Assembly: GCF_003933245.1 (NCBI RefSeq)
Contig: NZ_QUSX01000002.1
Coordinates: 1-64,000, forward strand
Length of the DNA stretch: 64,000 nucleotides
DNA from: Maribacter algicola
Lineage (GTDB): Bacteria; Bacteroidota; Bacteroidia; Flavobacteriales; Flavobacteriaceae
Reading direction: 5' to 3'
Made by a program: the position numbers and the translations under genes. The notes beneath the pieces are model-generated. The model saw nothing but the letters and a program-made list of their open reading frames with translations, did no database searches and was not told the origin of the DNA. Below are positions 1 through 64,000 of the stretch, one piece after another (position 1 is the first letter of the stretch; each line of letters begins with the position of its first letter).

Positions 1-1
1 T

Positions 2-3000
2 ACCGTTCGCGACACGGACGACACGACCTGTTCCAGCGAGACGGGCACCATAACGATAGACCCCGTACCGAACGCGCCTGAAAACCCTGTGGTATATATC
101 GAAAACTCAACATGTGAAATGATGGGTTCTGCGAGCATAACGAACTACGACGACACGCTGACCTATACGTTCTCCCCTGCGGGGCCTACGGTAGGAGCCG
201 GCGGTGTGATCTCCGGCTTCCTATTAGATACTGCCTATTCGGTCACTGTAAAGGATTTAAAAAGTGGATGTGAGTCGGGTGAGTCAATATTCAGTGTAGG
301 TTCATGGCAGGAAATGAGCTGTAGTATCGTACAAGATCAGCTTACCACGGATCATCTAACAATGGATGGGGTGGCAACGGCAACACCTTTTGGGGGTATG
401 GCACCGTTCACCTATTTATGGGACAACGGGGAGACCACTCAAACGGCCACCAAATTGACCTATGGGATGCATTCCGTTACCATTACAGATGCCAACGGTT
501 GCGAAACGATGTGTCAAATAGATATTGCCAAGGAACTCTATTGTTGGATAAACCTGATACAGCATGTAACAGAGTATGGCGGTAAAGACGGTGCCGCACG
601 TGTAAGCGGTAACGGAGGATACAGGCCCTTTACCTTCCGGTGGGATGACGGGTCTACGGAAGCGACCAACCGCTCGTTAACGGCAGGTATACATACTGTG
701 ACCATTACCGATGCCACGGGGGCGACTTCCGAATGTACTATTACTATAATGGAGCCTACCGGAAGTGCATGTGATAAATTTACAAGTGAGGTGGAACAAG
801 ATAAGCTTACTACTGACCATTTGACAAAGGACGGGGGGGCAACGGTAACGCCTTATGGCGGTACTGCGCCCTATACCTACTATTGGGACAATGGTGAGAC
901 CACCCAAACGGCCACCACTTTGACCTATGGCATGCATTGGGTGAAGGTTACGGACGCCAATGGTTGTGAATCCGTGTCGTATATAGATATAGCCAAGGAA
1001 CTTTATTGTTGGGTGAACCTGATACAAAATGTTACAGAGTATGGCGGTAAAGACGGTGCCGCACGTGTAAGCGGTAACGGAGGATACAGGCCCTTTACAT
1101 TTAAATGGGATGACGGATCTACGGAAGCGACCAACCGCTCGTTAACGGCCGGGATACATTATGTGACAATCACGGATGCCACGGGGGCGACCTCGCAATG
1201 CAGTATTACCATAACCCAACCGGGACCAGAGGTTTGTGATGGTGTAGATAATGATGGAGATGGAAAAGTGGACGAAGGGTTCGATTCCGATATGGACGGA
1301 ATCGCCGATTGTTTCGATGAGTGCGATAATAGATTGGACTCTGACCAAGACGGTGTACCCGATTGTTTAGATATATGTCCAAATGGAGATGATTCCAAGG
1401 ATTCCGATGGTGATGGAGTGCCCGATACCTGTGATGTGGAAGAGTGCGATGGTCTCGATAATGATGGCGATGGTAAAGTAGATGAAGGATTCGATGCCGA
1501 TATGGACGGGATTGCCGACTGTTTTGATGAGTGCGATAATAATTTAGATACTGATCAGGATGGTGTGCCGGATTGTTTGGACAAATGTCCAGGATTGGAT
1601 GATAACTTGGATACAGATGGAGACGGTACCCCCGATTGTATGGACGATTGTGACGATACCGTTGACACAGACGGTGACGGTATTGTCGATTGTCAGGATG
1701 ACGAAATCAATTCGCCCTGTCCAGATAGCGTAGATGCCAACGGCGTCTCTTTGGATACGGATGGAGATGGCGTAGTGGATTGTTTGGATGTATGTCTAGG
1801 TTTTGATGATAGCTTGGATACCGATGGAGACGGAACTCCGGATGGATGCGATGTTGAAGAATGCGACGGTGTCGACAATGACGGTGATGGTGACATCGAT
1901 GAAGACGTATTATTGCCAACGGTTGAGTTTGTTTCCTTTGACGAAGTAAGTATAGATGAAGGAATTCAGTATAACCTTTCTGGAGGCAGCCCTGAAGGGG
2001 GTGTATATAGTGGACCTGGAGTAACGGATAACGAAGACGGCACTTACAATTTTGACCCATCGTTAGCCGGCATAGGGGAACATACGCTAACCTATACCTA
2101 TGTTAGCGAGAATGGTTGTTCCAATTCCGCAACGGATGTAGTTAAGGTATTAGAAGCTGTTTCTTTCACCGTACTTATCAATGAATTCCAGCCAAATCCA
2201 CCTGGTACGGATCCATCTGAACAGTCTATTGAACTCAAAGGTCCTGCTGGTCAATCCTTTACTGGATGGATAGTAATTTTGGATTCTGATTCGGCCAATT
2301 CTGGCCAGGTTAATGATGTGGAGCAAGTTACAGGCACTTTTGACGCAAATGGACTTTTAACAGTTTCAATTCCGGATATAGAGAACCCGAGCTTTACCAT
2401 AATGATTACGGATAACTATCAAGATGGTATCAACGATTTTGATAGTAATGATGATGGTGTTTTGGATACCGGCATTTCCAATCTCGGCAATATCATGGAT
2501 GCCATTGGTATTCCTGATGAATCAAGTGATGAGAACTTCTTGTTTGGTACTCAATTGGGAGGTGCTGACTTTAAATTTACAGGGGATGAACCGGTTCTGG
2601 TATTTAGGGATAGCAATACGGATGCCTGGTATGCAATAAATGATCATACAATAGAAATCGCTTATGATATAGATGCAAATCCTTATGCGTTTAGTTCATT
2701 TAGTGGAAATTTGCAAGCACCTACTTTTGGAATGGCAAATCCATACCTTGTTACAACGGCACGTACCTTTCAAATGGAAGTATGGCCAAATCCTACGGTT
2801 GAAATTTTAAACTTGGAAGTTCCTAAGAACTCTGGAATAGTAAGATTTGATCTTTATGATATTTCTGGAAAATTGGTGAAGAGTGTTCCCGGGACTTCTT
2901 GGAACCTTATGCAAATAGATGTAAGAAATTTAGAAACGGGTGTTTATATCATTAGAGCAAATGGTGGCAACTCCGGCGCTATGATTAAAAAATTCATTAA

Positions 3001-3007
3001 AAGATAG
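2..3007 (+). CDS. Giant T9SS-secreted SprB-repeat / TSP3-like adhesin, 5' truncated by window edge
   Basis: The reading frame is open from base 2, so the start lies upstream and about 1000 residues are visible. Two tandem SprB-type units of about 150 residues (around 319-760 and 761-1225) carry the typical DGxAT-PFGG-YLWDNGETT and GxHxVTITDAxG cores. An Asp-rich calcium-binding stretch follows (about 1228-1900) with CDGVDNDGDG and DTDGDG motifs of the thrombospondin type-3 / metal-binding kind. Next come a short Ig-like segment, a lamin-tail-like domain (INEFQPNP, about 2170-2740) and a C-terminal type A sorting domain (VWPNPT, DISGK, LETGVYIIR, ending KKFIKR). From family knowledge this is an outer-surface protein exported by type IX secretion and anchored or released after cleavage of the sorting domain. 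A role in adhesion or gliding is inference. It is a paralogue of the protein at 4402-9378. A strong terminator follows. Confidence 0.9.
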   Translation, partial: TVRDTDDTTCSSETGTITIDPVPNAPENPVVYIENSTCEMMGSASITNYDDTLTYTFSPAGPTVGAGGVISGFLLDTAYSVTVKDLKSGCESGESIFSVGSWQEMSCSIVQDQLTTDHLTMDGVATATPFGGMAPFTYLWDNGETTQTATKLTYGMHSVTITDANGCETMCQIDIAKELYCWINLIQHVTEYGGKDGAARVSGNGGYRPFTFRWDDGSTEATNRSLTAGIHTVTITDATGATSECTITIMEPTGSACDKFTSEVEQDKLTTDHLTKDGGATVTPYGGTAPYTYYWDNGETTQTATTLTYGMHWVKVTDANGCESVSYIDIAKELYCWVNLIQNVTEYGGKDGAARVSGNGGYRPFTFKWDDGSTEATNRSLTAGIHYVTITDATGATSQCSITITQPGPEVCDGVDNDGDGKVDEGFDSDMDGIADCFDECDNRLDSDQDGVPDCLDICPNGDDSKDSDGDGVPDTCDVEECDGLDNDGDGKVDEGFDADMDGIADCFDECDNNLDTDQDGVPDCLDKCPGLDDNLDTDGDGTPDCMDDCDDTVDTDGDGIVDCQDDEINSPCPDSVDANGVSLDTDGDGVVDCLDVCLGFDDSLDTDGDGTPDGCDVEECDGVDNDGDGDIDEDVLLPTVEFVSFDEVSIDEGIQYNLSGGSPEGGVYSGPGVTDNEDGTYNFDPSLAGIGEHTLTYTYVSENGCSNSATDVVKVLEAVSFTVLINEFQPNPPGTDPSEQSIELKGPAGQSFTGWIVILDSDSANSGQVNDVEQVTGTFDANGLLTVSIPDIENPSFTIMITDNYQDGINDFDSNDDGVLDTGISNLGNIMDAIGIPDESSDENFLFGTQLGGADFKFTGDEPVLVFRDSNTDAWYAINDHTIEIAYDIDANPYAFSSFSGNLQAPTFGMANPYLVTTARTFQMEVWPNPTVEILNLEVPKNSGIVRFDLYDISGKLVKSVPGTSWNLMQIDVRNLETGVYIIRANGGNSGAMIKKFIKR
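320..1225 (+). repeat. Two tandem SprB-type coding repeats of about 450 bp
   Basis: The two units align throughout. The 65 bases at 569-633 and 1034-1098 appear identical, including third codon positions, which points to recent duplication or gene conversion. Homologous units occur in the neighbouring giant gene at about 6803-7705. Confidence 0.85.
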
Positions 3008-3031
3008 ATACTTACATTAATCAAGTAAAAG

Positions 3032-3062
3032 GCCCTAAAGCAATCATCTTTAGGGCTTTTTT
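3032..3062 (+). terminator. Rho-independent terminator after the first adhesin
   Basis: A perfect 9-bp stem (GCCCTAAAG at 3032-3040 with CTTTAGGGC at 3048-3056) and a 7-nt loop are followed directly by a T-run. Confidence 0.9.
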
Positions 3063-3304
3063 GCTATTGTATTTTTTCCATATCCGTAACAGTTCCATGC
3101 TTTCAATGTTACAATTTTAACATTTTATTACCATTCATCCGATAAATCATACAGTTCATAAGCTGGAAACGTGTAAATACCTTATTAACCAGTACCTTAC
3201 ATAGGTATAGAATTCAGTTGGAACATTAACTGGTTTTTGTAACCCCACAATACAAAGAACCAAACTACTTCCTATGGTCATTGTAACCAATCACCAAAGG
3301 AAAA

Positions 3305-3841
3305 ATGAAAAACCACCAAAAAAGAAGGAACTTTCTTAAAGGTTCCATCATGGCATCAACTGGTGCCGTGCTTTTGCATACGACCGATTTATTCGCAAAG
3401 GAACCATTTTCTTCCCCTTCAATTTCTAAGACAGATATACGTACCAAGCTCTTTGGTAAGCAAGTGGAAATTTCCGGGCGGGTTTTCGATGGTTCGGGAA
3501 AGAATCCCCTTCAAAATGTGAAGATTGAATTCTGGCACCTTTCCCCCAATTCGGAAAAAATAGGGCACAAGGGCTCATTGTTAACGGATACTCAGGGAAG
3601 GTATATTTTAAAGTCCGATTATCCATCCAAAGAAATGGGTAAGCATACTACCATCCACTTTAGGGTCTCAAGGGAAAATAAGGAATTGGTCACGGAACTA
3701 AAATTTTCAGATTTTGGGGCGTACATCACCGATAAACATTGGGAGTCCCATCAAAATTTGGAAGACAATCTACTTTTTCCACAACTGGAAAAATCACTGT
3801 ATAAAACAAAAATCAATTTCAATATTTCAATCAACCAATAA
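3305..3841 (+). CDS. Tat-exported intradiol-dioxygenase-like (transthyretin-fold) protein, probably non-catalytic
   Basis: 178 residues. The N-terminus has a twin-arginine signal (RRNFLK at residues 7-12, then a hydrophobic stretch ending near LFA). The mature part resembles the intradiol ring-cleavage dioxygenase fold: ISGRVFDGSGKNPLQNVKIEFWHLS, a DTQGRY turn, then TTIHFRVS. The family's iron site normally uses two Tyr and the two His of a HIHF motif. Here the first His of that motif is Thr, and no Tyr follows the WHLS segment, so ring-cleavage activity is doubtful. It sits 11 bp before the tail-collar gene and between two giant adhesins, which suggests a surface or accessory role (inference). 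The start is the first ATG, after an A-rich leader. Confidence 0.7.
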   Translation: MKNHQKRRNFLKGSIMASTGAVLLHTTDLFAKEPFSSPSISKTDIRTKLFGKQVEISGRVFDGSGKNPLQNVKIEFWHLSPNSEKIGHKGSLLTDTQGRYILKSDYPSKEMGKHTTIHFRVSRENKELVTELKFSDFGAYITDKHWESHQNLEDNLLFPQLEKSLYKTKINFNISINQ

Positions 3842-3852
3842 ATTAAATAATT

Positions 3853-4365
3853 ATGGAAGGATATTTAGCACAAATAATTTTATTCGCCGGTAATTTTGCA
3901 CCTAGAAACTGGGCTTTTTGTAACGGACAATTGTTGCCCATTTCAAGCAATCAAGCACTTTTTTCTCTTATAGGGACTTTCTATGGAGGTGACGGTAGAA
4001 CCACTTTTGCATTACCTGATTTAAGAGGGCGGGTGCCTGTTTCTTCAGGAACGGGACCAGGTCTCTCCAATTATAATTTAGGTGACAAACAAGGTTCAGA
4101 GACTAATACATTAAATATTAACCAGTTACCGTCGCATAATCACGGAGTAAAATTACCGGCTAAATCTGAGGCGGACACTGATAATCCTGTAGGTAATTTT
4201 ATTGCAGGGGCTGGATTTAATGGATTTGGTACCTCTTCGGATGTCGAGATGGCTGCGCTTCCCCAAAATAATGTAGGGGGTAATCAATCGGTAAACAATA
4301 TTCAACCGACTTTGGCTTTGAATTATATAATTTGCTTGCAAGGTATATTTCCTTCTAGGTCTTAA
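3853..4365 (+). CDS. Phage tail collar domain protein (microcystin-dependent protein family)
   Basis: 170 residues. The N-terminal tail-collar domain is easily recognised: EGYLAQIILFAGNFAPRNWAFCNGQ, then LFSLIGTFYGGDGRTTFALPDLRGRVPV, a GSET-LPSHNH stretch and the closing QPTLALNYIICLQG. Bacterial chromosomal members (often named microcystin-dependent protein or MdpB) derive from phage tail-fibre or collar proteins and commonly occur near secreted repeat proteins in Bacteroidota. There is no signal peptide and there are no other phage genes nearby, so this is not part of a prophage. It is spaced 11 bp after the Tat protein and 36 bp before the giant adhesin, which suggests co-transcription. 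Its biochemical role is unknown. Confidence 0.85.
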   Translation: MEGYLAQIILFAGNFAPRNWAFCNGQLLPISSNQALFSLIGTFYGGDGRTTFALPDLRGRVPVSSGTGPGLSNYNLGDKQGSETNTLNINQLPSHNHGVKLPAKSEADTDNPVGNFIAGAGFNGFGTSSDVEMAALPQNNVGGNQSVNNIQPTLALNYIICLQGIFPSRS

Positions 4366-4401
4366 GACAGTTCAAAACCAACCAATCACAAACCTGTTAT
4401 T

Positions 4402-7400
4402 ATGAAAAAAATTCTACTCTATTACCTTTTTAGTCTTACGTTTTTCTGGTCTTTTGGACAAACCGCTCTAGGACCAGGTGACATAGCATTTGTTGGTGTA
4501 AACACGGATGGTGCTAATAATACGGAGGATAGTTTTGCCTTTATATTATTAAAGGATATCGATGCCGCCACCCAAATTATTTTTACGGACCGTGGCTGGA
4601 ATGATGGTGCAGGTTTCTTCGATGCGATTGGTGACGGTGAATTTACGTGGACTTCTGGGTCTGCCCGAAGTGCAGGAGAGGTCATCACCTTGAATTTTTC
4701 GAATCTTACTCCTATTGCCGCGGCGTTTACCTATTTAGGAGATCAGTTATTCGCCATACAAGGAAGTATTTCAACGCCCACTTTTATTGCGGGAATGCAA
4801 CTGAACGATACCCCAACAAGCAATGATGCAAATTGGGACGGTGCGGCAACGGATAACCAGACCTCGGCCTTACCAGATGCCCTGACTACGGGTGATACTG
4901 CCGTGAGGTTCACTCCTGAAGCTGATAATTGGCAGTTTAGTTGTAGCATAGCGGGTTGCCCCTTGTCCGGTACCCCTGAACAGATTAGGGCCATAGTGCA
5001 TAACCTGGCCAATTGGATAAGTAATGATAATACAGTGTATCCCGGTACGGTGGATGCTAGTTTGGGTACGCCAACAATAGGAACAATTGATAATATGCCA
5101 CCGGTGATAACGTGCCCTGCCGACCAAACATTGATGGTGGATGCCAATTGCAATACTCTCGTGCCAGATTACACAAGCATGGTCACGGCAACCGATGATG
5201 TTACGGCATCACCTACCATTACGCAAAGCCCTCCTGCGGGATCTACATTCAACGGAACGGGCAACACCGTAATTACCTTTACCGCAACCGATGAAGCAGG
5301 TAATTCGTCTACTTGTAACATGCGTCTTTCCCTTGAGGACAATAAAGCTCCCTCTCCTATATGTATCAATGGTCTAAAGGTGGAATTGGATGCTACAACA
5401 GGACTTGGGACAATTTTCGCTTCGGATTTTATTGCGTCACCAACAGTTGATGCTTGTGGTCCCGTAACCTATTCAATATCTCGTGGCGGTTCAGACATAA
5501 AGTCACCAAGCCTGACCCTAAATTGTGATGATGAAGAATCGATTCTAGTAAGGGTATGGGCAGAAGATGTAAATGGTAATAGCGATTATTGTGAGACATA
5601 TATTCAAGTTGACAAAAGCCAGTTTAATTGTCCGGATGTAAGCCCCCCAGTCATTACATGTCCGCCAGATGTTACTGTTGAATATGGTGCTTCCACTAGT
5701 TTTGTCGACACCGGAAGTGCAACCGCCAACGATGATACGGACGCTAATCCTATTGTCACGTTTTCAGATTCTTTTATTGCAGCTTGTGGTTCAACAGGTA
5801 CCATTACTAGAACTTGGACTGCAACAGATGAATCTGGAAAAAGTAGTAACTGTAAACAGACCATTACTATAGTAGATAAGATGCCTCCAGGTACGACCAC
5901 TCCGCCAGCTGATGTAATAGTACAATGCGAAAAGGATATTCCGCTATCGGCAGAATTATATGTTCTGGATACCAGTGGTCATAATCCAAATGGCCCTGTC
6001 TCTTGTAATTATTCTTTTCCTTTGGTAGTGCAGGGCATAAAGATTGCAGATGTATGTGTTAGTTATATAACATATAATGGTGGGGGATTTAGGTTAGATA
6101 TAAAATATTTTGATGAGAGTTTGATTCCATCAAATGATGCCACTGATGTTTTGGCCAAGTTGATAAGAGACAATGTTACCGCAATGGGCCTATCGAACGG
6201 AGGTTACGGTTGGGGACCTGAGGTTGTAGAGGTAAACGGTAGTGATGGTTGGTTTGAAGATGCTTTTGTGCAATCAGCGGCGAATAAATGTGGTATAGTA
6301 GGGAATGCAGATATTGAGGCCGATCTCCTTTCAGGTGCTCAAAGCTGTATCCTTGCTAATTTATTTTCACCTGATTATTTTGATTCATTTGCAGGTGTAG
6401 ATGCTCTTAATATTTATGATTTAAATGGAATAATACCAGGTATTTCAATAGTTGGAATACCAAATGACAAATTTTTGGAAGGAGAAACCCCTGATACTTA
6501 CAAAATTTTGAGAACATGGACTTTTACAGATGCTTGCGGTAACGATAGTTCTGTTTCCCAGACTATTACGGTAAATTCACCCCCAACCGTAGAGATTATC
6601 GGAAACGATAGCTATTGCCACGATGGTAACGGCGTGGTGCTGGATGCCGGGGCGGGCTTTGCCAGCTATCTTTGGTCACCAGGCGGGCAGACCACGCAGA
6701 CCATTACGGCTCTTGAGGGAAGCTATACGGTAACGGTGACCAACCAAGAAGGTTGTTCAACGACCTCAGAGGTATTTGTGGTTACCCAGAGTGAGCTTTT
6801 GACCTGTAGCATTGTCCAAGATGAGCTAACTACAGACCACCTTACCAAGGACGGTGTGGCAACTGTAACGCCTTATGGCGGTATGGCACCATTCACCTAT
6901 TTATGGGACAATGGTGAGACGACGCAAACGGCGACCATGTTAACCTATGGCATGCACAGTGTAACGGTGACGGACTCCAACGGATGCGAGACCAGTTGCC
7001 AGATAGATATAGCCAAGGAGCTCTACTGTTGGATCAACCTGGTCCAGAACGTGAGCGTGCGTGGCGGCAACGATGGCGCTGCCCGTGTAAATGGCAACGG
7101 AGGCTTTAGGCCCTTCACCTATTTATGGGACGATGGTTCTACAGCACAATTGAATAGTAAGCTGGGCGCAGGCATCCATTATGTGACCATTACGGATGCC
7201 ATTGGGGCCACCTCACGGTGTAGCATTACCATCTCGGAACCTACGGGCGGGGATTGCGATTCCTTCTTAAGCTCTGTAGAACAGGACAAGCTTACAACGG
7301 ACCACCTTACCCAAGACGGTGTGGCAACAGTGTATCCCAAAGGGGGAACGGCACCGTTCACCTATCTATGGGAAAATGGAGAGACCACGCAGACTGCGAC

Positions 7401-9378
7401 GAGGTTGACCTATGGGCTCCGCACCGTTACGGTGACGGATGTGAACGGCTGTGAGACCGTTAACCAGATAGACATCGCCAAGGAACTGTACTGCTGGATC
7501 AACCGCAACGGGAACGTTAGCGTACACGGTGGCAATGATGGTTCGGCCACGGTACATGGCAATGGTGGTTATAGACCGTTTACCTTCAGGTGGGACGATG
7601 GTACTACCAGTCAGTTGAATACTAACTTAAATGCTGGCACGCACTACGTAACCATCACGGACGCCAAGGGGGCGACCTCCCGATGCAGTATCACCGTTAC
7701 GGAACCCGGTCAAGAAATATGCGACGGAGTGGACAATGACGGTGATGGTGAGATAGACGAGGGCTTCGATGAAGATGGCGATGGTATTGCAGATTGTTAT
7801 GATAAATGCCCGAACGGCGATGATACCGTGGACCAGGATGGTGATGGCATACCTGATGCATGTGATGATGAAGTATGTATTAAATCAGAAATGCCTCAGA
7901 CAGCCTGTTACGAAACCGCTATCTGGAATACAGACAATTGCCGCTGGGATATTATAGGGAAGCAACCTGAAAAGCCCAAAACGGAGTGTTTTGAAACGGC
8001 TAGTTGGAACCCGAATACCTGTAGTTGGGATATTACAGGCGAACAGCCGGAAATGCCTCCAGTTTCTTGTTATGAGACGGCAAATTGGAATCCTAACAGT
8101 TGTACTTGGGATATTACGGGCGAACGACCTGAAATGCCCAAAACCGAATGTGATGAAACGGCTGTATGGGATTTTAACTCTTGTAGTTGGGTTATTGTGA
8201 ACGAAAGACCCAAGATGCCCGAAACTGCCTGTTATGAGAATGCTGTTTGGAATGCGGATACCTGTAGCTGGGATATTGAAGGCGAACAGCCCGAACAGCC
8301 TCAGACGGCCTGTTACGAAACTGCTACTTGGAACCCAGATACCTGTAGTTGGGATGTTGAAGGTGAGCAGCCTTTAGAACCTCAGACAGAATGTTATGAA
8401 ACGGCAACATGGAATCCGAACACTTGCACTTGGGATGTTGAAGGTAGTCAACCGGAAGAACCACAGATGGAATGTTACGAGACTGCCACATGGAACTCTG
8501 ACACTTGTAGCTGGGATATAGAAGGCGAACAACCAGGAATGCCGGAAACCCTGTGCTATGAAACCGCAATATGGAACCAGGATACCTGTGAATGGGACAT
8601 TGTTCAAGATGATGATAAAAGTTGCGCTGGAGGTTCTATTGATGAATGCGAAACCGCATTTGCCAGGTCCTCGGATGAAAACGTACGAACTTGTTTCTTG
8701 GATATACCCAATATCAATGGTAATAGATGGGGGTGGACCAATGAGTTCCCGTCGATAGATGGCGTCTATGAAATGGACCTGTACGCAGCTGCCGGGCAAT
8801 GCGATATCAGTAAGGGAGCCCTTGTCGGAAGTGTTCAAGTGGTCTATTCCGGTGGTAGCGTAAGCGTTACCGTATCCACATTGGGCGGTTATAAGATGAC
8901 GGAGGCCCAGCTGTATGTGGGCAGCAACGCAATACCTGCCAAACCGAACAACGGTAATTTAACGGTGGCACCAGGGGATTATCCATATGAGGACAATATC
9001 AGCGGAGACTTTGTAACCCATACCTTTTCAGACGTAAGTGCGGGGGATATGGACAGCTTCCACGTAATACTTCACGCCGAGGTATGTCCTGTGGAGGATG
9101 TGTCCAAATATCAGGCACCAACCTTGGAACTATCCGGATATCCAATTCCATTTAAGGAGGATTTTACCCTTGTGGTGATTTCCCCTAGGGAAATGAAAAG
9201 CGAGTTGTCCCTTTATGATGGAATTGGGAAAAGGGTACAGACTTTTGGAAATTATTATCTGAAGAAAGGAAGAAATGAGATTGGACTGAAAACAAACGAA
9301 TTGCCTGCTGGAATGTATTATATATATGTTACTACCGGTAGCGGCAATCAAATCTTAAAGGTGCTTCGAAAGCCCTAA
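4402..9378 (+). CDS. Giant T9SS-secreted multidomain protein with HYR, SprB and nine 27-residue Cys/Trp repeats
   Basis: 1658 residues. The order is: signal peptide (MKKILLYYLFSLTFFW, cleavage near FGQ); a lamin-tail-like domain (about 22-215); two HYR-type Ig domains beginning PPVITCP (near residues 233 and 414); an unassigned insert (about 510-720) lying before TWTFTDACGN; an Ig-like segment; two SprB units (about 800-1100); a short CDGVDNDGDG calcium-binding stretch; nine 27-residue repeats (about 1169-1404); a beta-sandwich region; and a degenerate C-terminal sorting domain (YPIPFKEDF, LPAGMYYIYV). Export by type IX secretion and a surface location are inferred from the family. The SprB units are close to those of the upstream paralogue. 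Base composition changes visibly inside the gene: the unassigned insert is AT-richer than the SprB part. A terminator follows. Confidence 0.9.
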   Translation: MKKILLYYLFSLTFFWSFGQTALGPGDIAFVGVNTDGANNTEDSFAFILLKDIDAATQIIFTDRGWNDGAGFFDAIGDGEFTWTSGSARSAGEVITLNFSNLTPIAAAFTYLGDQLFAIQGSISTPTFIAGMQLNDTPTSNDANWDGAATDNQTSALPDALTTGDTAVRFTPEADNWQFSCSIAGCPLSGTPEQIRAIVHNLANWISNDNTVYPGTVDASLGTPTIGTIDNMPPVITCPADQTLMVDANCNTLVPDYTSMVTATDDVTASPTITQSPPAGSTFNGTGNTVITFTATDEAGNSSTCNMRLSLEDNKAPSPICINGLKVELDATTGLGTIFASDFIASPTVDACGPVTYSISRGGSDIKSPSLTLNCDDEESILVRVWAEDVNGNSDYCETYIQVDKSQFNCPDVSPPVITCPPDVTVEYGASTSFVDTGSATANDDTDANPIVTFSDSFIAACGSTGTITRTWTATDESGKSSNCKQTITIVDKMPPGTTTPPADVIVQCEKDIPLSAELYVLDTSGHNPNGPVSCNYSFPLVVQGIKIADVCVSYITYNGGGFRLDIKYFDESLIPSNDATDVLAKLIRDNVTAMGLSNGGYGWGPEVVEVNGSDGWFEDAFVQSAANKCGIVGNADIEADLLSGAQSCILANLFSPDYFDSFAGVDALNIYDLNGIIPGISIVGIPNDKFLEGETPDTYKILRTWTFTDACGNDSSVSQTITVNSPPTVEIIGNDSYCHDGNGVVLDAGAGFASYLWSPGGQTTQTITALEGSYTVTVTNQEGCSTTSEVFVVTQSELLTCSIVQDELTTDHLTKDGVATVTPYGGMAPFTYLWDNGETTQTATMLTYGMHSVTVTDSNGCETSCQIDIAKELYCWINLVQNVSVRGGNDGAARVNGNGGFRPFTYLWDDGSTAQLNSKLGAGIHYVTITDAIGATSRCSITISEPTGGDCDSFLSSVEQDKLTTDHLTQDGVATVYPKGGTAPFTYLWENGETTQTATRLTYGLRTVTVTDVNGCETVNQIDIAKELYCWINRNGNVSVHGGNDGSATVHGNGGYRPFTFRWDDGTTSQLNTNLNAGTHYVTITDAKGATSRCSITVTEPGQEICDGVDNDGDGEIDEGFDEDGDGIADCYDKCPNGDDTVDQDGDGIPDACDDEVCIKSEMPQTACYETAIWNTDNCRWDIIGKQPEKPKTECFETASWNPNTCSWDITGEQPEMPPVSCYETANWNPNSCTWDITGERPEMPKTECDETAVWDFNSCSWVIVNERPKMPETACYENAVWNADTCSWDIEGEQPEQPQTACYETATWNPDTCSWDVEGEQPLEPQTECYETATWNPNTCTWDVEGSQPEEPQMECYETATWNSDTCSWDIEGEQPGMPETLCYETAIWNQDTCEWDIVQDDDKSCAGGSIDECETAFARSSDENVRTCFLDIPNINGNRWGWTNEFPSIDGVYEMDLYAAAGQCDISKGALVGSVQVVYSGGSVSVTVSTLGGYKMTEAQLYVGSNAIPAKPNNGNLTVAPGDYPYEDNISGDFVTHTFSDVSAGDMDSFHVILHAEVCPVEDVSKYQAPTLELSGYPIPFKEDFTLVVISPREMKSELSLYDGIGKRVQTFGNYYLKKGRNEIGLKTNELPAGMYYIYVTTGSGNQILKVLRKP
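7906..8619 (+). repeat. Nine tandem 81-bp coding repeats (27-residue CYETAxWNxxTCxWDIxGEQP units)
   Basis: The period is exactly 81 bp: unit 1 starts with the Cys codon at 7906 and unit 9 with the Cys codon at 8554. Each unit has two Cys and two Trp at fixed positions, and units are joined by a Pro/Glu-rich linker (for example EQPEQPQT). Units 6-8 are most alike; units 1, 4 and 9 are most diverged. The paired Cys suggest one disulfide per unit, which is an inference. Confidence 0.9.
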
Positions 9379-9401
9379 GGTATTTTGTAAATGGATAAAA
9401 G

Positions 9402-9426
9402 GCCACCTTACTTAAGGTGGCTTTTT
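9402..9426 (+). terminator. Rho-independent terminator after the second adhesin
   Basis: GCCACCTTA (9402-9410) pairs with TAAGGTGGC (9413-9421) and is followed by TTTTTG. The innermost pairs must open to form the loop. Confidence 0.88.
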
Positions 9427-9858
9427 GTTTTGAATATTTTTTTCCAAATGGTACAAATTATGTGTAAACCTATAAGGATTTAAAAATGTTCATATGTAAC
9501 GCATTCAAATCATGAATGTTAAAATTCAAATTTTGGGTTAATAGTTCTATTCACAATAATTCTGTAAGATGAATATTACATTCCCTTTCATCGACCATCC
9601 CTTTATTTATGGGCTCTAAGCGGGTTACCGATGAACAAGGTATAATAACGATTATTGTTCGAAGGGATATTCTTTCCCGTTACTTTTATCTCACAAATTA
9701 ACTATAAAACCAAACTAACCCAATTTCTTTCCTTGTTGAATGCCTATAATCTTACCTCAGAATTTGGGGTATTTTTTACAACAGTAATCCCTTTTTTTGA
9801 GAATAATAAAGCTGATGAGAAAATGGTGCTCATCATTTAAAAAGAATAATAGAAAGGA
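9427..9858 (+). other. 432-bp gene-free leader before the polysaccharide locus
   Basis: I see no convincing gene here. The region is AT-rich and must contain the promoter of the downstream locus. A weak candidate is a TTG near 9735 followed by AGAATTTG near 9770, which fits TTG-N-TAnnTTTG with one mismatch. A 61-codon frame at 9655-9840 starts with TTG, has no recognisable composition and is not called. Confidence 0.4.
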
Positions 9859-11223
9859 ATGCCCAATAGTATGATAGACTTTTTAACCAATTACTTTTAC
9901 CTGTCCCTGATTGCTGGTTTGGCAGCCTTCTTTTTGTCTTCCAGCATTTATCTATACCCTGTTATCATAAATGTATCCAAATTAAAGGGTTTGATGGATG
10001 ATCCCGATCATCGGAAAATGCATGCCACCAAAACCCCAAACTTAGGTGGATTGGGAATATTCTTGGCTTTTTCGTTATCCATTATTGTGTTTGGTATTTT
10101 GACAGATTTGGTACCCACGGATTTATCCAAACTGCTCGCCATTATGGGTTCATCGATAATCTTGGTCTTTTTGGGCATTAAGGACGATTTGACCGGTATG
10201 GCTCCTAAAAAGAAATTGATTGGCCAGTTGATTGCCGTGTTGAACGTGGTTGTACTTACAGATATTAGAATTTTACATTTTGGGGGAATTTTCGGTTTAA
10301 ACGAGTTACCTTATTTCGCATCCGTCCTATTTTCCATTTTTGTATTCATGTTGGTCATCAATGCATTTAACCTAGTGGACGGTATAGATGGGCTTGCAGG
10401 TTCGCTTTCCATATTGGGAAGCATCACCTTTGGTGTGCTTTTTTCCTTAAAGGGCAATTTTTTGATGACTTTGGTAGCTACAATATTTGTGGGCTCCGTT
10501 CTTGGTTTTTTAAAATATAACTTATCCAGGGACAAGAAGATCTTTATGGGGGATTGCGGGTCATTGTTAACGGGCTTTCTTTTGGCTTATCAAGGCATTT
10601 ATTTTCTAAACTTGAATACAGAAATAGGAACAACAAATAACTATATGAACTCGCCTGTTATTTTGTTGGCCATTCTTTCATATCCATTATTCGATTTATT
10701 GCGTGTATTTTCTATTCGGATTCGGGAGGGGAGAAGTCCCTTTAGTGCTGATTCCAATCATATTCATCACCGGCTTTTACGTTTAGGGATGTCTCATAAA
10801 ATGGCAACTTTTACCTTGGTAATGGCTAATTCCTTGGTCATTGCTTTTGCCTTTTTAACGATGCATTTAAATATCCATATACACTTGGTTGTTTCGGTTT
10901 TGTTCGGTGCAGCTATTTATTTACTGCCATTTTTAAAAGTTTTTAAAATCAAAACGAAAGTACAATCTGCTTCCCTTAACCATGAGGTGGCATCCGTATA
11001 TGGCAACAATACCATGGATGTTTTCAAAATGAAAGATTCGGCCAAAGCCGACCAAAATAAAGGCTTCAAGTCGGCTTTATTTGAGAATGACACTAGTCTA
11101 GCTACTAAAACCAATGGAAATGGGAAAGAATTCCTAAAAGACAGAACCAAGAACTTTAATGTTATAAAGGGAAAACTAAAGTATAAGAAGGACAAGGCTT
11201 TAGACAAGGACGGTGTCCTGTAA
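9859..11223 (+). CDS. WecA/TagO-type polyprenyl-phosphate N-acetylhexosamine-1-phosphate transferase
   Basis: 454 residues with about ten membrane segments. MraY/WecA family signatures are present: PNLGG near residue 55, KDDLTG near 109, NAFNLVDGIDGLAGS near 167, MGDCGS near 229 and HIHHR near 301. The enzyme transfers a sugar-1-phosphate, typically GlcNAc-1-P, to undecaprenyl phosphate at the inner membrane to start synthesis of a repeat unit, which fits its place as first gene of the locus. A hydrophilic Lys/Asn-rich tail of about 80 residues follows the last membrane segment and is longer than usual. The first ATG touches the AAAGGA ribosome site; the ATG at 9871 has more normal spacing and may be the real start. 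Confidence 0.9.
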   Translation: MPNSMIDFLTNYFYLSLIAGLAAFFLSSSIYLYPVIINVSKLKGLMDDPDHRKMHATKTPNLGGLGIFLAFSLSIIVFGILTDLVPTDLSKLLAIMGSSIILVFLGIKDDLTGMAPKKKLIGQLIAVLNVVVLTDIRILHFGGIFGLNELPYFASVLFSIFVFMLVINAFNLVDGIDGLAGSLSILGSITFGVLFSLKGNFLMTLVATIFVGSVLGFLKYNLSRDKKIFMGDCGSLLTGFLLAYQGIYFLNLNTEIGTTNNYMNSPVILLAILSYPLFDLLRVFSIRIREGRSPFSADSNHIHHRLLRLGMSHKMATFTLVMANSLVIAFAFLTMHLNIHIHLVVSVLFGAAIYLLPFLKVFKIKTKVQSASLNHEVASVYGNNTMDVFKMKDSAKADQNKGFKSALFENDTSLATKTNGNGKEFLKDRTKNFNVIKGKLKYKKDKALDKDGVL

Positions 11224-11304
11224 GAATAGGTTGTACCGAGGCAAGATCATCTTAAATAACCGCTAAGAATTGTATCATATAAGGTCAATTTTAAAATTCA
11301 GGAG

Positions 11305-12816
11305 TTGGAAAAATCCATAGAACTTACCAAAGTAGACAATCAAAAAGGAAGCAGCTATAGACAGATAATGAAAGCGACTTCTATCTTTGGGGGTGTCCAG
11401 GTCTTCAATATTATCATTTCCATATTACGGTCCAAGATTATGGCAGTCCTTTTAGGTCCTGCGGGTGTGGGTATACTGGGTTTACTCAATACTACGATTC
11501 TATTGATCAGTTCATTGACGAATTTTGGTTTAGGAATAAGCGGCGTAAAGGACATAGCCACGGCAAAGGATTCCAATGATGGTTCTCGCTTGGCAAAAAC
11601 AATGGCGGTACTTAACCGACTAATTTGGATTACAGGTGTTTTAGGTTCATTGATTACCTTGTTTGGGGCAAAGTGGCTTAGCGAGGTGGCTTTTGGAAAT
11701 TCTGAATATACCCTTGCCTTTGTTTGGCTATCAATTACGGTCCTACTAAAGCAATTGGCCAGTGGGCATTTTGTATTGCTTCAAGGGCTGAGAAGACTCA
11801 AGGATTTGGCAAAGGCCAATATGGTAGGTTCCGGCATAGGGCTTTTATTGTCCATACCTTTTTATTACTACTTGGGATTGGAGGGTATAGTTCCTGGATT
11901 GGTCATTACGGCTTTGGCAACTTTCCTTGTAGCCCTTTATTTTGGGAATAAGATTAAAAAACAATCCGTACCTCTAAGTATCAGGGAATTGAAATGGGAA
12001 GGAAAAGGTATGATGACCATGGGTTTCATGCTCAGTCTCAGTGGTATAATGGTTTTGGGGGAATCATATGCTTTAAGGGTTTTTATTAATTATTCAGGAG
12101 GGGTAGAGCAGGTGGGGCTTTATAATGCGGGAATTGCCTTGATTACCACCTATGTTGGTTTGCTTTTTACGGCGATGGAGACCGACTACTATCCTAGGCT
12201 AGCTTCAGTTGCATCAAATAATATCAAAGCGAATGAGCTTATAAACCAACAGACCGAAATAGCATTGTTAATATTGGCACCCGTTTTGGTTGGATTAATG
12301 GTCTTTATTGATTGGGTCATTATTATCCTGTATTCCTCAGAATTCTTGGCAGTCAACGTTATGATTTACTGGGCATTTTTGGGTCTCTTTTTCAAAGTTC
12401 CTGCGTGGGTGGTTGGGTTTATATTTATAGCTAAAGGTAAGGGTAGACTTTTCTTTTGGAACGAGCTTATTTCAAATTTATACCTGTTGCTATTTAATAT
12501 CATTGGCTACTACTATTGGGGCCTAACTGGTTTAGGTATTTCTTTTCTGGTATCCTATGTCGTATATCTGGGGCAGGTCTTTTTTATAGCTAGGACCAAA
12601 TATCAGTTTTCCTTCCAAAAGGGGTTCTCCAAGATTTTTGGTTTGCAATTCGTCTTTGGTCTATTGTGTTTGGTCGGGATAAAGATCCTTGATACTCCAT
12701 GGATGTATATCTTAGGCAGTGTTCTAATCCTTTTGTCCGGTTATTTTTCATTTGTAGAATTGGATAAACGATTGGGTTTGAAGGAACTCATATTGGGTTT
12801 TTTTGGTAAGAAGTAA
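11305..12816 (+). CDS. Wzx-type polysaccharide flippase (MOP superfamily)
   Basis: 503 residues, almost wholly hydrophobic, with about 12-14 membrane segments. The N-terminal part (IMKATSIFGGVQVFNIIISILRSKIMAVLLGPAGVGILGL) is typical of O-antigen translocases, including the Arg/Lys-LLGPxGVG turn. The protein moves lipid-linked repeat units across the inner membrane. The frame opens with TTG at 11305 directly after CAGGAG. The ATG at 11368 is an alternative start but lacks a ribosome site and would remove a soluble N-terminus of 21 residues. It lies 81 bp after the WecA-like gene and 27 bp before the ligase/polymerase gene, inside the same transcription unit. Confidence 0.88.
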   Translation: MEKSIELTKVDNQKGSSYRQIMKATSIFGGVQVFNIIISILRSKIMAVLLGPAGVGILGLLNTTILLISSLTNFGLGISGVKDIATAKDSNDGSRLAKTMAVLNRLIWITGVLGSLITLFGAKWLSEVAFGNSEYTLAFVWLSITVLLKQLASGHFVLLQGLRRLKDLAKANMVGSGIGLLLSIPFYYYLGLEGIVPGLVITALATFLVALYFGNKIKKQSVPLSIRELKWEGKGMMTMGFMLSLSGIMVLGESYALRVFINYSGGVEQVGLYNAGIALITTYVGLLFTAMETDYYPRLASVASNNIKANELINQQTEIALLILAPVLVGLMVFIDWVIIILYSSEFLAVNVMIYWAFLGLFFKVPAWVVGFIFIAKGKGRLFFWNELISNLYLLLFNIIGYYYWGLTGLGISFLVSYVVYLGQVFFIARTKYQFSFQKGFSKIFGLQFVFGLLCLVGIKILDTPWMYILGSVLILLSGYFSFVELDKRLGLKELILGFFGKK

Positions 12817-12843
12817 AAATCGGTACGATAAATTAAGATCGGA

Positions 12844-14085
12844 ATGAACAATTTTAAAAAGCTGGCAATCTTTGGGGTTTTGTTCATACTTATCTATTTG
12901 GGCCCTGTCCCCGTAGGTCCAACCACTTTTTCCCAATTTTGGAAGATTCCCCTTTTTCTCTTTTTGATATGGCAGGTATTGATCATTCGCAATCGAAGGA
13001 AGCCTAATTTTATAAAATGGTCCTATGCCCGGGCTGGAAAAAACCTGGTGACGGCAAATTTCTCCGTTAGCTATTTTGCGAGCATTATCGATTTTGTGCG
13101 CTACATGATGTTTCCACTCATGTTCGAATATGCGCTCATCAAAATCAAGGATTTGAGAAATTTGGACAAAATACTTTTAGGTTTTGCCCAGTTTGTGGTT
13201 TTATCGGGCATTCCCTTTATTCTGGGTATTTTAGAAACCAAGGCAAAGGATACGGTAGACTATGAAAGCTTCGGGACCTTTTCAGGAATGTTTCAAAATT
13301 CACATGGGGCTGCCATTACCACCACTACCGCGGTTTTGATATTGATCGCTTTTTTGAAGGCAAAATCCAGCATCATTAAGTATACAAAACTGAACTACGC
13401 CATAACCATATTCGGCATCTATCTTATTTATTTGACTTTTGTAAGAACAGGATACGCCATGCTGGCCATTGGTCTTCTGTTCCTGTTTTTGCCCAAGAAA
13501 TTTTCCATCAAACAGATTGCAACTGCCACGTTAACAATTGCCATACTGGCCATTGGGTTTTTCTATCTTTTGGAAACCAACGAGACTTTTTACAACCGTA
13601 TTTTTGATATCCGGAACGGTAAACAGACCGCTGCAGGGTCTGGCCGACTCATTTTTTGGCAAACTGCAGTAGAATTATGGTACAGCGGTAACCTTTTTGA
13701 AATGCTCTTTGGTTTTGGTTTCGACGCCTTGGTTGACAAGATAAAGGAAGCTACTGGCATCAGGGTATATGCCCATAACGAGATATTCACCCAATTAGGT
13801 CAGAATGGGATTCTGGGTATCGTCTTTTTTCTTGGATATCTTGTTTCCCTCTTTAAATTTATTTGGAAAAGAAAAAATAGACCCTCATATCGGTTGGCGC
13901 TGTCCGTATATTTTTTGTATTTATCCTTGATGCTGACTCAAGGGGGAATGTGGTTTGAGCTCGATGTCTTCATGGTACTGGTTTATGTAAAATTGGAGTT
14001 TGAGGACATGATGTTCAAAAAAGTGAATGTCCTTAGGAAAAAAAGAAACATTGAAGAAGCACTTACCTTGGCCGATGCCCGTTGA
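12844..14085 (+). CDS. O-antigen ligase / polymerase-like membrane protein (Wzy/WaaL family)
   Basis: 413 residues with about ten membrane segments. The family feature is the C-terminal segment YAHNEIFTQLGQNGILGIVFFLGYLVSLFKF (near residues 315-345), where His-Asn-x-Phe and Gly-Ile-Leu-Gly are typical of the O-antigen ligase/polymerase domain. The large periplasmic loop before it carries the RLIFWQTAVELW motif. In this context it most likely polymerises flipped repeat units (Wzy role), because no lipid A core genes are nearby; ligase activity cannot be excluded. It is closely spaced with both neighbours (27 and 26 bp). Confidence 0.82.
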   Translation: MNNFKKLAIFGVLFILIYLGPVPVGPTTFSQFWKIPLFLFLIWQVLIIRNRRKPNFIKWSYARAGKNLVTANFSVSYFASIIDFVRYMMFPLMFEYALIKIKDLRNLDKILLGFAQFVVLSGIPFILGILETKAKDTVDYESFGTFSGMFQNSHGAAITTTTAVLILIAFLKAKSSIIKYTKLNYAITIFGIYLIYLTFVRTGYAMLAIGLLFLFLPKKFSIKQIATATLTIAILAIGFFYLLETNETFYNRIFDIRNGKQTAAGSGRLIFWQTAVELWYSGNLFEMLFGFGFDALVDKIKEATGIRVYAHNEIFTQLGQNGILGIVFFLGYLVSLFKFIWKRKNRPSYRLALSVYFLYLSLMLTQGGMWFELDVFMVLVYVKLEFEDMMFKKVNVLRKKRNIEEALTLADAR

Positions 14086-14111
14086 AAACCTTTAGAATTT
14101 ATTGACCGCTC

Positions 14112-15182
14112 ATGGCAAAAATCCTTGTAACGTTACCGCATTTAAGTTCCCCGGGAGGAGTCAGTTCCTTTTGGAATGCCCTTTTGCCCGAGTTTGGAGG
14201 AAGAAAGGAATTTGAAATAATTCCCTTGGAAATAGGAGGGCACGGCAAAAACCCGTTTGGTCCGCTAGTGGATCAATGGAAGCTTTTGAAATCGGTTAAT
14301 AAGGTTGATTTGTGCGTACTAAACCCTTCCTTAGGCGCACGCAGTTTTTTTAGGGATGGATTGTTCGCAAAACAGTTGGCCTTAAGGAAAAGGAAGTTTG
14401 CCATCTTTTTTCATGGATGGGATGAGGATTTTGAACAAATGGTAACGAAGCGTTATATCCCATTATTTAAGGGAACCTTTGCAAAGGCCGAACAGATTTT
14501 TGTGCTTTCAAAGGACTTTGAATCCAAACTCCGGGAATGGGGTTATACAGGTGTGGTCACTGTTGCCACCACAACCATTGAAGGTAGTCTCATCCAAGAT
14601 TTTTCTATTTCGGAAAAAATGAACAATTTAAGAAGTACGGATAAAATGAGACTGCTTTTTATGTCGAGACTGGTAAGGGAGAAAGGTATTTACGAAACTA
14701 TAGATGCTTTTAGAAAACTAAAAAAGTCGGTCCCAAATTTGGAACTTCTGATTGCAGGTGACGGTAAAGAAATGGATAGGGTGGTCAATGAAACCCAGAA
14801 CGATGCTGATATTGAAATTCTAGGACATCTAACGGGAAGTAGAAAAAGGGAAGTATTCATAAATTCACATGTGTATTGTTTGCCTAGCTATACGGAAGGT
14901 CTCCCTACATCCATATTGGAAGCCATGGCTTTTGGAATGCCCGTTATTACGACACCCGTGGGCGGGTTAAAATATTTTTTCAAGGATAAGGAGATGGGAT
15001 ATTTTGTAGATCTGAAAGAAGAGGAAGATATGGCCGCTCGGTTAAAGGATTTGATTTTGGATAGGGAAAAGATGGTCCATATGGGCAATTATAATCACGA
15101 CTTTGCCCTAAGTAACTTAACGGCTAACAAAGTTGCGGAGCGTTTGGCAAATTCCTTTGCCAGTATGATAGCGCGTTCTTAA
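14112..15182 (+). CDS. Family 4-type (GT-B) glycosyltransferase
   Basis: 356 residues. The N-terminal half has the glycine-rich donor loop (LSSPGGVSSFW, residues 11-21). The C-terminal half has the GT4 fold signatures: FMSRLVREKGIYETIDAF, AGDGKE, and YTEGLPTSILEAMAFGMPVITTPVGGL near residue 259, which contains the E-x7-E donor-binding motif. It should transfer a sugar from a nucleotide donor to the growing lipid-linked repeat unit on the cytoplasmic face. Donor and acceptor cannot be read from the sequence. It is the only GT-B enzyme of this kind in the locus, so the repeat unit may be short or use transferases encoded elsewhere. Confidence 0.88.
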   Translation: MAKILVTLPHLSSPGGVSSFWNALLPEFGGRKEFEIIPLEIGGHGKNPFGPLVDQWKLLKSVNKVDLCVLNPSLGARSFFRDGLFAKQLALRKRKFAIFFHGWDEDFEQMVTKRYIPLFKGTFAKAEQIFVLSKDFESKLREWGYTGVVTVATTTIEGSLIQDFSISEKMNNLRSTDKMRLLFMSRLVREKGIYETIDAFRKLKKSVPNLELLIAGDGKEMDRVVNETQNDADIEILGHLTGSRKREVFINSHVYCLPSYTEGLPTSILEAMAFGMPVITTPVGGLKYFFKDKEMGYFVDLKEEEDMAARLKDLILDREKMVHMGNYNHDFALSNLTANKVAERLANSFASMIARS

Positions 15183-15197
15183 TTCCATCATATACCA

Positions 15198-16379
15198 ATG
15201 AAAGAAAATAGGAATTTGGATAATATTAAAGCGGTTTGCATTTCGGATGATTTGGCAGGTTATGACCCCTACGATATATGGATGACCGGTATTGGTATTC
15301 AAATCAAGTCCTTGTTCAATAAAAACAAGTACGTTGGGTTGCTACCAGCAGCGGCTTTAACACTCTATGATCATTTCATAAACAACAATGCCCGTCTGTT
15401 TTACAAAAAAAGGGAATACCCCACGGCAAGGGCTATGGCGGCACTTACCCTGTTCAACATTTACAAAATTGAGAAAAAGGATGAATACCTAGAGTTTGGG
15501 AAACGGCATGTAGATTGGCTTATTGAACATAGCTGCAAGGGTTACGCCGGACTTTGTTGGGGTTTGGGCTTTAAGTGGGCCGTGGGGGAAGGGTTGGACT
15601 ACAACGAGAATACCCCTTTCAGTACACATACACCCTACGCCTTGGAAGCAATACACGCCTATATTCAAATAACCAATGATTCAGAATACATTCAGCATAT
15701 TGAAAGCATATTTACTTTTTATGAAAACGATATAAAGGTTCTTTTTGAGGATTCGGATGAAATGGCTACCTCCTATGGCCCTGCAAAGGACAGACTTGTC
15801 ACCAATGCGGTTTCCTATACTATGTATGCCTATGCGATTTTTTTGGGCTATTTTCCTGATAAAAAAGAAATTATAAAGAAAAGAATAGGCAAGTTGTACA
15901 ATTTTATTAAAAACAGTCAGCGAAACGATGGTTCTTGGCTGTATTCCCCTGAAGATAAAAATTCCTTTATTGATTGTTTCCACAGCTGTTTCGTACTAAA
16001 GAATATCTACAAGACCCATAAAATTCTACCCTTAAAAGACGCCCAGAAAACCATGGCGATGGGCTATGATTATTTAAAACTAAATTTTTACGATTCCAAG
16101 GACGGGCTTTTCAAAAGATTCAGCCTGAGCAATAAGCCCTCCATTATAAAATACGATTTATACGATAATGCGGAGTTCTTACATTTCGCGGTTCTTTTTG
16201 GAGACCACGATTTTGCCAAAAAATTGGCAACTTCAATAGGCGTGAAATTTCGGAAAGGGGATGATATTTATTCGGTCATTGACACGTTCAATTTCCGTAA
16301 AAACAAAAACACCTTACGGTGGGCAAAAATGCCCTATTTATATGCACTTTCGGCACTTGAGCTAGATTATCATGGATAG
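15198..16379 (+). CDS. Cytosolic alpha/alpha-toroid-like protein of the polysaccharide locus, unknown function
   Basis: 393 residues, no signal peptide and no membrane segment. Repeated helical stretches with aromatic and Gly-x-x-Trp motifs (AYTARAMAALTLF-like, GYAGLCWGLGFKW, NDGSWLYSPEDKNSFIDCFHS) suggest an (alpha/alpha)6 toroid as in six-hairpin glycosidases and terpene-cyclase-like folds. Similar proteins are common inside exopolysaccharide clusters, where they are annotated as hypothetical. The gene starts 15 bp after the glycosyltransferase, so it belongs to the operon. A hydrolase or epimerase role on sugar chains is possible, but I do not recognise catalytic residues with confidence. 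Confidence 0.75.
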   Translation: MKENRNLDNIKAVCISDDLAGYDPYDIWMTGIGIQIKSLFNKNKYVGLLPAAALTLYDHFINNNARLFYKKREYPTARAMAALTLFNIYKIEKKDEYLEFGKRHVDWLIEHSCKGYAGLCWGLGFKWAVGEGLDYNENTPFSTHTPYALEAIHAYIQITNDSEYIQHIESIFTFYENDIKVLFEDSDEMATSYGPAKDRLVTNAVSYTMYAYAIFLGYFPDKKEIIKKRIGKLYNFIKNSQRNDGSWLYSPEDKNSFIDCFHSCFVLKNIYKTHKILPLKDAQKTMAMGYDYLKLNFYDSKDGLFKRFSLSNKPSIIKYDLYDNAEFLHFAVLFGDHDFAKKLATSIGVKFRKGDDIYSVIDTFNFRKNKNTLRWAKMPYLYALSALELDYHG

Positions 16380-16584
16380 GATTGGGCGTCGATTTACCTC
16401 ATTTGGTAGAATATATAGGCCGTTCATCTATCGGGATGCATTTCTGTGTGACCTTCAATTTTTATCCACCATCAGTTTGTCCATGGCTTAAGGTGTTTAA
16501 TCGTGTTTTTATGTTAGTGCCAATGCGAAGGACTTACTTTGTCAATGGTAAAATTTTCAACAGAAAGAATAATAAACTAGCCAT

Positions 16585-18429
16585 ATGTGCGGAATTTTAG
16601 GATCGGTAAACATACCATTCTCGGAGGATATCCTTGATTTGATAGCACATAGGGGCCCCGACGATTTTGGTATCGAAAGGTTCGATGTTGGCGAGCATAG
16701 TGTACATTTTGGACATCGCAGGCTCTCCATAGTCGATTTGAGCCCCGCAGGTCACCAACCTATGGTTTCCCCTTGCGGAAATTATGTACTGGTTTTTAAC
16801 GGTGAAATCTACAATCATCAAGAATTAAGACAACGATTACCCAAGGATTTGGAATTTAAGGGGCATTCGGATAGCGAAACCCTGTTGTATTATCTCATTC
16901 ATTTTGGACAACAAGGCATTGCAGACCTTAATGGGATTTTTGGCTTTGCCTTTGCGGATAAGGTCAAAAAGCAAATAATTTTAGCTCGGGATCCTTTTGG
17001 TGTAAAGCCTCTGTATTATTCTCAGAGTGACAAAGGACTTGTTTTTTCATCCGAAATTAGACCAATACGCGCCCTTCACAATGATGGTAAACTTGATGGA
17101 CAGGCACTGGCCAGTCTATTGAGATTAAGATATAATGCGGCACCTCGAACACTTTTTACGAATATTCAAAAAGTTCCTGCAGGGCATTTCATTACTTGGG
17201 ATGTTTCCAATACCGATATTGCACATGAATCACGTTTTTATGCCTTCCAATTGCCAAAAACTAGTAAGGGCAGTAAAAGGGAATTGATTGATAATTATGG
17301 AGCAAACCTTGAGGCGGCCGTAAAAAGACAATTGCTATCCGATGTTGAAGTAGGGGTATTGCTAAGCGGGGGCATAGATAGTGCCTTGATCGCGGCCCTG
17401 GCAAAAAAGCATTATCAGGGCACCTTAAAGGCCTTTACCATTGGTTTTGAAGGAGAATTTGATGAGGACGAAATAGCGGACGCCAAGGAAACTGCAGATC
17501 TTCTTGGCCTGGAACATCATGTTGAAAAAATATCATTCCACGATTTTCTAGGATTGATAAAGGAGTGCTCCCGCATCGTGGAGGAACCCTTGGCAACCAC
17601 TTCCATGATTCCTATGTACTATTTGGCCAAATTGGCCTCCTCACATGTAAAGGTCGTATTGACCGGGCAAGGTGCCGATGAGCCTTTGGGAGGCTATACC
17701 CGGTATCGCTCTGAAATCATTAGAGAACATTTGCCTTCCCCGATAAGGTCTGTGTTGAAACCTACATTTCAATTCTTGGGAACCAAGAACGATCAATGGA
17801 TCAGAGGCGCAAAAACTATGGAAATTTCGATTGAAATGGAACGGTTTTTATCAGTCTATGAGATTTTCGACAAGGAAGAAATAGCACGATTGATAGGTGA
17901 GGATGATCATCTCAGTGAAGGTTTGATAGGTCATTTTTATGATAAGTTGGACTGTAAATCCCGTATACATCCTGCTGAAAAATTGATGGCTTTGGACACC
18001 CGACTCAACCTGTCCGACGACCTATTGAACTATACGGATAAAATAACGATGAATTTTGCGTTGGAATGCAGGGTTCCCATGTTGGATTTAGAATTGGTTC
18101 GCTTCATGGAGTCACTTCCATTGGAACGGAAAGTCAACTACAGGGAGGGAAAACTGATCCATAAGGCATTTGCGGAAAAATTGTTGCCCAAAAAGATTAT
18201 AAATAGGAAGAAAAAAGGTTTCCAGTCACCAACCAATACATGGTTTAGGGAAGAAATGGACATCTTGAAAGGGCTGTTGCTGGATCCAACATCTTCGTTC
18301 GCAAAGGTTTTTAATTTAAAATATGTAGACCAAATTTTAAATGCTCATGCCTCTGGTTACAACAAAGAGAAACAGATTTTTCTTTTGTTGGGCATTTATT
18401 ATTGGTTTGATTCTAATGACACTAACTGA
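16585..18429 (+). CDS. asnB: Glutamine-hydrolysing asparagine synthase family protein
   Basis: 614 residues. The N-terminal class II glutaminase domain begins MCGILGS, so Cys2 is the nucleophile, and this fixes the start; HRGPDDFG and GEIYNHQELR follow. The C-terminal ATP-pyrophosphatase domain has the PP-loop LLSGGIDSALIAAL near residue 257 and the downstream GADEPLGGYTRY. It transfers ammonia from glutamine to a carboxylate. In polysaccharide loci such proteins probably amidate a sugar acid or modify a surface molecule rather than feed the asparagine pool (inference). It overlaps the next gene. A 205-bp gap precedes it, the largest break in the first part of the locus. Confidence 0.92.
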   Translation: MCGILGSVNIPFSEDILDLIAHRGPDDFGIERFDVGEHSVHFGHRRLSIVDLSPAGHQPMVSPCGNYVLVFNGEIYNHQELRQRLPKDLEFKGHSDSETLLYYLIHFGQQGIADLNGIFGFAFADKVKKQIILARDPFGVKPLYYSQSDKGLVFSSEIRPIRALHNDGKLDGQALASLLRLRYNAAPRTLFTNIQKVPAGHFITWDVSNTDIAHESRFYAFQLPKTSKGSKRELIDNYGANLEAAVKRQLLSDVEVGVLLSGGIDSALIAALAKKHYQGTLKAFTIGFEGEFDEDEIADAKETADLLGLEHHVEKISFHDFLGLIKECSRIVEEPLATTSMIPMYYLAKLASSHVKVVLTGQGADEPLGGYTRYRSEIIREHLPSPIRSVLKPTFQFLGTKNDQWIRGAKTMEISIEMERFLSVYEIFDKEEIARLIGEDDHLSEGLIGHFYDKLDCKSRIHPAEKLMALDTRLNLSDDLLNYTDKITMNFALECRVPMLDLELVRFMESLPLERKVNYREGKLIHKAFAEKLLPKKIINRKKKGFQSPTNTWFREEMDILKGLLLDPTSSFAKVFNLKYVDQILNAHASGYNKEKQIFLLLGIYYWFDSNDTN

Positions 18430-19138
18430 AAAAAATATGGTTTGGGAAATGTTGAACGGGGTCAAGACCGCTGTTCCCAATTCACGCGAAGAACTACTGG
18501 AATATGTTTTTGAAAACAAAAATATCCTGGTTGCCGTAAATGCCGAAAAAATCCATCATGCCACGGACCTTTCAAAGGAAATTATCAACAGGAATGTGGG
18601 GTATCCTGATGGCGTAGGTGCTGTTTGGGCCCTCAATAGAAAGGGACATAAAAATGTCCAGAAAATTCCGGGATGTGAGCTCTGGTTGGATATTGTTGCA
18701 AAATATCATGACACCAAATCTTTTTTCCTTATGGGAGGTGAAGATGCTGTTATCAATAAAACGGTAGAACTTTTAAAGTTGCAATTTCCAAACATAAATC
18801 TAGTTGGATATCGCAATGGTTTTCTGAAGGACCAAAAAGATAAGGAAGACCTATTGGAAGAGATTGCATTAAAACGCCCCGATGTGGTTTTTGTGGCCAT
18901 GGGCAGTCCAAGGCAGGAACTATTGATGGAAGAAATGGCAAAACTACATCCTGCCGTATATCAGGGTTTGGGAGGTAGTTTTGATGTTTTTACGGGTAAG
19001 GTAAATAGAGCACCACAATGGTGGATTAAAAATGGTCTTGAAGGCGTTTACAGGACCATGAAAGAACCCAAGAAGCGCGTCATGAGAGATATAAGGGTAT
19101 TGCCATTTTTTATGAAATTGATATTGAACCAGTTATGA
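18416..19138 (+). CDS. WecG/TagA/CpsF family glycosyltransferase
   Basis: 240 residues from the ATG at 18416, which overlaps the asparagine synthase stop by 14 bp. The frame extends further upstream, but those codons lie inside asnB and are not typical of the family. Signatures are YPDGVGAVWALNRKG, the FLMGG nucleotide-binding segment, VAMGSPRQELLM and GGSFDVFTGKVNRAPQWW. Family members (WecG, TagA, GumM) add the second sugar, such as ManNAc or a uronic acid, to the polyprenyl-linked first sugar. It is therefore the likely partner of the WecA-like enzyme. The UDP-GlcNAc 2-epimerase in the same locus would supply UDP-ManNAc, the donor used by TagA, which makes a GlcNAc-ManNAc linkage plausible (inference). 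It overlaps the next gene by 4 bp. Confidence 0.9.
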   Translation: MTLTEKNMVWEMLNGVKTAVPNSREELLEYVFENKNILVAVNAEKIHHATDLSKEIINRNVGYPDGVGAVWALNRKGHKNVQKIPGCELWLDIVAKYHDTKSFFLMGGEDAVINKTVELLKLQFPNINLVGYRNGFLKDQKDKEDLLEEIALKRPDVVFVAMGSPRQELLMEEMAKLHPAVYQGLGGSFDVFTGKVNRAPQWWIKNGLEGVYRTMKEPKKRVMRDIRVLPFFMKLILNQL

Positions 19139-20112
19139 TACATCTTGCAAAAGCATCCGATTTTAAGACTTGGAACAGTTTCCTAGAAGATGAGAAGGAG
19201 CACCAGCTTGTTACCATTGCACACAATCCTTCCTTGGGACGCATTTTAGCCAAGACCTTTGGTTATAAGGACGAGAATATGTTTATCATGAAGGATGAAC
19301 AAATTATTGGTGTCCTGCCCGCAATGAAGGTTGGTAAGAAACTAGTATCCATGCCCCATTTTTCCTATGGTGGTCCTATTATTTGCTCTAAGACAAAAGA
19401 AAACTTGGAAGTTTCACAACTTTTTAATGAGACTAGTTTTGAAGTAAGGGGGCTACATAAGGTAACGGATAATTTTTATGCAAATAAGATACTGTCCAAA
19501 GTAAAACTGAAGAATTGCCCAGAGGAACAGTTCATGACCATATCATCATCGGCAAGAAGAAAGATAAGACAGGCAAGAAAAAGAAACTTTCGGGTAGTTC
19601 ACGGAGGTGCGGAGCTAGTGGATGATTTCTATAAAGTATATTCCAAAAGAATGTTCCAAAAAGGGTCGCCCCCCTTGGGAAAGGATTTTTTCAAAAACCT
19701 TTTGGAGGATTATGAACATGGTAAAGCCCAGATATCGGCGATTTATGCAAATGAAAATGTTGCTGCTGCCGGTTTCACCCTTTGTTATAAGGATTTTAAC
19801 GAGCTATGTTGGGTAAGTTCAGATAAGAAATATGACAGGTACAACGTGAACTCCCTCTTATACTGGAATATTATCAAGGATTCCATTGAGAATGGCTATT
19901 GTTATTTTTCCATGGGAAGGTCTACGTTGAACAGTACCAATCATAGATTTAAAAAACAATGGAACCCTATAGAACTTCCACTATTTTTTAATCATTCCCA
20001 TTCCGTTGGCAAATCGATTAAGGAATTTAAAATTTTAACGAAACTCTGGAAGTTACAACCATTTAAAACCTCCATTCTTTTCGGAAAATATATCTCTAAA
20101 TATGTGTACTAA
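19135..20112 (+). CDS. FemAB-like GNAT-fold acyltransferase, copy 1
   Basis: 325 residues, cytosolic. It begins in an ATGA overlap with the previous stop. The sequence has a duplicated GNAT-like layout of the FemAB/peptidoglycan-bridge family: VTIAHNPSLGRILAKTFGYK, VSMPHFSYGGPI, RKIRQARKRNF, FYKVYSKRMFQKGSPPLGKDFFKNLLE, AAAGFTLCY, and the closing SMGRSTLNSTNHRFKKQWNPIELPLFF. Such proteins occur in XrtA/PEP-CTERM-type exopolysaccharide clusters and are thought to use aminoacyl-tRNA or another acyl donor to modify the glycan; no substrate is established here. It is clearly paralogous to the next gene. Confidence 0.85.
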   Translation: MIHLAKASDFKTWNSFLEDEKEHQLVTIAHNPSLGRILAKTFGYKDENMFIMKDEQIIGVLPAMKVGKKLVSMPHFSYGGPIICSKTKENLEVSQLFNETSFEVRGLHKVTDNFYANKILSKVKLKNCPEEQFMTISSSARRKIRQARKRNFRVVHGGAELVDDFYKVYSKRMFQKGSPPLGKDFFKNLLEDYEHGKAQISAIYANENVAAAGFTLCYKDFNELCWVSSDKKYDRYNVNSLLYWNIIKDSIENGYCYFSMGRSTLNSTNHRFKKQWNPIELPLFFNHSHSVGKSIKEFKILTKLWKLQPFKTSILFGKYISKYVY

Positions 20113-20138
20113 AGGCGATTGGAAACGAAAAACGTAAA

Positions 20139-21146
20139 ATGATAAATTACCATAAAAATAATATTGATCACAGTGCTGTTTTGGAGGTTTGTTTGGATTC
20201 TAATATTTGGAACTCCTTTCTTGAACGCGAAATGGGGCATCAAATGGTTACGATTGCTCACAATCCATGCCTGGGAAAGATATTGGAGAAGACCTTTGGA
20301 TATACAGCCCTTAATTACGCCATAAAAGAGAATGAACAGATAATCGGGCTTTTTCCAACTGTGAAAATAGGAGGGAAAGTAGTCTCCATGCCGCATTTTT
20401 CGTATGGCGGCCCTTTAGTAAAGCATTCCCTAAATAGAGAGATTTTTATTGAAAATATAGTACCTCAAGGAAAGTTTGAGATTCGGTCATTTGAAAGACT
20501 GACCCAACATGTGTACGATAAAAAAATAAGTTGTGTTCTTAAGCTCTACCCAACCGCCGAAGAACAGATAATGTCCTTCAAGTCAAAATTACGGCAAAAG
20601 CTTAGAAAATCGGCCAATAAAGGATTTACAAGTAGGGTAGGAGGTCTGGATCTATTGGATGACTTTTATGATCTGTATAGTAATAAGATGTTGAAATTTG
20701 GGTCCCCACCTATTGGGAAAGTGTTCTACAGGAACCTTCTGGAACTTTATGAATACGGTAAGGCGGAAATCACCGTTTTGTACGATGGTGTTAAGGTTAT
20801 CGCAGCGGGTTTTTCCCTGTCCTATTTAAATTTCAACGAAATCTGTTGGTCTGCCACGGATTGTGCCTATGACAAACACAATCTACATGCCCTTATTTGT
20901 TGGGAAATGATGAAAGACTCAATAGGGAAGTATGATTACTTTTCCTTTGGTAGGTCAACTAAAGAAAGTAACAACCACAGGTTTAAATTACAATGGAATC
21001 CTATAGAGCTCCCTATTTACTATAATTTCTCCGAACCCATTGGAACTTCCATTAAGGACTTAACATTTTTAACCAAAATCTGGAAATTACAGCCTCTAAG
21101 AACGTCAGTCTTTTTTGGCCACTACATTTCAAAATACGTTTACTAG
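20139..21146 (+). CDS. FemAB-like GNAT-fold acyltransferase, copy 2
   Basis: 335 residues. It aligns with copy 1 from end to end: shared VTIAHNPCLGKILEKTFGY, VSMPHFSYGGP, FGSPPIGKVFYRNLLELYEYGKAEI, FGRSTKESNNHRFKLQWNPIELPIYY, and an identical SKYVY C-terminus. The two are diverged enough to be an old tandem duplication, so they may act on different positions of the same repeat unit (inference). The stop codon directly abuts the start of the deacetylase gene, which indicates translational coupling. Confidence 0.85.
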   Translation: MINYHKNNIDHSAVLEVCLDSNIWNSFLEREMGHQMVTIAHNPCLGKILEKTFGYTALNYAIKENEQIIGLFPTVKIGGKVVSMPHFSYGGPLVKHSLNREIFIENIVPQGKFEIRSFERLTQHVYDKKISCVLKLYPTAEEQIMSFKSKLRQKLRKSANKGFTSRVGGLDLLDDFYDLYSNKMLKFGSPPIGKVFYRNLLELYEYGKAEITVLYDGVKVIAAGFSLSYLNFNEICWSATDCAYDKHNLHALICWEMMKDSIGKYDYFSFGRSTKESNNHRFKLQWNPIELPIYYNFSEPIGTSIKDLTFLTKIWKLQPLRTSVFFGHYISKYVY

Positions 21147-22049
21147 ATGAAGGAATTGAATATTTTGACATTTGACATAGAAGAATGGTATCATATTTTG
21201 GACAACCCCTATACCAAGACGCCTAAGGAATGGGCCAATTTTGAAACGCGCATACATCAAAATATGGAAACTATCCATGAAATCTTGAGTAAAGGAAATT
21301 TGAGTGCGACCTTTTTTGTGGTAGGTTGGATTGCGGAAAAATTTCCCGAGGTTGTCCGTGAAATTGCATCCAAGGGATATGAAATTGGAAGCCATACCCA
21401 TTTACATCAGTTGGCTTATGAACAAAACAGGAAGACTTTCACCAAGGATGTAGAAAAATCCATTAAGACTTTGGAGGATTGTACCGGTAAAAAGGTTCGG
21501 TCCTTCAGGGCTCCGGGATTTTCCATTACGGAAAGCAATAAATGGGCCTTTGAAGTACTCTATGAATTGGGTATCACGGTCGATTCTTCCGTATTTGCCG
21601 CCAAAAGGGGGCACGGGGGACTATCGGAATATGGAACAAGCAAACCTTCCCTTTTACGGTACAACGGGGCGGAGTTAAAGGAGTTTCCCATAAACACCCA
21701 TCCTTTTCTTGGTCGACAACTTATTTTTTCCGGTGGTGGATATTTTCGGTTGTTTCCTTACCGATTCATTAAACACTTTAGTAAGAAATCGGATTACGTA
21801 ATGACATATTTCCATCCCAGGGACTTTGATTATGGACAACCTATGCTGCAGGGTCTTTCGTCTTTCAGAAAATTTAAGTCGTATGTCGGCCTTAAAAATT
21901 GCAAGTCAAAATTGGAGCGATGGATTCAAGACTTTGAATTCGTGGATTTGGATACGGCTATTAAACAAATCGATTGGGCGGAGGTTGACGCTGTGGAATT
22001 GGAAGCAGCGGAACACAAGTGCGTTTCCCTTTTGTCCACAAGAACCTAA
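21147..22049 (+). CDS. Polysaccharide deacetylase (NodB-type, as in XrtA-associated clusters)
   Basis: 300 residues. The opening LTFDIEEWYH holds the catalytic Asp. SHTHLHQL provides the His-x3-His metal site (Asp-His-His triad), RAPGFSI is motif 3, and the C-terminal FHPRDFDYGQP matches the extension typical of deacetylases in exosortase-type exopolysaccharide loci. There is no signal peptide, so it acts in the cytoplasm or is exported unconventionally. It should remove N- or O-acetyl groups from a glycan or its lipid-linked precursor. The start abuts the preceding stop. Confidence 0.88.
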   Translation: MKELNILTFDIEEWYHILDNPYTKTPKEWANFETRIHQNMETIHEILSKGNLSATFFVVGWIAEKFPEVVREIASKGYEIGSHTHLHQLAYEQNRKTFTKDVEKSIKTLEDCTGKKVRSFRAPGFSITESNKWAFEVLYELGITVDSSVFAAKRGHGGLSEYGTSKPSLLRYNGAELKEFPINTHPFLGRQLIFSGGGYFRLFPYRFIKHFSKKSDYVMTYFHPRDFDYGQPMLQGLSSFRKFKSYVGLKNCKSKLERWIQDFEFVDLDTAIKQIDWAEVDAVELEAAEHKCVSLLSTRT

Positions 22050-22081
22050 AATAACTACATCCATCCTGAAGAAATTTGAAA

Positions 22082-23179
22082 ATGAAAAAGATTACCATAA
22101 TTGCAGGTGCAAGACCCAATTTTATGAAAATTGCACCTATCATACATGCCATAAGGGAAGCCCAGGACCAAGGAGCGAAAATCGACTATAGGCTGGTACA
22201 TACCGGCCAACACTACGATGAAAAAATGTCCGGTAGTTTTTTTGAGCAACTTCAAATTCCTAAACCCCATGTAAACCTAGCCGCTGGTGGAGGTACACAA
22301 GCGGAACAGACCGCAGCAATCATGCTTAAGTTCGAAAAGGAACTCATGGCAAATCCGGCAAATTTGGTTTTAGTAGTGGGTGATGTAACCTCCACCATGG
22401 CCTGTGCTATTGTGGCACAGAAACTTCATACAAAAGTAGCCCATGTAGAAGCTGGGATAAGGTCTCACGATTGGAGCATGCCAGAGGAAATAAATAGGCT
22501 GGTTACGGATGCCATAACCAATTTCTTTTTCACTACATCTGAATTGGCAAACCAAAACCTTTTGGCGAACGGTGTAAAGCCCCAAAATATATTTTATGTG
22601 GGCAACACTATGATTGATACCTTATTGAAACAACGTCCACGTTTTAGAAGACCTGCTTTCTGGGAAAACTTGGGTTTAAAGGAGCAAAGTTATATGGTCA
22701 TGACCTTACATAGGCCGGGCAATGTTGATGAGGAGGAGAACCTTAAAATACTTATCAATGAGATCATTCTCCATTCTGCTCCCTATGACTTGGTCTTTCC
22801 TGTCCATCCCAGAACTGCAAAGGTGCTGGAGAGGCTCAATATTGGCGACAAACGACTTCATTTTGTAGAGCCACTGGGGTATCTGGAATTCAACTACCTA
22901 GTGGAACGCGCCAAGGCAGTTATTACGGACTCCGGCGGGATTACGGAAGAGACCACGGTCATGGGCATACCATGCATGACACTTAGGGATAATACGGAAC
23001 GACCGGAAACGATTACCATGGGTACCAATGAACTTTTGGGAACAGATCCAAAGGCCATTCGCCCGGCCATGGAAAAGTTACTTTCCGGAAATTGGAAATC
23101 TGGTGGTATTCCACCTCTTTGGGATGGTGCCACTTCCCCCCGTATTATCGAGAAAATATTGGGATTGAACGAATTATAA
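22082..23179 (+). CDS. wecB: UDP-N-acetylglucosamine 2-epimerase (non-hydrolysing)
   Basis: 365 residues from the ATG at 22082; a TTG six bases upstream is less likely. Family motifs are IIAGARPNFMKIAPI, HTGQHYD, VGDVTSTMACA, HVEAGIRSHDWSMPEEINR, VFPVHPRT and VITDSGGITEE. The enzyme interconverts UDP-GlcNAc and UDP-ManNAc. That supplies ManNAc or a ManNAc-derived uronic acid to the locus and matches the WecG/TagA-family transferase encoded upstream. It is the last gene of the first tightly spaced block; a 173-bp gap with inverted repeats separates it from the wzc-like gene. Confidence 0.93.
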   Translation: MKKITIIAGARPNFMKIAPIIHAIREAQDQGAKIDYRLVHTGQHYDEKMSGSFFEQLQIPKPHVNLAAGGGTQAEQTAAIMLKFEKELMANPANLVLVVGDVTSTMACAIVAQKLHTKVAHVEAGIRSHDWSMPEEINRLVTDAITNFFFTTSELANQNLLANGVKPQNIFYVGNTMIDTLLKQRPRFRRPAFWENLGLKEQSYMVMTLHRPGNVDEEENLKILINEIILHSAPYDLVFPVHPRTAKVLERLNIGDKRLHFVEPLGYLEFNYLVERAKAVITDSGGITEETTVMGIPCMTLRDNTERPETITMGTNELLGTDPKAIRPAMEKLLSGNWKSGGIPPLWDGATSPRIIEKILGLNEL

Positions 23180-23238
23180 ATACAGGGCCGACAATTATCC
23201 TTAGCTTCGATCTTTACAGAAGTTGGCGAAATCTTTTG

Positions 23239-23343
23239 TTGAATTCTGAATTTAAATTCTTTTGAACGGTGTCTTTAAATAAACAGTGTTTAAAATTTTG
23301 AAAGAATCCTGTTCTTTCATTAGGTGTATCTAAAAGGATACAC
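23239..23343 (+). promoter_or_regulatory. wzc-like gene leader with candidate promoter and two inverted repeats
   Basis: A candidate -33 TTG (23239-23241) and -7 TTCTTTTG (23257-23264, one mismatch to TAnnTTTG, 15-nt spacer) precede two perfect inverted repeats. The first is an 8-bp arm pair TGAAAGAA/TTCTTTCA (23299-23319). The second is a 7-bp pair GTGTATC/GATACAC (23324-23343) ending 9 nt before the ATG at 23353. The second could fold in RNA and limit translation; both could also be operators. The role is inferred. Confidence 0.45.
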
Positions 23344-23352
23344 GTGAAAATT

Positions 23353-25668
23353 ATGAGTGAAAAGCCATATATCTTAGATTTCAAGGATGAGGACGAGACC
23401 GTTTCCATCAAAGACATACTATTAAAATATGCCCGGTATTGGCCTTGGTTCGTTGCCAGCTGTGCCATTTTTTTAGTGTTGGGACATTTTTACAGTCAAT
23501 ATGCGCCAAAAACCTTTTATACAGAAGCTAAGATCAAAATTTTGGACGATGCCAAGGAACCAAAAATCATTCCCAACGATAGGGTCATGAACAACCCTAA
23601 CCTAGGGCTGAACCTTGAAAACCATATTGAAGTAATCAGATCGTACAGATTGTTGGGGGAAGTGGTGGACGAATTGGGACTTAATGTGGATTACTACCAG
23701 TCTAACAATTTGGTATATTCCCAAATTTGGGCAGTTCCCTTTGTTTTGCAAACTATAATCGACGATACGGAAATAATAAATCCAATGGTCTATGAAATTG
23801 AAATGGCATCGGCCGGATTCAATATTATGGATGGCGAAGGAAATTTTTATTTAGTTTCCTATGAGGAAGACCGTGATAGGGACTTTAAACTGCCCTTCAG
23901 GATTATTTTGGGGGATATCGACCATATCAACAACTACAAGGGTATCACTTATAGGGTCGTATTAAGGTCAAAAAAGCAAGCCACTAGTTTACTTTCGGAA
24001 GCATTGCAAATTGGTACTTCAGAAAAACAAAGCGATGTCATTACCCTATCCATGAAAGGGCATAGCACGCAAAGGACCGAGGCCATTCTGGATGCCATTG
24101 TATACAAATTCGATAACAACAGTTTGGAGGACAAGCAGCTTGTCGCCCAACACACATTATCCCTTATTGATCAACGATTCAAGGATTTATCCATGGAATT
24201 GGACTCCATCGAGTTGAGCAAAAAGGACTATAAAAAATTGGAGGACCTCTCGTACATACAGTCGGATGCCAACGCCAGCCTAAGTAAAAAGACCATAAGT
24301 GAGAGTGAGGTTTTGCGATTGGAAACCCAAATTTCGTTGTTGGGCATTCTAAAGAAATCCCTGTATTCCAATGATGCCTACGGTCTGTTGGCGGCGGATA
24401 TTGGTCTCGCCAACCAGGCCTTGAATACGATGGTCCAAGATTATAACGAGTTGGCAAGGGAACGACAAAAACTTATGCTCTCCGTGGGAAAGGACCATCC
24501 GAATCTTAAAAATCTGTCGGAACGGTTGAATTTTGCCAGGGAAAACATTCTTAAGACAGTAGGGGTTTACGAGGCACAGATGAAAACCTCTTTGCGCACT
24601 TACAATGAGGAAAGAAACCGCGCCGGTTCTGATTTTTCCCAAATACCGGAACAGGAGCGAATTCTAAGGTCTATTGAACGACAGCAGAACATAAAGGAAA
24701 ACCTGTATCTTTTACTTTTGCGCAAGCGCGAAGAAGCGGCCATAGAATATGCGGCACCGGCTTCTTCCATAAAAGTTATAGACTATAGTGTAAGCGGTCT
24801 CAAACCCGTTTGGCCCAAAAAGGTCTTAGTGTATCCTGTTTCATTGATGTTGGGATTTATTTTGCCTTTGACATTTATATTTTTCCGTTCTTCCATGGAT
24901 ACCAAAGTCCAAGGTCGGGAGGAAATTGAAAAAATCAATCCGGAAATACCTACACTGATAGAGATTCCATTTTTTAAGTACAAGAAAAATATGCAAGGTT
25001 TCCAGGAAGGATCTGCATTGGCGGAATCGTTCCGAATTTTGAGTACCAATACGGATTACCTTGTTCCAAAAAAAGAAGGTGGCAAGGTTGTGTTCGTCAC
25101 TTCTGCGATCAAGGAAGAAGGCAAGACCATGACGGCATTAAACCTATCCTTGGCTTACGCCAGTTTAGGGAAAAGGGTGCTTTTAGTGGGAGCAGATCTT
25201 AGGAATCCACAATTGCATAGTTATATGGATTTGGAAAAAAATTCGCCGGGCCTTTCAGACTTTCTAAAGAACGATTGGTTTGATTTTCAAGATGGAATAC
25301 AATTCGGTTTTAAGAAAAACTTCAATCATCATGTTTATTTAAGTGGGGCCATTCCAGAAAGTGCGCCAGTATTACTCTCAAATAAACGTTTTGGTAAATT
25401 TCTTGATGAGGCCAAAAGAAGCTACGATTACATAGTTGTCGATACAGCCCCAACCATGTTGGTTACGGATACTTTCTTGATTTCAGATTATGCGGATGTT
25501 ACCTTATTTGTGCTTCGTTCAGGTATGACGGATATAAATCTGCTTCACTTTTCAAAAGAATTGCACAAAAACAAGAAATTGAAGAATATGGCATACGTGG
25601 TAAATGCCGTGGGCAATCTAAAACAAAGGAAATATAATTATGGCTACGCCTACGGTTACAATAGTTAA
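23353..25668 (+). CDS. Wzc-type polysaccharide co-polymerase with BY-kinase domain
   Basis: 771 residues from the ATG at 23353; a GTG at 23344 is an alternative. Order: cytosolic N-tail, membrane segment 1 (PWFVASCAIFLVLG, about 33-48), periplasmic Wzz domain, long coiled-coil region (about 265-430), GNVR-like segment with PEQERILRSIERQQNIKENLYLLLL, membrane segment 2 (about 490-512), then a BY-kinase domain. The kinase has Walker A KEEGKTMTA near residue 584, Walker A' VLLVGADLRNP and Walker B IVVDTAP. A Tyr cluster at the C-terminus (YNYGYAYGYNS) is the expected autophosphorylation tail, shorter than in E. coli Wzc. It controls chain length and export of the polymer. No Wza-type exporter or Wzb phosphatase is visible here. 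Confidence 0.9.
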   Translation: MSEKPYILDFKDEDETVSIKDILLKYARYWPWFVASCAIFLVLGHFYSQYAPKTFYTEAKIKILDDAKEPKIIPNDRVMNNPNLGLNLENHIEVIRSYRLLGEVVDELGLNVDYYQSNNLVYSQIWAVPFVLQTIIDDTEIINPMVYEIEMASAGFNIMDGEGNFYLVSYEEDRDRDFKLPFRIILGDIDHINNYKGITYRVVLRSKKQATSLLSEALQIGTSEKQSDVITLSMKGHSTQRTEAILDAIVYKFDNNSLEDKQLVAQHTLSLIDQRFKDLSMELDSIELSKKDYKKLEDLSYIQSDANASLSKKTISESEVLRLETQISLLGILKKSLYSNDAYGLLAADIGLANQALNTMVQDYNELARERQKLMLSVGKDHPNLKNLSERLNFARENILKTVGVYEAQMKTSLRTYNEERNRAGSDFSQIPEQERILRSIERQQNIKENLYLLLLRKREEAAIEYAAPASSIKVIDYSVSGLKPVWPKKVLVYPVSLMLGFILPLTFIFFRSSMDTKVQGREEIEKINPEIPTLIEIPFFKYKKNMQGFQEGSALAESFRILSTNTDYLVPKKEGGKVVFVTSAIKEEGKTMTALNLSLAYASLGKRVLLVGADLRNPQLHSYMDLEKNSPGLSDFLKNDWFDFQDGIQFGFKKNFNHHVYLSGAIPESAPVLLSNKRFGKFLDEAKRSYDYIVVDTAPTMLVTDTFLISDYADVTLFVLRSGMTDINLLHFSKELHKNKKLKNMAYVVNAVGNLKQRKYNYGYAYGYNS

Positions 25669-25747
25669 GGAAGGTAGGAATATTCAATTGGCCATTCACC
25701 GAATTTTTATCTATAGCTGTTTTCGTTCTAACTTTAAATAAAAACCT

Positions 25748-27370
25748 TTGGTAAAAAGAGTTGGAATATTGATTTCTGTTGATGCCCCAATTCAACATTG
25801 GCAGCAGCGAATTATCAAGTGGTCAGTGGAAAACCAAAGCTTTGAAACGGTTTTTCTTTCCATGGAAAAGGCTCCTACTCGAGATATCACATCATATACT
25901 ACCGGATTTTCTGTTTCAGCAAAGCTTTTGAATCTTCAGGCGGCTTTAGAGAGAAAGTTGTTGAACATCCCAAAACCTGATGTTAACATATCAGACTTTA
26001 TCCGTGATAATTATCCGAAGGCTTTCTGCATCGATGTACCTGATTTGAAGATTAAATCGCACGATGATCAGGGCTTTGAGGTCATTCTCAACCTGTCCGA
26101 TATTTTTTTATCGGATGACCCTATCTATAAATCCCGAAATGGTATTTGGAACATTTTATTTTCCGATCTTGATCAAAGAAAACACGGTCCCATAGGTTTT
26201 TGGGAGATTCTGGATGCCCAAGAAGGTATTGGGGCTTCGCTAATCAAGGCAAACAAGGGTAACTATGACCATTGTGAACTGTTAAGTGCTTGTTTTTTTA
26301 ATAGGGCTTGGTCAATGACCGAAACAGCTAAAATTGTTACGGAGGGTGCTGTATCCATGGTTCTCAAGGAATTGGGCGCCTTATTCAAAAGAAGTCAATC
26401 TAAATACCCAAAAACCGCGTATAATCTTCCTACAAAGGAATACCCGGGGTTTAGGAACGTGTTGAGGTATTTGCGTAGGTTTTATTTTCGACTTGGGGCA
26501 AAGACTTTGGAGAAATTAGGGGATAAATTTTTGGGCATACGACCGGAGAAATGGTCGCTTTTTCTGGGTACGGGCGAATTTGAAACATCTTCCTTGGAAA
26601 AAATTAGACCTATCCCAATGCCCAAGGATGAGTTTTGGGCAGATCCTTTTCTATTTGAACACCATGGAACCGACTATGTTTTTTTTGAAAACTATTCGTA
26701 TCGGACAAAAAAAGGGAAAATTTCCTGTGCACGAATAGAAGGGACTACATTGGTAGATATCAAGGATGTCTTGGTAACGGACTACCATCTTTCCTTTCCC
26801 TTCATTTTTAGGGATGGTAAGGACATCTACTTAATGCCGGAAACTTCTGGAAACAAAAGACTCGAGCTGTATAGGGCGGTCCATTTTCCTGTTTATTGGG
26901 AACTTTACAGTACCGCCTTTGAAGGAGAACTTGTAGCTGATCCCTTTTTTTACACCGATGAAGAAAATCAAAGATGGCTTTTCCTCAACAAACAAATGGA
27001 TGCGTCCGCTCCTATGAACAGTGAGCTTCATATCTATAAAGTGGACTCCTTGAAATTGGAAACATTGGTGCCCCATCAAAATAACCCCGTACTAATAGAC
27101 GCTCGCGTAGCCCGAAACGGAGGTGGTGTTTTTACAAAGGGAGGGATTTCCTATAGACCTTCACAAAGAAACGTGGATGGAATTTATGGCAGGGCGTTAA
27201 ATATCAATCAAATAAAAAAACTAAGCCTGGAGGAATATGAGGAAGAGGTGAAGACAGTTTATTATCCAACTTTTGCTAAGCATCTTATGGCCATACACCA
27301 CCTGCACCAAACAGAAAAGGCCTTTGTTTTTGACGCGGCCTACCTAAATTCACTTAATCTAAAAACGTAA
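25748..27370 (+). CDS. Formyltransferase-like / glucosamine inositolphosphorylceramide transferase-like fusion
   Basis: 540 residues. The start is TTG, with no ATG in frame until codon 40; the beta-strand VKRVGILISVDAP immediately after supports it. The N-terminal half (1-230) resembles formyltransferase folds (NLSDIFLSDD, GIWNILFSDLDQRKHGPIGFWEILDAQ). The C-terminal half (about 275-535) resembles the N-terminal domain of plant glucosamine inositolphosphorylceramide transferase 1, a beta-propeller-like sequence with repeated DPFLFE-YVFFE, LMPETSGNKRLELYRA, ADPFFYTDEENQRWLFLN and RVARNGGG motifs. In bacteria such proteins sit in surface-glycan loci; the reaction is unproven. It is the last + strand gene of the locus and ends 7 bp from the convergent lipoprotein gene. 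Confidence 0.75.
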   Translation: MVKRVGILISVDAPIQHWQQRIIKWSVENQSFETVFLSMEKAPTRDITSYTTGFSVSAKLLNLQAALERKLLNIPKPDVNISDFIRDNYPKAFCIDVPDLKIKSHDDQGFEVILNLSDIFLSDDPIYKSRNGIWNILFSDLDQRKHGPIGFWEILDAQEGIGASLIKANKGNYDHCELLSACFFNRAWSMTETAKIVTEGAVSMVLKELGALFKRSQSKYPKTAYNLPTKEYPGFRNVLRYLRRFYFRLGAKTLEKLGDKFLGIRPEKWSLFLGTGEFETSSLEKIRPIPMPKDEFWADPFLFEHHGTDYVFFENYSYRTKKGKISCARIEGTTLVDIKDVLVTDYHLSFPFIFRDGKDIYLMPETSGNKRLELYRAVHFPVYWELYSTAFEGELVADPFFYTDEENQRWLFLNKQMDASAPMNSELHIYKVDSLKLETLVPHQNNPVLIDARVARNGGGVFTKGGISYRPSQRNVDGIYGRALNINQIKKLSLEEYEEEVKTVYYPTFAKHLMAIHHLHQTEKAFVFDAAYLNSLNLKT

Positions 27371-27377
27371 GGAGTCA

Positions 27378-28235
27378 TTACTCAGGTAATCCACTCCAAA
27401 TCTCAATGTTGTCGATCCACTGATGCATGGGATGGGTGTTACCGTATACTTGGGTAAGGATGATAAAATCCAAATTGTCGCCATCATTGGTGGTAGCCCC
27501 GTAATGCTCCGCGACCAGGTTGCCATTAACCCGCATGGATGCATAACCCTCAGGCTTATCGCTCCATTTTAGAAAGTACTCCACTTTAAACCATTCCTCC
27601 CTAGGTATGGGTACTTGATAGTTCCTAACTTGCCAGATAGGTTCCGTTGGATTTATATCACCTTGAAGAAGCCAGTGGGGTGTTCCATTGTCGTCCGTTG
27701 CTATGAAGGCAATCATACGAAATCCATCGGTTCTGCTGATATTGTATTTTTTTGTCTTGTATTCCCAAATGGCACGCCAATTATCGGGCCCATTTAGGGA
27801 GGTATCGTCTATCTTCATCCAATAACTAATGTACAGCTCGCTTGGATTTTCTTGTACACTGTTGATTTGATAGGGTGTTTGTGTTACCCCTATGTCATAA
27901 TTTACGCGCTGAAAAAGGGCTGCTGTCTCCGTACCATTTACGCCTTCTATGCTTTCAATATAGTTTTCTATAGCGGATCCACCATCATCCTCAATTCTAT
28001 GGATGCCAGCAAAATTTGACCCCAGAATTTTTATAGGCCATGTAAACCCCGTGGTACCATCCGTACCGCGTATGACCTGATAATTGTCCCTTACTTGGTC
28101 CACATACGTGGCATCTTCAAAACCCGAACTGAATAACATCTGAGGCGTTGTTTTTTGGCTATCTGTTTCTCCGTCATTATTGCACGAAGCAAACAGTAGC
28201 GTTACGGCCAAAATATAAGGCAACACTGATCTCAT
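27378..28235 (-). CDS. Jelly-roll lipoprotein resembling polysaccharide lyases, copy 1
   Basis: 285 residues. A lipoprotein signal with lipobox LLFASC places it in the outer or inner membrane leaflet. The mature part is a beta jelly-roll resembling the broad polysaccharide-lyase/heparin-lyase-like family: SGFE near the start, QTPYQINSVQENPSELYISYWMKID, RAIWEYKTK, GFRMIAFIATDDNG, EEWFKVEYFLKWSD, YASMRVNGNLVAEH, and LTQVYGNTHPMHQWIDNIEIWSG at the end. It lies beside an exopolysaccharide locus, so cleavage or binding of the cell's own polymer is a reasonable inference. It is paralogous to the next upstream gene (28389-29297). Confidence 0.75.
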   Translation of the reverse strand: MRSVLPYILAVTLLFASCNNDGETDSQKTTPQMLFSSGFEDATYVDQVRDNYQVIRGTDGTTGFTWPIKILGSNFAGIHRIEDDGGSAIENYIESIEGVNGTETAALFQRVNYDIGVTQTPYQINSVQENPSELYISYWMKIDDTSLNGPDNWRAIWEYKTKKYNISRTDGFRMIAFIATDDNGTPHWLLQGDINPTEPIWQVRNYQVPIPREEWFKVEYFLKWSDKPEGYASMRVNGNLVAEHYGATTNDGDNLDFIILTQVYGNTHPMHQWIDNIEIWSGLPE

Positions 28236-28289
28236 AAGTGACTACAGGATATGCCGACTTTACAGAAATCGGAACTAAACAATTTTTTT

Positions 28290-28322
28290 CAAATATACCT
28301 ATTCTAGGCATTGAAAAATCAA
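28290..28322 (-). promoter_or_regulatory. Bacteroidota-type promoter for the copy-1 lipoprotein gene
   Basis: Read on the minus strand, TTG (28322-28320) is followed by a 22-nt spacer and TATATTTG (28297-28290), a full match to TAnnTTTG. The start codon is about 55 nt downstream. Confidence 0.6.
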
Positions 28323-28388
28323 TCCTTCTTTTGAATACTTTTATTTCCGATATATGGACGGATTTTTGAACAATGGTGATGATATTAA

Positions 28389-29297
28389 TCAAGGAGTTGG
28401 GTTTCCATCCCAAATTTCAAGGTCGTCCACCCACTGGTACAGAGGGTGGGAATTGCCATATACTTGGGTAAGCATCATAAAATCCATAGGGTCTGAATTG
28501 TTGGTCGTTGGGCCATGATGTTCCCCAATAAGCTGGTCATTTACCTTCATGGATGCGTACCCATTGGAATCATCACTCCAACGCAAGAAAAACTCGAGCT
28601 TAAACCATTCGCCCCTTATCAAAGGAATCTTATAGTTTTCTACCTGCCAAACAGGCATTTGAGGATTTTTGTCCCCTTGGAATAGCCAAAACGGTTTACC
28701 CTGATTGTCCTTTGCCATATAGGCAATCATCCTAAAACCTCTATTTTCAGCATATTCTTTTGTTTTGTACTCCCAAATGGCACGCCATTCATCTGTGCCC
28801 AAAAGCGATACCGTATCCGTCTTCATCCAATAGCGTACATACAATTCACCGGGGTTTTGTTTGATGTTGTTGATTTGATACGGTGTTTGTGTCACTTGTA
28901 CGTCGTACGTTACTTCTTGATAAAGTGTGTTGGTTATATTGCCTTTTGGGCCCTGCACTTTTTCCAATTTATTTTTTATGGCCTTGCCATTATCGTCATT
29001 GACCCGATGAATGCCACTAAAGTCAGAACCTAGAATATATATGGGCCATGAAAAATTGGTTATCGCATCTTGTCCTGTAATATATTGATAACCATCTTTA
29101 GGGTTACTTATAGAAACACCTTCAAAACCGGATTTGAAGAGTAGGGTTGGAGGGGTTTCCCGACTTTGGTCCAAAGTGGTTTCCTCAGATAACAGTTTTT
29201 TGGAATCCCCGACTTTTTTATCTTTTGAAATGAAAAGGAAACCGCCACATCCCATGACTATCGACACAAGTACCAAGAATGGCTTTATCATTCTCAT
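28389..29297 (-). CDS. Jelly-roll membrane-anchored protein resembling polysaccharide lyases, copy 2
   Basis: 302 residues. The N-terminus is hydrophobic with a Cys in VSIVMGCGG; the Met before Gly is unusual for a lipobox, so lipidation is uncertain. The rest aligns along its whole length with the 27378-28235 protein: KSGFEGVSISNP, QTPYQINNIKQNPGELYVRYWMKTD, RAIWEYKTKEY, GEWFKLEFFLRWSDD, YASMKVNDQLIGEHHGPTT, LTQVYGNSHPLYQWVDDLEIWDG. It is an old tandem duplicate. It lies 38 bp downstream of the yebC stop on the same strand and may be co-transcribed with it. Confidence 0.74.
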   Translation of the reverse strand: MRMIKPFLVLVSIVMGCGGFLFISKDKKVGDSKKLLSEETTLDQSRETPPTLLFKSGFEGVSISNPKDGYQYITGQDAITNFSWPIYILGSDFSGIHRVNDDNGKAIKNKLEKVQGPKGNITNTLYQEVTYDVQVTQTPYQINNIKQNPGELYVRYWMKTDTVSLLGTDEWRAIWEYKTKEYAENRGFRMIAYMAKDNQGKPFWLFQGDKNPQMPVWQVENYKIPLIRGEWFKLEFFLRWSDDSNGYASMKVNDQLIGEHHGPTTNNSDPMDFMMLTQVYGNSHPLYQWVDDLEIWDGNPTP

Positions 29298-29335
29298 TTT
29301 TCAATAAACTTTAAATTGGCTAGAAGTTCAAAAAA

Positions 29336-30046
29336 TTACTCTTCCATGGTATGATAGACGTTCTGAACGTCATCATCTTCCTCGATTTTCTCTAGTAATT
29401 TTTCAACGTCGGCGGCCTCTTCCTCACTCAAGGGCTTGGTGACCTGGGGTATGCGCTCAAAACCGGAGGATAGGATTTCGATTCCCCTATTTTCCAATTC
29501 TTTTTGTATCGCACCAAAGCTTTCAAAGGGAGCATAGATTAAAATGCCGTCATCATCTACAAAGACTTCTTCGGCCCCAAAATCTATCATTTCCAATTCC
29601 AGCTCCTCTGGGTCAATGCCGTCTGCCGGAATCCTAAAATTACAGGTATGGTCAAACATAAATTCCACGGAGCCGGAGGTTCCTAAACTACCGTTGCATT
29701 TGTTAAAATAGCTTCTAATGTTGGCAACGGTTCTGGTATTATTGTCCGTTGCGGTTTCAATAAGAATAGCGATTCCATGGGGTGCATAGCCTTCAAACAA
29801 TACCTCTTTATAATCTCCAAGACTTTTATCACTTGCTCTTTTGATGGCACGCTCCACATTGTCCTTGGGCATGTTTACCGCTTTGGCATTTTGAATCACG
29901 GCCCTAAGTCTAGAGTTGGAGTCCGGATCTGGTCCTCCCTCTTTTACTGCCATTACAATATCCTTGCCTATTCGTGTAAAGGCTTTGGACATTGCCGACC
30001 ATCGCTTCATTTTACGTGCTTTCCTAAATTCAAAAGCTCTTCCCAT
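29336..30046 (-). CDS. yebC: YebC/PmpR/TACO1 family protein
   Basis: 236 residues. The family start MGRAFEFRKARKMKRWSAMSKAFTRIGKDI is exact for Bacteroidota members. Further signatures are GGPDPDSNSRLRAVIQNAKAVNMPKDNVERAIKRAS and YEGYAPHGIAILIETATDNNTRTVANIR. Members bind DNA as regulators, and some (TACO1, YebC2) help ribosomes through difficult stretches such as polyproline; which role applies here is not visible. A CAAATTTA at 30069-30076 (TAAATTTG on the coding strand) could be its own -7 box. Confidence 0.95.
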   Translation of the reverse strand: MGRAFEFRKARKMKRWSAMSKAFTRIGKDIVMAVKEGGPDPDSNSRLRAVIQNAKAVNMPKDNVERAIKRASDKSLGDYKEVLFEGYAPHGIAILIETATDNNTRTVANIRSYFNKCNGSLGTSGSVEFMFDHTCNFRIPADGIDPEELELEMIDFGAEEVFVDDDGILIYAPFESFGAIQKELENRGIEILSSGFERIPQVTKPLSEEEAADVEKLLEKIEEDDDVQNVYHTMEE

Positions 30047-30126
30047 ATTCTAATATTATTGATGCTGGCAAATTTAACAAAATTCCCAAAGGTTAAAACC
30101 TAAAACCAATCTTTAAAGATAGGTCG

Positions 30127-30414
30127 TTAATCACTTTCAATTATGTCCTCGATGCTTCTTGCCAGTACAAAGTCTTTTTCCGTAACGCCATTGGCTTCGT
30201 GGGTGCTTAAACGAATGTTTACCGTTTTATATACATTGCTCCAATCAGGGTGATGGCCTTGCGCCTCACATTCAAAAGCTATTCGTGTCATGACCGAAAA
30301 TGCTTCCTTAAAATCCTTGAACTCAAAAGTGGTCTCGATTGCTCCATCCACGTATTCCCAGCCATCCAGTTGGCTGAGGTAGTCATAAATCTGTTTGTCC
30401 GTAAATTTTTCCAT
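30127..30414 (-). CDS. Pterin-4a-carbinolamine dehydratase
   Basis: 95 residues, the normal length. The active-site signature ECEAQGHHPDW near residues 50-60 carries the catalytic His pair, followed by YKTVNIRLSTHEANGVTEKDFVLA. The enzyme dehydrates 4a-hydroxytetrahydropterin and so recycles the cofactor of aromatic amino-acid hydroxylases; no such hydroxylase is nearby. It lies 6 bp downstream of the RmlD-like gene and seems to belong to the gcvT-glsA-reductase transcript. Confidence 0.93.
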   Translation of the reverse strand: MEKFTDKQIYDYLSQLDGWEYVDGAIETTFEFKDFKEAFSVMTRIAFECEAQGHHPDWSNVYKTVNIRLSTHEANGVTEKDFVLARSIEDIIESD

Positions 30415-30420
30415 GTGTTA

Positions 30421-31242
30421 TTATTTTATAATATGATGGTCAATTATTTCCTGGTATGTGAATCTCAAATTCTTGGGAAGTAGGTTGGATTTTGGAAGCA
30501 CTGCCAGATACCTGTCTTCATTGGTGGTATAAACTCTTTTAATAATAGGGTTGAATTTACCCACACGTTCCAAGACCTCTTTTACAAAATCTTCATGATG
30601 TACCAAGTCCGTACTCCCAAGGTGAAAAATTCCTGTTTTATTTCTATTGATAAGATAATGAATTTGCTGGGTTAGCTTGTCATCATTGGTCACATTTAAT
30701 ATCAAATTAGGGAAAACCTCTATCGGCTCGTTGTTTAAAATAAGATTTTTCATCTCACGTACCCTGGGCGAGTGATTGCCAAATACCATGGGTATCCTTA
30801 GAATTCCCGTTTTATCTTTTGGCAAGCGCATCAGCATATTTTCTATCTTGATCTTTAACCTGCCATAAATGCTTTCAGAAAGTGTTTTGTCGTTTTCGTA
30901 GGATGGATACTTACTATAAGCATCAAAAACATTTGCCGAAGAAAGGAAATAAAGTTTGCAATTTCTTTGGCCAATATATTCCACTAGGTGTTGGTGCGTG
31001 ACGATTTGGGCCGCAAAATTACCTCTTAAAGCAGAGATGACTATCTGTGGCTTTACGCTTTCCAGAACATCATAAATATCATCTTCTTCATGATTGAACC
31101 TAAAAAATTGTTGGTTGTTTTCAAAAGACCTTCTAGCGTTGAAATACGTTCCATAGGTATCAAAATAGTTGCAGAGTTCCTTATATATGGCGTTACCAAG
31201 GAAACCGCTTCCCCCTAATATTAAGACCTTCTTTTTTTCCAA
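30421..31242 (-). CDS. RmlD-like NAD(P)-dependent reductase (extended SDR)
   Basis: 273 residues. The Rossmann motif LGGSGFLGNAIYKEL lies at residues 8-22, VISALRG near 90 and FLSSANVFDAYSKYPSYENDKTLSESIYGRLK near 130, which supplies the Ser-Tyr-x3-Lys active-site arrangement. This looks like the dTDP-4-dehydrorhamnose reductase family, but no rml genes accompany it, so the sugar-nucleotide substrate is uncertain. It starts 1 bp after the glutaminase stop, so it is translated from the same message. Confidence 0.82.
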   Translation of the reverse strand: MEKKKVLILGGSGFLGNAIYKELCNYFDTYGTYFNARRSFENNQQFFRFNHEEDDIYDVLESVKPQIVISALRGNFAAQIVTHQHLVEYIGQRNCKLYFLSSANVFDAYSKYPSYENDKTLSESIYGRLKIKIENMLMRLPKDKTGILRIPMVFGNHSPRVREMKNLILNNEPIEVFPNLILNVTNDDKLTQQIHYLINRNKTGIFHLGSTDLVHHEDFVKEVLERVGKFNPIIKRVYTTNEDRYLAVLPKSNLLPKNLRFTYQEIIDHHIIK

Positions 31243-31243
31243 A

Positions 31244-32158
31244 CTAAAAAATTGATAAATCCGATAATGTGGTCAGTCGCTCCAATGCGGCCATGCCCCT
31301 AGAGGAGTTTCCTTTTGGATTCAGGCCTGGAGACCAGACGGTCACGCAGAATCTTTTTGGCAACAATGCCACGATACCACCGCCTACACCACTTTTTCCC
31401 GGAAGCCCCACTTCAAAGGCAAATTCACCCGCCTCATCATAAAAGCCACACGTAAGCATTAAAGCGTTGATTCGTTTTACTTGGCTAACGGTCAAAAAAT
31501 CAAAATTTTGCATACACCTTCCTCTATTGATGAATAGGTAAAAAGTATGGCAAAGCTGGGTACAGGACATGGATAGGGAACACTGGCAAAAGTAGAAATC
31601 CAGCACCTCGATGACATCATTTTTAAGATTGCCATAGGACTTTAGCAAATTGGCTGCAGCATAATTCTTGAACCCGGTTGCCTTTTCTGATTGGGCCACT
31701 TTCTCATCATACCTAATGGTGGTGTCACCACTAATTTTATGTACAAAATCCAAAAATTCCTTTTTGGGGTTCTTGAGTTCACTCACCAAAATATCCGCTA
31801 CTACAATTGCCCCGGCATTTATCAAAGGATTTCTTGGTATGCCATTTTCTTGCTCCAGAAGGGAAAGATGGTTGAATGGATCTCCAGAAGGTTCAACGTC
31901 CACACGGTCCCATATTTTCTCACCAATGAGACCCATGACCATGGCCAATGTGAGTACCTTGGAGATACTTTGCACGGAAAAACGCTCGTCAAAATCTCCG
32001 ATTTGATATGATTCTTTTTCTATGTCCAGCAGGCAAATCCCAAATTTATTCGGACTGATGGAGGCCAATTCGGGAATATAGGTGGCAACCCTTCCAGTAT
32101 CGGACAACTGCTTTGTCTCTTCGTAAATGGTATGTAATATATTTTTGAAATCTGGCAT
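31244..32158 (-). CDS. glsA: Glutaminase (beta-lactamase-fold type)
   Basis: 304 residues, the standard length. The catalytic Ser-x2-Lys is in FSVQSISKVLTLAMV. Other family motifs are VEPSGDPFNHLSLLEQENGIPRNPLINAGAI, CSLSMSCTQLC, GFYDEAGEFAFEVGLPGKSGVGGGI and a C-terminal WSPGLNPKGNSSRGMAALE. It hydrolyses glutamine to glutamate and ammonia in the cytoplasm. The start directly abuts the gcvT stop, so the genes are coupled. Confidence 0.95.
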   Translation of the reverse strand: MPDFKNILHTIYEETKQLSDTGRVATYIPELASISPNKFGICLLDIEKESYQIGDFDERFSVQSISKVLTLAMVMGLIGEKIWDRVDVEPSGDPFNHLSLLEQENGIPRNPLINAGAIVVADILVSELKNPKKEFLDFVHKISGDTTIRYDEKVAQSEKATGFKNYAAANLLKSYGNLKNDVIEVLDFYFCQCSLSMSCTQLCHTFYLFINRGRCMQNFDFLTVSQVKRINALMLTCGFYDEAGEFAFEVGLPGKSGVGGGIVALLPKRFCVTVWSPGLNPKGNSSRGMAALERLTTLSDLSIF

Positions 32159-33244
32159 TTAACCCTTGTAAAAAGGAAGTTTCACTACTGTGGCTGGCAC
32201 CGAATTTTTTCGAATCTGTATATGGATTTTACCTCCGATTGCTGAAAACTCGGTCGGGACGTACCCCAATCCGATACCTTTTCCTAAAGAAGGTGACATG
32301 GTTCCAGAGGTTACGATGCCTATTTTGTTTCCATCGGCATCCACAATGTCATAGTCATGCCTTGGTATTCCCCGTTCGTCCAACTCAAAACCAATAAGCT
32401 TTCTTTCGGGCCCTTTTTCTTTTTCCTTTTCCAGAGCTTCGCTATTGACAAAATCCTTGGTGAACTTGGTTATCCATCCCAAGCCTGCTTCAATTGGGGA
32501 AGTTTCATCGTTTATATCGTTTCCATACAAACAGTAGCCCATTTCCAATCGTAAGGTGTCCCTAGCTGCCAAACCGATCGGTTTGATACCAAAATCTACA
32601 CCGGCCTCAAAAACCTTGTCCCAAACTTGTTGCACCTCACTGTTCTTGCAATAGATCTCAAAACCACCGGAACCCGTATACCCCGTTGCTGAGATGATTA
32701 CATATTCTATACCGGCAAAATCGGCCACTTCAAAATGGTAGAACTTGATTTGTGACAAGTCAACGGAAGTCAAAGATTGCATGGCTTCCACTGCTTTTGG
32801 ACCTTGTATGGCCAGCAGCGAATAATCATCGGATAGATTTCGCATGTCAGCCTTGAAATCGGTATTATACTTCGAAATATGTGCCCAATCCTTATCTATA
32901 TTGGAAGCATTGACCACCAAAAGATATTGTTCTTCCTTGATCTTGTAAACAATCAAATCGTCCACAATACCCCCGGTTTCATTGGGCAAACAACTGTATT
33001 GGGCCCTGCCTATTGTCAATTTGGAAGCATCGTTGGAGGTCACCTTTTGTATCAAGTCCAGTGCGCCGGGACCGCTGATCAAAAATTCACCCATGTGCGA
33101 AACATCAAAGACACCAACACCGTTTCTAACCGTTTCATGTTCCACATTTACGCCCTCGTATGAAACTGGCATGTTATATCCTGCAAATGGTACCATCTTG
33201 GCACCTAATTGCTCATGGGTTTTTGTTAATGCTGTATTTTTCAT
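32159..33244 (-). CDS. gcvT: Aminomethyltransferase, glycine cleavage T-protein
   Basis: 361 residues. It opens [29 protein letters not shown], with [11 protein letters not shown] and [11 protein letters not shown], as in T-proteins. It transfers the methylene group from the H-protein aminomethyl-lipoyl arm to tetrahydrofolate, releasing ammonia. The H and P proteins are not in the window. It is first in the minus-strand run gcvT-glsA-reductase-dehydratase. Confidence 0.96.
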
Positions 33245-33263
33245 AGTATCGAATTATGCAAGG

Positions 33264-33271
33264 CAAATTTA
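33264..33271 (-). promoter_or_regulatory. Candidate -7 box for the gcvT operon
   Basis: TAAATTTG on the minus strand matches TAnnTTTG and lies 19 nt before the gcvT start. No clear -33 TTG is found at the usual distance. Confidence 0.4.
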
Positions 33272-33362
33272 AGGGAATTAAATAGGATAGCATTCTAAGG
33301 GCATCGTATGTTTTCCCCAAATTTTATAGTAACTTGTCCTTTCCTATTTGCAATAATAAAGA

Positions 33363-34979
33363 ATGACTATGAAATTATCTATGCTGTGGATTGCCATCCT
33401 TTCTATAGTAACGGTAACCGCTCAAAACCTTCCGCAAGACTATTTGTCATCAGAATTTCATAAAGATAGAAGGGAGAAAGTCCGTGAATTAATGTCCCGA
33501 AACAGTGTTCTGGTCTTTTTTGCCAATGCGGAACGCAACAGGGCCAATGACGTGGATTATATCTACCATCAAGATCCTAATTTTTATTATCTCACCGGAT
33601 ATAAGGAACCCAATGCCGTGCTGCTTATTTTCTCCGATATGCAAACCGATGCCGCTGGACATGAATATAATGAAATGATCTATGTACAGGAGCGAAATGC
33701 CAAGGAAGAGCAATGGACCGGAAAGCGTTTGGGAGTGGAAGGGGTACGGGAGCAACTTGGCTTTGATAAGGTTTTTAATGGCAGTGATTTCGCCAATGTT
33801 CCCATCGATTTCAAATCCTTTAATACCGTTTCCTTTTTTGATTTTGAGAATGATTACAGGGACAAAAGGGGAGAGGCCGATTTGTTCGATCTTATCAAAA
33901 CGTTTAAACTAAAGGCCAATTATCCATCGGACTATGACCCCATGAAGCAGAATCTGTATGCCATGATTCAATCTGTCACACCTGAGAATGCTGAAAATGT
34001 GGTAAAGAGTGTACGGCGATATCTCGATTTTTATGAAAATCTCAAAGGGGATGAATTCTTGACGGACTTTGTGAATGCCACCGATGAATCAAAGAGGCTG
34101 GAAGTAAAGGAAAAGGTAAATTTAGTGTTGGCTTCCAACAATTTGGACTCCAGAATGATTTCAGAAATAATGGCCACGCTCAGGGAAACGAAGACCCCGG
34201 AGGAGATGAAATTGTTGAAAAAGGCCATTGAAATCTCCGCAGTGGGTCAAATAGAAGTGATGAAAGCGATGCATCCCAACATGTCCGAAACGGAGATACA
34301 AGGTGTCCATGAATACGTTTATAAAAAATATGGGGCGGAATATGAGGGTTATCCATCCATAGTAGGGGGTGGCAATAACGGATGTATTTTACACTATATT
34401 GAAAATAATAAAATGGAGGTGGGCAATGATCTGATCCTAATGGATTTGGGAGCGGAATATCATGGCTATACGGCCGATGTTACCCGTACCATTCCCGCCA
34501 ATGGAAAATTCACTCTTGAGCAAAAGACCATTTACGATATTGTATATGAGGCCCAGGAGGCAGGGATAAAGGCCAGTGTGGTGGGCGCCGAATTCCAGGC
34601 TCCCGGAAAAGCAGCCTTAAAGGTCGTGGAGGATGGATTGATTACCTTGGGGATTATCGAGGAAGCAAGTGAGGCGAGGACCTATTTTCCGCATGGTACA
34701 TCCCACTATTTAGGTTTGGATGTGCATGACCAAGGTACTTACCGTCCGTTTCAAGCCAATACAGTCATTACTGTGGAGCCCGGTATTTATATCCCAGAGG
34801 GCAGCGATTGCGATGAAAAGTGGTGGGGGATTGCTGTACGTATCGAGGACGACATCCTTATTACCGATGAGGGTCCCATAAACCTATCGGCTATGGCACC
34901 CCGGACGACGGAAGCCATCGAGGGAATGATGAAACAGCCCAGTCCGTTGGATGATTTTCAACTGCCAAAGCTGGATTAA
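33363..34979 (+). CDS. Secreted Xaa-Pro aminopeptidase (M24B)
   Basis: 538 residues. A signal peptide is clear (KLSMLWIAILSIVTVTA, cleavage near TAQ); the ATG at 33369 is an equally good start. The N-terminal aminopeptidase-P domain includes ANDVDYIYHQDPNFYYLTGY. The C-terminal pita-bread domain shows the five metal ligands: Asp in LMDLGAEYHG, Asp in TADVTR, His in FPHGTSHYLGLDVHD, Glu in TVEPGIYIPEG and Glu in RIEDDILIT. It removes N-terminal residues preceding proline from peptides in the periplasm. Its stop codon shares bases with the convergent threonine synthase stop. Confidence 0.93.
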   Translation: MTMKLSMLWIAILSIVTVTAQNLPQDYLSSEFHKDRREKVRELMSRNSVLVFFANAERNRANDVDYIYHQDPNFYYLTGYKEPNAVLLIFSDMQTDAAGHEYNEMIYVQERNAKEEQWTGKRLGVEGVREQLGFDKVFNGSDFANVPIDFKSFNTVSFFDFENDYRDKRGEADLFDLIKTFKLKANYPSDYDPMKQNLYAMIQSVTPENAENVVKSVRRYLDFYENLKGDEFLTDFVNATDESKRLEVKEKVNLVLASNNLDSRMISEIMATLRETKTPEEMKLLKKAIEISAVGQIEVMKAMHPNMSETEIQGVHEYVYKKYGAEYEGYPSIVGGGNNGCILHYIENNKMEVGNDLILMDLGAEYHGYTADVTRTIPANGKFTLEQKTIYDIVYEAQEAGIKASVVGAEFQAPGKAALKVVEDGLITLGIIEEASEARTYFPHGTSHYLGLDVHDQGTYRPFQANTVITVEPGIYIPEGSDCDEKWWGIAVRIEDDILITDEGPINLSAMAPRTTEAIEGMMKQPSPLDDFQLPKLD

Positions 34980-36271
34980 TGGTTCAATAGGAATTCACTT
35001 AATTCCGAGTAGGTTTTAATTTTTATGGATTTTTTGTCCTTGCCCATGACCTTTTGAATTTGAGGAGGCAAAGGAAGTTTTTCCCCGATGGTTTCTTCCA
35101 CCACATCCAAAAATTTTACAGGGTGGGCGGTTTCCAAGAAGATGCCATAGGTATCTGGATATTTTTCCTGATACTTTTTTAATCCCAAATAGCCCACGGC
35201 CCCATGTGGGTCGGCAATATATCCACTAGATTTATAGATATCCAAAAGTGCTTTTTTGGTTTGAGTATCCGTAAAGGAGTAGGAGGAAAGATTGGATTTT
35301 ATGGTTTCAAAGTCATCATGGAACAAATGTCGTATCCGCACAAAATTGCTAGGGTCGCCCACATCCATCGCATTTGAGATGGTCGCCGTAGATGGTTTAG
35401 GGTCATAGCTTTGCGTTTTCATGAACTGAGGAACGGTATCATTCACGTTGGTTGAAGCAATAAAATGTTTCACCGGCATTCCCAATTTTTGGGCTACCAA
35501 ACCGGCACATAAATTCCCAAAATTCCCGGAAGGTACTGAAAATACAATTTCCCTTCCCTTGCTTTTTGTTTGTTTAGAGGCGAACAGAAAGTAAAATAAC
35601 TGTGGAAGCCATCGGGCTACATTGATCGAGTTGGCCGAGGTCAGTTTCATGTTACTTAAAAGTGCCTCATCTAGAAACGCCGTTTTGACCATCGCCTGAC
35701 AATCGTCAAAAGTACCTTCCACTTCCAAGGCCGTAATGTTCTGCCCCAAGGTGGTCAATTGACGTTCCTGGATATCACTCACCTTTCCGCTTGGATAAAG
35801 GATCACCACCTTTACACCATCCACCCCTAAAAATCCATTGGCTACGGCACCTCCCGTATCTCCAGAGGTGGCCACCAAAACGGTGACCTCATTATTTTCG
35901 TCTTTAGAAAAGTAGCCCAAACATTGCGCCATGAAGCGTGCACCTACATCCTTGAAGGCCATGGTGGGCCCATGAAAAAGTTCCAAGGTAGCGATGTTCT
36001 TATCGATTTCAACGACGGGAAACTCAAAATCCAACGTATTCTTTAGAATCTCACGGAGGACATCGTTCGGGATTTCATCACTAACGAATTGATGGATGGC
36101 ATTAAATGCGATTTCCTGATTGGACAAGTCCTCGATAGTTTCAAATAAGCTTATGGGCAGGGGTTCAATACTTTCAGGAAAGTAAAGTCCTTTGTCTGGA
36201 GCTATGCCATTTATTACAGCATCCTTAAAGGAAACATCCGGTGCTTTTTTATGTAGACTATAAAATTTCAA
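34976..36271 (-). CDS. thrC: Threonine synthase
   Basis: 431 residues. The PLP lysine is in HGPTMAFKDVGARFMAQ near residue 108, with VLVATSGDTGGAVANGFLG and SVPSGNFGNLCAG as phosphate-binding and fold motifs. It converts O-phosphohomoserine to threonine and is the last gene of thrA-thrB-thrC. Its stop and that of the convergent aminopeptidase overlap in a single TTAA (34976-34979). Confidence 0.96.
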   Translation of the reverse strand: MKFYSLHKKAPDVSFKDAVINGIAPDKGLYFPESIEPLPISLFETIEDLSNQEIAFNAIHQFVSDEIPNDVLREILKNTLDFEFPVVEIDKNIATLELFHGPTMAFKDVGARFMAQCLGYFSKDENNEVTVLVATSGDTGGAVANGFLGVDGVKVVILYPSGKVSDIQERQLTTLGQNITALEVEGTFDDCQAMVKTAFLDEALLSNMKLTSANSINVARWLPQLFYFLFASKQTKSKGREIVFSVPSGNFGNLCAGLVAQKLGMPVKHFIASTNVNDTVPQFMKTQSYDPKPSTATISNAMDVGDPSNFVRIRHLFHDDFETIKSNLSSYSFTDTQTKKALLDIYKSSGYIADPHGAVGYLGLKKYQEKYPDTYGIFLETAHPVKFLDVVEETIGEKLPLPPQIQKVMGKDKKSIKIKTYSELSEFLLNH

Positions 36272-36302
36272 CGTATTAATTTTAGTTTTGATGGTATAGA
36301 AT

Positions 36303-37223
36303 TTAAATTATCCGAACACCTTCATGATTTATTTTGGAAACATGGACATCATGTTCCACTCCTATGGTCTCATAAACCTTTTTCATAGCGCGGGCTACCT
36401 TTTCTGCATTTTGTCTTCCCCGGCTCAAAGCGAAAATGGATGGTCCCGACCCCGAAATGCCCGCTCCTAGTGCCCCTGCATCCAAGGAAGCTTTTTTGAC
36501 CCTATCAAAACCGGGAATAAGGATAGAACGGATGGGCTCAACGATATGGTCTTCCAAGGAACGACCTATCAACTCGTAGTCATTTTGAAGAAGCCCAGCA
36601 ATCAATCCCCCCAAATTCCCCCATTGTTTGATAGCGGTTTGCATGGTTAAGGTTGTCTTTAGGATTCTTCGCGAGTCGGATGTTTTTATTTCGATTTGGG
36701 GATGGATTACCGTAGCAAATAATTCCTCGGGTGCTTTAATGGGTACGATATCCAAAGGCGTATAACTTCGTACTAGTGTAAAATTCCCAAATAGGGCAGG
36801 GGCCACATTGTCCGCATGGGCAACGTCACTTGCCAAGCGCTCCCCTTCCATGGCAAAGGTGACCAAATCCGTTTTTGAAAAAGGGTTTCCCAATAAATGG
36901 TTCATGGCCCAAACCGCTCCCGTGGAGCTCGCCGCACTACTACCTATGCCGCTTCCAGGTTTTATTTTTTTATTTATTTCGATTTCAAAACCTCCTTTGT
37001 AATCGGCTTTTTCCAATAATGCAAATCCCGCAACGCCAGCAACATTTTTTTCTGCTTCTAGGGGTAAATTCTGTCCCTCTATCTTGGTGATGAAAACACC
37101 TTTTTTAGGGATCTTTCGTACTACCATTTCGTCCCCCACCGAATCCAAGGCAACGCCAAGAACATCGAATCCGCAGGAAACATTAGCGATTGTCGCCGGG
37201 CAGAACACCTTTACTTCGTCCAT
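36303..37223 (-). CDS. thrB: Homoserine kinase
   Basis: 306 residues of the GHMP kinase family. The ATP loop is KPGSGIGSSAASSTGAVWA near residues 87-106, and the C-terminal motif is AGALGAGISGSGPSIFAL. It phosphorylates homoserine for threonine synthase. It starts 2 bp after thrA and is followed after 31 bp by thrC, a standard operon order. Confidence 0.96.
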   Translation of the reverse strand: MDEVKVFCPATIANVSCGFDVLGVALDSVGDEMVVRKIPKKGVFITKIEGQNLPLEAEKNVAGVAGFALLEKADYKGGFEIEINKKIKPGSGIGSSAASSTGAVWAMNHLLGNPFSKTDLVTFAMEGERLASDVAHADNVAPALFGNFTLVRSYTPLDIVPIKAPEELFATVIHPQIEIKTSDSRRILKTTLTMQTAIKQWGNLGGLIAGLLQNDYELIGRSLEDHIVEPIRSILIPGFDRVKKASLDAGALGAGISGSGPSIFALSRGRQNAEKVARAMKKVYETIGVEHDVHVSKINHEGVRII

Positions 37224-37225
37224 AA

Positions 37226-39667
37226 TTAAAAGTTACCTATTCTAATAATATCCGCAAAAATACCCGACGCCGTTACATCGGAACCTGCACCTGCTCCCTT
37301 AATAATCAATGGAAGGTTCCTGTATCTTTCGGTGAAAAACAATACGATATTATCACTTCCCTCCAGATTATAAAAATCATGACCTTCTGGAATTTCCTGA
37401 AGTCCTACGCTAGCTTTGCCATTTTCAAACTGAGCCACATATTTGAGCTTACAGTTTTTCGCTTTGGCATCGGCATATATTTTCTGAAAATCCGACTCAT
37501 ATTTGACCAAGGATGTAAAGAAATCATCGTTGTTCGTGGTATCCAAACTTTCTTTGGGCAGAAAGGAATTGTTCTTGATATCGTCTATTTCCAAAACATA
37601 GCCGCTCTCCCTTGCCAAAATGAGGATTTTCCGCATTACATCAATTCCACTTAGGTCTATCTTTGGGTCTGGCTCCGTATACCCTTCCTCTTGAGCCTTT
37701 TTTACGATATCGTGAAACGTGTTTGTATCATTGAAATTATTAAAGACAAAGTTTAAGCTTCCAGACAGAACCGCCTGTATCTTAAGAATTTTGTCTCCGG
37801 AAGCAATCAAGTTTTTCAAAGTGTCCAAGATAGGTAATCCAGCACCCACATTGGTTTCGAACAAAAACGGCGCATTGTATTCCCTGGCGAGGGATTTTAG
37901 GCGTGCATAATTAGTAAACTCTGAGGAACAGGCAATTTTGTTACACGTAACTACGGATATGCTGTTACTCAAAAAATCAGGGTAAGTGCCCGCTATTTCC
38001 GCACTTGCGGTATTGTCCACAAATATGCTATTTCGCAAATTAAGGTCCCTCACCTTATCGATGAAAAGTTTCTTATCGGCTTTTTGTCCACCGGACAAAG
38101 TATCTTGCCAAGTATCCAATTGTATTCCCTTTTCATCAAAATGCATGGTCCTGGAGTTGGAAATGCCAACCACCCGAACATTCAGCTTTAAATTCTTTTT
38201 TAGGTATTTTTCCTGTGATTTAATTTGGTTTAGGAATTTGGCACCAACATTCCCAACACCCATTACAAACAGATTGAGTTGCTTAACGTTTTCTTCAAAG
38301 AACTCTTCGTGGAGTGCATTAAGGGCCTTTTTCACATCCTTTTCGTTGATAACACAGGATATGTTGCGTTCTGATGCCCCTTGGGCAATCACCCTAATAT
38401 TCACATTGTTCTTGCCAAGCGTGCTGAACATTTTTCCACTGAGTCCTTGGTGGCTTTTCATATTATCGCCTACTAGTGCTACAATGGCCAGTCCCTTCTC
38501 CGGTATAACTTCCTGGATTTTCCCCCTTTCAATTTCATAGGCAAAAGCTTCGTTTACCACTTCAACGGATTTTTCAATGTCATCTGCGGATACCCCAACA
38601 CATATTGAGTGTTCAGAGGAGGCTTGTGTAATAAGGACGACACTTATATTTGCTTGTGACAGTACCTCGAAAAAGCGTTTGGAAATACCTGGAATCCCAA
38701 CCATTCCGGGTCCTTCTAAAGAGAGTAGGGCCATATTGGCAATATGGCTTATACCACGAACCGTTTTTCCTCCTTCGTTCTTTGATTTCGTTATAAGGGT
38801 GCCAGCCTCATCAGGTTTAAAGGTATTTTTTATCAAGATGGAAATTCCCTTGGACAACACAGGCTGTATCGTTGGAGGGTATAGTACTTTTGCCCCAAAA
38901 TGGGAAAGTTCCATCGCTTCCTCATAGGAAATATGGGTAATGGGCTTGGCTTGTTTTACCATTTTGGGATTGGCTGTGTACATGCCACTAACATCGGTCC
39001 AAATCTCCAAAATGTCAGCTTCCAAGGCGGCTGCGTAAATAGCCGCAGTGTAATCCGATCCGCCCCTGCCCAAGGTGGTGATGTCATTATTTTTTGAGGT
39101 GGCGATGAATCCCGGACAAACGGTTATAGAAGCCGAACTGTTTTTGAAATATTCCTTGCAATTAGCATCGGTCAACGTAAAGTCCACCACATTTTTGCCG
39201 GCAAGCTTAAAGGTTTTGATCAGTTCCCGACTGTCCTTGTAAACGGCATCTAGACCCTCCGAAGCCAAATACTCGCTTATGATATACGATGATAACAGTT
39301 CCCCAAAGCTTACGATTTTATCGGAAAGCTTTGGTGTAATCTCACCAATAAAATAGGCGCCTTCCAATAAGGTTTCCAGTATGTTCAATTCAGACTTTAC
39401 CTTGCTAAGCACCTTGCTTTGGGCGGTTATGGGAATCAGTTCCTTTACGGTATCCAAATGTCTGGCCTCGATTTCACTCAGTATATCTTTATAACCAGTC
39501 TGTTCCTTGGCCGCCAACTCACCTGCTTGAAGTAGTTGGTCCGTCACTCCGCCAAAGGCGGATACCACAACAATTATATTCCCTTTATAGGATAAAAGGA
39601 TGTTTTTGATTTTTATAATGTTTTCTGGGTTGGCAACCGAAGTGCCACCAAATTTTAAGACTTTCAT
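37226..39667 (-). CDS. thrA: Bifunctional aspartate kinase / homoserine dehydrogenase
   Basis: 813 residues. The N-terminal aspartokinase begins MKVLKFGGTSVANPEN and includes TTLGRGGSDYTAAIYAAAL. Two ACT-type regulatory domains (about 310-450) contain ISVVLITQASSEHSICVGV and NVNIRVIAQGASERNISCVI. The homoserine dehydrogenase part starts at LFVMGVGNVGAKFLNQI near 465. The enzyme catalyses the first and third steps from aspartate toward threonine. Feedback control by threonine is expected from the ACT domains. Confidence 0.96.
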   Translation of the reverse strand: MKVLKFGGTSVANPENIIKIKNILLSYKGNIIVVVSAFGGVTDQLLQAGELAAKEQTGYKDILSEIEARHLDTVKELIPITAQSKVLSKVKSELNILETLLEGAYFIGEITPKLSDKIVSFGELLSSYIISEYLASEGLDAVYKDSRELIKTFKLAGKNVVDFTLTDANCKEYFKNSSASITVCPGFIATSKNNDITTLGRGGSDYTAAIYAAALEADILEIWTDVSGMYTANPKMVKQAKPITHISYEEAMELSHFGAKVLYPPTIQPVLSKGISILIKNTFKPDEAGTLITKSKNEGGKTVRGISHIANMALLSLEGPGMVGIPGISKRFFEVLSQANISVVLITQASSEHSICVGVSADDIEKSVEVVNEAFAYEIERGKIQEVIPEKGLAIVALVGDNMKSHQGLSGKMFSTLGKNNVNIRVIAQGASERNISCVINEKDVKKALNALHEEFFEENVKQLNLFVMGVGNVGAKFLNQIKSQEKYLKKNLKLNVRVVGISNSRTMHFDEKGIQLDTWQDTLSGGQKADKKLFIDKVRDLNLRNSIFVDNTASAEIAGTYPDFLSNSISVVTCNKIACSSEFTNYARLKSLAREYNAPFLFETNVGAGLPILDTLKNLIASGDKILKIQAVLSGSLNFVFNNFNDTNTFHDIVKKAQEEGYTEPDPKIDLSGIDVMRKILILARESGYVLEIDDIKNNSFLPKESLDTTNNDDFFTSLVKYESDFQKIYADAKAKNCKLKYVAQFENGKASVGLQEIPEGHDFYNLEGSDNIVLFFTERYRNLPLIIKGAGAGSDVTASGIFADIIRIGNF

Positions 39668-39807
39668 GTTAGGGTGAAATAAGAATTAACTCTATGGGAA
39701 TCGTGTTGAAAAACACAGTGGCGGAAGTATATAGTTCTTACCCCATAGGGGTTGAAAACACGTTACGTGTGTTAAAATAGTTTATAGTTGTATTGGATAC
39801 AAACATA
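39668..39807 (-). promoter_or_regulatory. thrA leader: candidate -7 box, palindrome and small hairpins
   Basis: On the minus strand, TATGTTTG (39807-39800) fits TAnnTTTG, giving a leader of about 125 nt. Within it lie a perfect 6-bp inverted repeat ACACGT-A-ACGTGT (39758-39770), a CCCC-TAT-GGGG hairpin (39741-39751), and a GTGTT-TTTC-AACAC hairpin near 39705-39716. GTTGAAAACAC (39751-39761) and GTTGAAAAACAC (39705-39716) are near-repeats on the plus strand. Operator or attenuator roles are possible but not shown; I see no Thr/Ile-rich leader peptide. Confidence 0.35.
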
Positions 39808-39932
39808 GTGTCCATTTAGGTACGATTCCTTTTTAATAGGATGAGGCCCAAAAGTAGTACATTTGACCAGCTATTCAAACGTTTCCACAATTTTTTATGG
39901 AATCGTTACTTTTTAATTCAATCTACCAAAAA

Positions 39933-41477
39933 ATGAAGGTTTTTACTGCAGAACAAATTTATAAAGCCGATAAAGTAACCCTTGAGAAACAACAGATATC
40001 AAGTGATGCATTAATGGAAAGGGCGGCCCTACAAATCTTTCAATGGATGCATTTGAGAATGCAGGGGGCACCGGTAAAAATCCATCTATTCTGTGGTATA
40101 GGAAATAACGGTGGCGATGGTATTGCGCTGGCCAGGCATTTGTTCGAGCATGGTTATGAAATTGCTGTGTACGTGGTTAAGTATAGCGATAAACGATCCA
40201 AGGATTTCATGATCAATTTGGATCGATTGAAAGATCGTAAAATCTGGCCTGTTTACATGGATGCCGATACTGATATGCCAGAAATTCATCCAAACGATAT
40301 TATCGTGGATGCCATTTTTGGGATAGGGTTGAACAGAACGCCCGATGCTTGGGTGGCCCAAATAATCAAGCATTTGAATACTTCCAAGGCGTTTATCCTT
40401 TCGGTGGATATTCCATCAGGGTTGTTTACGGACAGCGTTCCGGAGGACAAAGAAGCAGTAATTAAGGCCAATTATGTGTTAAGTTTTCAGGTGCCAAAGT
40501 TGGTTTTCTTTCTTCCCCAAACCGGAATTTATGTAGATCACTGGGAGGTGTTGGATATTGGACTTGATACCGATTTTTTGATGAACGCAAAAACGGACTA
40601 CGAGCTGATATCTAAAAATGAGGTGCTTCAATTTTATCGCCCAAGAGAAAAATATTCGCACAAAGGCACCTACGGACATGCCCTTATAATTGGTGGGAGC
40701 TATGGAAAAATTGGTGCAGTAACCCTAGCTAGTAGTGCGGCATTGAAGGTAGGAAGTGGGTTGGTGACTGCCTATGTCCCGGAGTGTGGTTATGAAATTT
40801 TGCAGACTGCGATACCTGAGGTGATGGTAATATCCAATGGTAAATCCAATATAGAAGATATTGAGTTTGACCTGGAGCCCACTGCGGTTGGTATTGGAAT
40901 AGGCATGGGGACAACGGACACATCTGTGAAGGCGCTTGAGAATTTTTTAAACCGAAATAAATTGCCTCTTGTCATAGATGCGGATGCACTGAACATTCTT
41001 TCCCAAAACCAAGAGCTTTTGGACCTCATCCCGGAAAAATCCATTTTAACACCGCACCCCAAGGAATTGGAGCGACTTGTAGGCAAATGGAAGGACGATT
41101 TTGAAAAGTTGGAAAAGGTGAAGCGCTTTTCCAAAGAGCGCAAGCTAGTCGTTGTTATCAAGGGAGCCCACACCATAACCCTATTTGATGGGAGGGGATA
41201 TATAAACACTACGGGTAATCCAGGGATGGCCACAGCGGGCAGCGGCGATACCCTGACCGGTATCATAACGGGCTTAATGGCACAGGGATACCCAAGTCTA
41301 CAGGCTGCCATTTTTGGGGTCTATATCCACGGAAGGTCTGGGGACATTGCCATAGAGGAAACAGGGTATCAGGCTTTGATCGCTTCGGATATTACTAAAA
41401 GTATCGGTAGTGCGTTTTTGGATTTGTTCAAGGTATCGGAGCATGAGCGTTCGGATACCTCTGAAAAGGAAAGCTAG
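39933..41477 (+). CDS. nnrD: Bifunctional NAD(P)H-hydrate epimerase / dehydratase
   Basis: 514 residues from the ATG at 39933. An upstream ATG at 39897 adds 12 residues not typical of the family, whose members begin MKxxxAxQIY. The N-terminal YjeF_N epimerase domain has FCGIGNNGGDGIALARHL. The C-terminal ribokinase-like dehydratase domain has HPKELERL and NPGMATAGSGDTLTGIITGLMAQG. Together they repair hydrated NAD(P)H, using ADP or ATP in the dehydration step. It converges with the next gene, leaving only 4 bp between stops. Confidence 0.95.
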   Translation: MKVFTAEQIYKADKVTLEKQQISSDALMERAALQIFQWMHLRMQGAPVKIHLFCGIGNNGGDGIALARHLFEHGYEIAVYVVKYSDKRSKDFMINLDRLKDRKIWPVYMDADTDMPEIHPNDIIVDAIFGIGLNRTPDAWVAQIIKHLNTSKAFILSVDIPSGLFTDSVPEDKEAVIKANYVLSFQVPKLVFFLPQTGIYVDHWEVLDIGLDTDFLMNAKTDYELISKNEVLQFYRPREKYSHKGTYGHALIIGGSYGKIGAVTLASSAALKVGSGLVTAYVPECGYEILQTAIPEVMVISNGKSNIEDIEFDLEPTAVGIGIGMGTTDTSVKALENFLNRNKLPLVIDADALNILSQNQELLDLIPEKSILTPHPKELERLVGKWKDDFEKLEKVKRFSKERKLVVVIKGAHTITLFDGRGYINTTGNPGMATAGSGDTLTGIITGLMAQGYPSLQAAIFGVYIHGRSGDIAIEETGYQALIASDITKSIGSAFLDLFKVSEHERSDTSEKES

Positions 41478-41481
41478 TCCT

Positions 41482-41883
41482 TTACTTGGCGCTGATTCTT
41501 CTTTTGACCCATTTAAGGGCATTTTCATATTCAATGAAAAACTTCATCGGTTTTTTATAGAAGAGTTTTTCTATCTTGAAATTGTGCATATCTATTTCCT
41601 TAACGGAAACGATAGCAAATGCCTTTAGGTTCTCTAGCTCTTTTAAATAGCTGTATATAGTGGGGTCTATAGCATAGGAGTTTTTTCTAAGACTTATAAA
41701 TCCGAAATTTTTGTCCCTGAAATGAATTTCAGAAATCCCTATTATTTGATACGCCCTTTCTAAAGTTAACGTGGCACCCTCATCAAAAATGGAAACCATA
41801 TAATCGTCAAAAACCTGAATTTTTCCAACCTCCAGGTTGTACTCACGCACGATGATCTTTTTATTCACAGATCCTACCTTCAT
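41482..41883 (-). CDS. Small conserved protein, possibly SpoIIAA/STAS-like fold
   Basis: 133 residues, cytosolic, mixed alpha/beta, with no signal or membrane segment. Features are GKIQVFDDYMVSIFDEGATLTLERAYQIIGISEIHFRDKNFGFISLRKNSYAIDPTIY and a basic C-terminus ending VKRRISAK. The hydrophobic pattern resembles the small SpoIIAA/STAS-like proteins widespread in Flavobacteriia, but I cannot confirm the family. Monocistronic; no function is assigned. Confidence 0.7.
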   Translation of the reverse strand: MKVGSVNKKIIVREYNLEVGKIQVFDDYMVSIFDEGATLTLERAYQIIGISEIHFRDKNFGFISLRKNSYAIDPTIYSYLKELENLKAFAIVSVKEIDMHNFKIEKLFYKKPMKFFIEYENALKWVKRRISAK

Positions 41884-42035
41884 TTTATATTCATTATAGT
41901 GTCTGTAACGAAAATATACCGATTATCCCTCACCGTATAAATTATTAGATTAAAAGCGTAAATATCTCACGTAATACGATGGGGTCGATCACTTTGTGTT
42001 TCAATTCTTACGAGCGCCGATGAATTCCATTAAAT

Positions 42036-42063
42036 AAAAAAAGGACATCTTACCTAGATGCCC
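42036..42063 (-). terminator. Rho-independent terminator of clpC
   Basis: On the minus strand GGGCATCT pairs with AGATGTCC (42063-42056 with 42050-42043, one G-U pair) around a 5-nt loop, followed by seven T (42042-42036). It lies about 28 bp past the clpC stop. Confidence 0.88.
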
Positions 42064-42091
42064 TTCCTTTATTTTTTATATTCTCATTTAA

Positions 42092-44644
42092 TTATTCAGA
42101 TTTTGGAGACTCTTGTGGTTTGTCAATCTTAATGGTAAGTTCTTCCTTTTTCTCGTCCAAATCCATAGAAATGGTATCTCCTTCAGCCAACTTGGAATTT
42201 ACGATCTCTCCTGCCAAAACATCCTCAATGTATTTCTGAATAGCTCTTTTTAGGGGTCTGGCACCGTATTGTTTATCAAAACCTTTTTCCGCTATATAGT
42301 CCTTTGCAGCTTCGGAAAGTTTTAATTCATAACCAATTCCCTTGATTCGTTTGTACAATTTGGAAAGTTCAATATCAATAATTTGATGGATATGTTCCCT
42401 TTCCAAAGGATTAAAGACGATGACATCGTCAATCCTATTTAGGAATTCTGGAGCAAACGCCTTTTTCAAAGCATTTTCAATGACCCCTTTTTGATGTGTG
42501 TCCGCCTGTTCCTTTTTAGCGGCGGTTCCAAAGCCCACGCCTTGTCCAAAATCCTTTAATTGACGGGCTCCAATATTGGAGGTCATAATGATAATGGTAT
42601 TCCTAAAGTCTATTTTTCTTCCCAGACTATCCGTTAGATACCCATCGTCCAATACCTGTAGTAACATATTGAATACATCCGGATGCGCTTTTTCAACCTC
42701 GTCCAATAAAATAACTGAATAAGGTTTTCTCCTTACTTTTTCGGTCAATTGGCCACCTTCCTCATATCCAACATATCCTGGAGGTGCACCTACCAATCTA
42801 GATATAGCAAATTTTTCCATGTATTCGCTCATATCGATCCGGATTAAGGCGTCTTCCGAATCAAAAAGCTCCTTTGCCATAACCTTGGCCAATTGGGTTT
42901 TTCCTACTCCTGTCTGTCCTAAAAATATAAAGGAACCTATAGGTTTGTTGGGGTCCTTCAAACCCGCCCTGTTTCTTTGTATGGCCTTGGAAACCTTGGC
43001 TACCGCCTCATCTTGACCGATCACGTTCGCTTTGATAAGTTTTGGTAGCCCCGCCAATTTATTACTTTCGGTTTGGGCAATCCTATTAACTGGGATTCCA
43101 CTCATCATCGAAACCACGTCTGCAACGTTGTCCTCCGTAACAGTCTCTTTGTGAAGCTTACTTTCATCCTCCCATTTTTCTTGGGCAATAGCCAAATCCT
43201 TTTCAAGTCTTTTTTCGTCGTCCCTCAGTTTTGCGGCCTCTTCATACTTTTGTTTTTTAACAACTGAATTTTTGAGTTCGCGTACATCTTCCAATTGCTT
43301 CTCCAATTCAAGAATTTGTTTAGGGACATCCATATTAACTATGTGTACCCTTGAACCGGCTTCATCCAATGCATCAATGGCCTTGTCTGGAAGGAACCTG
43401 TCCGTCATGTACCTATTGGTTAGTTTTACGCATGCCTCAATTGCTTCATCCGTGTAACTGACATTGTGATGGTCCTCATACTTTCCTTTTATATTGTGCA
43501 ATATCTCTATGGTCTCGTCCACACTTGTAGGTTCAACGATCACTTTTTGGAACCTTCTTTCCAAGGCACCGTCCTTCTCGATATATTGCCTATACTCGTC
43601 CAAAGTGGTAGCCCCTATACATTGGATTTCCCCTCTGGCAAGTGCCGGTTTGAACATATTGGAAGCGTCCAAGCTACCGGTAGCGCCACCGGCGCCTACA
43701 ATGGTATGAATTTCGTCTATGAACAATATGACATCATCGTTTTTCTCAAGCTCGTTCATTACGGCCTTCATACGCTCTTCGAATTGGCCCCTATATTTTG
43801 TACCGGCTACAAGCGAAGCCAAATCCAAAGTGACCACCCTTTTATTATAAAGAATGCGTGAAACCTTTTTATTGATGATTCTTAGGGCCAAACCTTCAGC
43901 TATGGCACTTTTTCCCACACCAGGTTCGCCTATTAATAACGGGTTGTTCTTTTTCCTTCTGCTCAATATTTGTGAAACACGTTCTATTTCCTTCTCCCTT
44001 CCTACAACAGGGTCTAGCTTGTTTTCTTCGGCCATAAGGGTAAGGTCCCTTCCGAAATTATCCAATACCGGGGTTTTGGATTTTTTGGAACTTTTATTTC
44101 CAGGGTTGGTTCCAAAGTTACTCTCCTTTCCTTCATTGGATTCATCTGAGTCACTAGGAAACGACTCGGAAGTAGGCGAATCTACAATTTCGTCATCGCT
44201 GGTTATCATAAACTTGAACTGTTCCTTGACCCCGTCATAGTCCACTTTCAACTTGTGAAGGAGTTTTGTGGTGGGGTCATTTTCGTTCCGTAGGATACAT
44301 AAAAGCAAATGTGCCGTATTTATGGAACTACTTTGGAAAAGTTTGGCCTCTAAAAATGTGGTTTTCAAAGCTCTTTCCGCTTGGCGCGTCAAATGAAGGT
44401 TTTTCTTGTCTTTTTGAACGCTCCCCGCGTTTGGGTTGGAAGGACTAAGTATTTCGACCTTTCTTCGCAAATGTTCTAAATCTACGTCCAAGGCATCCAA
44501 GATACTTATTGCTTTTCCACTACCATCCCTCAAAAGGCCCAACATTAAATGCTCTGTACCTATAAAATCATGACCAAGACGTAAAGCTTCCTCTTTGCTG
44601 TATGCAATTACATCTTTTACTCTAGGTGAAAAATTATCGTCCAT
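42092..44644 (-). CDS. clpC: ClpC-type AAA+ unfoldase, ATP-binding subunit of Clp protease
   Basis: 850 residues from the ATG at 44644 (MDDNFSPRVKDVI); five further codons back to a TTG are unlikely. The N-domain has two ClpN repeats (HDFIGTEHLMLGLL, INTAHLLLCIL). AAA domain 1 has GEPGVGKSAIAEG and VILFIDEIHTIVGAGG. The UVR-type linker KQKYEEAAKLRDDEKRLEKDL marks ClpC rather than ClpB. AAA domain 2 has GQTGVGKTQLAK and VILLDEVEKAHPDVF, and the ClpP-contact IGF-like loop is expected nearby. It feeds substrates to ClpP. Divergent from gyrA with 258 bp between starts. Confidence 0.96.
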   Translation of the reverse strand: MDDNFSPRVKDVIAYSKEEALRLGHDFIGTEHLMLGLLRDGSGKAISILDALDVDLEHLRRKVEILSPSNPNAGSVQKDKKNLHLTRQAERALKTTFLEAKLFQSSSINTAHLLLCILRNENDPTTKLLHKLKVDYDGVKEQFKFMITSDDEIVDSPTSESFPSDSDESNEGKESNFGTNPGNKSSKKSKTPVLDNFGRDLTLMAEENKLDPVVGREKEIERVSQILSRRKKNNPLLIGEPGVGKSAIAEGLALRIINKKVSRILYNKRVVTLDLASLVAGTKYRGQFEERMKAVMNELEKNDDVILFIDEIHTIVGAGGATGSLDASNMFKPALARGEIQCIGATTLDEYRQYIEKDGALERRFQKVIVEPTSVDETIEILHNIKGKYEDHHNVSYTDEAIEACVKLTNRYMTDRFLPDKAIDALDEAGSRVHIVNMDVPKQILELEKQLEDVRELKNSVVKKQKYEEAAKLRDDEKRLEKDLAIAQEKWEDESKLHKETVTEDNVADVVSMMSGIPVNRIAQTESNKLAGLPKLIKANVIGQDEAVAKVSKAIQRNRAGLKDPNKPIGSFIFLGQTGVGKTQLAKVMAKELFDSEDALIRIDMSEYMEKFAISRLVGAPPGYVGYEEGGQLTEKVRRKPYSVILLDEVEKAHPDVFNMLLQVLDDGYLTDSLGRKIDFRNTIIIMTSNIGARQLKDFGQGVGFGTAAKKEQADTHQKGVIENALKKAFAPEFLNRIDDVIVFNPLEREHIHQIIDIELSKLYKRIKGIGYELKLSEAAKDYIAEKGFDKQYGARPLKRAIQKYIEDVLAGEIVNSKLAEGDTISMDLDEKKEELTIKIDKPQESPKSE

Positions 44645-44902
44645 ATATCGAATTATCAACTATAAAATTACTAAATATCAATGAATCCTAGGCAAATACC
44701 GTACCTATATTCGTTAAAGTTGTTCTAAATGACGAAAAAAGTTCAGCAAATCAAAGTACCTCCACGTTTAATTATTAACGAACGCACCCATGTTTTATGT
44801 TAATAAAATATTGAATAAATACCTTTTGAAGTTCTTCAAACCCCTCTATTTTCCGTATATTGGCATGCTTTTTTACGAATAAAAAACAATTAAAGATTTA
44901 CG

Positions 44903-47392
44903 ATGGCTGAAGGAGAAAAATTGATTCCTATCAACATAGAAGAGGAAATGAAATCTGCCTACATTGATTATTCAATGTCGGTCATAGTGTCACGAGCACT
45001 GCCAGATGTGCGAGATGGTCTGAAACCCGTACACAGGAGGGTGCTTTTTGGTATGCACGAACTAGGTGTACGGAGTAACAGTGCTCACAAGAAATCGGCG
45101 CGTATTGTAGGTGAGGTATTGGGTAAATACCATCCTCACGGAGATACTTCGGTTTATGATACCATGGTCAGGATGGCCCAGGAATGGAGTCTGCGTTATA
45201 TGTTGATCGATGGTCAAGGTAACTTTGGTTCTGTGGATGGCGATAGTCCGGCGGCAATGCGTTATACGGAGGCCCGTATGCGAAAAATTGCAGATGAAAT
45301 GTTGGCCGATATCGATAAGGATACCGTAGATCATCAATTGAATTTTGACGATTCATTACAGGAGCCTACTGTTTTACCAACTCGAATACCAAATCTATTG
45401 GTGAATGGTGCTTCAGGCATTGCTGTTGGTATGGCGACGAACATGCCCCCACATAACCTTTCCGAGGTTATAGATGGGACCGTAGCCTACATTGACAACA
45501 ATGACATTGAAATAGATGAGTTGATCACCCATATTAAGGCTCCTGATTTTCCTACGGGAGGGATTATCTATGGTTATGACGGGGTCAGGGAGGCCTTCCA
45601 TACAGGTCGCGGTAGAATAGTTATGAGGGCCAAGGCCCATTTTGAAGAAGTGCAGGGGCGCGAATGTATCATTGTGACCGAGATCCCTTATCAGGTGAAC
45701 AAGGCGGATATGATTAAAAAGACGGCCGACCTTATCAACGATAAAAAGATAGAGGGAATATCAAACATAAGGGACGAATCTGACCGAAAGGGGATGCGCG
45801 TTGTTTATATGTTAAAAAGGGATGCGATACCCAATATTGTCCTTAATACGTTATTTAAATATACTGCTCTACAAACATCTTTCAGCGTAAACAACATTGC
45901 GTTGGTAAAAGGAAGACCACAGTTGCTGAATGTCAAGGAAATGATACATCATTTCGTAGAGCACAGGCACGAAGTGGTGGTTAGGCGTTCAGAGTTTGAG
46001 CTTAAAAAGGCGGAAGATAGGGCCCATATACTTGAAGGTCTCATCATTGCATCGGATAATATCGATGAGGTTATCGCCATTATTAGAGCTTCTTCCAATG
46101 CAGACGAGGCCAGGGAAAACTTGATGGAGCGATTCAAGCTTACCGAAATCCAAGCCAAGGCGATCGTTGAAATGAGGCTGCGTCAGTTGACAGGTCTGGA
46201 ACAGGACAAACTGCGCTCTGAATACGATGAAATTATTAAGACCATAGCCGATTTGAAAGATATTCTTGCCAGAAAAGAGCGTAGAATGCAGATTATCAAG
46301 GAGGAACTTCTTGAAGTGAAGGAAAAGTATGGCGACGAACGACGTTCAGAGATAAATATTGCAGGTGGCGACTTGAGTATGGAAGATATGATTCCCAACG
46401 AACAAGTTGTAATTACTATATCTAGGGCCGGGTATATAAAAAGAACCCCACTTACGGAATATAAAACACAAAATAGGGGCGGGGTGGGCCAAAAAGCTTC
46501 CTCTACCAGAAACGAGGACTTTTTGGAATACCTTTTTGTAGGTACCAACCACCAATATATGTTGTTCTTCACGCAGAAAGGAAAATGCTTCTGGATGCGC
46601 GTATTCGAAATACCGGAAGGAAGCAGGACTTCTAAGGGAAGGGCCATACAGAACCTTATCAATATAGAGCAGGATGATACGGTCAAGGCCTTTATTTGTA
46701 CCCAGGATTTAAAGGACGAGGATTATGTGAACAGTCACTATGTGATTATGGCTACCAAAAAAGGTACAGTTAAAAAGACCTTATTGGAACAATATTCCAG
46801 ACCAAGACAAAACGGTATCAATGCCATTACAATTCGCGAGGACGATGAATTATTGGAAGCCAAATTGACCACAGGAACGAGTCAGATTTTCCTTGGATTG
46901 AAGTCTGGTAAGGCCATTAGGTTCGAGGAAAGTAAGACGAGACCTATGGGTAGAAGTGCATCTGGGGTTCGAGGGATCACTTTGGCCAATGATGATGATG
47001 AGGTGATAGGCATGGTTTCCGTACACAATTTTGAGGATGAACTTTTAGTAGTCTCGGAAAACGGATACGGAAAAAGATCTAGTATTGAGGATTATAGAAT
47101 TACCAATAGGGGAGGTAAGGGTGTTAAAACCATCAGTATTACCGAAAAGACCGGGAATTTGGTCGCCATCAAGAACGTAACGGATTCAGATGATTTGATG
47201 ATTATCAATAAATCAGGTATTGCCATAAGGATGAGCGTAGAAGACCTTAGGGTTATGGGAAGGGCGACCCAAGGTGTGAGATTAATTAATATTAGGGATA
47301 ACGATTCCATTGCGGCCGTAGCCAAGGTTATGAAGGATGAAGATGACCTGGATGAAACCAATATTAAGGACATAGAAGTCAACCCTGAGTAA
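44903..47392 (+). CDS. gyrA: DNA gyrase subunit A
   Basis: 829 residues. The start [48 protein letters not shown] is canonical. The catalytic Tyr is in [10 protein letters not shown] near residue 121. The quinolone-resistance region reads [11 protein letters not shown], so E. coli Ser83 and Ala84 correspond to Thr and Ser here, a common natural arrangement. The C-terminal DNA-wrapping propeller holds the GyrA box (QNRGGVGQK) and several degenerate blades such as [11 protein letters not shown]. The protein supercoils DNA together with GyrB, which is not in the window. Confidence 0.97.
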
Positions 47393-47412
47393 AACTTGGC
47401 ACGGGAATTGAT

Positions 47413-47420
47413 TAAATTTG
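47413..47420 (+). promoter_or_regulatory. Candidate -7 box for the TPR protein gene
   Basis: TAAATTTG fully matches TAnnTTTG, 45 nt before the start. A TTG lies only 14 nt upstream of it, so the -33 element is uncertain. Confidence 0.45.
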
Positions 47421-47465
47421 CACCGAATGAAAATTAACACTAATTAATATTTAATAACTTCAAAA

Positions 47466-48728
47466 ATGAAAACTAAGATTTCAATAATAGCGGCGATGTC
47501 CTTTGCAGTAATTGGATTAGCTCAAAAAAACGAGATAAAAGATGCTGAGAAGGCATTGAAGGATGGGGACGCTTCGGCGGCAAAGACCAGTATTGAATCG
47601 GCCATGGGCAGTATAGCGAGTGCTGATGAAAAAATGCAGGCTCAATATTATCACACAAGAGGTAAGATTTATGCTGATTTGGCAAAAAAAGGAGATGATT
47701 CGGCATTTGAAACGGCAGCAAATTCCTTTAAAAAGGTTTTGGAAATCGAGGAGAAATCCGGTAAGAGCAAATACACTAGCGAAGCCAACCAGTATATGGC
47801 CAGTATTGCAGCTGATTTGGTGAATTCAGCTGTATCCGATAACGAGCAAAAGAAGTTCGATTCCGCAGCAGAAAAGCTTTATATGAGCTATAAATTAAGT
47901 CCTAAAGACACTTCTTACCTCTATTATGCCGCAAGTAGTGCCGTAAATGGTGGGCATTATGAAAAGGCTTTGGATTACTACAATGAACTTCAAGAAATTG
48001 GTTATGACGGTAGTGGTGTCGTATATAAAGCTACCAACACAGCGACCGGTGAAGAGGAAATTATGGATAAAGTTCAGCGAGATTTAATGGTTAAATCAGG
48101 AACATATAAAGATCCAGTGGACGAAAAAACGCCTTCCAAAAAGGCTGAAATCGTAAAAAATACAGCACTGATATATACTCAGTTGGGACAGGACGATAAG
48201 GCTTTGGAAGCATACAAGGCAGCAAGAGCAAATGACCCTGAGGATGTGAATCTAATTCTTAACGAGGCTAATTTATATTTCAAATTAGGTGATAAGGACA
48301 AATTCAAGGAATTGATGGCTGAGGCCATTTCTTTGGCACCGGATAATGCAGATTTGCATTATAATGTAGGTGTAATCAATATGGAGCAAGGCAATTATGA
48401 GGAAGCAAGGGAGTCTTACAAGAATGCAATTGAAATCAATCCTGGATATACCAATGCCTATTTGAACCTTTCTACTACCTATGTAAATGAGGGTAACGGA
48501 TTGATCGATGAAATGAATTCTTTGGGAAGTTCCCGTGCAGATATTGCCCGCTATGATGAACTTAAGGAAAAGAAGGATAATTTTTTCACGCAAGGCGCTA
48601 ATATTTTGGAAGAAGCCTTAAAAACTAATCCAGATAATCAAGGTGTTTTGACCCAATTGAAAAATATCTATGGTGCCATGGGCGATAACGAAAACTTCAT
48701 GAGAATAAAAAAGTTGTTGGAAGAGTAA
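47466..48728 (+). CDS. Secreted TPR-repeat protein
   Basis: 420 residues. A signal peptide (MKTKISIIAAMSFAVIGLAQ) directs export to the periplasm. Several TPR units follow: YYHTRGKIYADLAKKGD, YLYYAASSAVNGGHYEKALDYYNELQEIGYDG, ALIYTQLGQDDKALEAYKAARANDPED, and DLHYNVGVINMEQGNYEEARESYKNAIEINPGYTNAYLNLS near residues 300-345. Such proteins sit directly after gyrA in many Flavobacteriia. The function is unknown; scaffolding of envelope proteins is a guess from TPR biology. Confidence 0.88.
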   Translation: MKTKISIIAAMSFAVIGLAQKNEIKDAEKALKDGDASAAKTSIESAMGSIASADEKMQAQYYHTRGKIYADLAKKGDDSAFETAANSFKKVLEIEEKSGKSKYTSEANQYMASIAADLVNSAVSDNEQKKFDSAAEKLYMSYKLSPKDTSYLYYAASSAVNGGHYEKALDYYNELQEIGYDGSGVVYKATNTATGEEEIMDKVQRDLMVKSGTYKDPVDEKTPSKKAEIVKNTALIYTQLGQDDKALEAYKAARANDPEDVNLILNEANLYFKLGDKDKFKELMAEAISLAPDNADLHYNVGVINMEQGNYEEARESYKNAIEINPGYTNAYLNLSTTYVNEGNGLIDEMNSLGSSRADIARYDELKEKKDNFFTQGANILEEALKTNPDNQGVLTQLKNIYGAMGDNENFMRIKKLLEE

Positions 48729-48750
48729 TTATAATCTTCCCTACAAATTA

Positions 48751-48777
48751 AAAGGCCCTTAACATAGGGCCTTTTTT
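48751..48777 (+). terminator. Terminator between the TPR gene and the convergent NlpC/P60 gene
   Basis: AAAGGCCCT (48751-48759) pairs with AGGGCCTTT (48766-48774), followed by a T-run. The flanking sequence is also A-rich upstream, so it may serve both strands. Confidence 0.88.
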
Positions 48778-49525
48778 ATATTATTTTTTTTATTACGCGG
48801 AGTTTATGGGAATAATTTCTCAGTTCGTTATTAAATATTCCTGTGTGGTCTATTCGGTCTATTCTGACCAACCCGTTCACATGGATGATATAATTGTTCT
48901 CCATGATAATCCCAACATGGTTTATCATTCCGCTGGCATCATCAAAAAACGCTAGGTCTCCTGGCTCGCTTTCTTCAACAAAACTCAAAGCTTCCCCTTG
49001 TTTGGCCTGCTCTTGGGCCGTGCGTAATAAATGATAGCCGTTTATTTTATAGACCATCTGTGCAAATCCAGAGGCATCTATGCCAAATGGGGACTTACCT
49101 CCCTTTAGTTCAGGTGAGTTAAGATATAACAAGGCAATGTTTATTAGGTTTTCCTTTACCTGTTTTCCAGTGATTTTATTTCCGTCTACGGTAACCGGTA
49201 GGCACTTTGTAAAGGGAATGGATGAGCCTAAGAGAATTGCGGTGAGCATACCGTTTGGCCGTTCAGCAAAGCCAATCAGGTCGGAGGATAGGACACTTGT
49301 TTTTTCCTCGATTGCCTCAAATTCTTCTTTCGTAATGAATTGTAATTGATTGTTTGGTATCCATCCTTCACATCTATCCGTGGGAACCCTAATCTTTGAC
49401 CAGTGTTTTCTGGACTCCAACACCTTGAAATGTTCGCCGAACAATAGTTGGCTCGTCATTTCAGAGGTTTCATCGGGCGATTGTCTTAAAGGAACCAGAC
49501 TTAAAGGGCAAATTCCGTATTGCAT
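48776..49525 (-). CDS. SH3 / NlpC-P60 family protein with the catalytic Cys replaced by Ala
   Basis: 249 residues. Residues 1-65 form an SH3-like domain (FGEHFKVLESRKHWSKIRVPTDRCEGWIPNNQL). The C-terminal NlpC/P60 domain (about 115-249) has the layout of gamma-D-glutamyl-diamino-acid endopeptidases. The expected DCSGF active-site motif reads IDASGF, with codon GCC (Ala) at 49073-49075. The following MVYKINGYHLLRTAQEQ, the GDLAFFDD turn and the catalytic-His segment INHVGIIM are kept. No signal peptide is seen. The domain is either inactive (a binding or regulatory role) or uses another nucleophile. The gene follows the thiolase gene by 18 bp on the same strand. Confidence 0.85.
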   Translation of the reverse strand: MQYGICPLSLVPLRQSPDETSEMTSQLLFGEHFKVLESRKHWSKIRVPTDRCEGWIPNNQLQFITKEEFEAIEEKTSVLSSDLIGFAERPNGMLTAILLGSSIPFTKCLPVTVDGNKITGKQVKENLINIALLYLNSPELKGGKSPFGIDASGFAQMVYKINGYHLLRTAQEQAKQGEALSFVEESEPGDLAFFDDASGMINHVGIIMENNYIIHVNGLVRIDRIDHTGIFNNELRNYSHKLRVIKKII

Positions 49526-49543
49526 CTAATTAAAAAAGGATTT

Positions 49544-50719
49544 TCAGGCTCTTTTCAAAACCATTGAAGAAGCCCCGCCGCCTCCATTACAAATGGCCGC
49601 CGCACCTATTTTTCCATTTTGTTGATCCAGAACATGTAATAAAGTCACAAGAATCCTAGCTCCGGAACAACCTAAGGGGTGTCCCAATGAAACCGCTCCA
49701 CCGTTCACATTCACCTTGTCATTGGAAATTCCCAGCAGTTTCATATTGGCCAGGCCAACTACCGAAAAAGCCTCGTTAAATTCAAAAAAGTCAATATCTT
49801 TCAAGGATACCCCGGCTTTTTGTAAGGCCTTTGGTAATGCTTTGGCCGGTGCGGTCGTGAACCATTTGGGTTCCTGTGCGGCATCGGCATAACCTATAAT
49901 TTTTGCCAAAGGTTTTAGCTGTAGCTCTTTTGCTTTTTCAGCACTCATCAAAACAAGGGCGGCGGCACCGTCATTAATGGTGGATGCATTTGCGGCGGTT
50001 ACCGTACCATCCTTGGAGAAGGCAGGTCTTAAATTAGGTATCTTATCCAAAATCACATTCTTATACTCTTCATCTTCGGATACAACCACGGGTTCACCAC
50101 GTCTCTGCGGTACGGATACCGGGATGACTTCATTTTTGAACAGACCCTTTTTCCAGGCGTTCGCTGATCGAGTATAGGATTGAACTGCAAATTTGTCCTG
50201 GTCCTCCCTGGAGAAGTCGTATTTGGTAGCACAGGCATCTGCACAGACCCCCATGGCATTTTGGTCATAAGCATCCACCAGGCCATCTTTTTGCAGACCA
50301 TCGATCATAGAGGATGGTCCAAATTTTACCGGAGTTCTTAAGTAAGCATAATGTGGAATCAAGCTCATATTCTCCATACCTCCAGCAACGATGATCGAGG
50401 CATCTCCCAAAGCTATTGCTTGGGCGGCCTGCATGACGGCCTTCATTCCCGAAGAGCAAACTTTATTGATTGTGGTACAAGGTACCGTATCGGGTATACC
50501 CGCATAAAGAGCCGCCTGTCTCGCAGGAGCTTGCCCTGTTCCGGCTTGTACCACATTTCCCATCAAAACCTCCTCAACCATGTCAGGCTTCAAATCTATT
50601 TTTTCTAGAGCTCCCTTTATAGCTTCAGCACCAAGTTTTGGTGCTGGAACCGAAGATAATGCCCCCATAAAACTTCCAATTGGAGTTCGTACTGCAGATA
50701 CTATAACTACCTCTTTCAT
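49544..50719 (-). CDS. Acetyl-CoA C-acyltransferase (thiolase)
   Basis: 391 residues from the ATG at 50719 ([19 protein letters not shown]), the usual thiolase start. The frame continues upstream, but that part overlaps the divergent gene's promoter and start and is not thiolase-like. Catalytic residues are Cys in [12 protein letters not shown], His in [17 protein letters not shown] and Cys in [13 protein letters not shown]. It condenses or cleaves acyl-CoA (acetoacetyl-CoA or 3-ketoacyl-CoA). No other beta-oxidation genes adjoin it. Confidence 0.94.
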
Positions 50720-50811
50720 ATAAATTGTCATCTTTGTATTGGCGAAATTACTAAATTCTATATCAACCATGCCCCACTGCCACCAATTCGTCACCGTAAG
50801 TTTATATTTTC

Positions 50812-50819
50812 TATTTTTG
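50812..50819 (+). promoter_or_regulatory. Candidate -7 box for the 7TM-HD gene
   Basis: TATTTTTG fits TAnnTTTG, 27 nt before the TTG start codon. No clear TTG is present at -33. Confidence 0.4.
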
Positions 50820-50845
50820 AATACGGGTACACTAAAATCGTAGTC

Positions 50846-52882
50846 TTGGATAACCTTTACAAAAAACAATCCCTTATTTTCAAATATGTCCTATATGTTG
50901 TGGCTATAGGATTTATCGTGTTCTTTTTCCCCAAGGGAGGTAAGTTCAAGTACGAGTTCCAAAAGGGAAAGCCCTGGCAGTTTGAGACTCTGTACGCACC
51001 TTTTGATTTCTCCATAAAAAAGACCGATGCTGAAATAGCTGAAGAAAAGCAGAACATTGATGAAACCAGTGGCCAGTATTTCAGATATGACCAACGGAAG
51101 GTGAACAACGTTTATGAAGGATACAATGATTCTTTCGAAGAAGTATTCGGTAGTTCCAACTATACCGATTCACAGAGGCGATTTTTAAAAAGTATTGGTG
51201 AAACGCTATTGGATTCCATATACAAAAACGGTATCCTGGATAGTAGTGCAGGGCAAGTCAAAGCCAATGCTATTTTCCTGCTTAGGAACAACGAGGCCAC
51301 AAGCAAGCAGATTTCTTCCTTTTATAGGGTTGCCGATGTTGGAACTTTGGTACAAAAGAAACTTGAAGATGAAAATATTCCACATCTAACACAGGAATTC
51401 CAAGATATCTTTTTTGATCTTATTGTCCCTAATGTTAGTTATGATGCCAATCTGACCCAGAAGAGTAGGGAGGATGCCCTGTCTAAAATTAGTTATACCA
51501 GAGGTACTGTAGATGAGGGTAAATTGATCATAGCCAAAGGAGAGGTGGTCGAGGGCGAAAACTTAAAAATATTGGAGTCGTTGAAGTCCGAGTATGAATC
51601 TGAATTATGGACCGCCAATAACTATTATATAATTCTGATAGGGTACACTGTGCTAGTGGCCTTGGTATTGTTAATGCTCTTCCTTTTTTTAAAGAAATAC
51701 AGGCCTTCCATTTATGCTAACAACACAAAGGTAACCTTCATTTTTTTCAATATACTATTGATGGTTTTCATTACCACTATGGTAGTAAAATATAACGATT
51801 CATTGGTATTTGTTGTACCTCTCTGCATACTTCCCCTAATTCTAAAGACTTTCTTTGATGCTAGATTAGGTCTTTTTGCGCATGTATTGACCGTATTGAT
51901 TCTGGGCTTCGTTGTGCCCAACAGTTTTGAATATATCTTTTTGCAAATAATTACGGGAATCGTTACTATTTTGACCGTTTCCGAGTTGTACAAACGAGCC
52001 AATCTTTTTATCTCCATCGGTCAAATAATATCCATTTATATTGTGGGTTATTTGGCCTTTCATATTATCCATGAAGGCAATCTCAACAATATATCATGGT
52101 ACACCTTGGGACTCTTTTTGCTCAATGGAATGATTACCCTCTTCGTACAGCCCTTGATTTATATTTATGAAAAGGTCTTTGGTCTTGTCTCCGATGTATC
52201 CTTATTGGAACTATCCGATACCAATTCAAAACTTTTAAAGGAACTATCCAATAAGGCACCTGGAACTTTCAATCATTCCCTGCAAGTGGCGAATTTGGCG
52301 GAATCAGCAGCCAATGAGATTGGGGCGAACGCCATGTTGGTCAGGGTTGGCGCCTTGTACCACGATATTGGTAAAATGAACAATCCTACTTATTTTACTG
52401 AAAATCAAATAACCAATGTAAATCCACACGACGAGATTACGCCAAGGGAAAGTGCAAAAATTATTATTGACCATGTCATTAAGGGAATTGAACTGGCGAG
52501 AAAGAATAAATTGCCGGACAGAATTATCGATTTTATAAGGTCTCACCATGGAACCACCTTTGTATATTATTTTTATAAGAAGCAAAAGGAATTGGAGGCG
52601 GAGATAAGCGAAGAAGAATTTAGATACCCTGGTCCGCTTCCTTTTTCCAAGGAAACGGCCATTTTGATGATGGCAGATTCCGTAGAAGCAGCCTCTAAAA
52701 GCCTGAAAGATCCTACCTATACGATGATCGACGAATTTGTTGATAAAATAATCGCAGGACAAATGAAAGCGAATCAATTTCTAAATGCCGATATAACTTT
52801 TAAGGAAATCGAAACCATCAAGAAGATTTTCAAGCAGAAGTTGACCAACATTTATCATTTGCGCGTGGAGTATCCTGAATAA
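50846..52882 (+). CDS. 7TM-HD family phosphohydrolase (PgpH type)
   Basis: 678 residues, TTG start (DNLYKKQSLIFKY). One N-terminal membrane segment (about 13-28) is followed by a large extracytoplasmic 7TMR-HDED domain (about 30-265), seven membrane segments (about 265-465) and a cytosolic HDIG domain. The HD domain has NHSLQVANLAESAANEIGANAMLVRVGALYHDIGKMNNPTYF near residues 475-515 and DFIRSHHGT near 573. In Listeria, PgpH hydrolyses the second messenger c-di-AMP; that role is inferred here from architecture. Confidence 0.9.
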   Translation: MDNLYKKQSLIFKYVLYVVAIGFIVFFFPKGGKFKYEFQKGKPWQFETLYAPFDFSIKKTDAEIAEEKQNIDETSGQYFRYDQRKVNNVYEGYNDSFEEVFGSSNYTDSQRRFLKSIGETLLDSIYKNGILDSSAGQVKANAIFLLRNNEATSKQISSFYRVADVGTLVQKKLEDENIPHLTQEFQDIFFDLIVPNVSYDANLTQKSREDALSKISYTRGTVDEGKLIIAKGEVVEGENLKILESLKSEYESELWTANNYYIILIGYTVLVALVLLMLFLFLKKYRPSIYANNTKVTFIFFNILLMVFITTMVVKYNDSLVFVVPLCILPLILKTFFDARLGLFAHVLTVLILGFVVPNSFEYIFLQIITGIVTILTVSELYKRANLFISIGQIISIYIVGYLAFHIIHEGNLNNISWYTLGLFLLNGMITLFVQPLIYIYEKVFGLVSDVSLLELSDTNSKLLKELSNKAPGTFNHSLQVANLAESAANEIGANAMLVRVGALYHDIGKMNNPTYFTENQITNVNPHDEITPRESAKIIIDHVIKGIELARKNKLPDRIIDFIRSHHGTTFVYYFYKKQKELEAEISEEEFRYPGPLPFSKETAILMMADSVEAASKSLKDPTYTMIDEFVDKIIAGQMKANQFLNADITFKEIETIKKIFKQKLTNIYHLRVEYPE

Positions 52883-52923
52883 TAGATAGTTGTTTTATTT
52901 TTTCAAAAAACCTAGTAAAATAG

Positions 52924-52954
52924 TTGCGTGCTTCTATGGTAAAAATTACATTTG
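52924..52954 (+). promoter_or_regulatory. Promoter of the tRNA-Ser / tRNA-Pro unit
   Basis: TTG (52924-52926), a 20-nt spacer and TACATTTG (52947-52954) fully match the Bacteroidota sigma-A consensus. The first tRNA begins about 40 nt downstream. Confidence 0.75.
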
Positions 52955-52994
52955 CATCCGCAATTTGAGCTAACGTTCTTAAAAATAAATTATT

Positions 52995-53078
52995 GGAGAG
53001 GTGCCGGAGTGGTAACGGAGCAGATTGCTAATCTGTCGACGCGTAAGTGTCGCATGGGTTCGAGTCCCATTCTCTCCG
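52995..53078 (+). tRNA. tRNA-Ser (GCU anticodon)
   Basis: The acceptor stem GGAGAGG pairs with TTCTCTCC-side bases ending CTCTCC, with discriminator G. The anticodon loop is TTGCTAA (anticodon GCT, reading AGC/AGU). A long variable arm (GTCGACGCGTAAGTGTCGC) marks a class II tRNA. The T-arm is ATGGG-TTCGAGT-CCCAT. CCA is not encoded. Confidence 0.95.
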
Positions 53079-53104
53079 CAATTTCTTTTAATTTAAGATA
53101 GCTT

Positions 53105-53179
53105 CGGGGTGTAGCGTAGCCCGGTTATCGCGCCTGCTTTGGGAGCAGGAGGTCGCAGGTTCGAATCCTGCCACCCCGA
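53105..53179 (+). tRNA. tRNA-Pro (UGG anticodon)
   Basis: The acceptor stem CGGGGTG pairs with CACCCCG, with discriminator A. The anticodon stem CCTGC/GCAGG holds loop TTTGGGA (anticodon TGG). The T-arm is GCAGG-TTCGAAT-CCTGC. CCA is not encoded. Its 3' half is repeated in decayed form near 63.76 kb. Confidence 0.95.
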
Positions 53180-53400
53180 CGAATGAAATTAAAGCCTTGA
53201 AAATCAAGGCTTTAATTTTTTTAAAACCTCCAAAATCGCCTAAAAACCAGTATCAGCGATACCTATTCGATTATTTGTTTTACCCTTCACTTTGGCAAGA
53301 CCCAGTCTTTATTTACACATTTCTTCTGGGTTCTGGGGGAAATCGTATTTAAACAAAAAAAGAAATCGAAAAGTTAAACCATAAACTTAATTTCTGAACG
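53145..53400 (+). repeat. Left copy of a long imperfect direct repeat (tRNA-Pro 3' half plus flank)
   Basis: The 3' half of tRNA-Pro, its terminator and about 170 bp beyond align collinearly with 63759-64000. The best-kept core starts cgatacctattcg at 53257 and runs about 36 bp with two mismatches to 63875 onward. The distance from GGTTC of the T-arm to this core is 99 bp here and 100 bp in the other copy. Confidence 0.75.
53187..53222 (+). terminator. Terminator of the tRNA unit
   Basis: A perfect 14-bp stem (AATTAAAGCCTTGA with its complement, 53187-53200 and 53204-53217) has a 3-nt loop and continues into a T-run. Confidence 0.92.
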
Positions 53401-53623
53401 TACTGCATGGCCCTTTAATTCTCTAAAGGAGCCCCATAAAAGGATAATTAGGTATAATATTTAAAGAGACGAAGAATTGGACAGCCTACCAAAAAGTTAT
53501 CCGTTTTATTGAAACTATTCCTTAAAACCTCCGTTTTTATGGGACCATTATTAGAAAACAATCCTATTCTTGTAATATAGTTTTTTGACTATTAAACATT
53601 GCAAAAAAGAAGGGATTAATAAA
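53223..53623 (+). other. Gene-free stretch after the tRNA unit
   Basis: It holds the left repeat copy (to about 53400). Beyond it is an inverted repeat CCCATAAAA (53433-53441) / TTTTATGGG (53535-53543) whose arms lie 93 bp apart. I see no credible coding region. Confidence 0.5.
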
Positions 53624-55675
53624 TTAAATAAGTTCACTGTTCTCTAGATTATTTTTGAGTTTAGCATGATTTTCCCAGAAGCGGTCTTTGATTTTTTGAA
53701 TGATGCCATCAAACTCGGGATGACTTTTTAAGGGTTTAATAAGTGGTTCATCTTCAATTAATAAAAACCAATAGAGATAATTCTCTGCTTTGGAAAATAT
53801 TCTAAGCTCTTCAACTGCCTCATTAATCTTCCCTTCATACGCGTATTTCCAAACGAGATTCACACTTTTATAATTCGATTGATCACCTTTGCAGTATTCA
53901 GAGAAATCATTAAACAATTCGTCAGCTTTTTTATCCAAGCCCATCTCTTTGTAGACCTGTGCAATTTTGACGTTTTCCTGTATATAAATATCCAGTCCAT
54001 TTACTTCCCTGGCTTTCACAAATTTTTTAAAATAGGAATAGGCACTGTCATACTTTTCCTCAATGTAGTACAACTTCCCTATGTCCTGTAAAATATCAAG
54101 CCGAGTAGTATCCTTCTTCCATTCGTTTAAAAGTAAATTCCTTGTACGCTTAATATTACCATCCTTGGCGAAGAGAATAAATGCCTTTAAGTGCGGAGCA
54201 AAATAGTTTTCAGCATTATAATCCAAAGACTTGTTGATATATTTCAAGGCTTCATCTGCAAATCCTGAGGATACAAGGGCATTGCTTAGCTGTAAATATG
54301 TGTAGCTCTGGGTAATGGAATCACTCGCAACGGTAAGCTGAACCCCTTTTAAGGCATACTCTAGGTATTTATTGGTATTGGGAAGCATATGTGAGTAAAA
54401 TTCCGCCAGCATTTGTACCGCCAGCGATGAATTAGGATTATACTCCAATGCCTTATCAAGATGTGGCAAGGCCAAATTGTATTCCTTTGTTTGTATATAG
54501 TAAAAGGCCTTGGCGACCAAGCTTTCGGCAGATTTTGAATCATAGAGCAGGGCCTTGTCCGCAAAGCTGTTAATCTTTTCGGTGTATTGCTTTTCGAGTT
54601 GGGACATTTCGAGCAGATAGTATGAAATGGCGATGTTGGCATAGGCGAGGGCAAATTCCGAATCTTGTTCTATGGCCTTTTCAAACAATGCAATGGCCTT
54701 TTCTAAGCCTTCTTCTGTGCGTGAATAATAAGGATCCAATGCTTGTAGGTAGTAATCATAGGCCAACAGGTTTTCAGTTGGTTTTTTTTCAATCTGCTCC
54801 AATTCGGCCGGTGTCACGACAGCTGCAATGGCATCTGCGATTTTCTTGGCCACATCGTTTTGCAGCTCAAAAATGTCCTCAACTTCCCTATTGTACTGTT
54901 CCACCCAAATAGGGGTATCTGTTGAAGCGTTAATCAATTGTACGTTGAGTAAAACTTGATTGCCGACGCGTTGGCCACTACCTTCTACCAAATAGTTCAC
55001 ATCCAATTCTTCGGCAATCTCTGGAATGCCCTTATCGGTTTTTCTATATTTCTCTACCGAGGTTCTACTGATGACCCGTAAATCCTCAATCTTCTGAAGG
55101 TTGTTCAATGCGGATTCCATCAACCCATTTACAAAATACAAATTGGTAGAATCGCTGCTCTCATTTTTAAAGGGCAATACCGCAATTGATTTTTCAGTTT
55201 TCGGTTCATTTTTAGCATCTTTTTTATTGAACAGTACTATGCCAATTATTATCACCGCTAAGGATGTTGCTGCAATTAGCGGCCAGCGATATCTCTTCAA
55301 AATGTTGGTTTGGACCTTTTCTGGTTCGACCACCACAGTATTTTTTCCAACCTCCCCGGGGGAATATCCGTACTGTTCCCGAAAGCATTTAATGAAATAG
55401 GAAGTGCTTCCAAAACCTACTTGATACGAAATTTCGGAAACCGTCGAAGAATTATCCTTGAGTAGCTCCATGGCTTCTTTAAGACGGACTTGACGAATAA
55501 ATTGACTTGCCGAAAGTTGTGTTAGTTTTTTGATTTTCCGGAGCAGGTTGGACCGGCTCATGCTCATAGCATCCGCCAATTCCGAAACCCCAAATTGCTC
55601 GTTGGCCAGGTTTTCCACAATTATGGCCTCTGCTTGGGTTAAAAAAGTTGATTTGATGGGAGATTCGTTGGACAT
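53624..55675 (-). CDS. Membrane-bound AraC-type regulator with FlgO-like and TPR domains
   Basis: 683 residues. Residues 1-112 form an AraC-type DNA-binding domain: FGVSELADAMSMSRSNLLRKIKKLT, then VSEISYQVGFGSTSYFIKCFREQYGYSPGE. A single membrane segment (about 128-150, WPLIAATSLAVIIIGIVLF) follows. Outside it is a TolB/FlgO-like domain (SIAVLPFKNESSDSTNLYFVNGLMESALNNLQKI, VNYLVEGSGQRVGNQVLLNVQLINA) and then about eight TPR units to the C-terminus. This layout puts a sensor in the periplasm and a DNA-binding domain in the cytosol, so it should convey an envelope signal to transcription without a kinase. It is divergent from the tiny-ORF cluster at 55.9 kb, a likely target (inference). Confidence 0.88.
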   Translation of the reverse strand: MSNESPIKSTFLTQAEAIIVENLANEQFGVSELADAMSMSRSNLLRKIKKLTQLSASQFIRQVRLKEAMELLKDNSSTVSEISYQVGFGSTSYFIKCFREQYGYSPGEVGKNTVVVEPEKVQTNILKRYRWPLIAATSLAVIIIGIVLFNKKDAKNEPKTEKSIAVLPFKNESSDSTNLYFVNGLMESALNNLQKIEDLRVISRTSVEKYRKTDKGIPEIAEELDVNYLVEGSGQRVGNQVLLNVQLINASTDTPIWVEQYNREVEDIFELQNDVAKKIADAIAAVVTPAELEQIEKKPTENLLAYDYYLQALDPYYSRTEEGLEKAIALFEKAIEQDSEFALAYANIAISYYLLEMSQLEKQYTEKINSFADKALLYDSKSAESLVAKAFYYIQTKEYNLALPHLDKALEYNPNSSLAVQMLAEFYSHMLPNTNKYLEYALKGVQLTVASDSITQSYTYLQLSNALVSSGFADEALKYINKSLDYNAENYFAPHLKAFILFAKDGNIKRTRNLLLNEWKKDTTRLDILQDIGKLYYIEEKYDSAYSYFKKFVKAREVNGLDIYIQENVKIAQVYKEMGLDKKADELFNDFSEYCKGDQSNYKSVNLVWKYAYEGKINEAVEELRIFSKAENYLYWFLLIEDEPLIKPLKSHPEFDGIIQKIKDRFWENHAKLKNNLENSELI

Positions 55676-55843
55676 ATCGTTTACTACTGGCTCTAAATTA
55701 GGTAAAATCTAGAGAATTAAGCGTTTTCTCGAAGGCCACCTAATTATCAGAAAAGTATCTTTTGCGTCATAATTTACATCCTTGCGCCATAGTTTTTATA
55801 GCCTCCTAAAACTTTACATAGTTCTCCGCATAGCTCATATGGG

Positions 55844-55869
55844 TTGCTTCAAGTTCGATAGCATCTTTG
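55844..55869 (+). promoter_or_regulatory. Candidate promoter of the tiny-ORF cluster
   Basis: TTG (55844-55846), a 15-nt spacer and CATCTTTG (55862-55869, one mismatch to TAnnTTTG) lie 40 nt before the first tiny ORF, in the 234-bp region divergent from the AraC-type regulator gene. Confidence 0.35.
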
Positions 55870-55909
55870 TACCAACAAAAATCATAACGAACAATTTAAA
55901 ACAATAATT

Positions 55910-56023
55910 ATGAAAGCATCAATCACAAGAACGGTAACCGAATCAAGAACAGGACAGTACTTCTCAACGTTCAGCAATAGCAAGAGAACCCAATGGGCGC
56001 AGTATAGGAACTTCAATAGATAA
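55910..56023 (+). CDS. Tiny ORF family member A1 (37 residues)
   Basis: It starts MKASITRTVTESR and ends YRNFNR. It is basic (about seven Arg/Lys and one Glu), aromatic-rich near the C-terminus, and has no signal peptide or membrane segment. Its coding status is supported by comparison with A2 (56170-56283): same length, 31 of 37 residues identical, and about ten synonymous third-position changes. A Shine-Dalgarno site is weak, with an A-rich leader as for neighbouring genes. It is the first gene divergent from the AraC-type regulator. The function is unknown; a short regulatory, toxin-like or signalling peptide are possibilities. Confidence 0.7.
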   Translation: MKASITRTVTESRTGQYFSTFSNSKRTQWAQYRNFNR

Positions 56024-56045
56024 TAAACCTTAAAAAAACATCATC

Positions 56046-56165
56046 ATGGAAAATTCACCTTTATATCCATTCCGTCAGAGAAAATTTTTTGGAATTGGAT
56101 TCGGTTGGAGCACCGACAGGCTGTTTGACCGAAGAGTTAACAATAGAAAAAAGATACAAAATTGA
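56046..56165 (+). CDS. Tiny ORF B (39 residues)
   Basis: It starts MENSPLYPFRQRKFFG and ends NNRKKIQN. It is strongly basic, with a Gly/aromatic centre (FFGIGFGWSTDRLFDRR). It lies between A1 (22 bp upstream) and A2 (4 bp downstream), a spacing that suggests one message. No relative is seen in the window, so coding status rests on position and composition only. Confidence 0.45.
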   Translation: MENSPLYPFRQRKFFGIGFGWSTDRLFDRRVNNRKKIQN

Positions 56166-56169
56166 AATA

Positions 56170-56283
56170 ATGAAAGCATCAATCATAAGAACGATAACGG
56201 AATCAAGAACAGGACAATACTTCTCATATTTCAGCAACAGCATGAGAACACAATGGACACAGTACAGGAACTTTAACCGGTAA
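56170..56283 (+). CDS. Tiny ORF family member A2 (37 residues)
   Basis: It starts MKASIIRTITESR and ends YRNFNR. It aligns with A1 without gaps; the differences are few (T6I, V9I, T20Y, K25M, A30T and similar), while many codons differ only at synonymous positions (ACC/ACG, CAG/CAA, AAT/AAC, TAT/TAC, AGA/CGG). The frame can be extended upstream to 56089, but that part overlaps ORF B and has no counterpart in A1, so 56170 is preferred. Confidence 0.7.
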   Translation: MKASIIRTITESRTGQYFSYFSNSMRTQWTQYRNFNR

Positions 56284-56321
56284 TCATGGTCCGAAAGAAA
56301 ACATCAAAAAACAACACAGTC

Positions 56322-56366
56322 ATGAAAACGAAGATTCACGAATACTTATTAAAATCAAATAACTAA
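56322..56366 (+). CDS. 14-codon leader ORF, copy 1 of the MKxxIHEYxLKxN module
   Basis: It encodes MKTKIHEYLLKSNN and ends 3 bp before the A3 start codon. The 75 nt from 56322 align without gaps to 56587 and 57275, where the same codons are fused in frame to larger genes; here codon 15 is TAA. An in-frame ATG at 56286 would extend it by 12 codons. Confidence 0.5.
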   Translation: MKTKIHEYLLKSNN

Positions 56367-56369
56367 GCC

Positions 56370-56495
56370 ATGTGTAAAACAATCATCAATCAATCACCAA
56401 GGGAATCTAGAAGGTTCACTTTCCTTTCCCAATTAAAGGATAGTAAGCGGATCCGTTGGGCTGAATCGAGATACTACCTTCACCAAATACACTAA
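56370..56495 (+). CDS. Tiny ORF family member A3 (41 residues, divergent)
   Basis: It starts MCKTIINQSPRESRR and ends YYLHQIH. From ESR onward it aligns with A1 without gaps: ESR, ten residues, SKR, two residues, WA, two residues, R, then an aromatic pair. This shared spacing makes it a third family member. Its first codons (M-x-K-T-I) also match the second start region of the MKxxIHEY module copies at 56587 and 57275. No function is known. Confidence 0.6.
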   Translation: MCKTIINQSPRESRRFTFLSQLKDSKRIRWAESRYYLHQIH

Positions 56496-56586
56496 CTCAT
56501 TGGATTAGAAAAGGGGTAGACCCCTCATCAAAGTCCATCACTTATCACAAAACGAAAATTATAACAAACTATTAAAAAATTTAATT

Positions 56587-57231
56587 ATGAAATCAAAGAT
56601 TCACGAATACCTGTTAAAATTAAATAAGAAAGGCGTGAGTAAAACAATCAAAAATCAAATTACGTGTATTGCCTTTGTTTTAATATCTGCAATGACATTT
56701 GCTCAAAACAATAAGAACGCCCAAAACGATTTTAGCCGAGAAGGGTTTATGTTCGAATTTGTGCTAGGTGGAGGTATAATAAGCATAGAAGATAGTGCTG
56801 GAATTCAAAATTTTGATAAATCTCAAGAAACGTTCATTTTTCCAGATTTCAAGATCGGCTACATGCTAAATAATCGTTTAGCCGTTAACGTTTCTGCACC
56901 GGGAATGATCTACGCGGTTAATAATAACGACAGACACTTTGGAGCTATTATACCAGCTGTTCAGTACTGGGTAAAAGACAAGTGGTGGATACATGGAGGT
57001 GCTGGTTTAGCTATAGACTCTCCTGCATTATATGATATTAAGGATAACCTAAATGACGATTGGAATACTGGAATCGCAGTTTTGGTGAGTACGGGTTATG
57101 AGGTTTACAGAAAAAACAAATTTGCCTTAAACCTTCAATCTAAATTACTCATGGGTGGAGTAAAGCTAAATAATAACATTGACAGAGATGCGGTACAGTT
57201 AAGTTTAGGAATTGGCTTTAGCTGGTTTTAA
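56587..57231 (+). CDS. Outer-membrane beta-barrel-like protein with the MKxxIHEY leader module
   Basis: 214 residues as drawn. The first 14 codons encode MKSKIHEYLLKLNK, the conserved module. The functional start may be the GTG at 56635, since a clear signal peptide follows it (TIKNQITCIAFVLISAMTFA, cleavage near FAQ). The mature part alternates aromatic and polar residues as in an eight-stranded barrel (FEFVLGGGIIS, FKIGYMLNNRLAVNVSAPGMIYAV, WWIHGGAGLAI, GIAVLVSTGYEVY) and ends GIGFSWF, with the terminal Phe of barrel proteins. Ligand and role are unknown. Confidence 0.78.
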   Translation: MKSKIHEYLLKLNKKGVSKTIKNQITCIAFVLISAMTFAQNNKNAQNDFSREGFMFEFVLGGGIISIEDSAGIQNFDKSQETFIFPDFKIGYMLNNRLAVNVSAPGMIYAVNNNDRHFGAIIPAVQYWVKDKWWIHGGAGLAIDSPALYDIKDNLNDDWNTGIAVLVSTGYEVYRKNKFALNLQSKLLMGGVKLNNNIDRDAVQLSLGIGFSWF

Positions 57232-57274
57232 TTATCAAAGAAAAATAATACCAATAATCATAAAAAATGCAATC

Positions 57275-57922
57275 ATGAAATCAAATATTCACGAATACCA
57301 ATTAAAATTAAATAACATAGTAATGAGTAAAAGATTTAAAATCAATTCTTTAAGAACCTTAATATACATGTCATTAGTTCTTCTTTTACTTACTTCAGCT
57401 TGCGGTCAGTCCGGCAACAAAACAAAAGCTGAGGCAAACGATAACACTGAAGCCCCTGCAGTTGCAAAACCGGAAATAGATATTCAAGCAGCAATACTAT
57501 CGGACAATCTTGAAGCCGTTAAACAGCATATTTCGGCAGGAACAGATTTGAACAAAAAAGACCCCATGACCGGGGCCACTCCGTTAATCACTGCGGCAAG
57601 TTTTGGAAAAAACAAGATTGCCCAAGTCCTTATTGATGCCGGGGCGGATTTAACAATCAAAAATAACGATGGGGCGACAGCTTTGCATACGGCCGCATTC
57701 TTTTGTAGGGTCGAAGTCGTACAGTCCCTTATTGACGCCAAAGCCGATAAGACAGCCAAGAACAACTTTGGTATGACGCCAAGGGAAAGTGTTATGGGGC
57801 CTTTTGCTGAAATAAAGCCCATTTACGAAATGCTTCAGCAACAATTAGGACCGATAGGTTTACAAATTGATTTGACGGAAATCGAAAAAACCCGTCCGGT
57901 CATTGCAATGATGTTGCAGTAA
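57275..57922 (+). CDS. Ankyrin-repeat lipoprotein with the MKxxIHEY leader module
   Basis: 215 residues from the ATG at 57275, or 199 from the ATG at 57323. The first 14 codons encode MKSNIHEYQLKLNN, the third copy of the module. Lipoprotein signal YMSLVLLLLTSAC follows the second ATG, arguing that secretion uses 57323 as start. The mature part holds a linker rich in Ala/Glu and about four ankyrin repeats (MTGATPLITAASFGKNKIAQVLIDAGADL, NDGATALHTAAFFCRVEVVQSLIDAKADK, NFGMTPRE). It is probably a protein-binding periplasmic lipoprotein. Confidence 0.82.
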   Translation: MKSNIHEYQLKLNNIVMSKRFKINSLRTLIYMSLVLLLLTSACGQSGNKTKAEANDNTEAPAVAKPEIDIQAAILSDNLEAVKQHISAGTDLNKKDPMTGATPLITAASFGKNKIAQVLIDAGADLTIKNNDGATALHTAAFFCRVEVVQSLIDAKADKTAKNNFGMTPRESVMGPFAEIKPIYEMLQQQLGPIGLQIDLTEIEKTRPVIAMMLQ

Positions 57923-57944
57923 TCAATCCCAAATTGATATTCAA

Positions 57945-59006
57945 ATGACAACTGAAAGAAGATACGATATCGATTGGCTACGGGTTGTAGCTATAGGCTT
58001 GCTACTCATCTATCATATAGCCATTATATTTCAACCCTGGGCCATGTTAATAGGCTTTATAAAGAGTGATGAATCCCTAGAGGGTTTATGGAAACCGATG
58101 ACCATGCTTAACGTCTGGCGAATCCCATTGCTATTTTACGTATCGGGAATGGGACTTTACTTTGCCATGCGTAAACGAAATTGGAGACAATTGATTTTGG
58201 AGCGCACAAAGCGGATTCTCTTGCCCTACCTATTTGGTATTGTTGCCATTACCACCATGCACATGTTCATTTTTCAGCTATACTATAATATGCCATTAGG
58301 TTATTTTCCCCATCAAGGCCATTTATGGTTCTTGGGGAATATCTTTTTGTACGTACTTATACTCTTACCGTTTTTTTACTACCTGAAAAAGGATGGAAAC
58401 GGTAAAATAAAAAGGATGTTATCGTCTCTCATGGGCCATCCCGGTGGCCCTTTGTTGATATCCCTATTTTTTGTCCTAGAAGTTGTGTTGGTAAAACCCC
58501 AGCTATTTGCTTTATATGCCCAGACATGGCACGGCTTTTTTAATGGGCTTCTTGCCTTTTTATTCGGCTATCTTTTTGTGTACAGTGGTAATATATTCTG
58601 GCAGACCGTTTTAAAATGGAGATGGTTATATATTGGTTTGGCCGCTGTTTTGTTCGGCATCCGATATTTTATATATGCTACGGAAGCGCCAGGTTATCTG
58701 ACGGCCATGGAATCTAATTGTTGGATTTTCGGGGTTTTCGGTCTCGGGTACAAATATTTGAACCGGCCAAGTAAAACACTAAGTTACTTGAGCCAGGCAG
58801 CATACCCTGTATATATCATTCACATGTTTGCTTTATATGCAGGAGCACTGCTCATATTACCATTGGAGATACCAACCTTATTGAAATTCATAGCTATTGT
58901 AGCTTTTACTGGTGTAGGTTGCTTTATCGTTTATGAGTTTGTTCTTAGAAGGATTGTTTTTTTAAGGCCTTTTTTCGGATTGAAATGGACCTACAAAAAA
59001 AATTAA
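57945..59006 (+). CDS. Acyltransferase 3 family integral membrane protein
   Basis: 353 residues with about ten membrane segments. The opening RRYDIDWLRVVAIGLLLIYH carries the family's Arg-x-Leu-Asp-like start and the conserved His after the first segment; RKRNWRQLILERTKRILLPYLFG is the typical arginine-rich loop. Family members transfer acyl groups to extracellular sugars or lipids. No partner SGNH domain is present. It is 22 bp after the ankyrin gene. Confidence 0.9.
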   Translation: MTTERRYDIDWLRVVAIGLLLIYHIAIIFQPWAMLIGFIKSDESLEGLWKPMTMLNVWRIPLLFYVSGMGLYFAMRKRNWRQLILERTKRILLPYLFGIVAITTMHMFIFQLYYNMPLGYFPHQGHLWFLGNIFLYVLILLPFFYYLKKDGNGKIKRMLSSLMGHPGGPLLISLFFVLEVVLVKPQLFALYAQTWHGFFNGLLAFLFGYLFVYSGNIFWQTVLKWRWLYIGLAAVLFGIRYFIYATEAPGYLTAMESNCWIFGVFGLGYKYLNRPSKTLSYLSQAAYPVYIIHMFALYAGALLILPLEIPTLLKFIAIVAFTGVGCFIVYEFVLRRIVFLRPFFGLKWTYKKN

Positions 59007-59162
59007 AAAGTAAAAACTTCAACCTGGAACCTGAATTGATAATACAGTGAATCGAAATTCTTGACTTTGGTTAAAATTAGAGTTAGAATTTATTAATGAA
59101 CTGCCTGAATTAGCTGAAAAAAGGCATTAAAGTGAAGTAAGCACATTTAAATATATTTTAAG

Positions 59163-59756
59163 ATGAAAAGTCAAATAGTACTAATTTTCTCAATAGTAAT
59201 GCTCAGTGCTTGTAAAAGCTCTGATAAATTTGGTATAGCCCAACAACCAACCTTACCTGATTATCAAGTTGGTGAAAAATGGGTATGGAAATATAAAGGT
59301 GTAACTACTGAAGGAGAAGTACGTTCCGATGGAACAGATACAAGAGAAATAGTCAATATTAATGGAGTTTTAGGTATGACTATCGGTAAGGATACTATTC
59401 CTGTTAGCGATATTGTTAAACCAGAAGTTAGCGAAACACCCAAGTATGACTGGCCTCTTGAAGTGGGTAAAAAATGGAAATATGAAAACAATTGGACAAG
59501 CCAAGATGGAACTACTGGAAACCAAAGTCACAATGCCGAGATTTTATCATACCAAGAAGAAACAGTAGAAGCTGGCACATTCATGGCATACACCATTAAA
59601 TACACAGGGAAAACCACGAATTCCAGAGGATATAGCGCAAATGAAGAGGAGGTTTGGTTGTATGCGCCTGCTGTAAAAAACTTCATAAAACTCACCCAGA
59701 ATCAAGGTGATTTTTTATACGTAGAGGAATTAATCGAATATTCAAAACCTAAATAA
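59163..59756 (+). CDS. Hypothetical lipoprotein
   Basis: 197 residues. Lipoprotein signal MKSQIVLIFSIVMLSAC. The mature part is beta-rich and begins with a segment typical of secreted Bacteroidota proteins that measure out paired WKYKG / WKYENNW strands (YQVGEKWVWKYKG, PLEVGKKWKYENNW, AGTFMAYTIKYTGK). I do not recognise a named family. A 156-bp gap precedes it, so it may have its own promoter. Confidence 0.75.
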   Translation: MKSQIVLIFSIVMLSACKSSDKFGIAQQPTLPDYQVGEKWVWKYKGVTTEGEVRSDGTDTREIVNINGVLGMTIGKDTIPVSDIVKPEVSETPKYDWPLEVGKKWKYENNWTSQDGTTGNQSHNAEILSYQEETVEAGTFMAYTIKYTGKTTNSRGYSANEEEVWLYAPAVKNFIKLTQNQGDFLYVEELIEYSKPK

Positions 59757-59843
59757 GTCTCTATAAAAGAAGTAAACATCGTTATTGAAATATCACAACA
59801 AAACGAAAACTATTTTTTATACGTGACCAAACCATAGCTAATT

Positions 59844-60608
59844 ATGAAAATCTTTAGAAAGATTCGTAAAAAATTCCTTTCAGATAATAACTTCAGTAAA
59901 TATTTCATTTACGCCATTGGCGAAATTGTTCTGGTCGTCATAGGTATATTGATTGCCTTACAAATCAATAATTGGAACCAAGCTAAAAAGGATAACAATG
60001 CTTTAAAAGAGTATTTGGTTAAAATCAAGTCACATACCATAGAAGACCTTTATAAACTGGACTCGGTAACAAGGGGTAGAACACAAATTGCCCAGCTTTG
60101 TATAAAGGCCCGTAGAAGCATCTTGGATAAGACAGAAGACGAAAACCTTATTCTTTTTATGTCCAGTGGGTTCGCCTTTGCAGATATAAATTTTAAACCG
60201 AATACGGGAGGGTATGAGGCATTAAAAAATTCCATCTATTTTGGTAAAATCAACAATACGCCATTGGATTCACTCTTGACCAGATATCACAGTTTAATTG
60301 AGGAAATTGCAGCAAGCGAAAAGAGTTATAATGACTATGCAAAAAGTCAGCAGGCGTATCTTTCCACTCAGTTCGATAGGTCTTTGATGCTCGCTTATGC
60401 CTTTGTACCTCCAGATTCCCTAAAACTAAGAGCGACAACGCAAGCGGAGTATTTTGAGGATTTTGACGCATATACATCGGCTGCCCCCTATCGAAACGTC
60501 ATTAGTTTAGCAGCCTGGCAGTTTGATACCATGGTTGCTTTGTATGGTCAATTAAAGGATTTAGGCGAAAACGTCATCGAAGAAATAAATACAATTACTA
60601 ATGATTAA
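59844..60608 (+). CDS. DUF6090 family membrane protein
   Basis: 254 residues. The hallmark N-terminus FRKIRKKFLSDNNFSKYFIYAIGEIVLVVIGILIALQINNWNQ gives one membrane helix (about 26-44), followed by an alpha-helical extracytoplasmic domain. The family is abundant in Flavobacteriia, often in many paralogues per genome, with no known function. It lies 39 bp before the serine hydrolase gene. Confidence 0.88.
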   Translation: MKIFRKIRKKFLSDNNFSKYFIYAIGEIVLVVIGILIALQINNWNQAKKDNNALKEYLVKIKSHTIEDLYKLDSVTRGRTQIAQLCIKARRSILDKTEDENLILFMSSGFAFADINFKPNTGGYEALKNSIYFGKINNTPLDSLLTRYHSLIEEIAASEKSYNDYAKSQQAYLSTQFDRSLMLAYAFVPPDSLKLRATTQAEYFEDFDAYTSAAPYRNVISLAAWQFDTMVALYGQLKDLGENVIEEINTITND

Positions 60609-60647
60609 TTACTCGACACTAATTTGCCAAACACTAGCAATGAAAAA

Positions 60648-61685
60648 ATGAAAAAGCGAAAAACAAAACAAATACTCAGAATCCTATTCATTTTGGTAAG
60701 CATTGGCTCTTTGTACTTTGTGCCATGGATATTGGTAAAGGCGTGGATTTTACCCTTGCCCGATAACGTCCAAGAACAAGTGGACGAAGCCATCGGCCAC
60801 GGATTTGATGGTATGATCGTTTATGTGGATAAAGCAGGAGAACCTCCAGCATTTTATGCGGGCGGCTGGAAAGACCGCGAAAACAAAATACCTGCCGACC
60901 CAAAAGCTCTATTCAAAATTGCCAGTATCAGCAAATTGTATGTTGCGGTTGCCATCACCAAGTTGGCCCATAATAAACAACTATCCTTAGAGGATACGCT
61001 TGCCGATTACTTTCCTGAACTTGTGGGGAGAATTGAAAACGCGGAAAAGATAACCCTTCGATCAATGGTACAACATCGAAGTGGTATTCCCAATTTTACC
61101 GACAATCCTACATATTGGGAAAACGAACAGGAAAATGGTAAAAAGGCACTAGAATTCGCTCTTGATTTACCTGCCAATTTTGAACCCGACGAAGACTATG
61201 GCTATTCAAACACGAATTATTTATTGCTACGTCAAATCATCGAAAAAGTGATAGGGTATAGTCATGAAGAGTATATCAAGGAGAAAATCCTGATTCCCCT
61301 TGGACTAAAAAAAACATTCTTTTCACTTAAAGAAGTGAATTTGAATGATGTGATGAGCGGCTATTATGTAGGCATTGACAAAGATTTTAAGACCAATGAA
61401 AACGGAATGTTGGCTACGGCCGAAGACGTTGGCATCTTTCTTAGGGCATTGAACGATGGTTCTGTATTTGAAGAAGGCGAACAGGAGATTTATTCCACCA
61501 TTTATGAGTATGAACATGGGGGTCTGGTAGTAGGTTATCAGAGTCTCGCAGAATACCATGAAGACATCGATACCGTGGTCGTTCAATTCATTAATACAAC
61601 CGATTTTGAGGGCTACGAATGGAATTTATCGGAAATCGTGATCAATCGTATTGTAAAAATATTGAGGCGTAAAGAAAACCCATGA
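60648..61685 (+). CDS. Beta-lactamase-fold serine hydrolase
   Basis: 345 residues from the ATG at 60648; a TTG at 60624 would add eight residues. An N-terminal membrane anchor (ILFILVSIGSLYFVPWILV) is followed by a class C beta-lactamase / D-alanyl-D-alanine carboxypeptidase-like domain. The nucleophile motif is SISKLYVAVAITKL (Ser-x2-Lys), and the second motif is YSNTNYLLLRQIIEKVIG (Tyr-x-Asn). The third, His/Lys-x-Gly motif is probably HGGLVVGY. These proteins hydrolyse esters or peptides in the envelope; substrate unknown. It overlaps the next small ORF by 4 bp. Confidence 0.88.
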   Translation: MKKRKTKQILRILFILVSIGSLYFVPWILVKAWILPLPDNVQEQVDEAIGHGFDGMIVYVDKAGEPPAFYAGGWKDRENKIPADPKALFKIASISKLYVAVAITKLAHNKQLSLEDTLADYFPELVGRIENAEKITLRSMVQHRSGIPNFTDNPTYWENEQENGKKALEFALDLPANFEPDEDYGYSNTNYLLLRQIIEKVIGYSHEEYIKEKILIPLGLKKTFFSLKEVNLNDVMSGYYVGIDKDFKTNENGMLATAEDVGIFLRALNDGSVFEEGEQEIYSTIYEYEHGGLVVGYQSLAEYHEDIDTVVVQFINTTDFEGYEWNLSEIVINRIVKILRRKENP

Positions 61686-61846
61686 AAAAGGTAAGATGGG
61701 TAGTAGTTGCATTTGTAGGCTTCCCTTTATTTGCTTGGTTTCCGGAAGTTTCGAAGTCTTTATTGAGTTTATGCGCATACTCTTGTCATATGCCGTTAAT
61801 GCAAAACGGTAACAATAACTTTATTACATCGTCAGAATTAGTATAA
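61682..61846 (+). CDS. Small membrane protein (54 residues), translationally coupled
   Basis: It starts in an ATGA overlap with the serine hydrolase stop. One hydrophobic N-terminal segment (WVVVAFVGFPLFAWF) is followed by a short tail with two Cys (LCAYSCHM). The overlap and composition support expression, but there is no family to compare. Confidence 0.5.
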   Translation: MKKVRWVVVAFVGFPLFAWFPEVSKSLLSLCAYSCHMPLMQNGNNNFITSSELV

Positions 61847-61866
61847 ATATTAAAATCAAATTATTT

Positions 61867-62559
61867 ATGATTGTAACTACAGAACAAAAACAACTGATTA
61901 AAACTGCACGAATCACTGGCGTGTGGTATTTAATGATGGCTATTTCAGGAATTTTAGGGTTTATGGTCTTTCATTCTCAAATATTTGTGTCTGGAAACCC
62001 CGAACAGACGCTAGCGAATTTAGTAGAATTAGAATCTACAGCAAGAATTAGGTTGCTATTAGAGTTCACTATCGTAATATCCCAGGCCCTTACTGCAGTT
62101 TGGTTTTTCAAATTATTTAAAGGTGATTATGAATGGGAAGCTTGGACTCTGGGTATTTGGGGAATTGTAAACGCTTTAGCCATTATGATAAGCGCAATTT
62201 CAATCGCCTCCGCAATAGGTATTGCCAATTCTGATATAAGTGTTATGCAAGATAAAATTGTACTTATTGAGGTTTTACAAAATATAATTTCAAATGCTTG
62301 GGGTATTGGTGGTCTATTCTTTGGGCTTTGGCTGTTTCCCATGGGATATATAATCATCAAATCCAAAAGAATGCCTGCCTGGTTGGGAAGAGTTATTATT
62401 TTAGGAGGACTAGGCTATCTAGTTTCTACTGTTATACACTACGCCGGTATTGATTTTAGCTTCAATAGATTTCTCACGCTACCCGCAACCATTGGAGAAT
62501 TTTGGATGATCGGCTATCTACTAATATTTGGGATTAGACCTAGTAATGAGCAAAATTAG
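61867..62559 (+). CDS. DUF4386 family membrane protein
   Basis: 230 residues with about six membrane segments. Typical DUF4386 features are the N-terminal KTARITGVWYLMMAISGILGFMVF, the central Trp-Lys-rich segment, the PMGYIIIKSKRMPAWLG loop and the closing PATIGEFWMIGYLLIFGIR. Function unknown. It is 20 bp after the small coupled ORF. Confidence 0.88.
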   Translation: MIVTTEQKQLIKTARITGVWYLMMAISGILGFMVFHSQIFVSGNPEQTLANLVELESTARIRLLLEFTIVISQALTAVWFFKLFKGDYEWEAWTLGIWGIVNALAIMISAISIASAIGIANSDISVMQDKIVLIEVLQNIISNAWGIGGLFFGLWLFPMGYIIIKSKRMPAWLGRVIILGGLGYLVSTVIHYAGIDFSFNRFLTLPATIGEFWMIGYLLIFGIRPSNEQN

Positions 62560-62767
62560 ATTAAAACGGAATACAGCAAGTAACCAATTCATCGGATGGG
62601 CTGCATTTCGCCCAGACGGGCTAATCGATGAGGACGAAGTATCGGATTATGAAACACATCCTTCCCCTACAAGTGGCGCAATTTTCAATGCAGGTAAAGT
62701 CAGTCGCATCAATGTAGTCCACTTCCTGGACCAAATAATCATTGATGACGAATTATGGAATACCTAG
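62546..62767 (+). CDS. Possible small hypothetical protein (73 residues)
   Basis: The ATG at 62546 overlaps the DUF4386 stop by 14 bp. Composition is that of a soluble acidic protein (WAAFRPDGLIDEDEVSDYE, VSRINVVHFLDQIIIDDELW), but no family is recognised. It may be a remnant of a longer gene. Confidence 0.3.
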   Translation: MSKIRLKRNTASNQFIGWAAFRPDGLIDEDEVSDYETHPSPTSGAIFNAGKVSRINVVHFLDQIIIDDELWNT

Positions 62768-62866
62768 AAAGGACAGTTGTCCGTTATTTACAGTCCAATG
62801 GTAACTTAGTGAGGGGTTTTAAACGCTGAACACTTTATGAATAGTCAACCTTATACAGAAGTTTTT

Positions 62867-63304
62867 TTAAAAATAGCTAAAGTAAAACTCAATGGCATTA
62901 CCAAGAATAAAACTTATTATTGCCCATAAAAGGGTAATCCTTCCCAGATTAAATGCATTCGAAAAGGCTATCCACAGCGAAACTATTGCACAGAGAAAAA
63001 ACAGAACCATAGCAAAAGTAGGTACTCCGCTTATAAAGATGCCCGCTAGATTGAAAAAAATATCCGCCAAAGCGGTAAAAGCAAATAAGGCCAAGGCAAA
63101 ATTCGATTTTTTATGTCCCACAAAAAGATAAATCGCTGCAAGTAATAACTCTAGACAAATGGCCAAAGGCCCAAATTGGCCGTAATATGATTTCTTGAAA
63201 TACCCTACAAAGTTTTCCGGATAGTCAATTTTCAAATAGAAGATTACCCCGAGTACCAATGCAATAATTGTAAAAATTAAGCCAATACCCTTTCTTTTTT
63301 CCAT
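62867..63304 (-). CDS. Small integral membrane protein, unknown function
   Basis: 145 residues with four clear membrane segments (about 8-24, 44-62, 69-90, 97-140). The N-terminus MEKRKGIG is basic, consistent with an inside orientation. No family assignment is possible from the sequence. It is the last gene before the window end and is opposite in direction to its neighbours. Confidence 0.75.
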   Translation of the reverse strand: MEKRKGIGLIFTIIALVLGVIFYLKIDYPENFVGYFKKSYYGQFGPLAICLELLLAAIYLFVGHKKSNFALALFAFTALADIFFNLAGIFISGVPTFAMVLFFLCAIVSLWIAFSNAFNLGRITLLWAIISFILGNAIEFYFSYF

Positions 63305-64000
63305 TTTTTGAAGGCTTTTTACTAGAGTAAGATAAAATTTTCTGAAGTCAGGAAAAAATCATCGGTAAATTTTCCAGCTATAAATCAAGGTATACCTGTA
63401 AAATTTCGGCGGAGCGAAATATTTGATTTACAGTTCTGTCAGTTCGTATCTAAAGTGGACAAATTATCTTTCATATGAACTGAAATTAGGCTAGAACTAG
63501 AGTCCCTAAAAGGAACGATTTATGATACTTTGAATAGCACATTGTTTAAGTCATATTTAGTTTAGTCTTACTGCTTATGAGTAGAGTTTAATTTTATATA
63601 AGAATGTCTTTCGTGGAAAAATTAAATTAAATTCAAATCGATTCATACTATTTTGGTACACTTATGTTACTTTTATTATTCGAAAGCGTCAAAGTGCATT
63701 TCAGGTAGACCTATCCGGATACCAATTTTGAAAATATAATTATAACTATTTGGTTATTAAAGGAGTAGGTCAGGGGTTCTAGCGCTGCCATCCTGGCAAA
63801 TTGAATATAAAACCATGAATTTCAGGATTTTGTATTTTAAAAAAAATTCAAAATCCTATAAAAATCAGGCTTCATCGATACCTATTCGGTTACTTGTTTT
63901 ACCCTTCACTTAGCGAAACCCCCATCTTTATTTATATTACTGTTCTATGTTCTTGGGGAACACTGATTGGAACCATAAATTTCAATGTTTTAGTGAATCT
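63305..64000 (+). other. Gene-free stretch at the window end
   Basis: About 700 bp without a credible gene. The last 240 bp are the right copy of the tRNA-Pro-associated repeat; the first 450 bp show nothing recognisable. Confidence 0.5.
63759..64000 (+). repeat. Right, decayed copy of the tRNA-Pro 3' half plus flank
   Basis: The order matches the left copy: a T-arm-like GGTTCtagcgCTGCCatCC (63775 onward), a broken stem-loop in place of the terminator, then the conserved core from 63875 (cgatacctattcg, 34 of 36 bases matching), then a fading similarity to the window end. The acceptor stem no longer pairs, so it cannot be a working tRNA. Confidence 0.7.

Follow-up and report, generated by a model that had tools for sequence, protein, structure and literature searches.

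The window (the whole 64,000-nucleotide stretch of Maribacter algicola DNA that was analyzed) contains a row of four tiny genes on its forward strand. Three of them belong to one family, here called family A: A1 (55910..56023, 37 amino acids; profile, alignment, and codon analysis), A2 (56170..56283, 37 amino acids, within a longer frame that starts at TTG), and A3 (56370..56495, 41 amino acids; profile and alignment), the last of which represents a second subtype. Between A1 and A2 lies B (56046..56165, 39 amino acids), a member of a second small-protein family. Divergent from this array, on the reverse strand, is the gene for a 683-amino-acid AraC-type regulator with TPR repeats (53624..55675; Pfam HTH_18, E = 8.3e−21; HTH_AraC, E = 8.1e−13; several TPR matches), and an intergenic control region that is conserved in 11 aligned genomes separates it from A1 (55676..55909). 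The coordinates, lengths, and reading frames that a first-pass annotation had given for A1, A2, A3, B, and the regulator proved exact in every case. The AraC and TPR parts that it had assigned to the regulator were confirmed by Pfam, but the FlgO domain that it had also named has no Pfam match.

Downstream of the array, on the same strand, are genes for a 214-amino-acid, probably exported protein without a confident Pfam match (56587..57231; YaiO, E = 0.045, below the cut-off), for a protein with ankyrin repeats (57275..57922; Pfam Ank_2, E = 6.6e−17), and for a member of the acyltransferase 3 family (57945..59006; Pfam Acyl_transf_3, E = 4.3e−26). A 14-residue open reading frame (ORF), MKTKIHEYLLKSNN, sits immediately before A3 on the forward strand (56322..56366), and its DNA recurs elsewhere. 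The stretch coding for MK[ST]KIHEYLLKLNN is repeated as this free ORF and as the N-terminus of the genes at 56587 and 57275, and it also forms the N-terminus of one gene at G000:C2:560013. Starts that resemble it are present in the related loci L044, L045, L049, L051, and L052.

Between A1 and A2, 17 of 111 bases differ, distributed 4/3/10 over the three codon positions (approximately 10.75 synonymous and 6.25 non-synonymous differences; dN = 0.074, dS = 0.80), which makes the earlier description of these differences as mostly synonymous a fair one. An alignment of A1, A2, and A3 with 21 relatives needs no internal gaps and centers on the core ES[RK]...SKR..WA..R; the block ESR-x10-SKR-x2-WA-x2-R that had been noticed between A1 and A3 is present and corresponds to this family core. 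Instead of the three members initially proposed, family A has hundreds, with 237 distinct 37-codon sequences among the loci that we examined. Exactly 37 amino acids are encoded by 376 of the 471 family A hits with an assigned start (redundant loci counted), and conservation spans all 37 residues rather than a short core. The third codon position is the most variable (entropies of 0.81, 0.83, and 1.26 for the three positions), and pN/pS, pooled over 5147 pairs of the 237 sequences, is 0.244. The proposed selection on the amino acid sequence is borne out on both of the counts that could have refuted it: homologues with a conserved frame exist, and their codon positions change unequally.

Tandem repeats with similar spacers, and the matches to the array DNA in 18 of 36 genomes of the same genus, could also be expected if an RNA or DNA repeat element were conserved and the ORFs were incidental. 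This explanation is largely refuted, and we consider it hardly credible. Frame and length are preserved, pN/pS is low not only in family A but also in two further families described below (0.41 in family C and 0.34 in family D), and 36 proteins of family D are already gene calls in databases. Moreover, Rfam detected only two tRNA genes in the window region (52995-53078 and 53105-53179) and nothing in ten related loci; with a coding signature and without an Rfam match, the array does not have the marks of a structured RNA element.

In a profile search (best E = 4.5e−22), family A was found in at least 35 of 36 Maribacter genomes and in at least 56 of 397 Flavobacteriaceae genomes representing at least 35 of 237 genera, among them Eudoraea, Robiginitalea, Saonia, and Pricia. 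In draws of genomes from the order and from the phylum, which repeat genera, the family was present in at least 5 of 296 and at least 4 of 395 genomes, respectively, and every matching genome belonged to the same family. All of these presence counts are lower bounds, because candidates were scored in part (for example, 19 of 40). The copies are arranged as same-strand tandem arrays, with no locus that has copies on both strands. Some arrays meet runs of N or contig ends (L107 and L165; G004, G024, G029, and G032), and copy numbers in draft genomes are therefore probably too low.

A search seeded with B of the window plus two relatives that lie upstream of arrays retrieved 24 distinct B homologues of 33-43 amino acids with the pattern RP[RK]IYFxIGxGWxTDRLY. 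With that many homologues, B as a chance ORF is ruled out. The window's B is the only significant copy in its genome (E = 7.4e−18). The first-pass annotation had correctly placed B as interleaved with the A genes, and B turned out to be a second conserved family; the claim that B is basic holds only weakly (mean charge +3.3, lowest −1). By sequence comparison, A1, A2, A3, and B belong to two protein families that occur in same-strand tandem arrays in part of the Flavobacteriaceae, and we regard it as practically certain that they are real, conserved coding genes.

The impression that no known peptide family carries the motif was upheld. When 24 family A members were compared with Pfam, NCBIfam, and PHROGs, each library was matched by one or two members and none of the matches was significant (best E = 0.037, 0.13, and 0.14, respectively). 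Families C and D had no matches in NCBIfam, nine array proteins (from families B, C, D, and others) had none in Pfam, and family A had none in phage or plasmid records. With the 41-residue A3 as query, a word-based search of 5.8 billion database proteins yielded no homologue. Among the open-access full texts searched, we found no paper on these tiny genes, and a single paper on another subject contains the string AGTACTGTAACA. Genes of 22-45 codons mostly escape annotation, and whole-genome DNA reveals the family in dozens of genera despite the empty protein database search with A3.

Most arrays share a promoter of the type recognized by extracytoplasmic function (ECF) sigma factors. Of 109 distinct arrays whose upstream DNA was available (duplicates and arrays with fewer than 150 bases upstream being excluded), 86 are preceded by the core TGTAAC-N16-CGTC, and its spacer is exactly 16 bases in every one of them. 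The consensus of the 86 promoters is tAAaAtaGTACctTTTtataCATAGTACTGTAACAAaa...tCGTCT. A pair of RGTACY boxes precedes the core; the two boxes are palindrome-like, approximately 17 bp apart, located just before the −35 box, and almost invariant. The 23 arrays without an exact core comprise 9 that are divergent from an AraC/TPR regulator of the window's type, one in which a single base of TGTAAC is changed (L070), and 13 others. ECF-driven arrays that include B often have it after the promoter and ahead of the first A copy, while in the window it is found between A1 and A2.

Pattern searches of the window's genome located a single copy of the full element, which lies ahead of another array, one of four family A copies (C2:497402-498066), and 89 bases upstream of the first of them. 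The reversed pattern, used as a control, had no matches in this genome or in the 397 genomes of the family. The shorter pattern TGTAACA-N15-CGTCT occurs five times in the window's genome (reversed control, 0). One of the five sites is the array promoter, another lies 47 bases before the gene for an ECF sigma factor, two precede genes for a 119-amino-acid protein and a 130-amino-acid protein (ankyrin-like by eye), and the fifth has no clear gene nearby. Downstream of the sigma gene, its operon encodes a 149-amino-acid protein in the place of an anti-sigma factor, two DUF4252 proteins, and a channel of the MscS type. This operon is located at L211 4415-8158 (G000:C2, approximately 375-379 kb). 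An orthologue of the sigma factor is present in 35 of 36 Maribacter genomes, and the core promoter precedes its gene in 28 of 30 Maribacter loci.

ECF regulons are typically recognized by a sigma gene that is autoregulated from the promoter type it shares with its targets, and TGTAAC/CGTC is similar to ECF promoters, for example those of Bacillus subtilis sigma-X and sigma-M. The fixed-spacing elements common to the arrays, combined with a sigma gene that appears to be autoregulated, have the form of such a regulon, and it is highly probable that an ECF sigma factor controls the promoter-bearing arrays. Because the sigma gene of the DUF4252 operon has the same core promoter, we consider its product the candidate sigma factor of the arrays, an assignment that promoter likeness alone suggests. 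A different ECF gene (CL3) that is located nearer to many Maribacter arrays was rejected as a candidate, since the core promoter was absent in 9 of 9 upstream regions examined.

The window's own array does not carry this element. Among the loci that we examined, homologues of the regulator are divergent from a family A array in 12 genomes from 4 genera. In 11 of these genomes, representing three genera, the AraC/TPR gene and A1 are separated by a conserved region of 234-237 bases, and the ECF-type promoter is absent from that region in all 11 and in the twelfth genome as well. In the window, the region contains two direct copies of TTGCGYCATA that are 20 bp apart (TTGCGTCATA / TTGCGCCATA, 55762..55791), which may be an AraC-type operator. 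Across the aligned regions, an xAnCTTTG box is conserved at the position expected for a Bacteroidetes −7 box, and the window's copy on the forward strand (CATCTTTG, 55862..55869) is a candidate primary-sigma promoter of the array. It is one base off TAnnTTTG, the −7 consensus given in an excerpt of PMC9723704. A divergent regulator and a direct-repeat candidate operator near a promoter are consistent with the window array being an AraC regulon.

The twelfth genome (G114), which belongs to the fourth genus, has the same divergent arrangement with a regulator that is 67% identical, and it has two further arrays, each preceded by a promoter element with one mismatch. In a genome of the same genus as the window (G022, L036/L090), three subtype I copies and one subtype II copy follow an ECF promoter. 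In that genome, the order of subtype I and then subtype II follows the ECF promoter; the window and other genomes of the genus have this order after the AraC-divergent region. Since the copy order is the same behind both types of control, the simplest reading is promoter replacement at an existing array, and we think it likely that the window's array is an ECF-type array whose control was replaced by the divergent AraC/TPR regulator. In Kriegella, one region (L192) contains a homologous regulator, an acyltransferase, and a single family A gene.

Linkage to the regulator, which the first-pass annotation had raised, is thus real in 12 genomes but not general, given that 86 of the 109 arrays follow the ECF-type promoter. 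The linkage has some bearing on whether the proteins could be exported signalling peptides that the divergent AraC/TPR regulator, or regulators like it, would sense, the role that the first-pass annotation had named first. In addition to the regulator-array neighborhood, three single family A copies are located beside other AraC-type regulators (L168, L186, and L189), and tandem copies would raise the output of a signal. Most arrays, however, have no such adjoining regulator, hydropathy reveals no hydrophobic export signal, and it is the entire 37 residues that are conserved; we consider signalling quite improbable.

The promoter extends beyond family A. With up to 3 mismatches allowed, the element was found in 131 of the 397 Flavobacteriaceae genomes, representing 97 of the 237 genera. 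In the phylum draw, a near-identical pattern was detected in 5 of 395 genomes, all of them among the 41 listed genomes of the same family, and among the genomes listed it was absent from those of g127, the commonest genus in the draws. Where family A was not found, the element precedes other tiny ORFs. Family C (28 amino acids, MRTLNNNQLTG...WNSKRRYR) often has two copies after the promoter; family D (44 amino acids) has the pattern ...KISRxLNxITQENL...WKGxKRYAH; and rarer kinds are also located downstream of the promoter. The 36 database proteins of family D are hypothetical proteins where named, except for two whose UniRef entry is Transposase.

We examined 70 promoter-site loci, of which 30 were returned by the search and 40 came mainly from genomes in which family A was not found; one locus without a match to the regular expression (L274) was dropped, leaving 69 regions. 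Of the 69 regions, 66 contain at least one ORF (22-60 codons) that carries W-x3-[RK]-x-[YFH] close to its end; this motif was chosen post hoc on the very loci in which it was counted. The same motif was found in 0 of 69 regions on the opposite strand, in 3 of 1380 shuffles, and in 7 of 2529 random stretches of 600 bases. It is missing from 21 of 244 A peptides, from 5 of 24 B peptides, and from 3 of the 69 regions. In profile comparisons, the similarity of A to C (Prob 6.4%, P = 0.0058) and of A to B (Prob 1.0%) does not establish homology, and the C-termini of A, C, and D align without confidence. In 21 of the 69 regions (L249-L318), the row of tiny ORFs has an ExbD-like gene after it in the same orientation.

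We conjecture, tentatively and with some doubt, that one dedicated ECF promoter with its RGTACY pair drives, in approximately two-fifths of the sampled Flavobacteriaceae genera, rows of 2 to 5 tiny proteins, that these proteins belong to several dissimilar families with nothing in common but a C-terminal W-x3-[RK]-x-[YFH] tail, that the tail is what is conserved, and that the rows are the output of a stress response. Such stress-response rows of tiny proteins would be unlike any system known to us. If the tail is the working part of the proteins, it would be a short motif whose target a pull-down could recover. Because one conserved promoter points to these tiny genes, the small proteins that an ECF stress response produces could be listed across the whole family.

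The properties of the proteins bear on what they may do. Family A is hydrophilic and basic (mean charge +6.2; mean GRAVY −1.17; highest 15-residue hydropathy 0.89), and hydropathy indicates neither an export signal nor a hydrophobic helix. A strong positive charge is common to families A, C, and D, although the D set used for charge and hydropathy was collected with a loose pattern and includes a few unrelated ORFs. The AlphaFold2 model of family A has helices at residues 9-22 and 25-35 and is poor (pLDDT 69.7, pTM 0.30), and a Foldseek search of PDB with this low-confidence model returned 0 matches. An 18-residue match to the Borrelia proteins of PDB entries 3n8b and 3nm7 was not significant (E = 0.13 and 0.15). 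These proteins, labeled uncharacterized in the database, are ones that we take to be PUR-domain proteins. The PUR-domain nucleic-acid-binding fold was rejected as a candidate, the match being treated as chance.

Neighboring genes in 100 loci form no constant cluster: the commonest neighbor is found in 38 loci, a consequence of local synteny, neighbors differ between lineages, and most arrays are stand-alone. The 100 loci thus lack the constant modification or export neighbors of precursors of ribosomally synthesized peptides (RiPPs) or bacteriocins. The proteins are small, mostly basic, multi-copy, and behind an inducible promoter, as might be toxins, antimicrobial peptides, or parts of a toxin-antitoxin system. 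Type I toxins carry a hydrophobic helix, which family A does not have, so that the earlier guess of small toxins, if hydrophobic ones are meant, fits poorly with the mean GRAVY. The stand-alone arrays also have no constant partner gene, no immunity-like neighbor was recognized, and phage and plasmid records held no match. A toxin role seems to us more improbable than even a signalling one.

Hydrophilic and basic proteins without a hydrophobic helix, encoded in stand-alone arrays without a constant partner gene, are the reason that we favor intracellular stress proteins. We propose that an ECF sigma factor with the same core promoter before its own gene would switch the arrays on, and that the window array is probably such a copy whose control was taken over by the divergent AraC/TPR regulator. 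The proteins would be soluble, intracellular, stress-induced partners of nucleic acid, the ribosome, or RNA polymerase, which they may contact through the C-terminal W-x3-[RK]-x-[YFH] tail, and the tandem copies would serve high output. As a whole, this explanation (real tiny soluble proteins, ECF arrays, a rewired window array, and a role as stress partners) seems to us evenly balanced between being right and being wrong. The binding of nucleic acid, ribosome, or polymerase is its weakest step, which we put forward as a possibility more doubtful than the promoter-defined class itself.

The next-favored reading is a specific protein partner: the tiny proteins may be adaptors or inhibitors of one protein (e.g., an anti-sigma factor, a protease, or RNA polymerase) that provide stress feedback and use the tail as a docking motif. 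A short, conserved C-terminal motif common to otherwise unlike sequences and a dedicated promoter would suit such a role, and because neighbors vary by lineage, the partner would be encoded elsewhere. Yet no partner candidate was found, and the strong positive charge of A, C, and D is no less compatible with nucleic acid as the partner, which leaves this reading rather unlikely.

Several known systems resemble parts of the proposed one. Comparable material comes from the SM6 ECF promoters of Flavobacterium psychrophilum (PMC9723704) and from the sigma-hypothetical-DUF4252 gene order PG0985-87 of Porphyromonas gingivalis (PMC10434189). As excerpted in these sources, the ECF regulons of Bacteroidetes have, as here, a CGT-type −10 box and an autoregulated operon of sigma and anti-sigma genes; unlike here, the excerpts mention neither tandem tiny-protein genes nor an RGTACY pair. 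The SM6 regulon includes, according to an excerpt of PMC9723704, the putative regulatory RNA Rfp11, which could be related to the arrays.

Compared by description only, the tiny proteins are also similar to Sra of Escherichia coli in being very short and basic and in having a stress-type control. Sra is a small ribosome-associated protein that is induced under stress or in stationary phase. Searches of Pfam, NCBIfam, and a PDB set gave no sequence match, and to our knowledge neither tandem arrays nor the C-terminal motif are features of Sra. The control of the window array resembles that of an AraC-type regulator with a divergent target operon, in both the divergent regulator and the direct repeats, 20 bp apart, of the intergenic region. 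In contrast to the usual AraC divergent operon, its targets are rows of tiny genes, and its regulator carries TPR repeats toward the C-terminus. Small proteins controlled by alternative sigma factors have precedents; the combination of tandem rows, a dedicated promoter, and a tail common to unlike families is new and possibly represents a new class.
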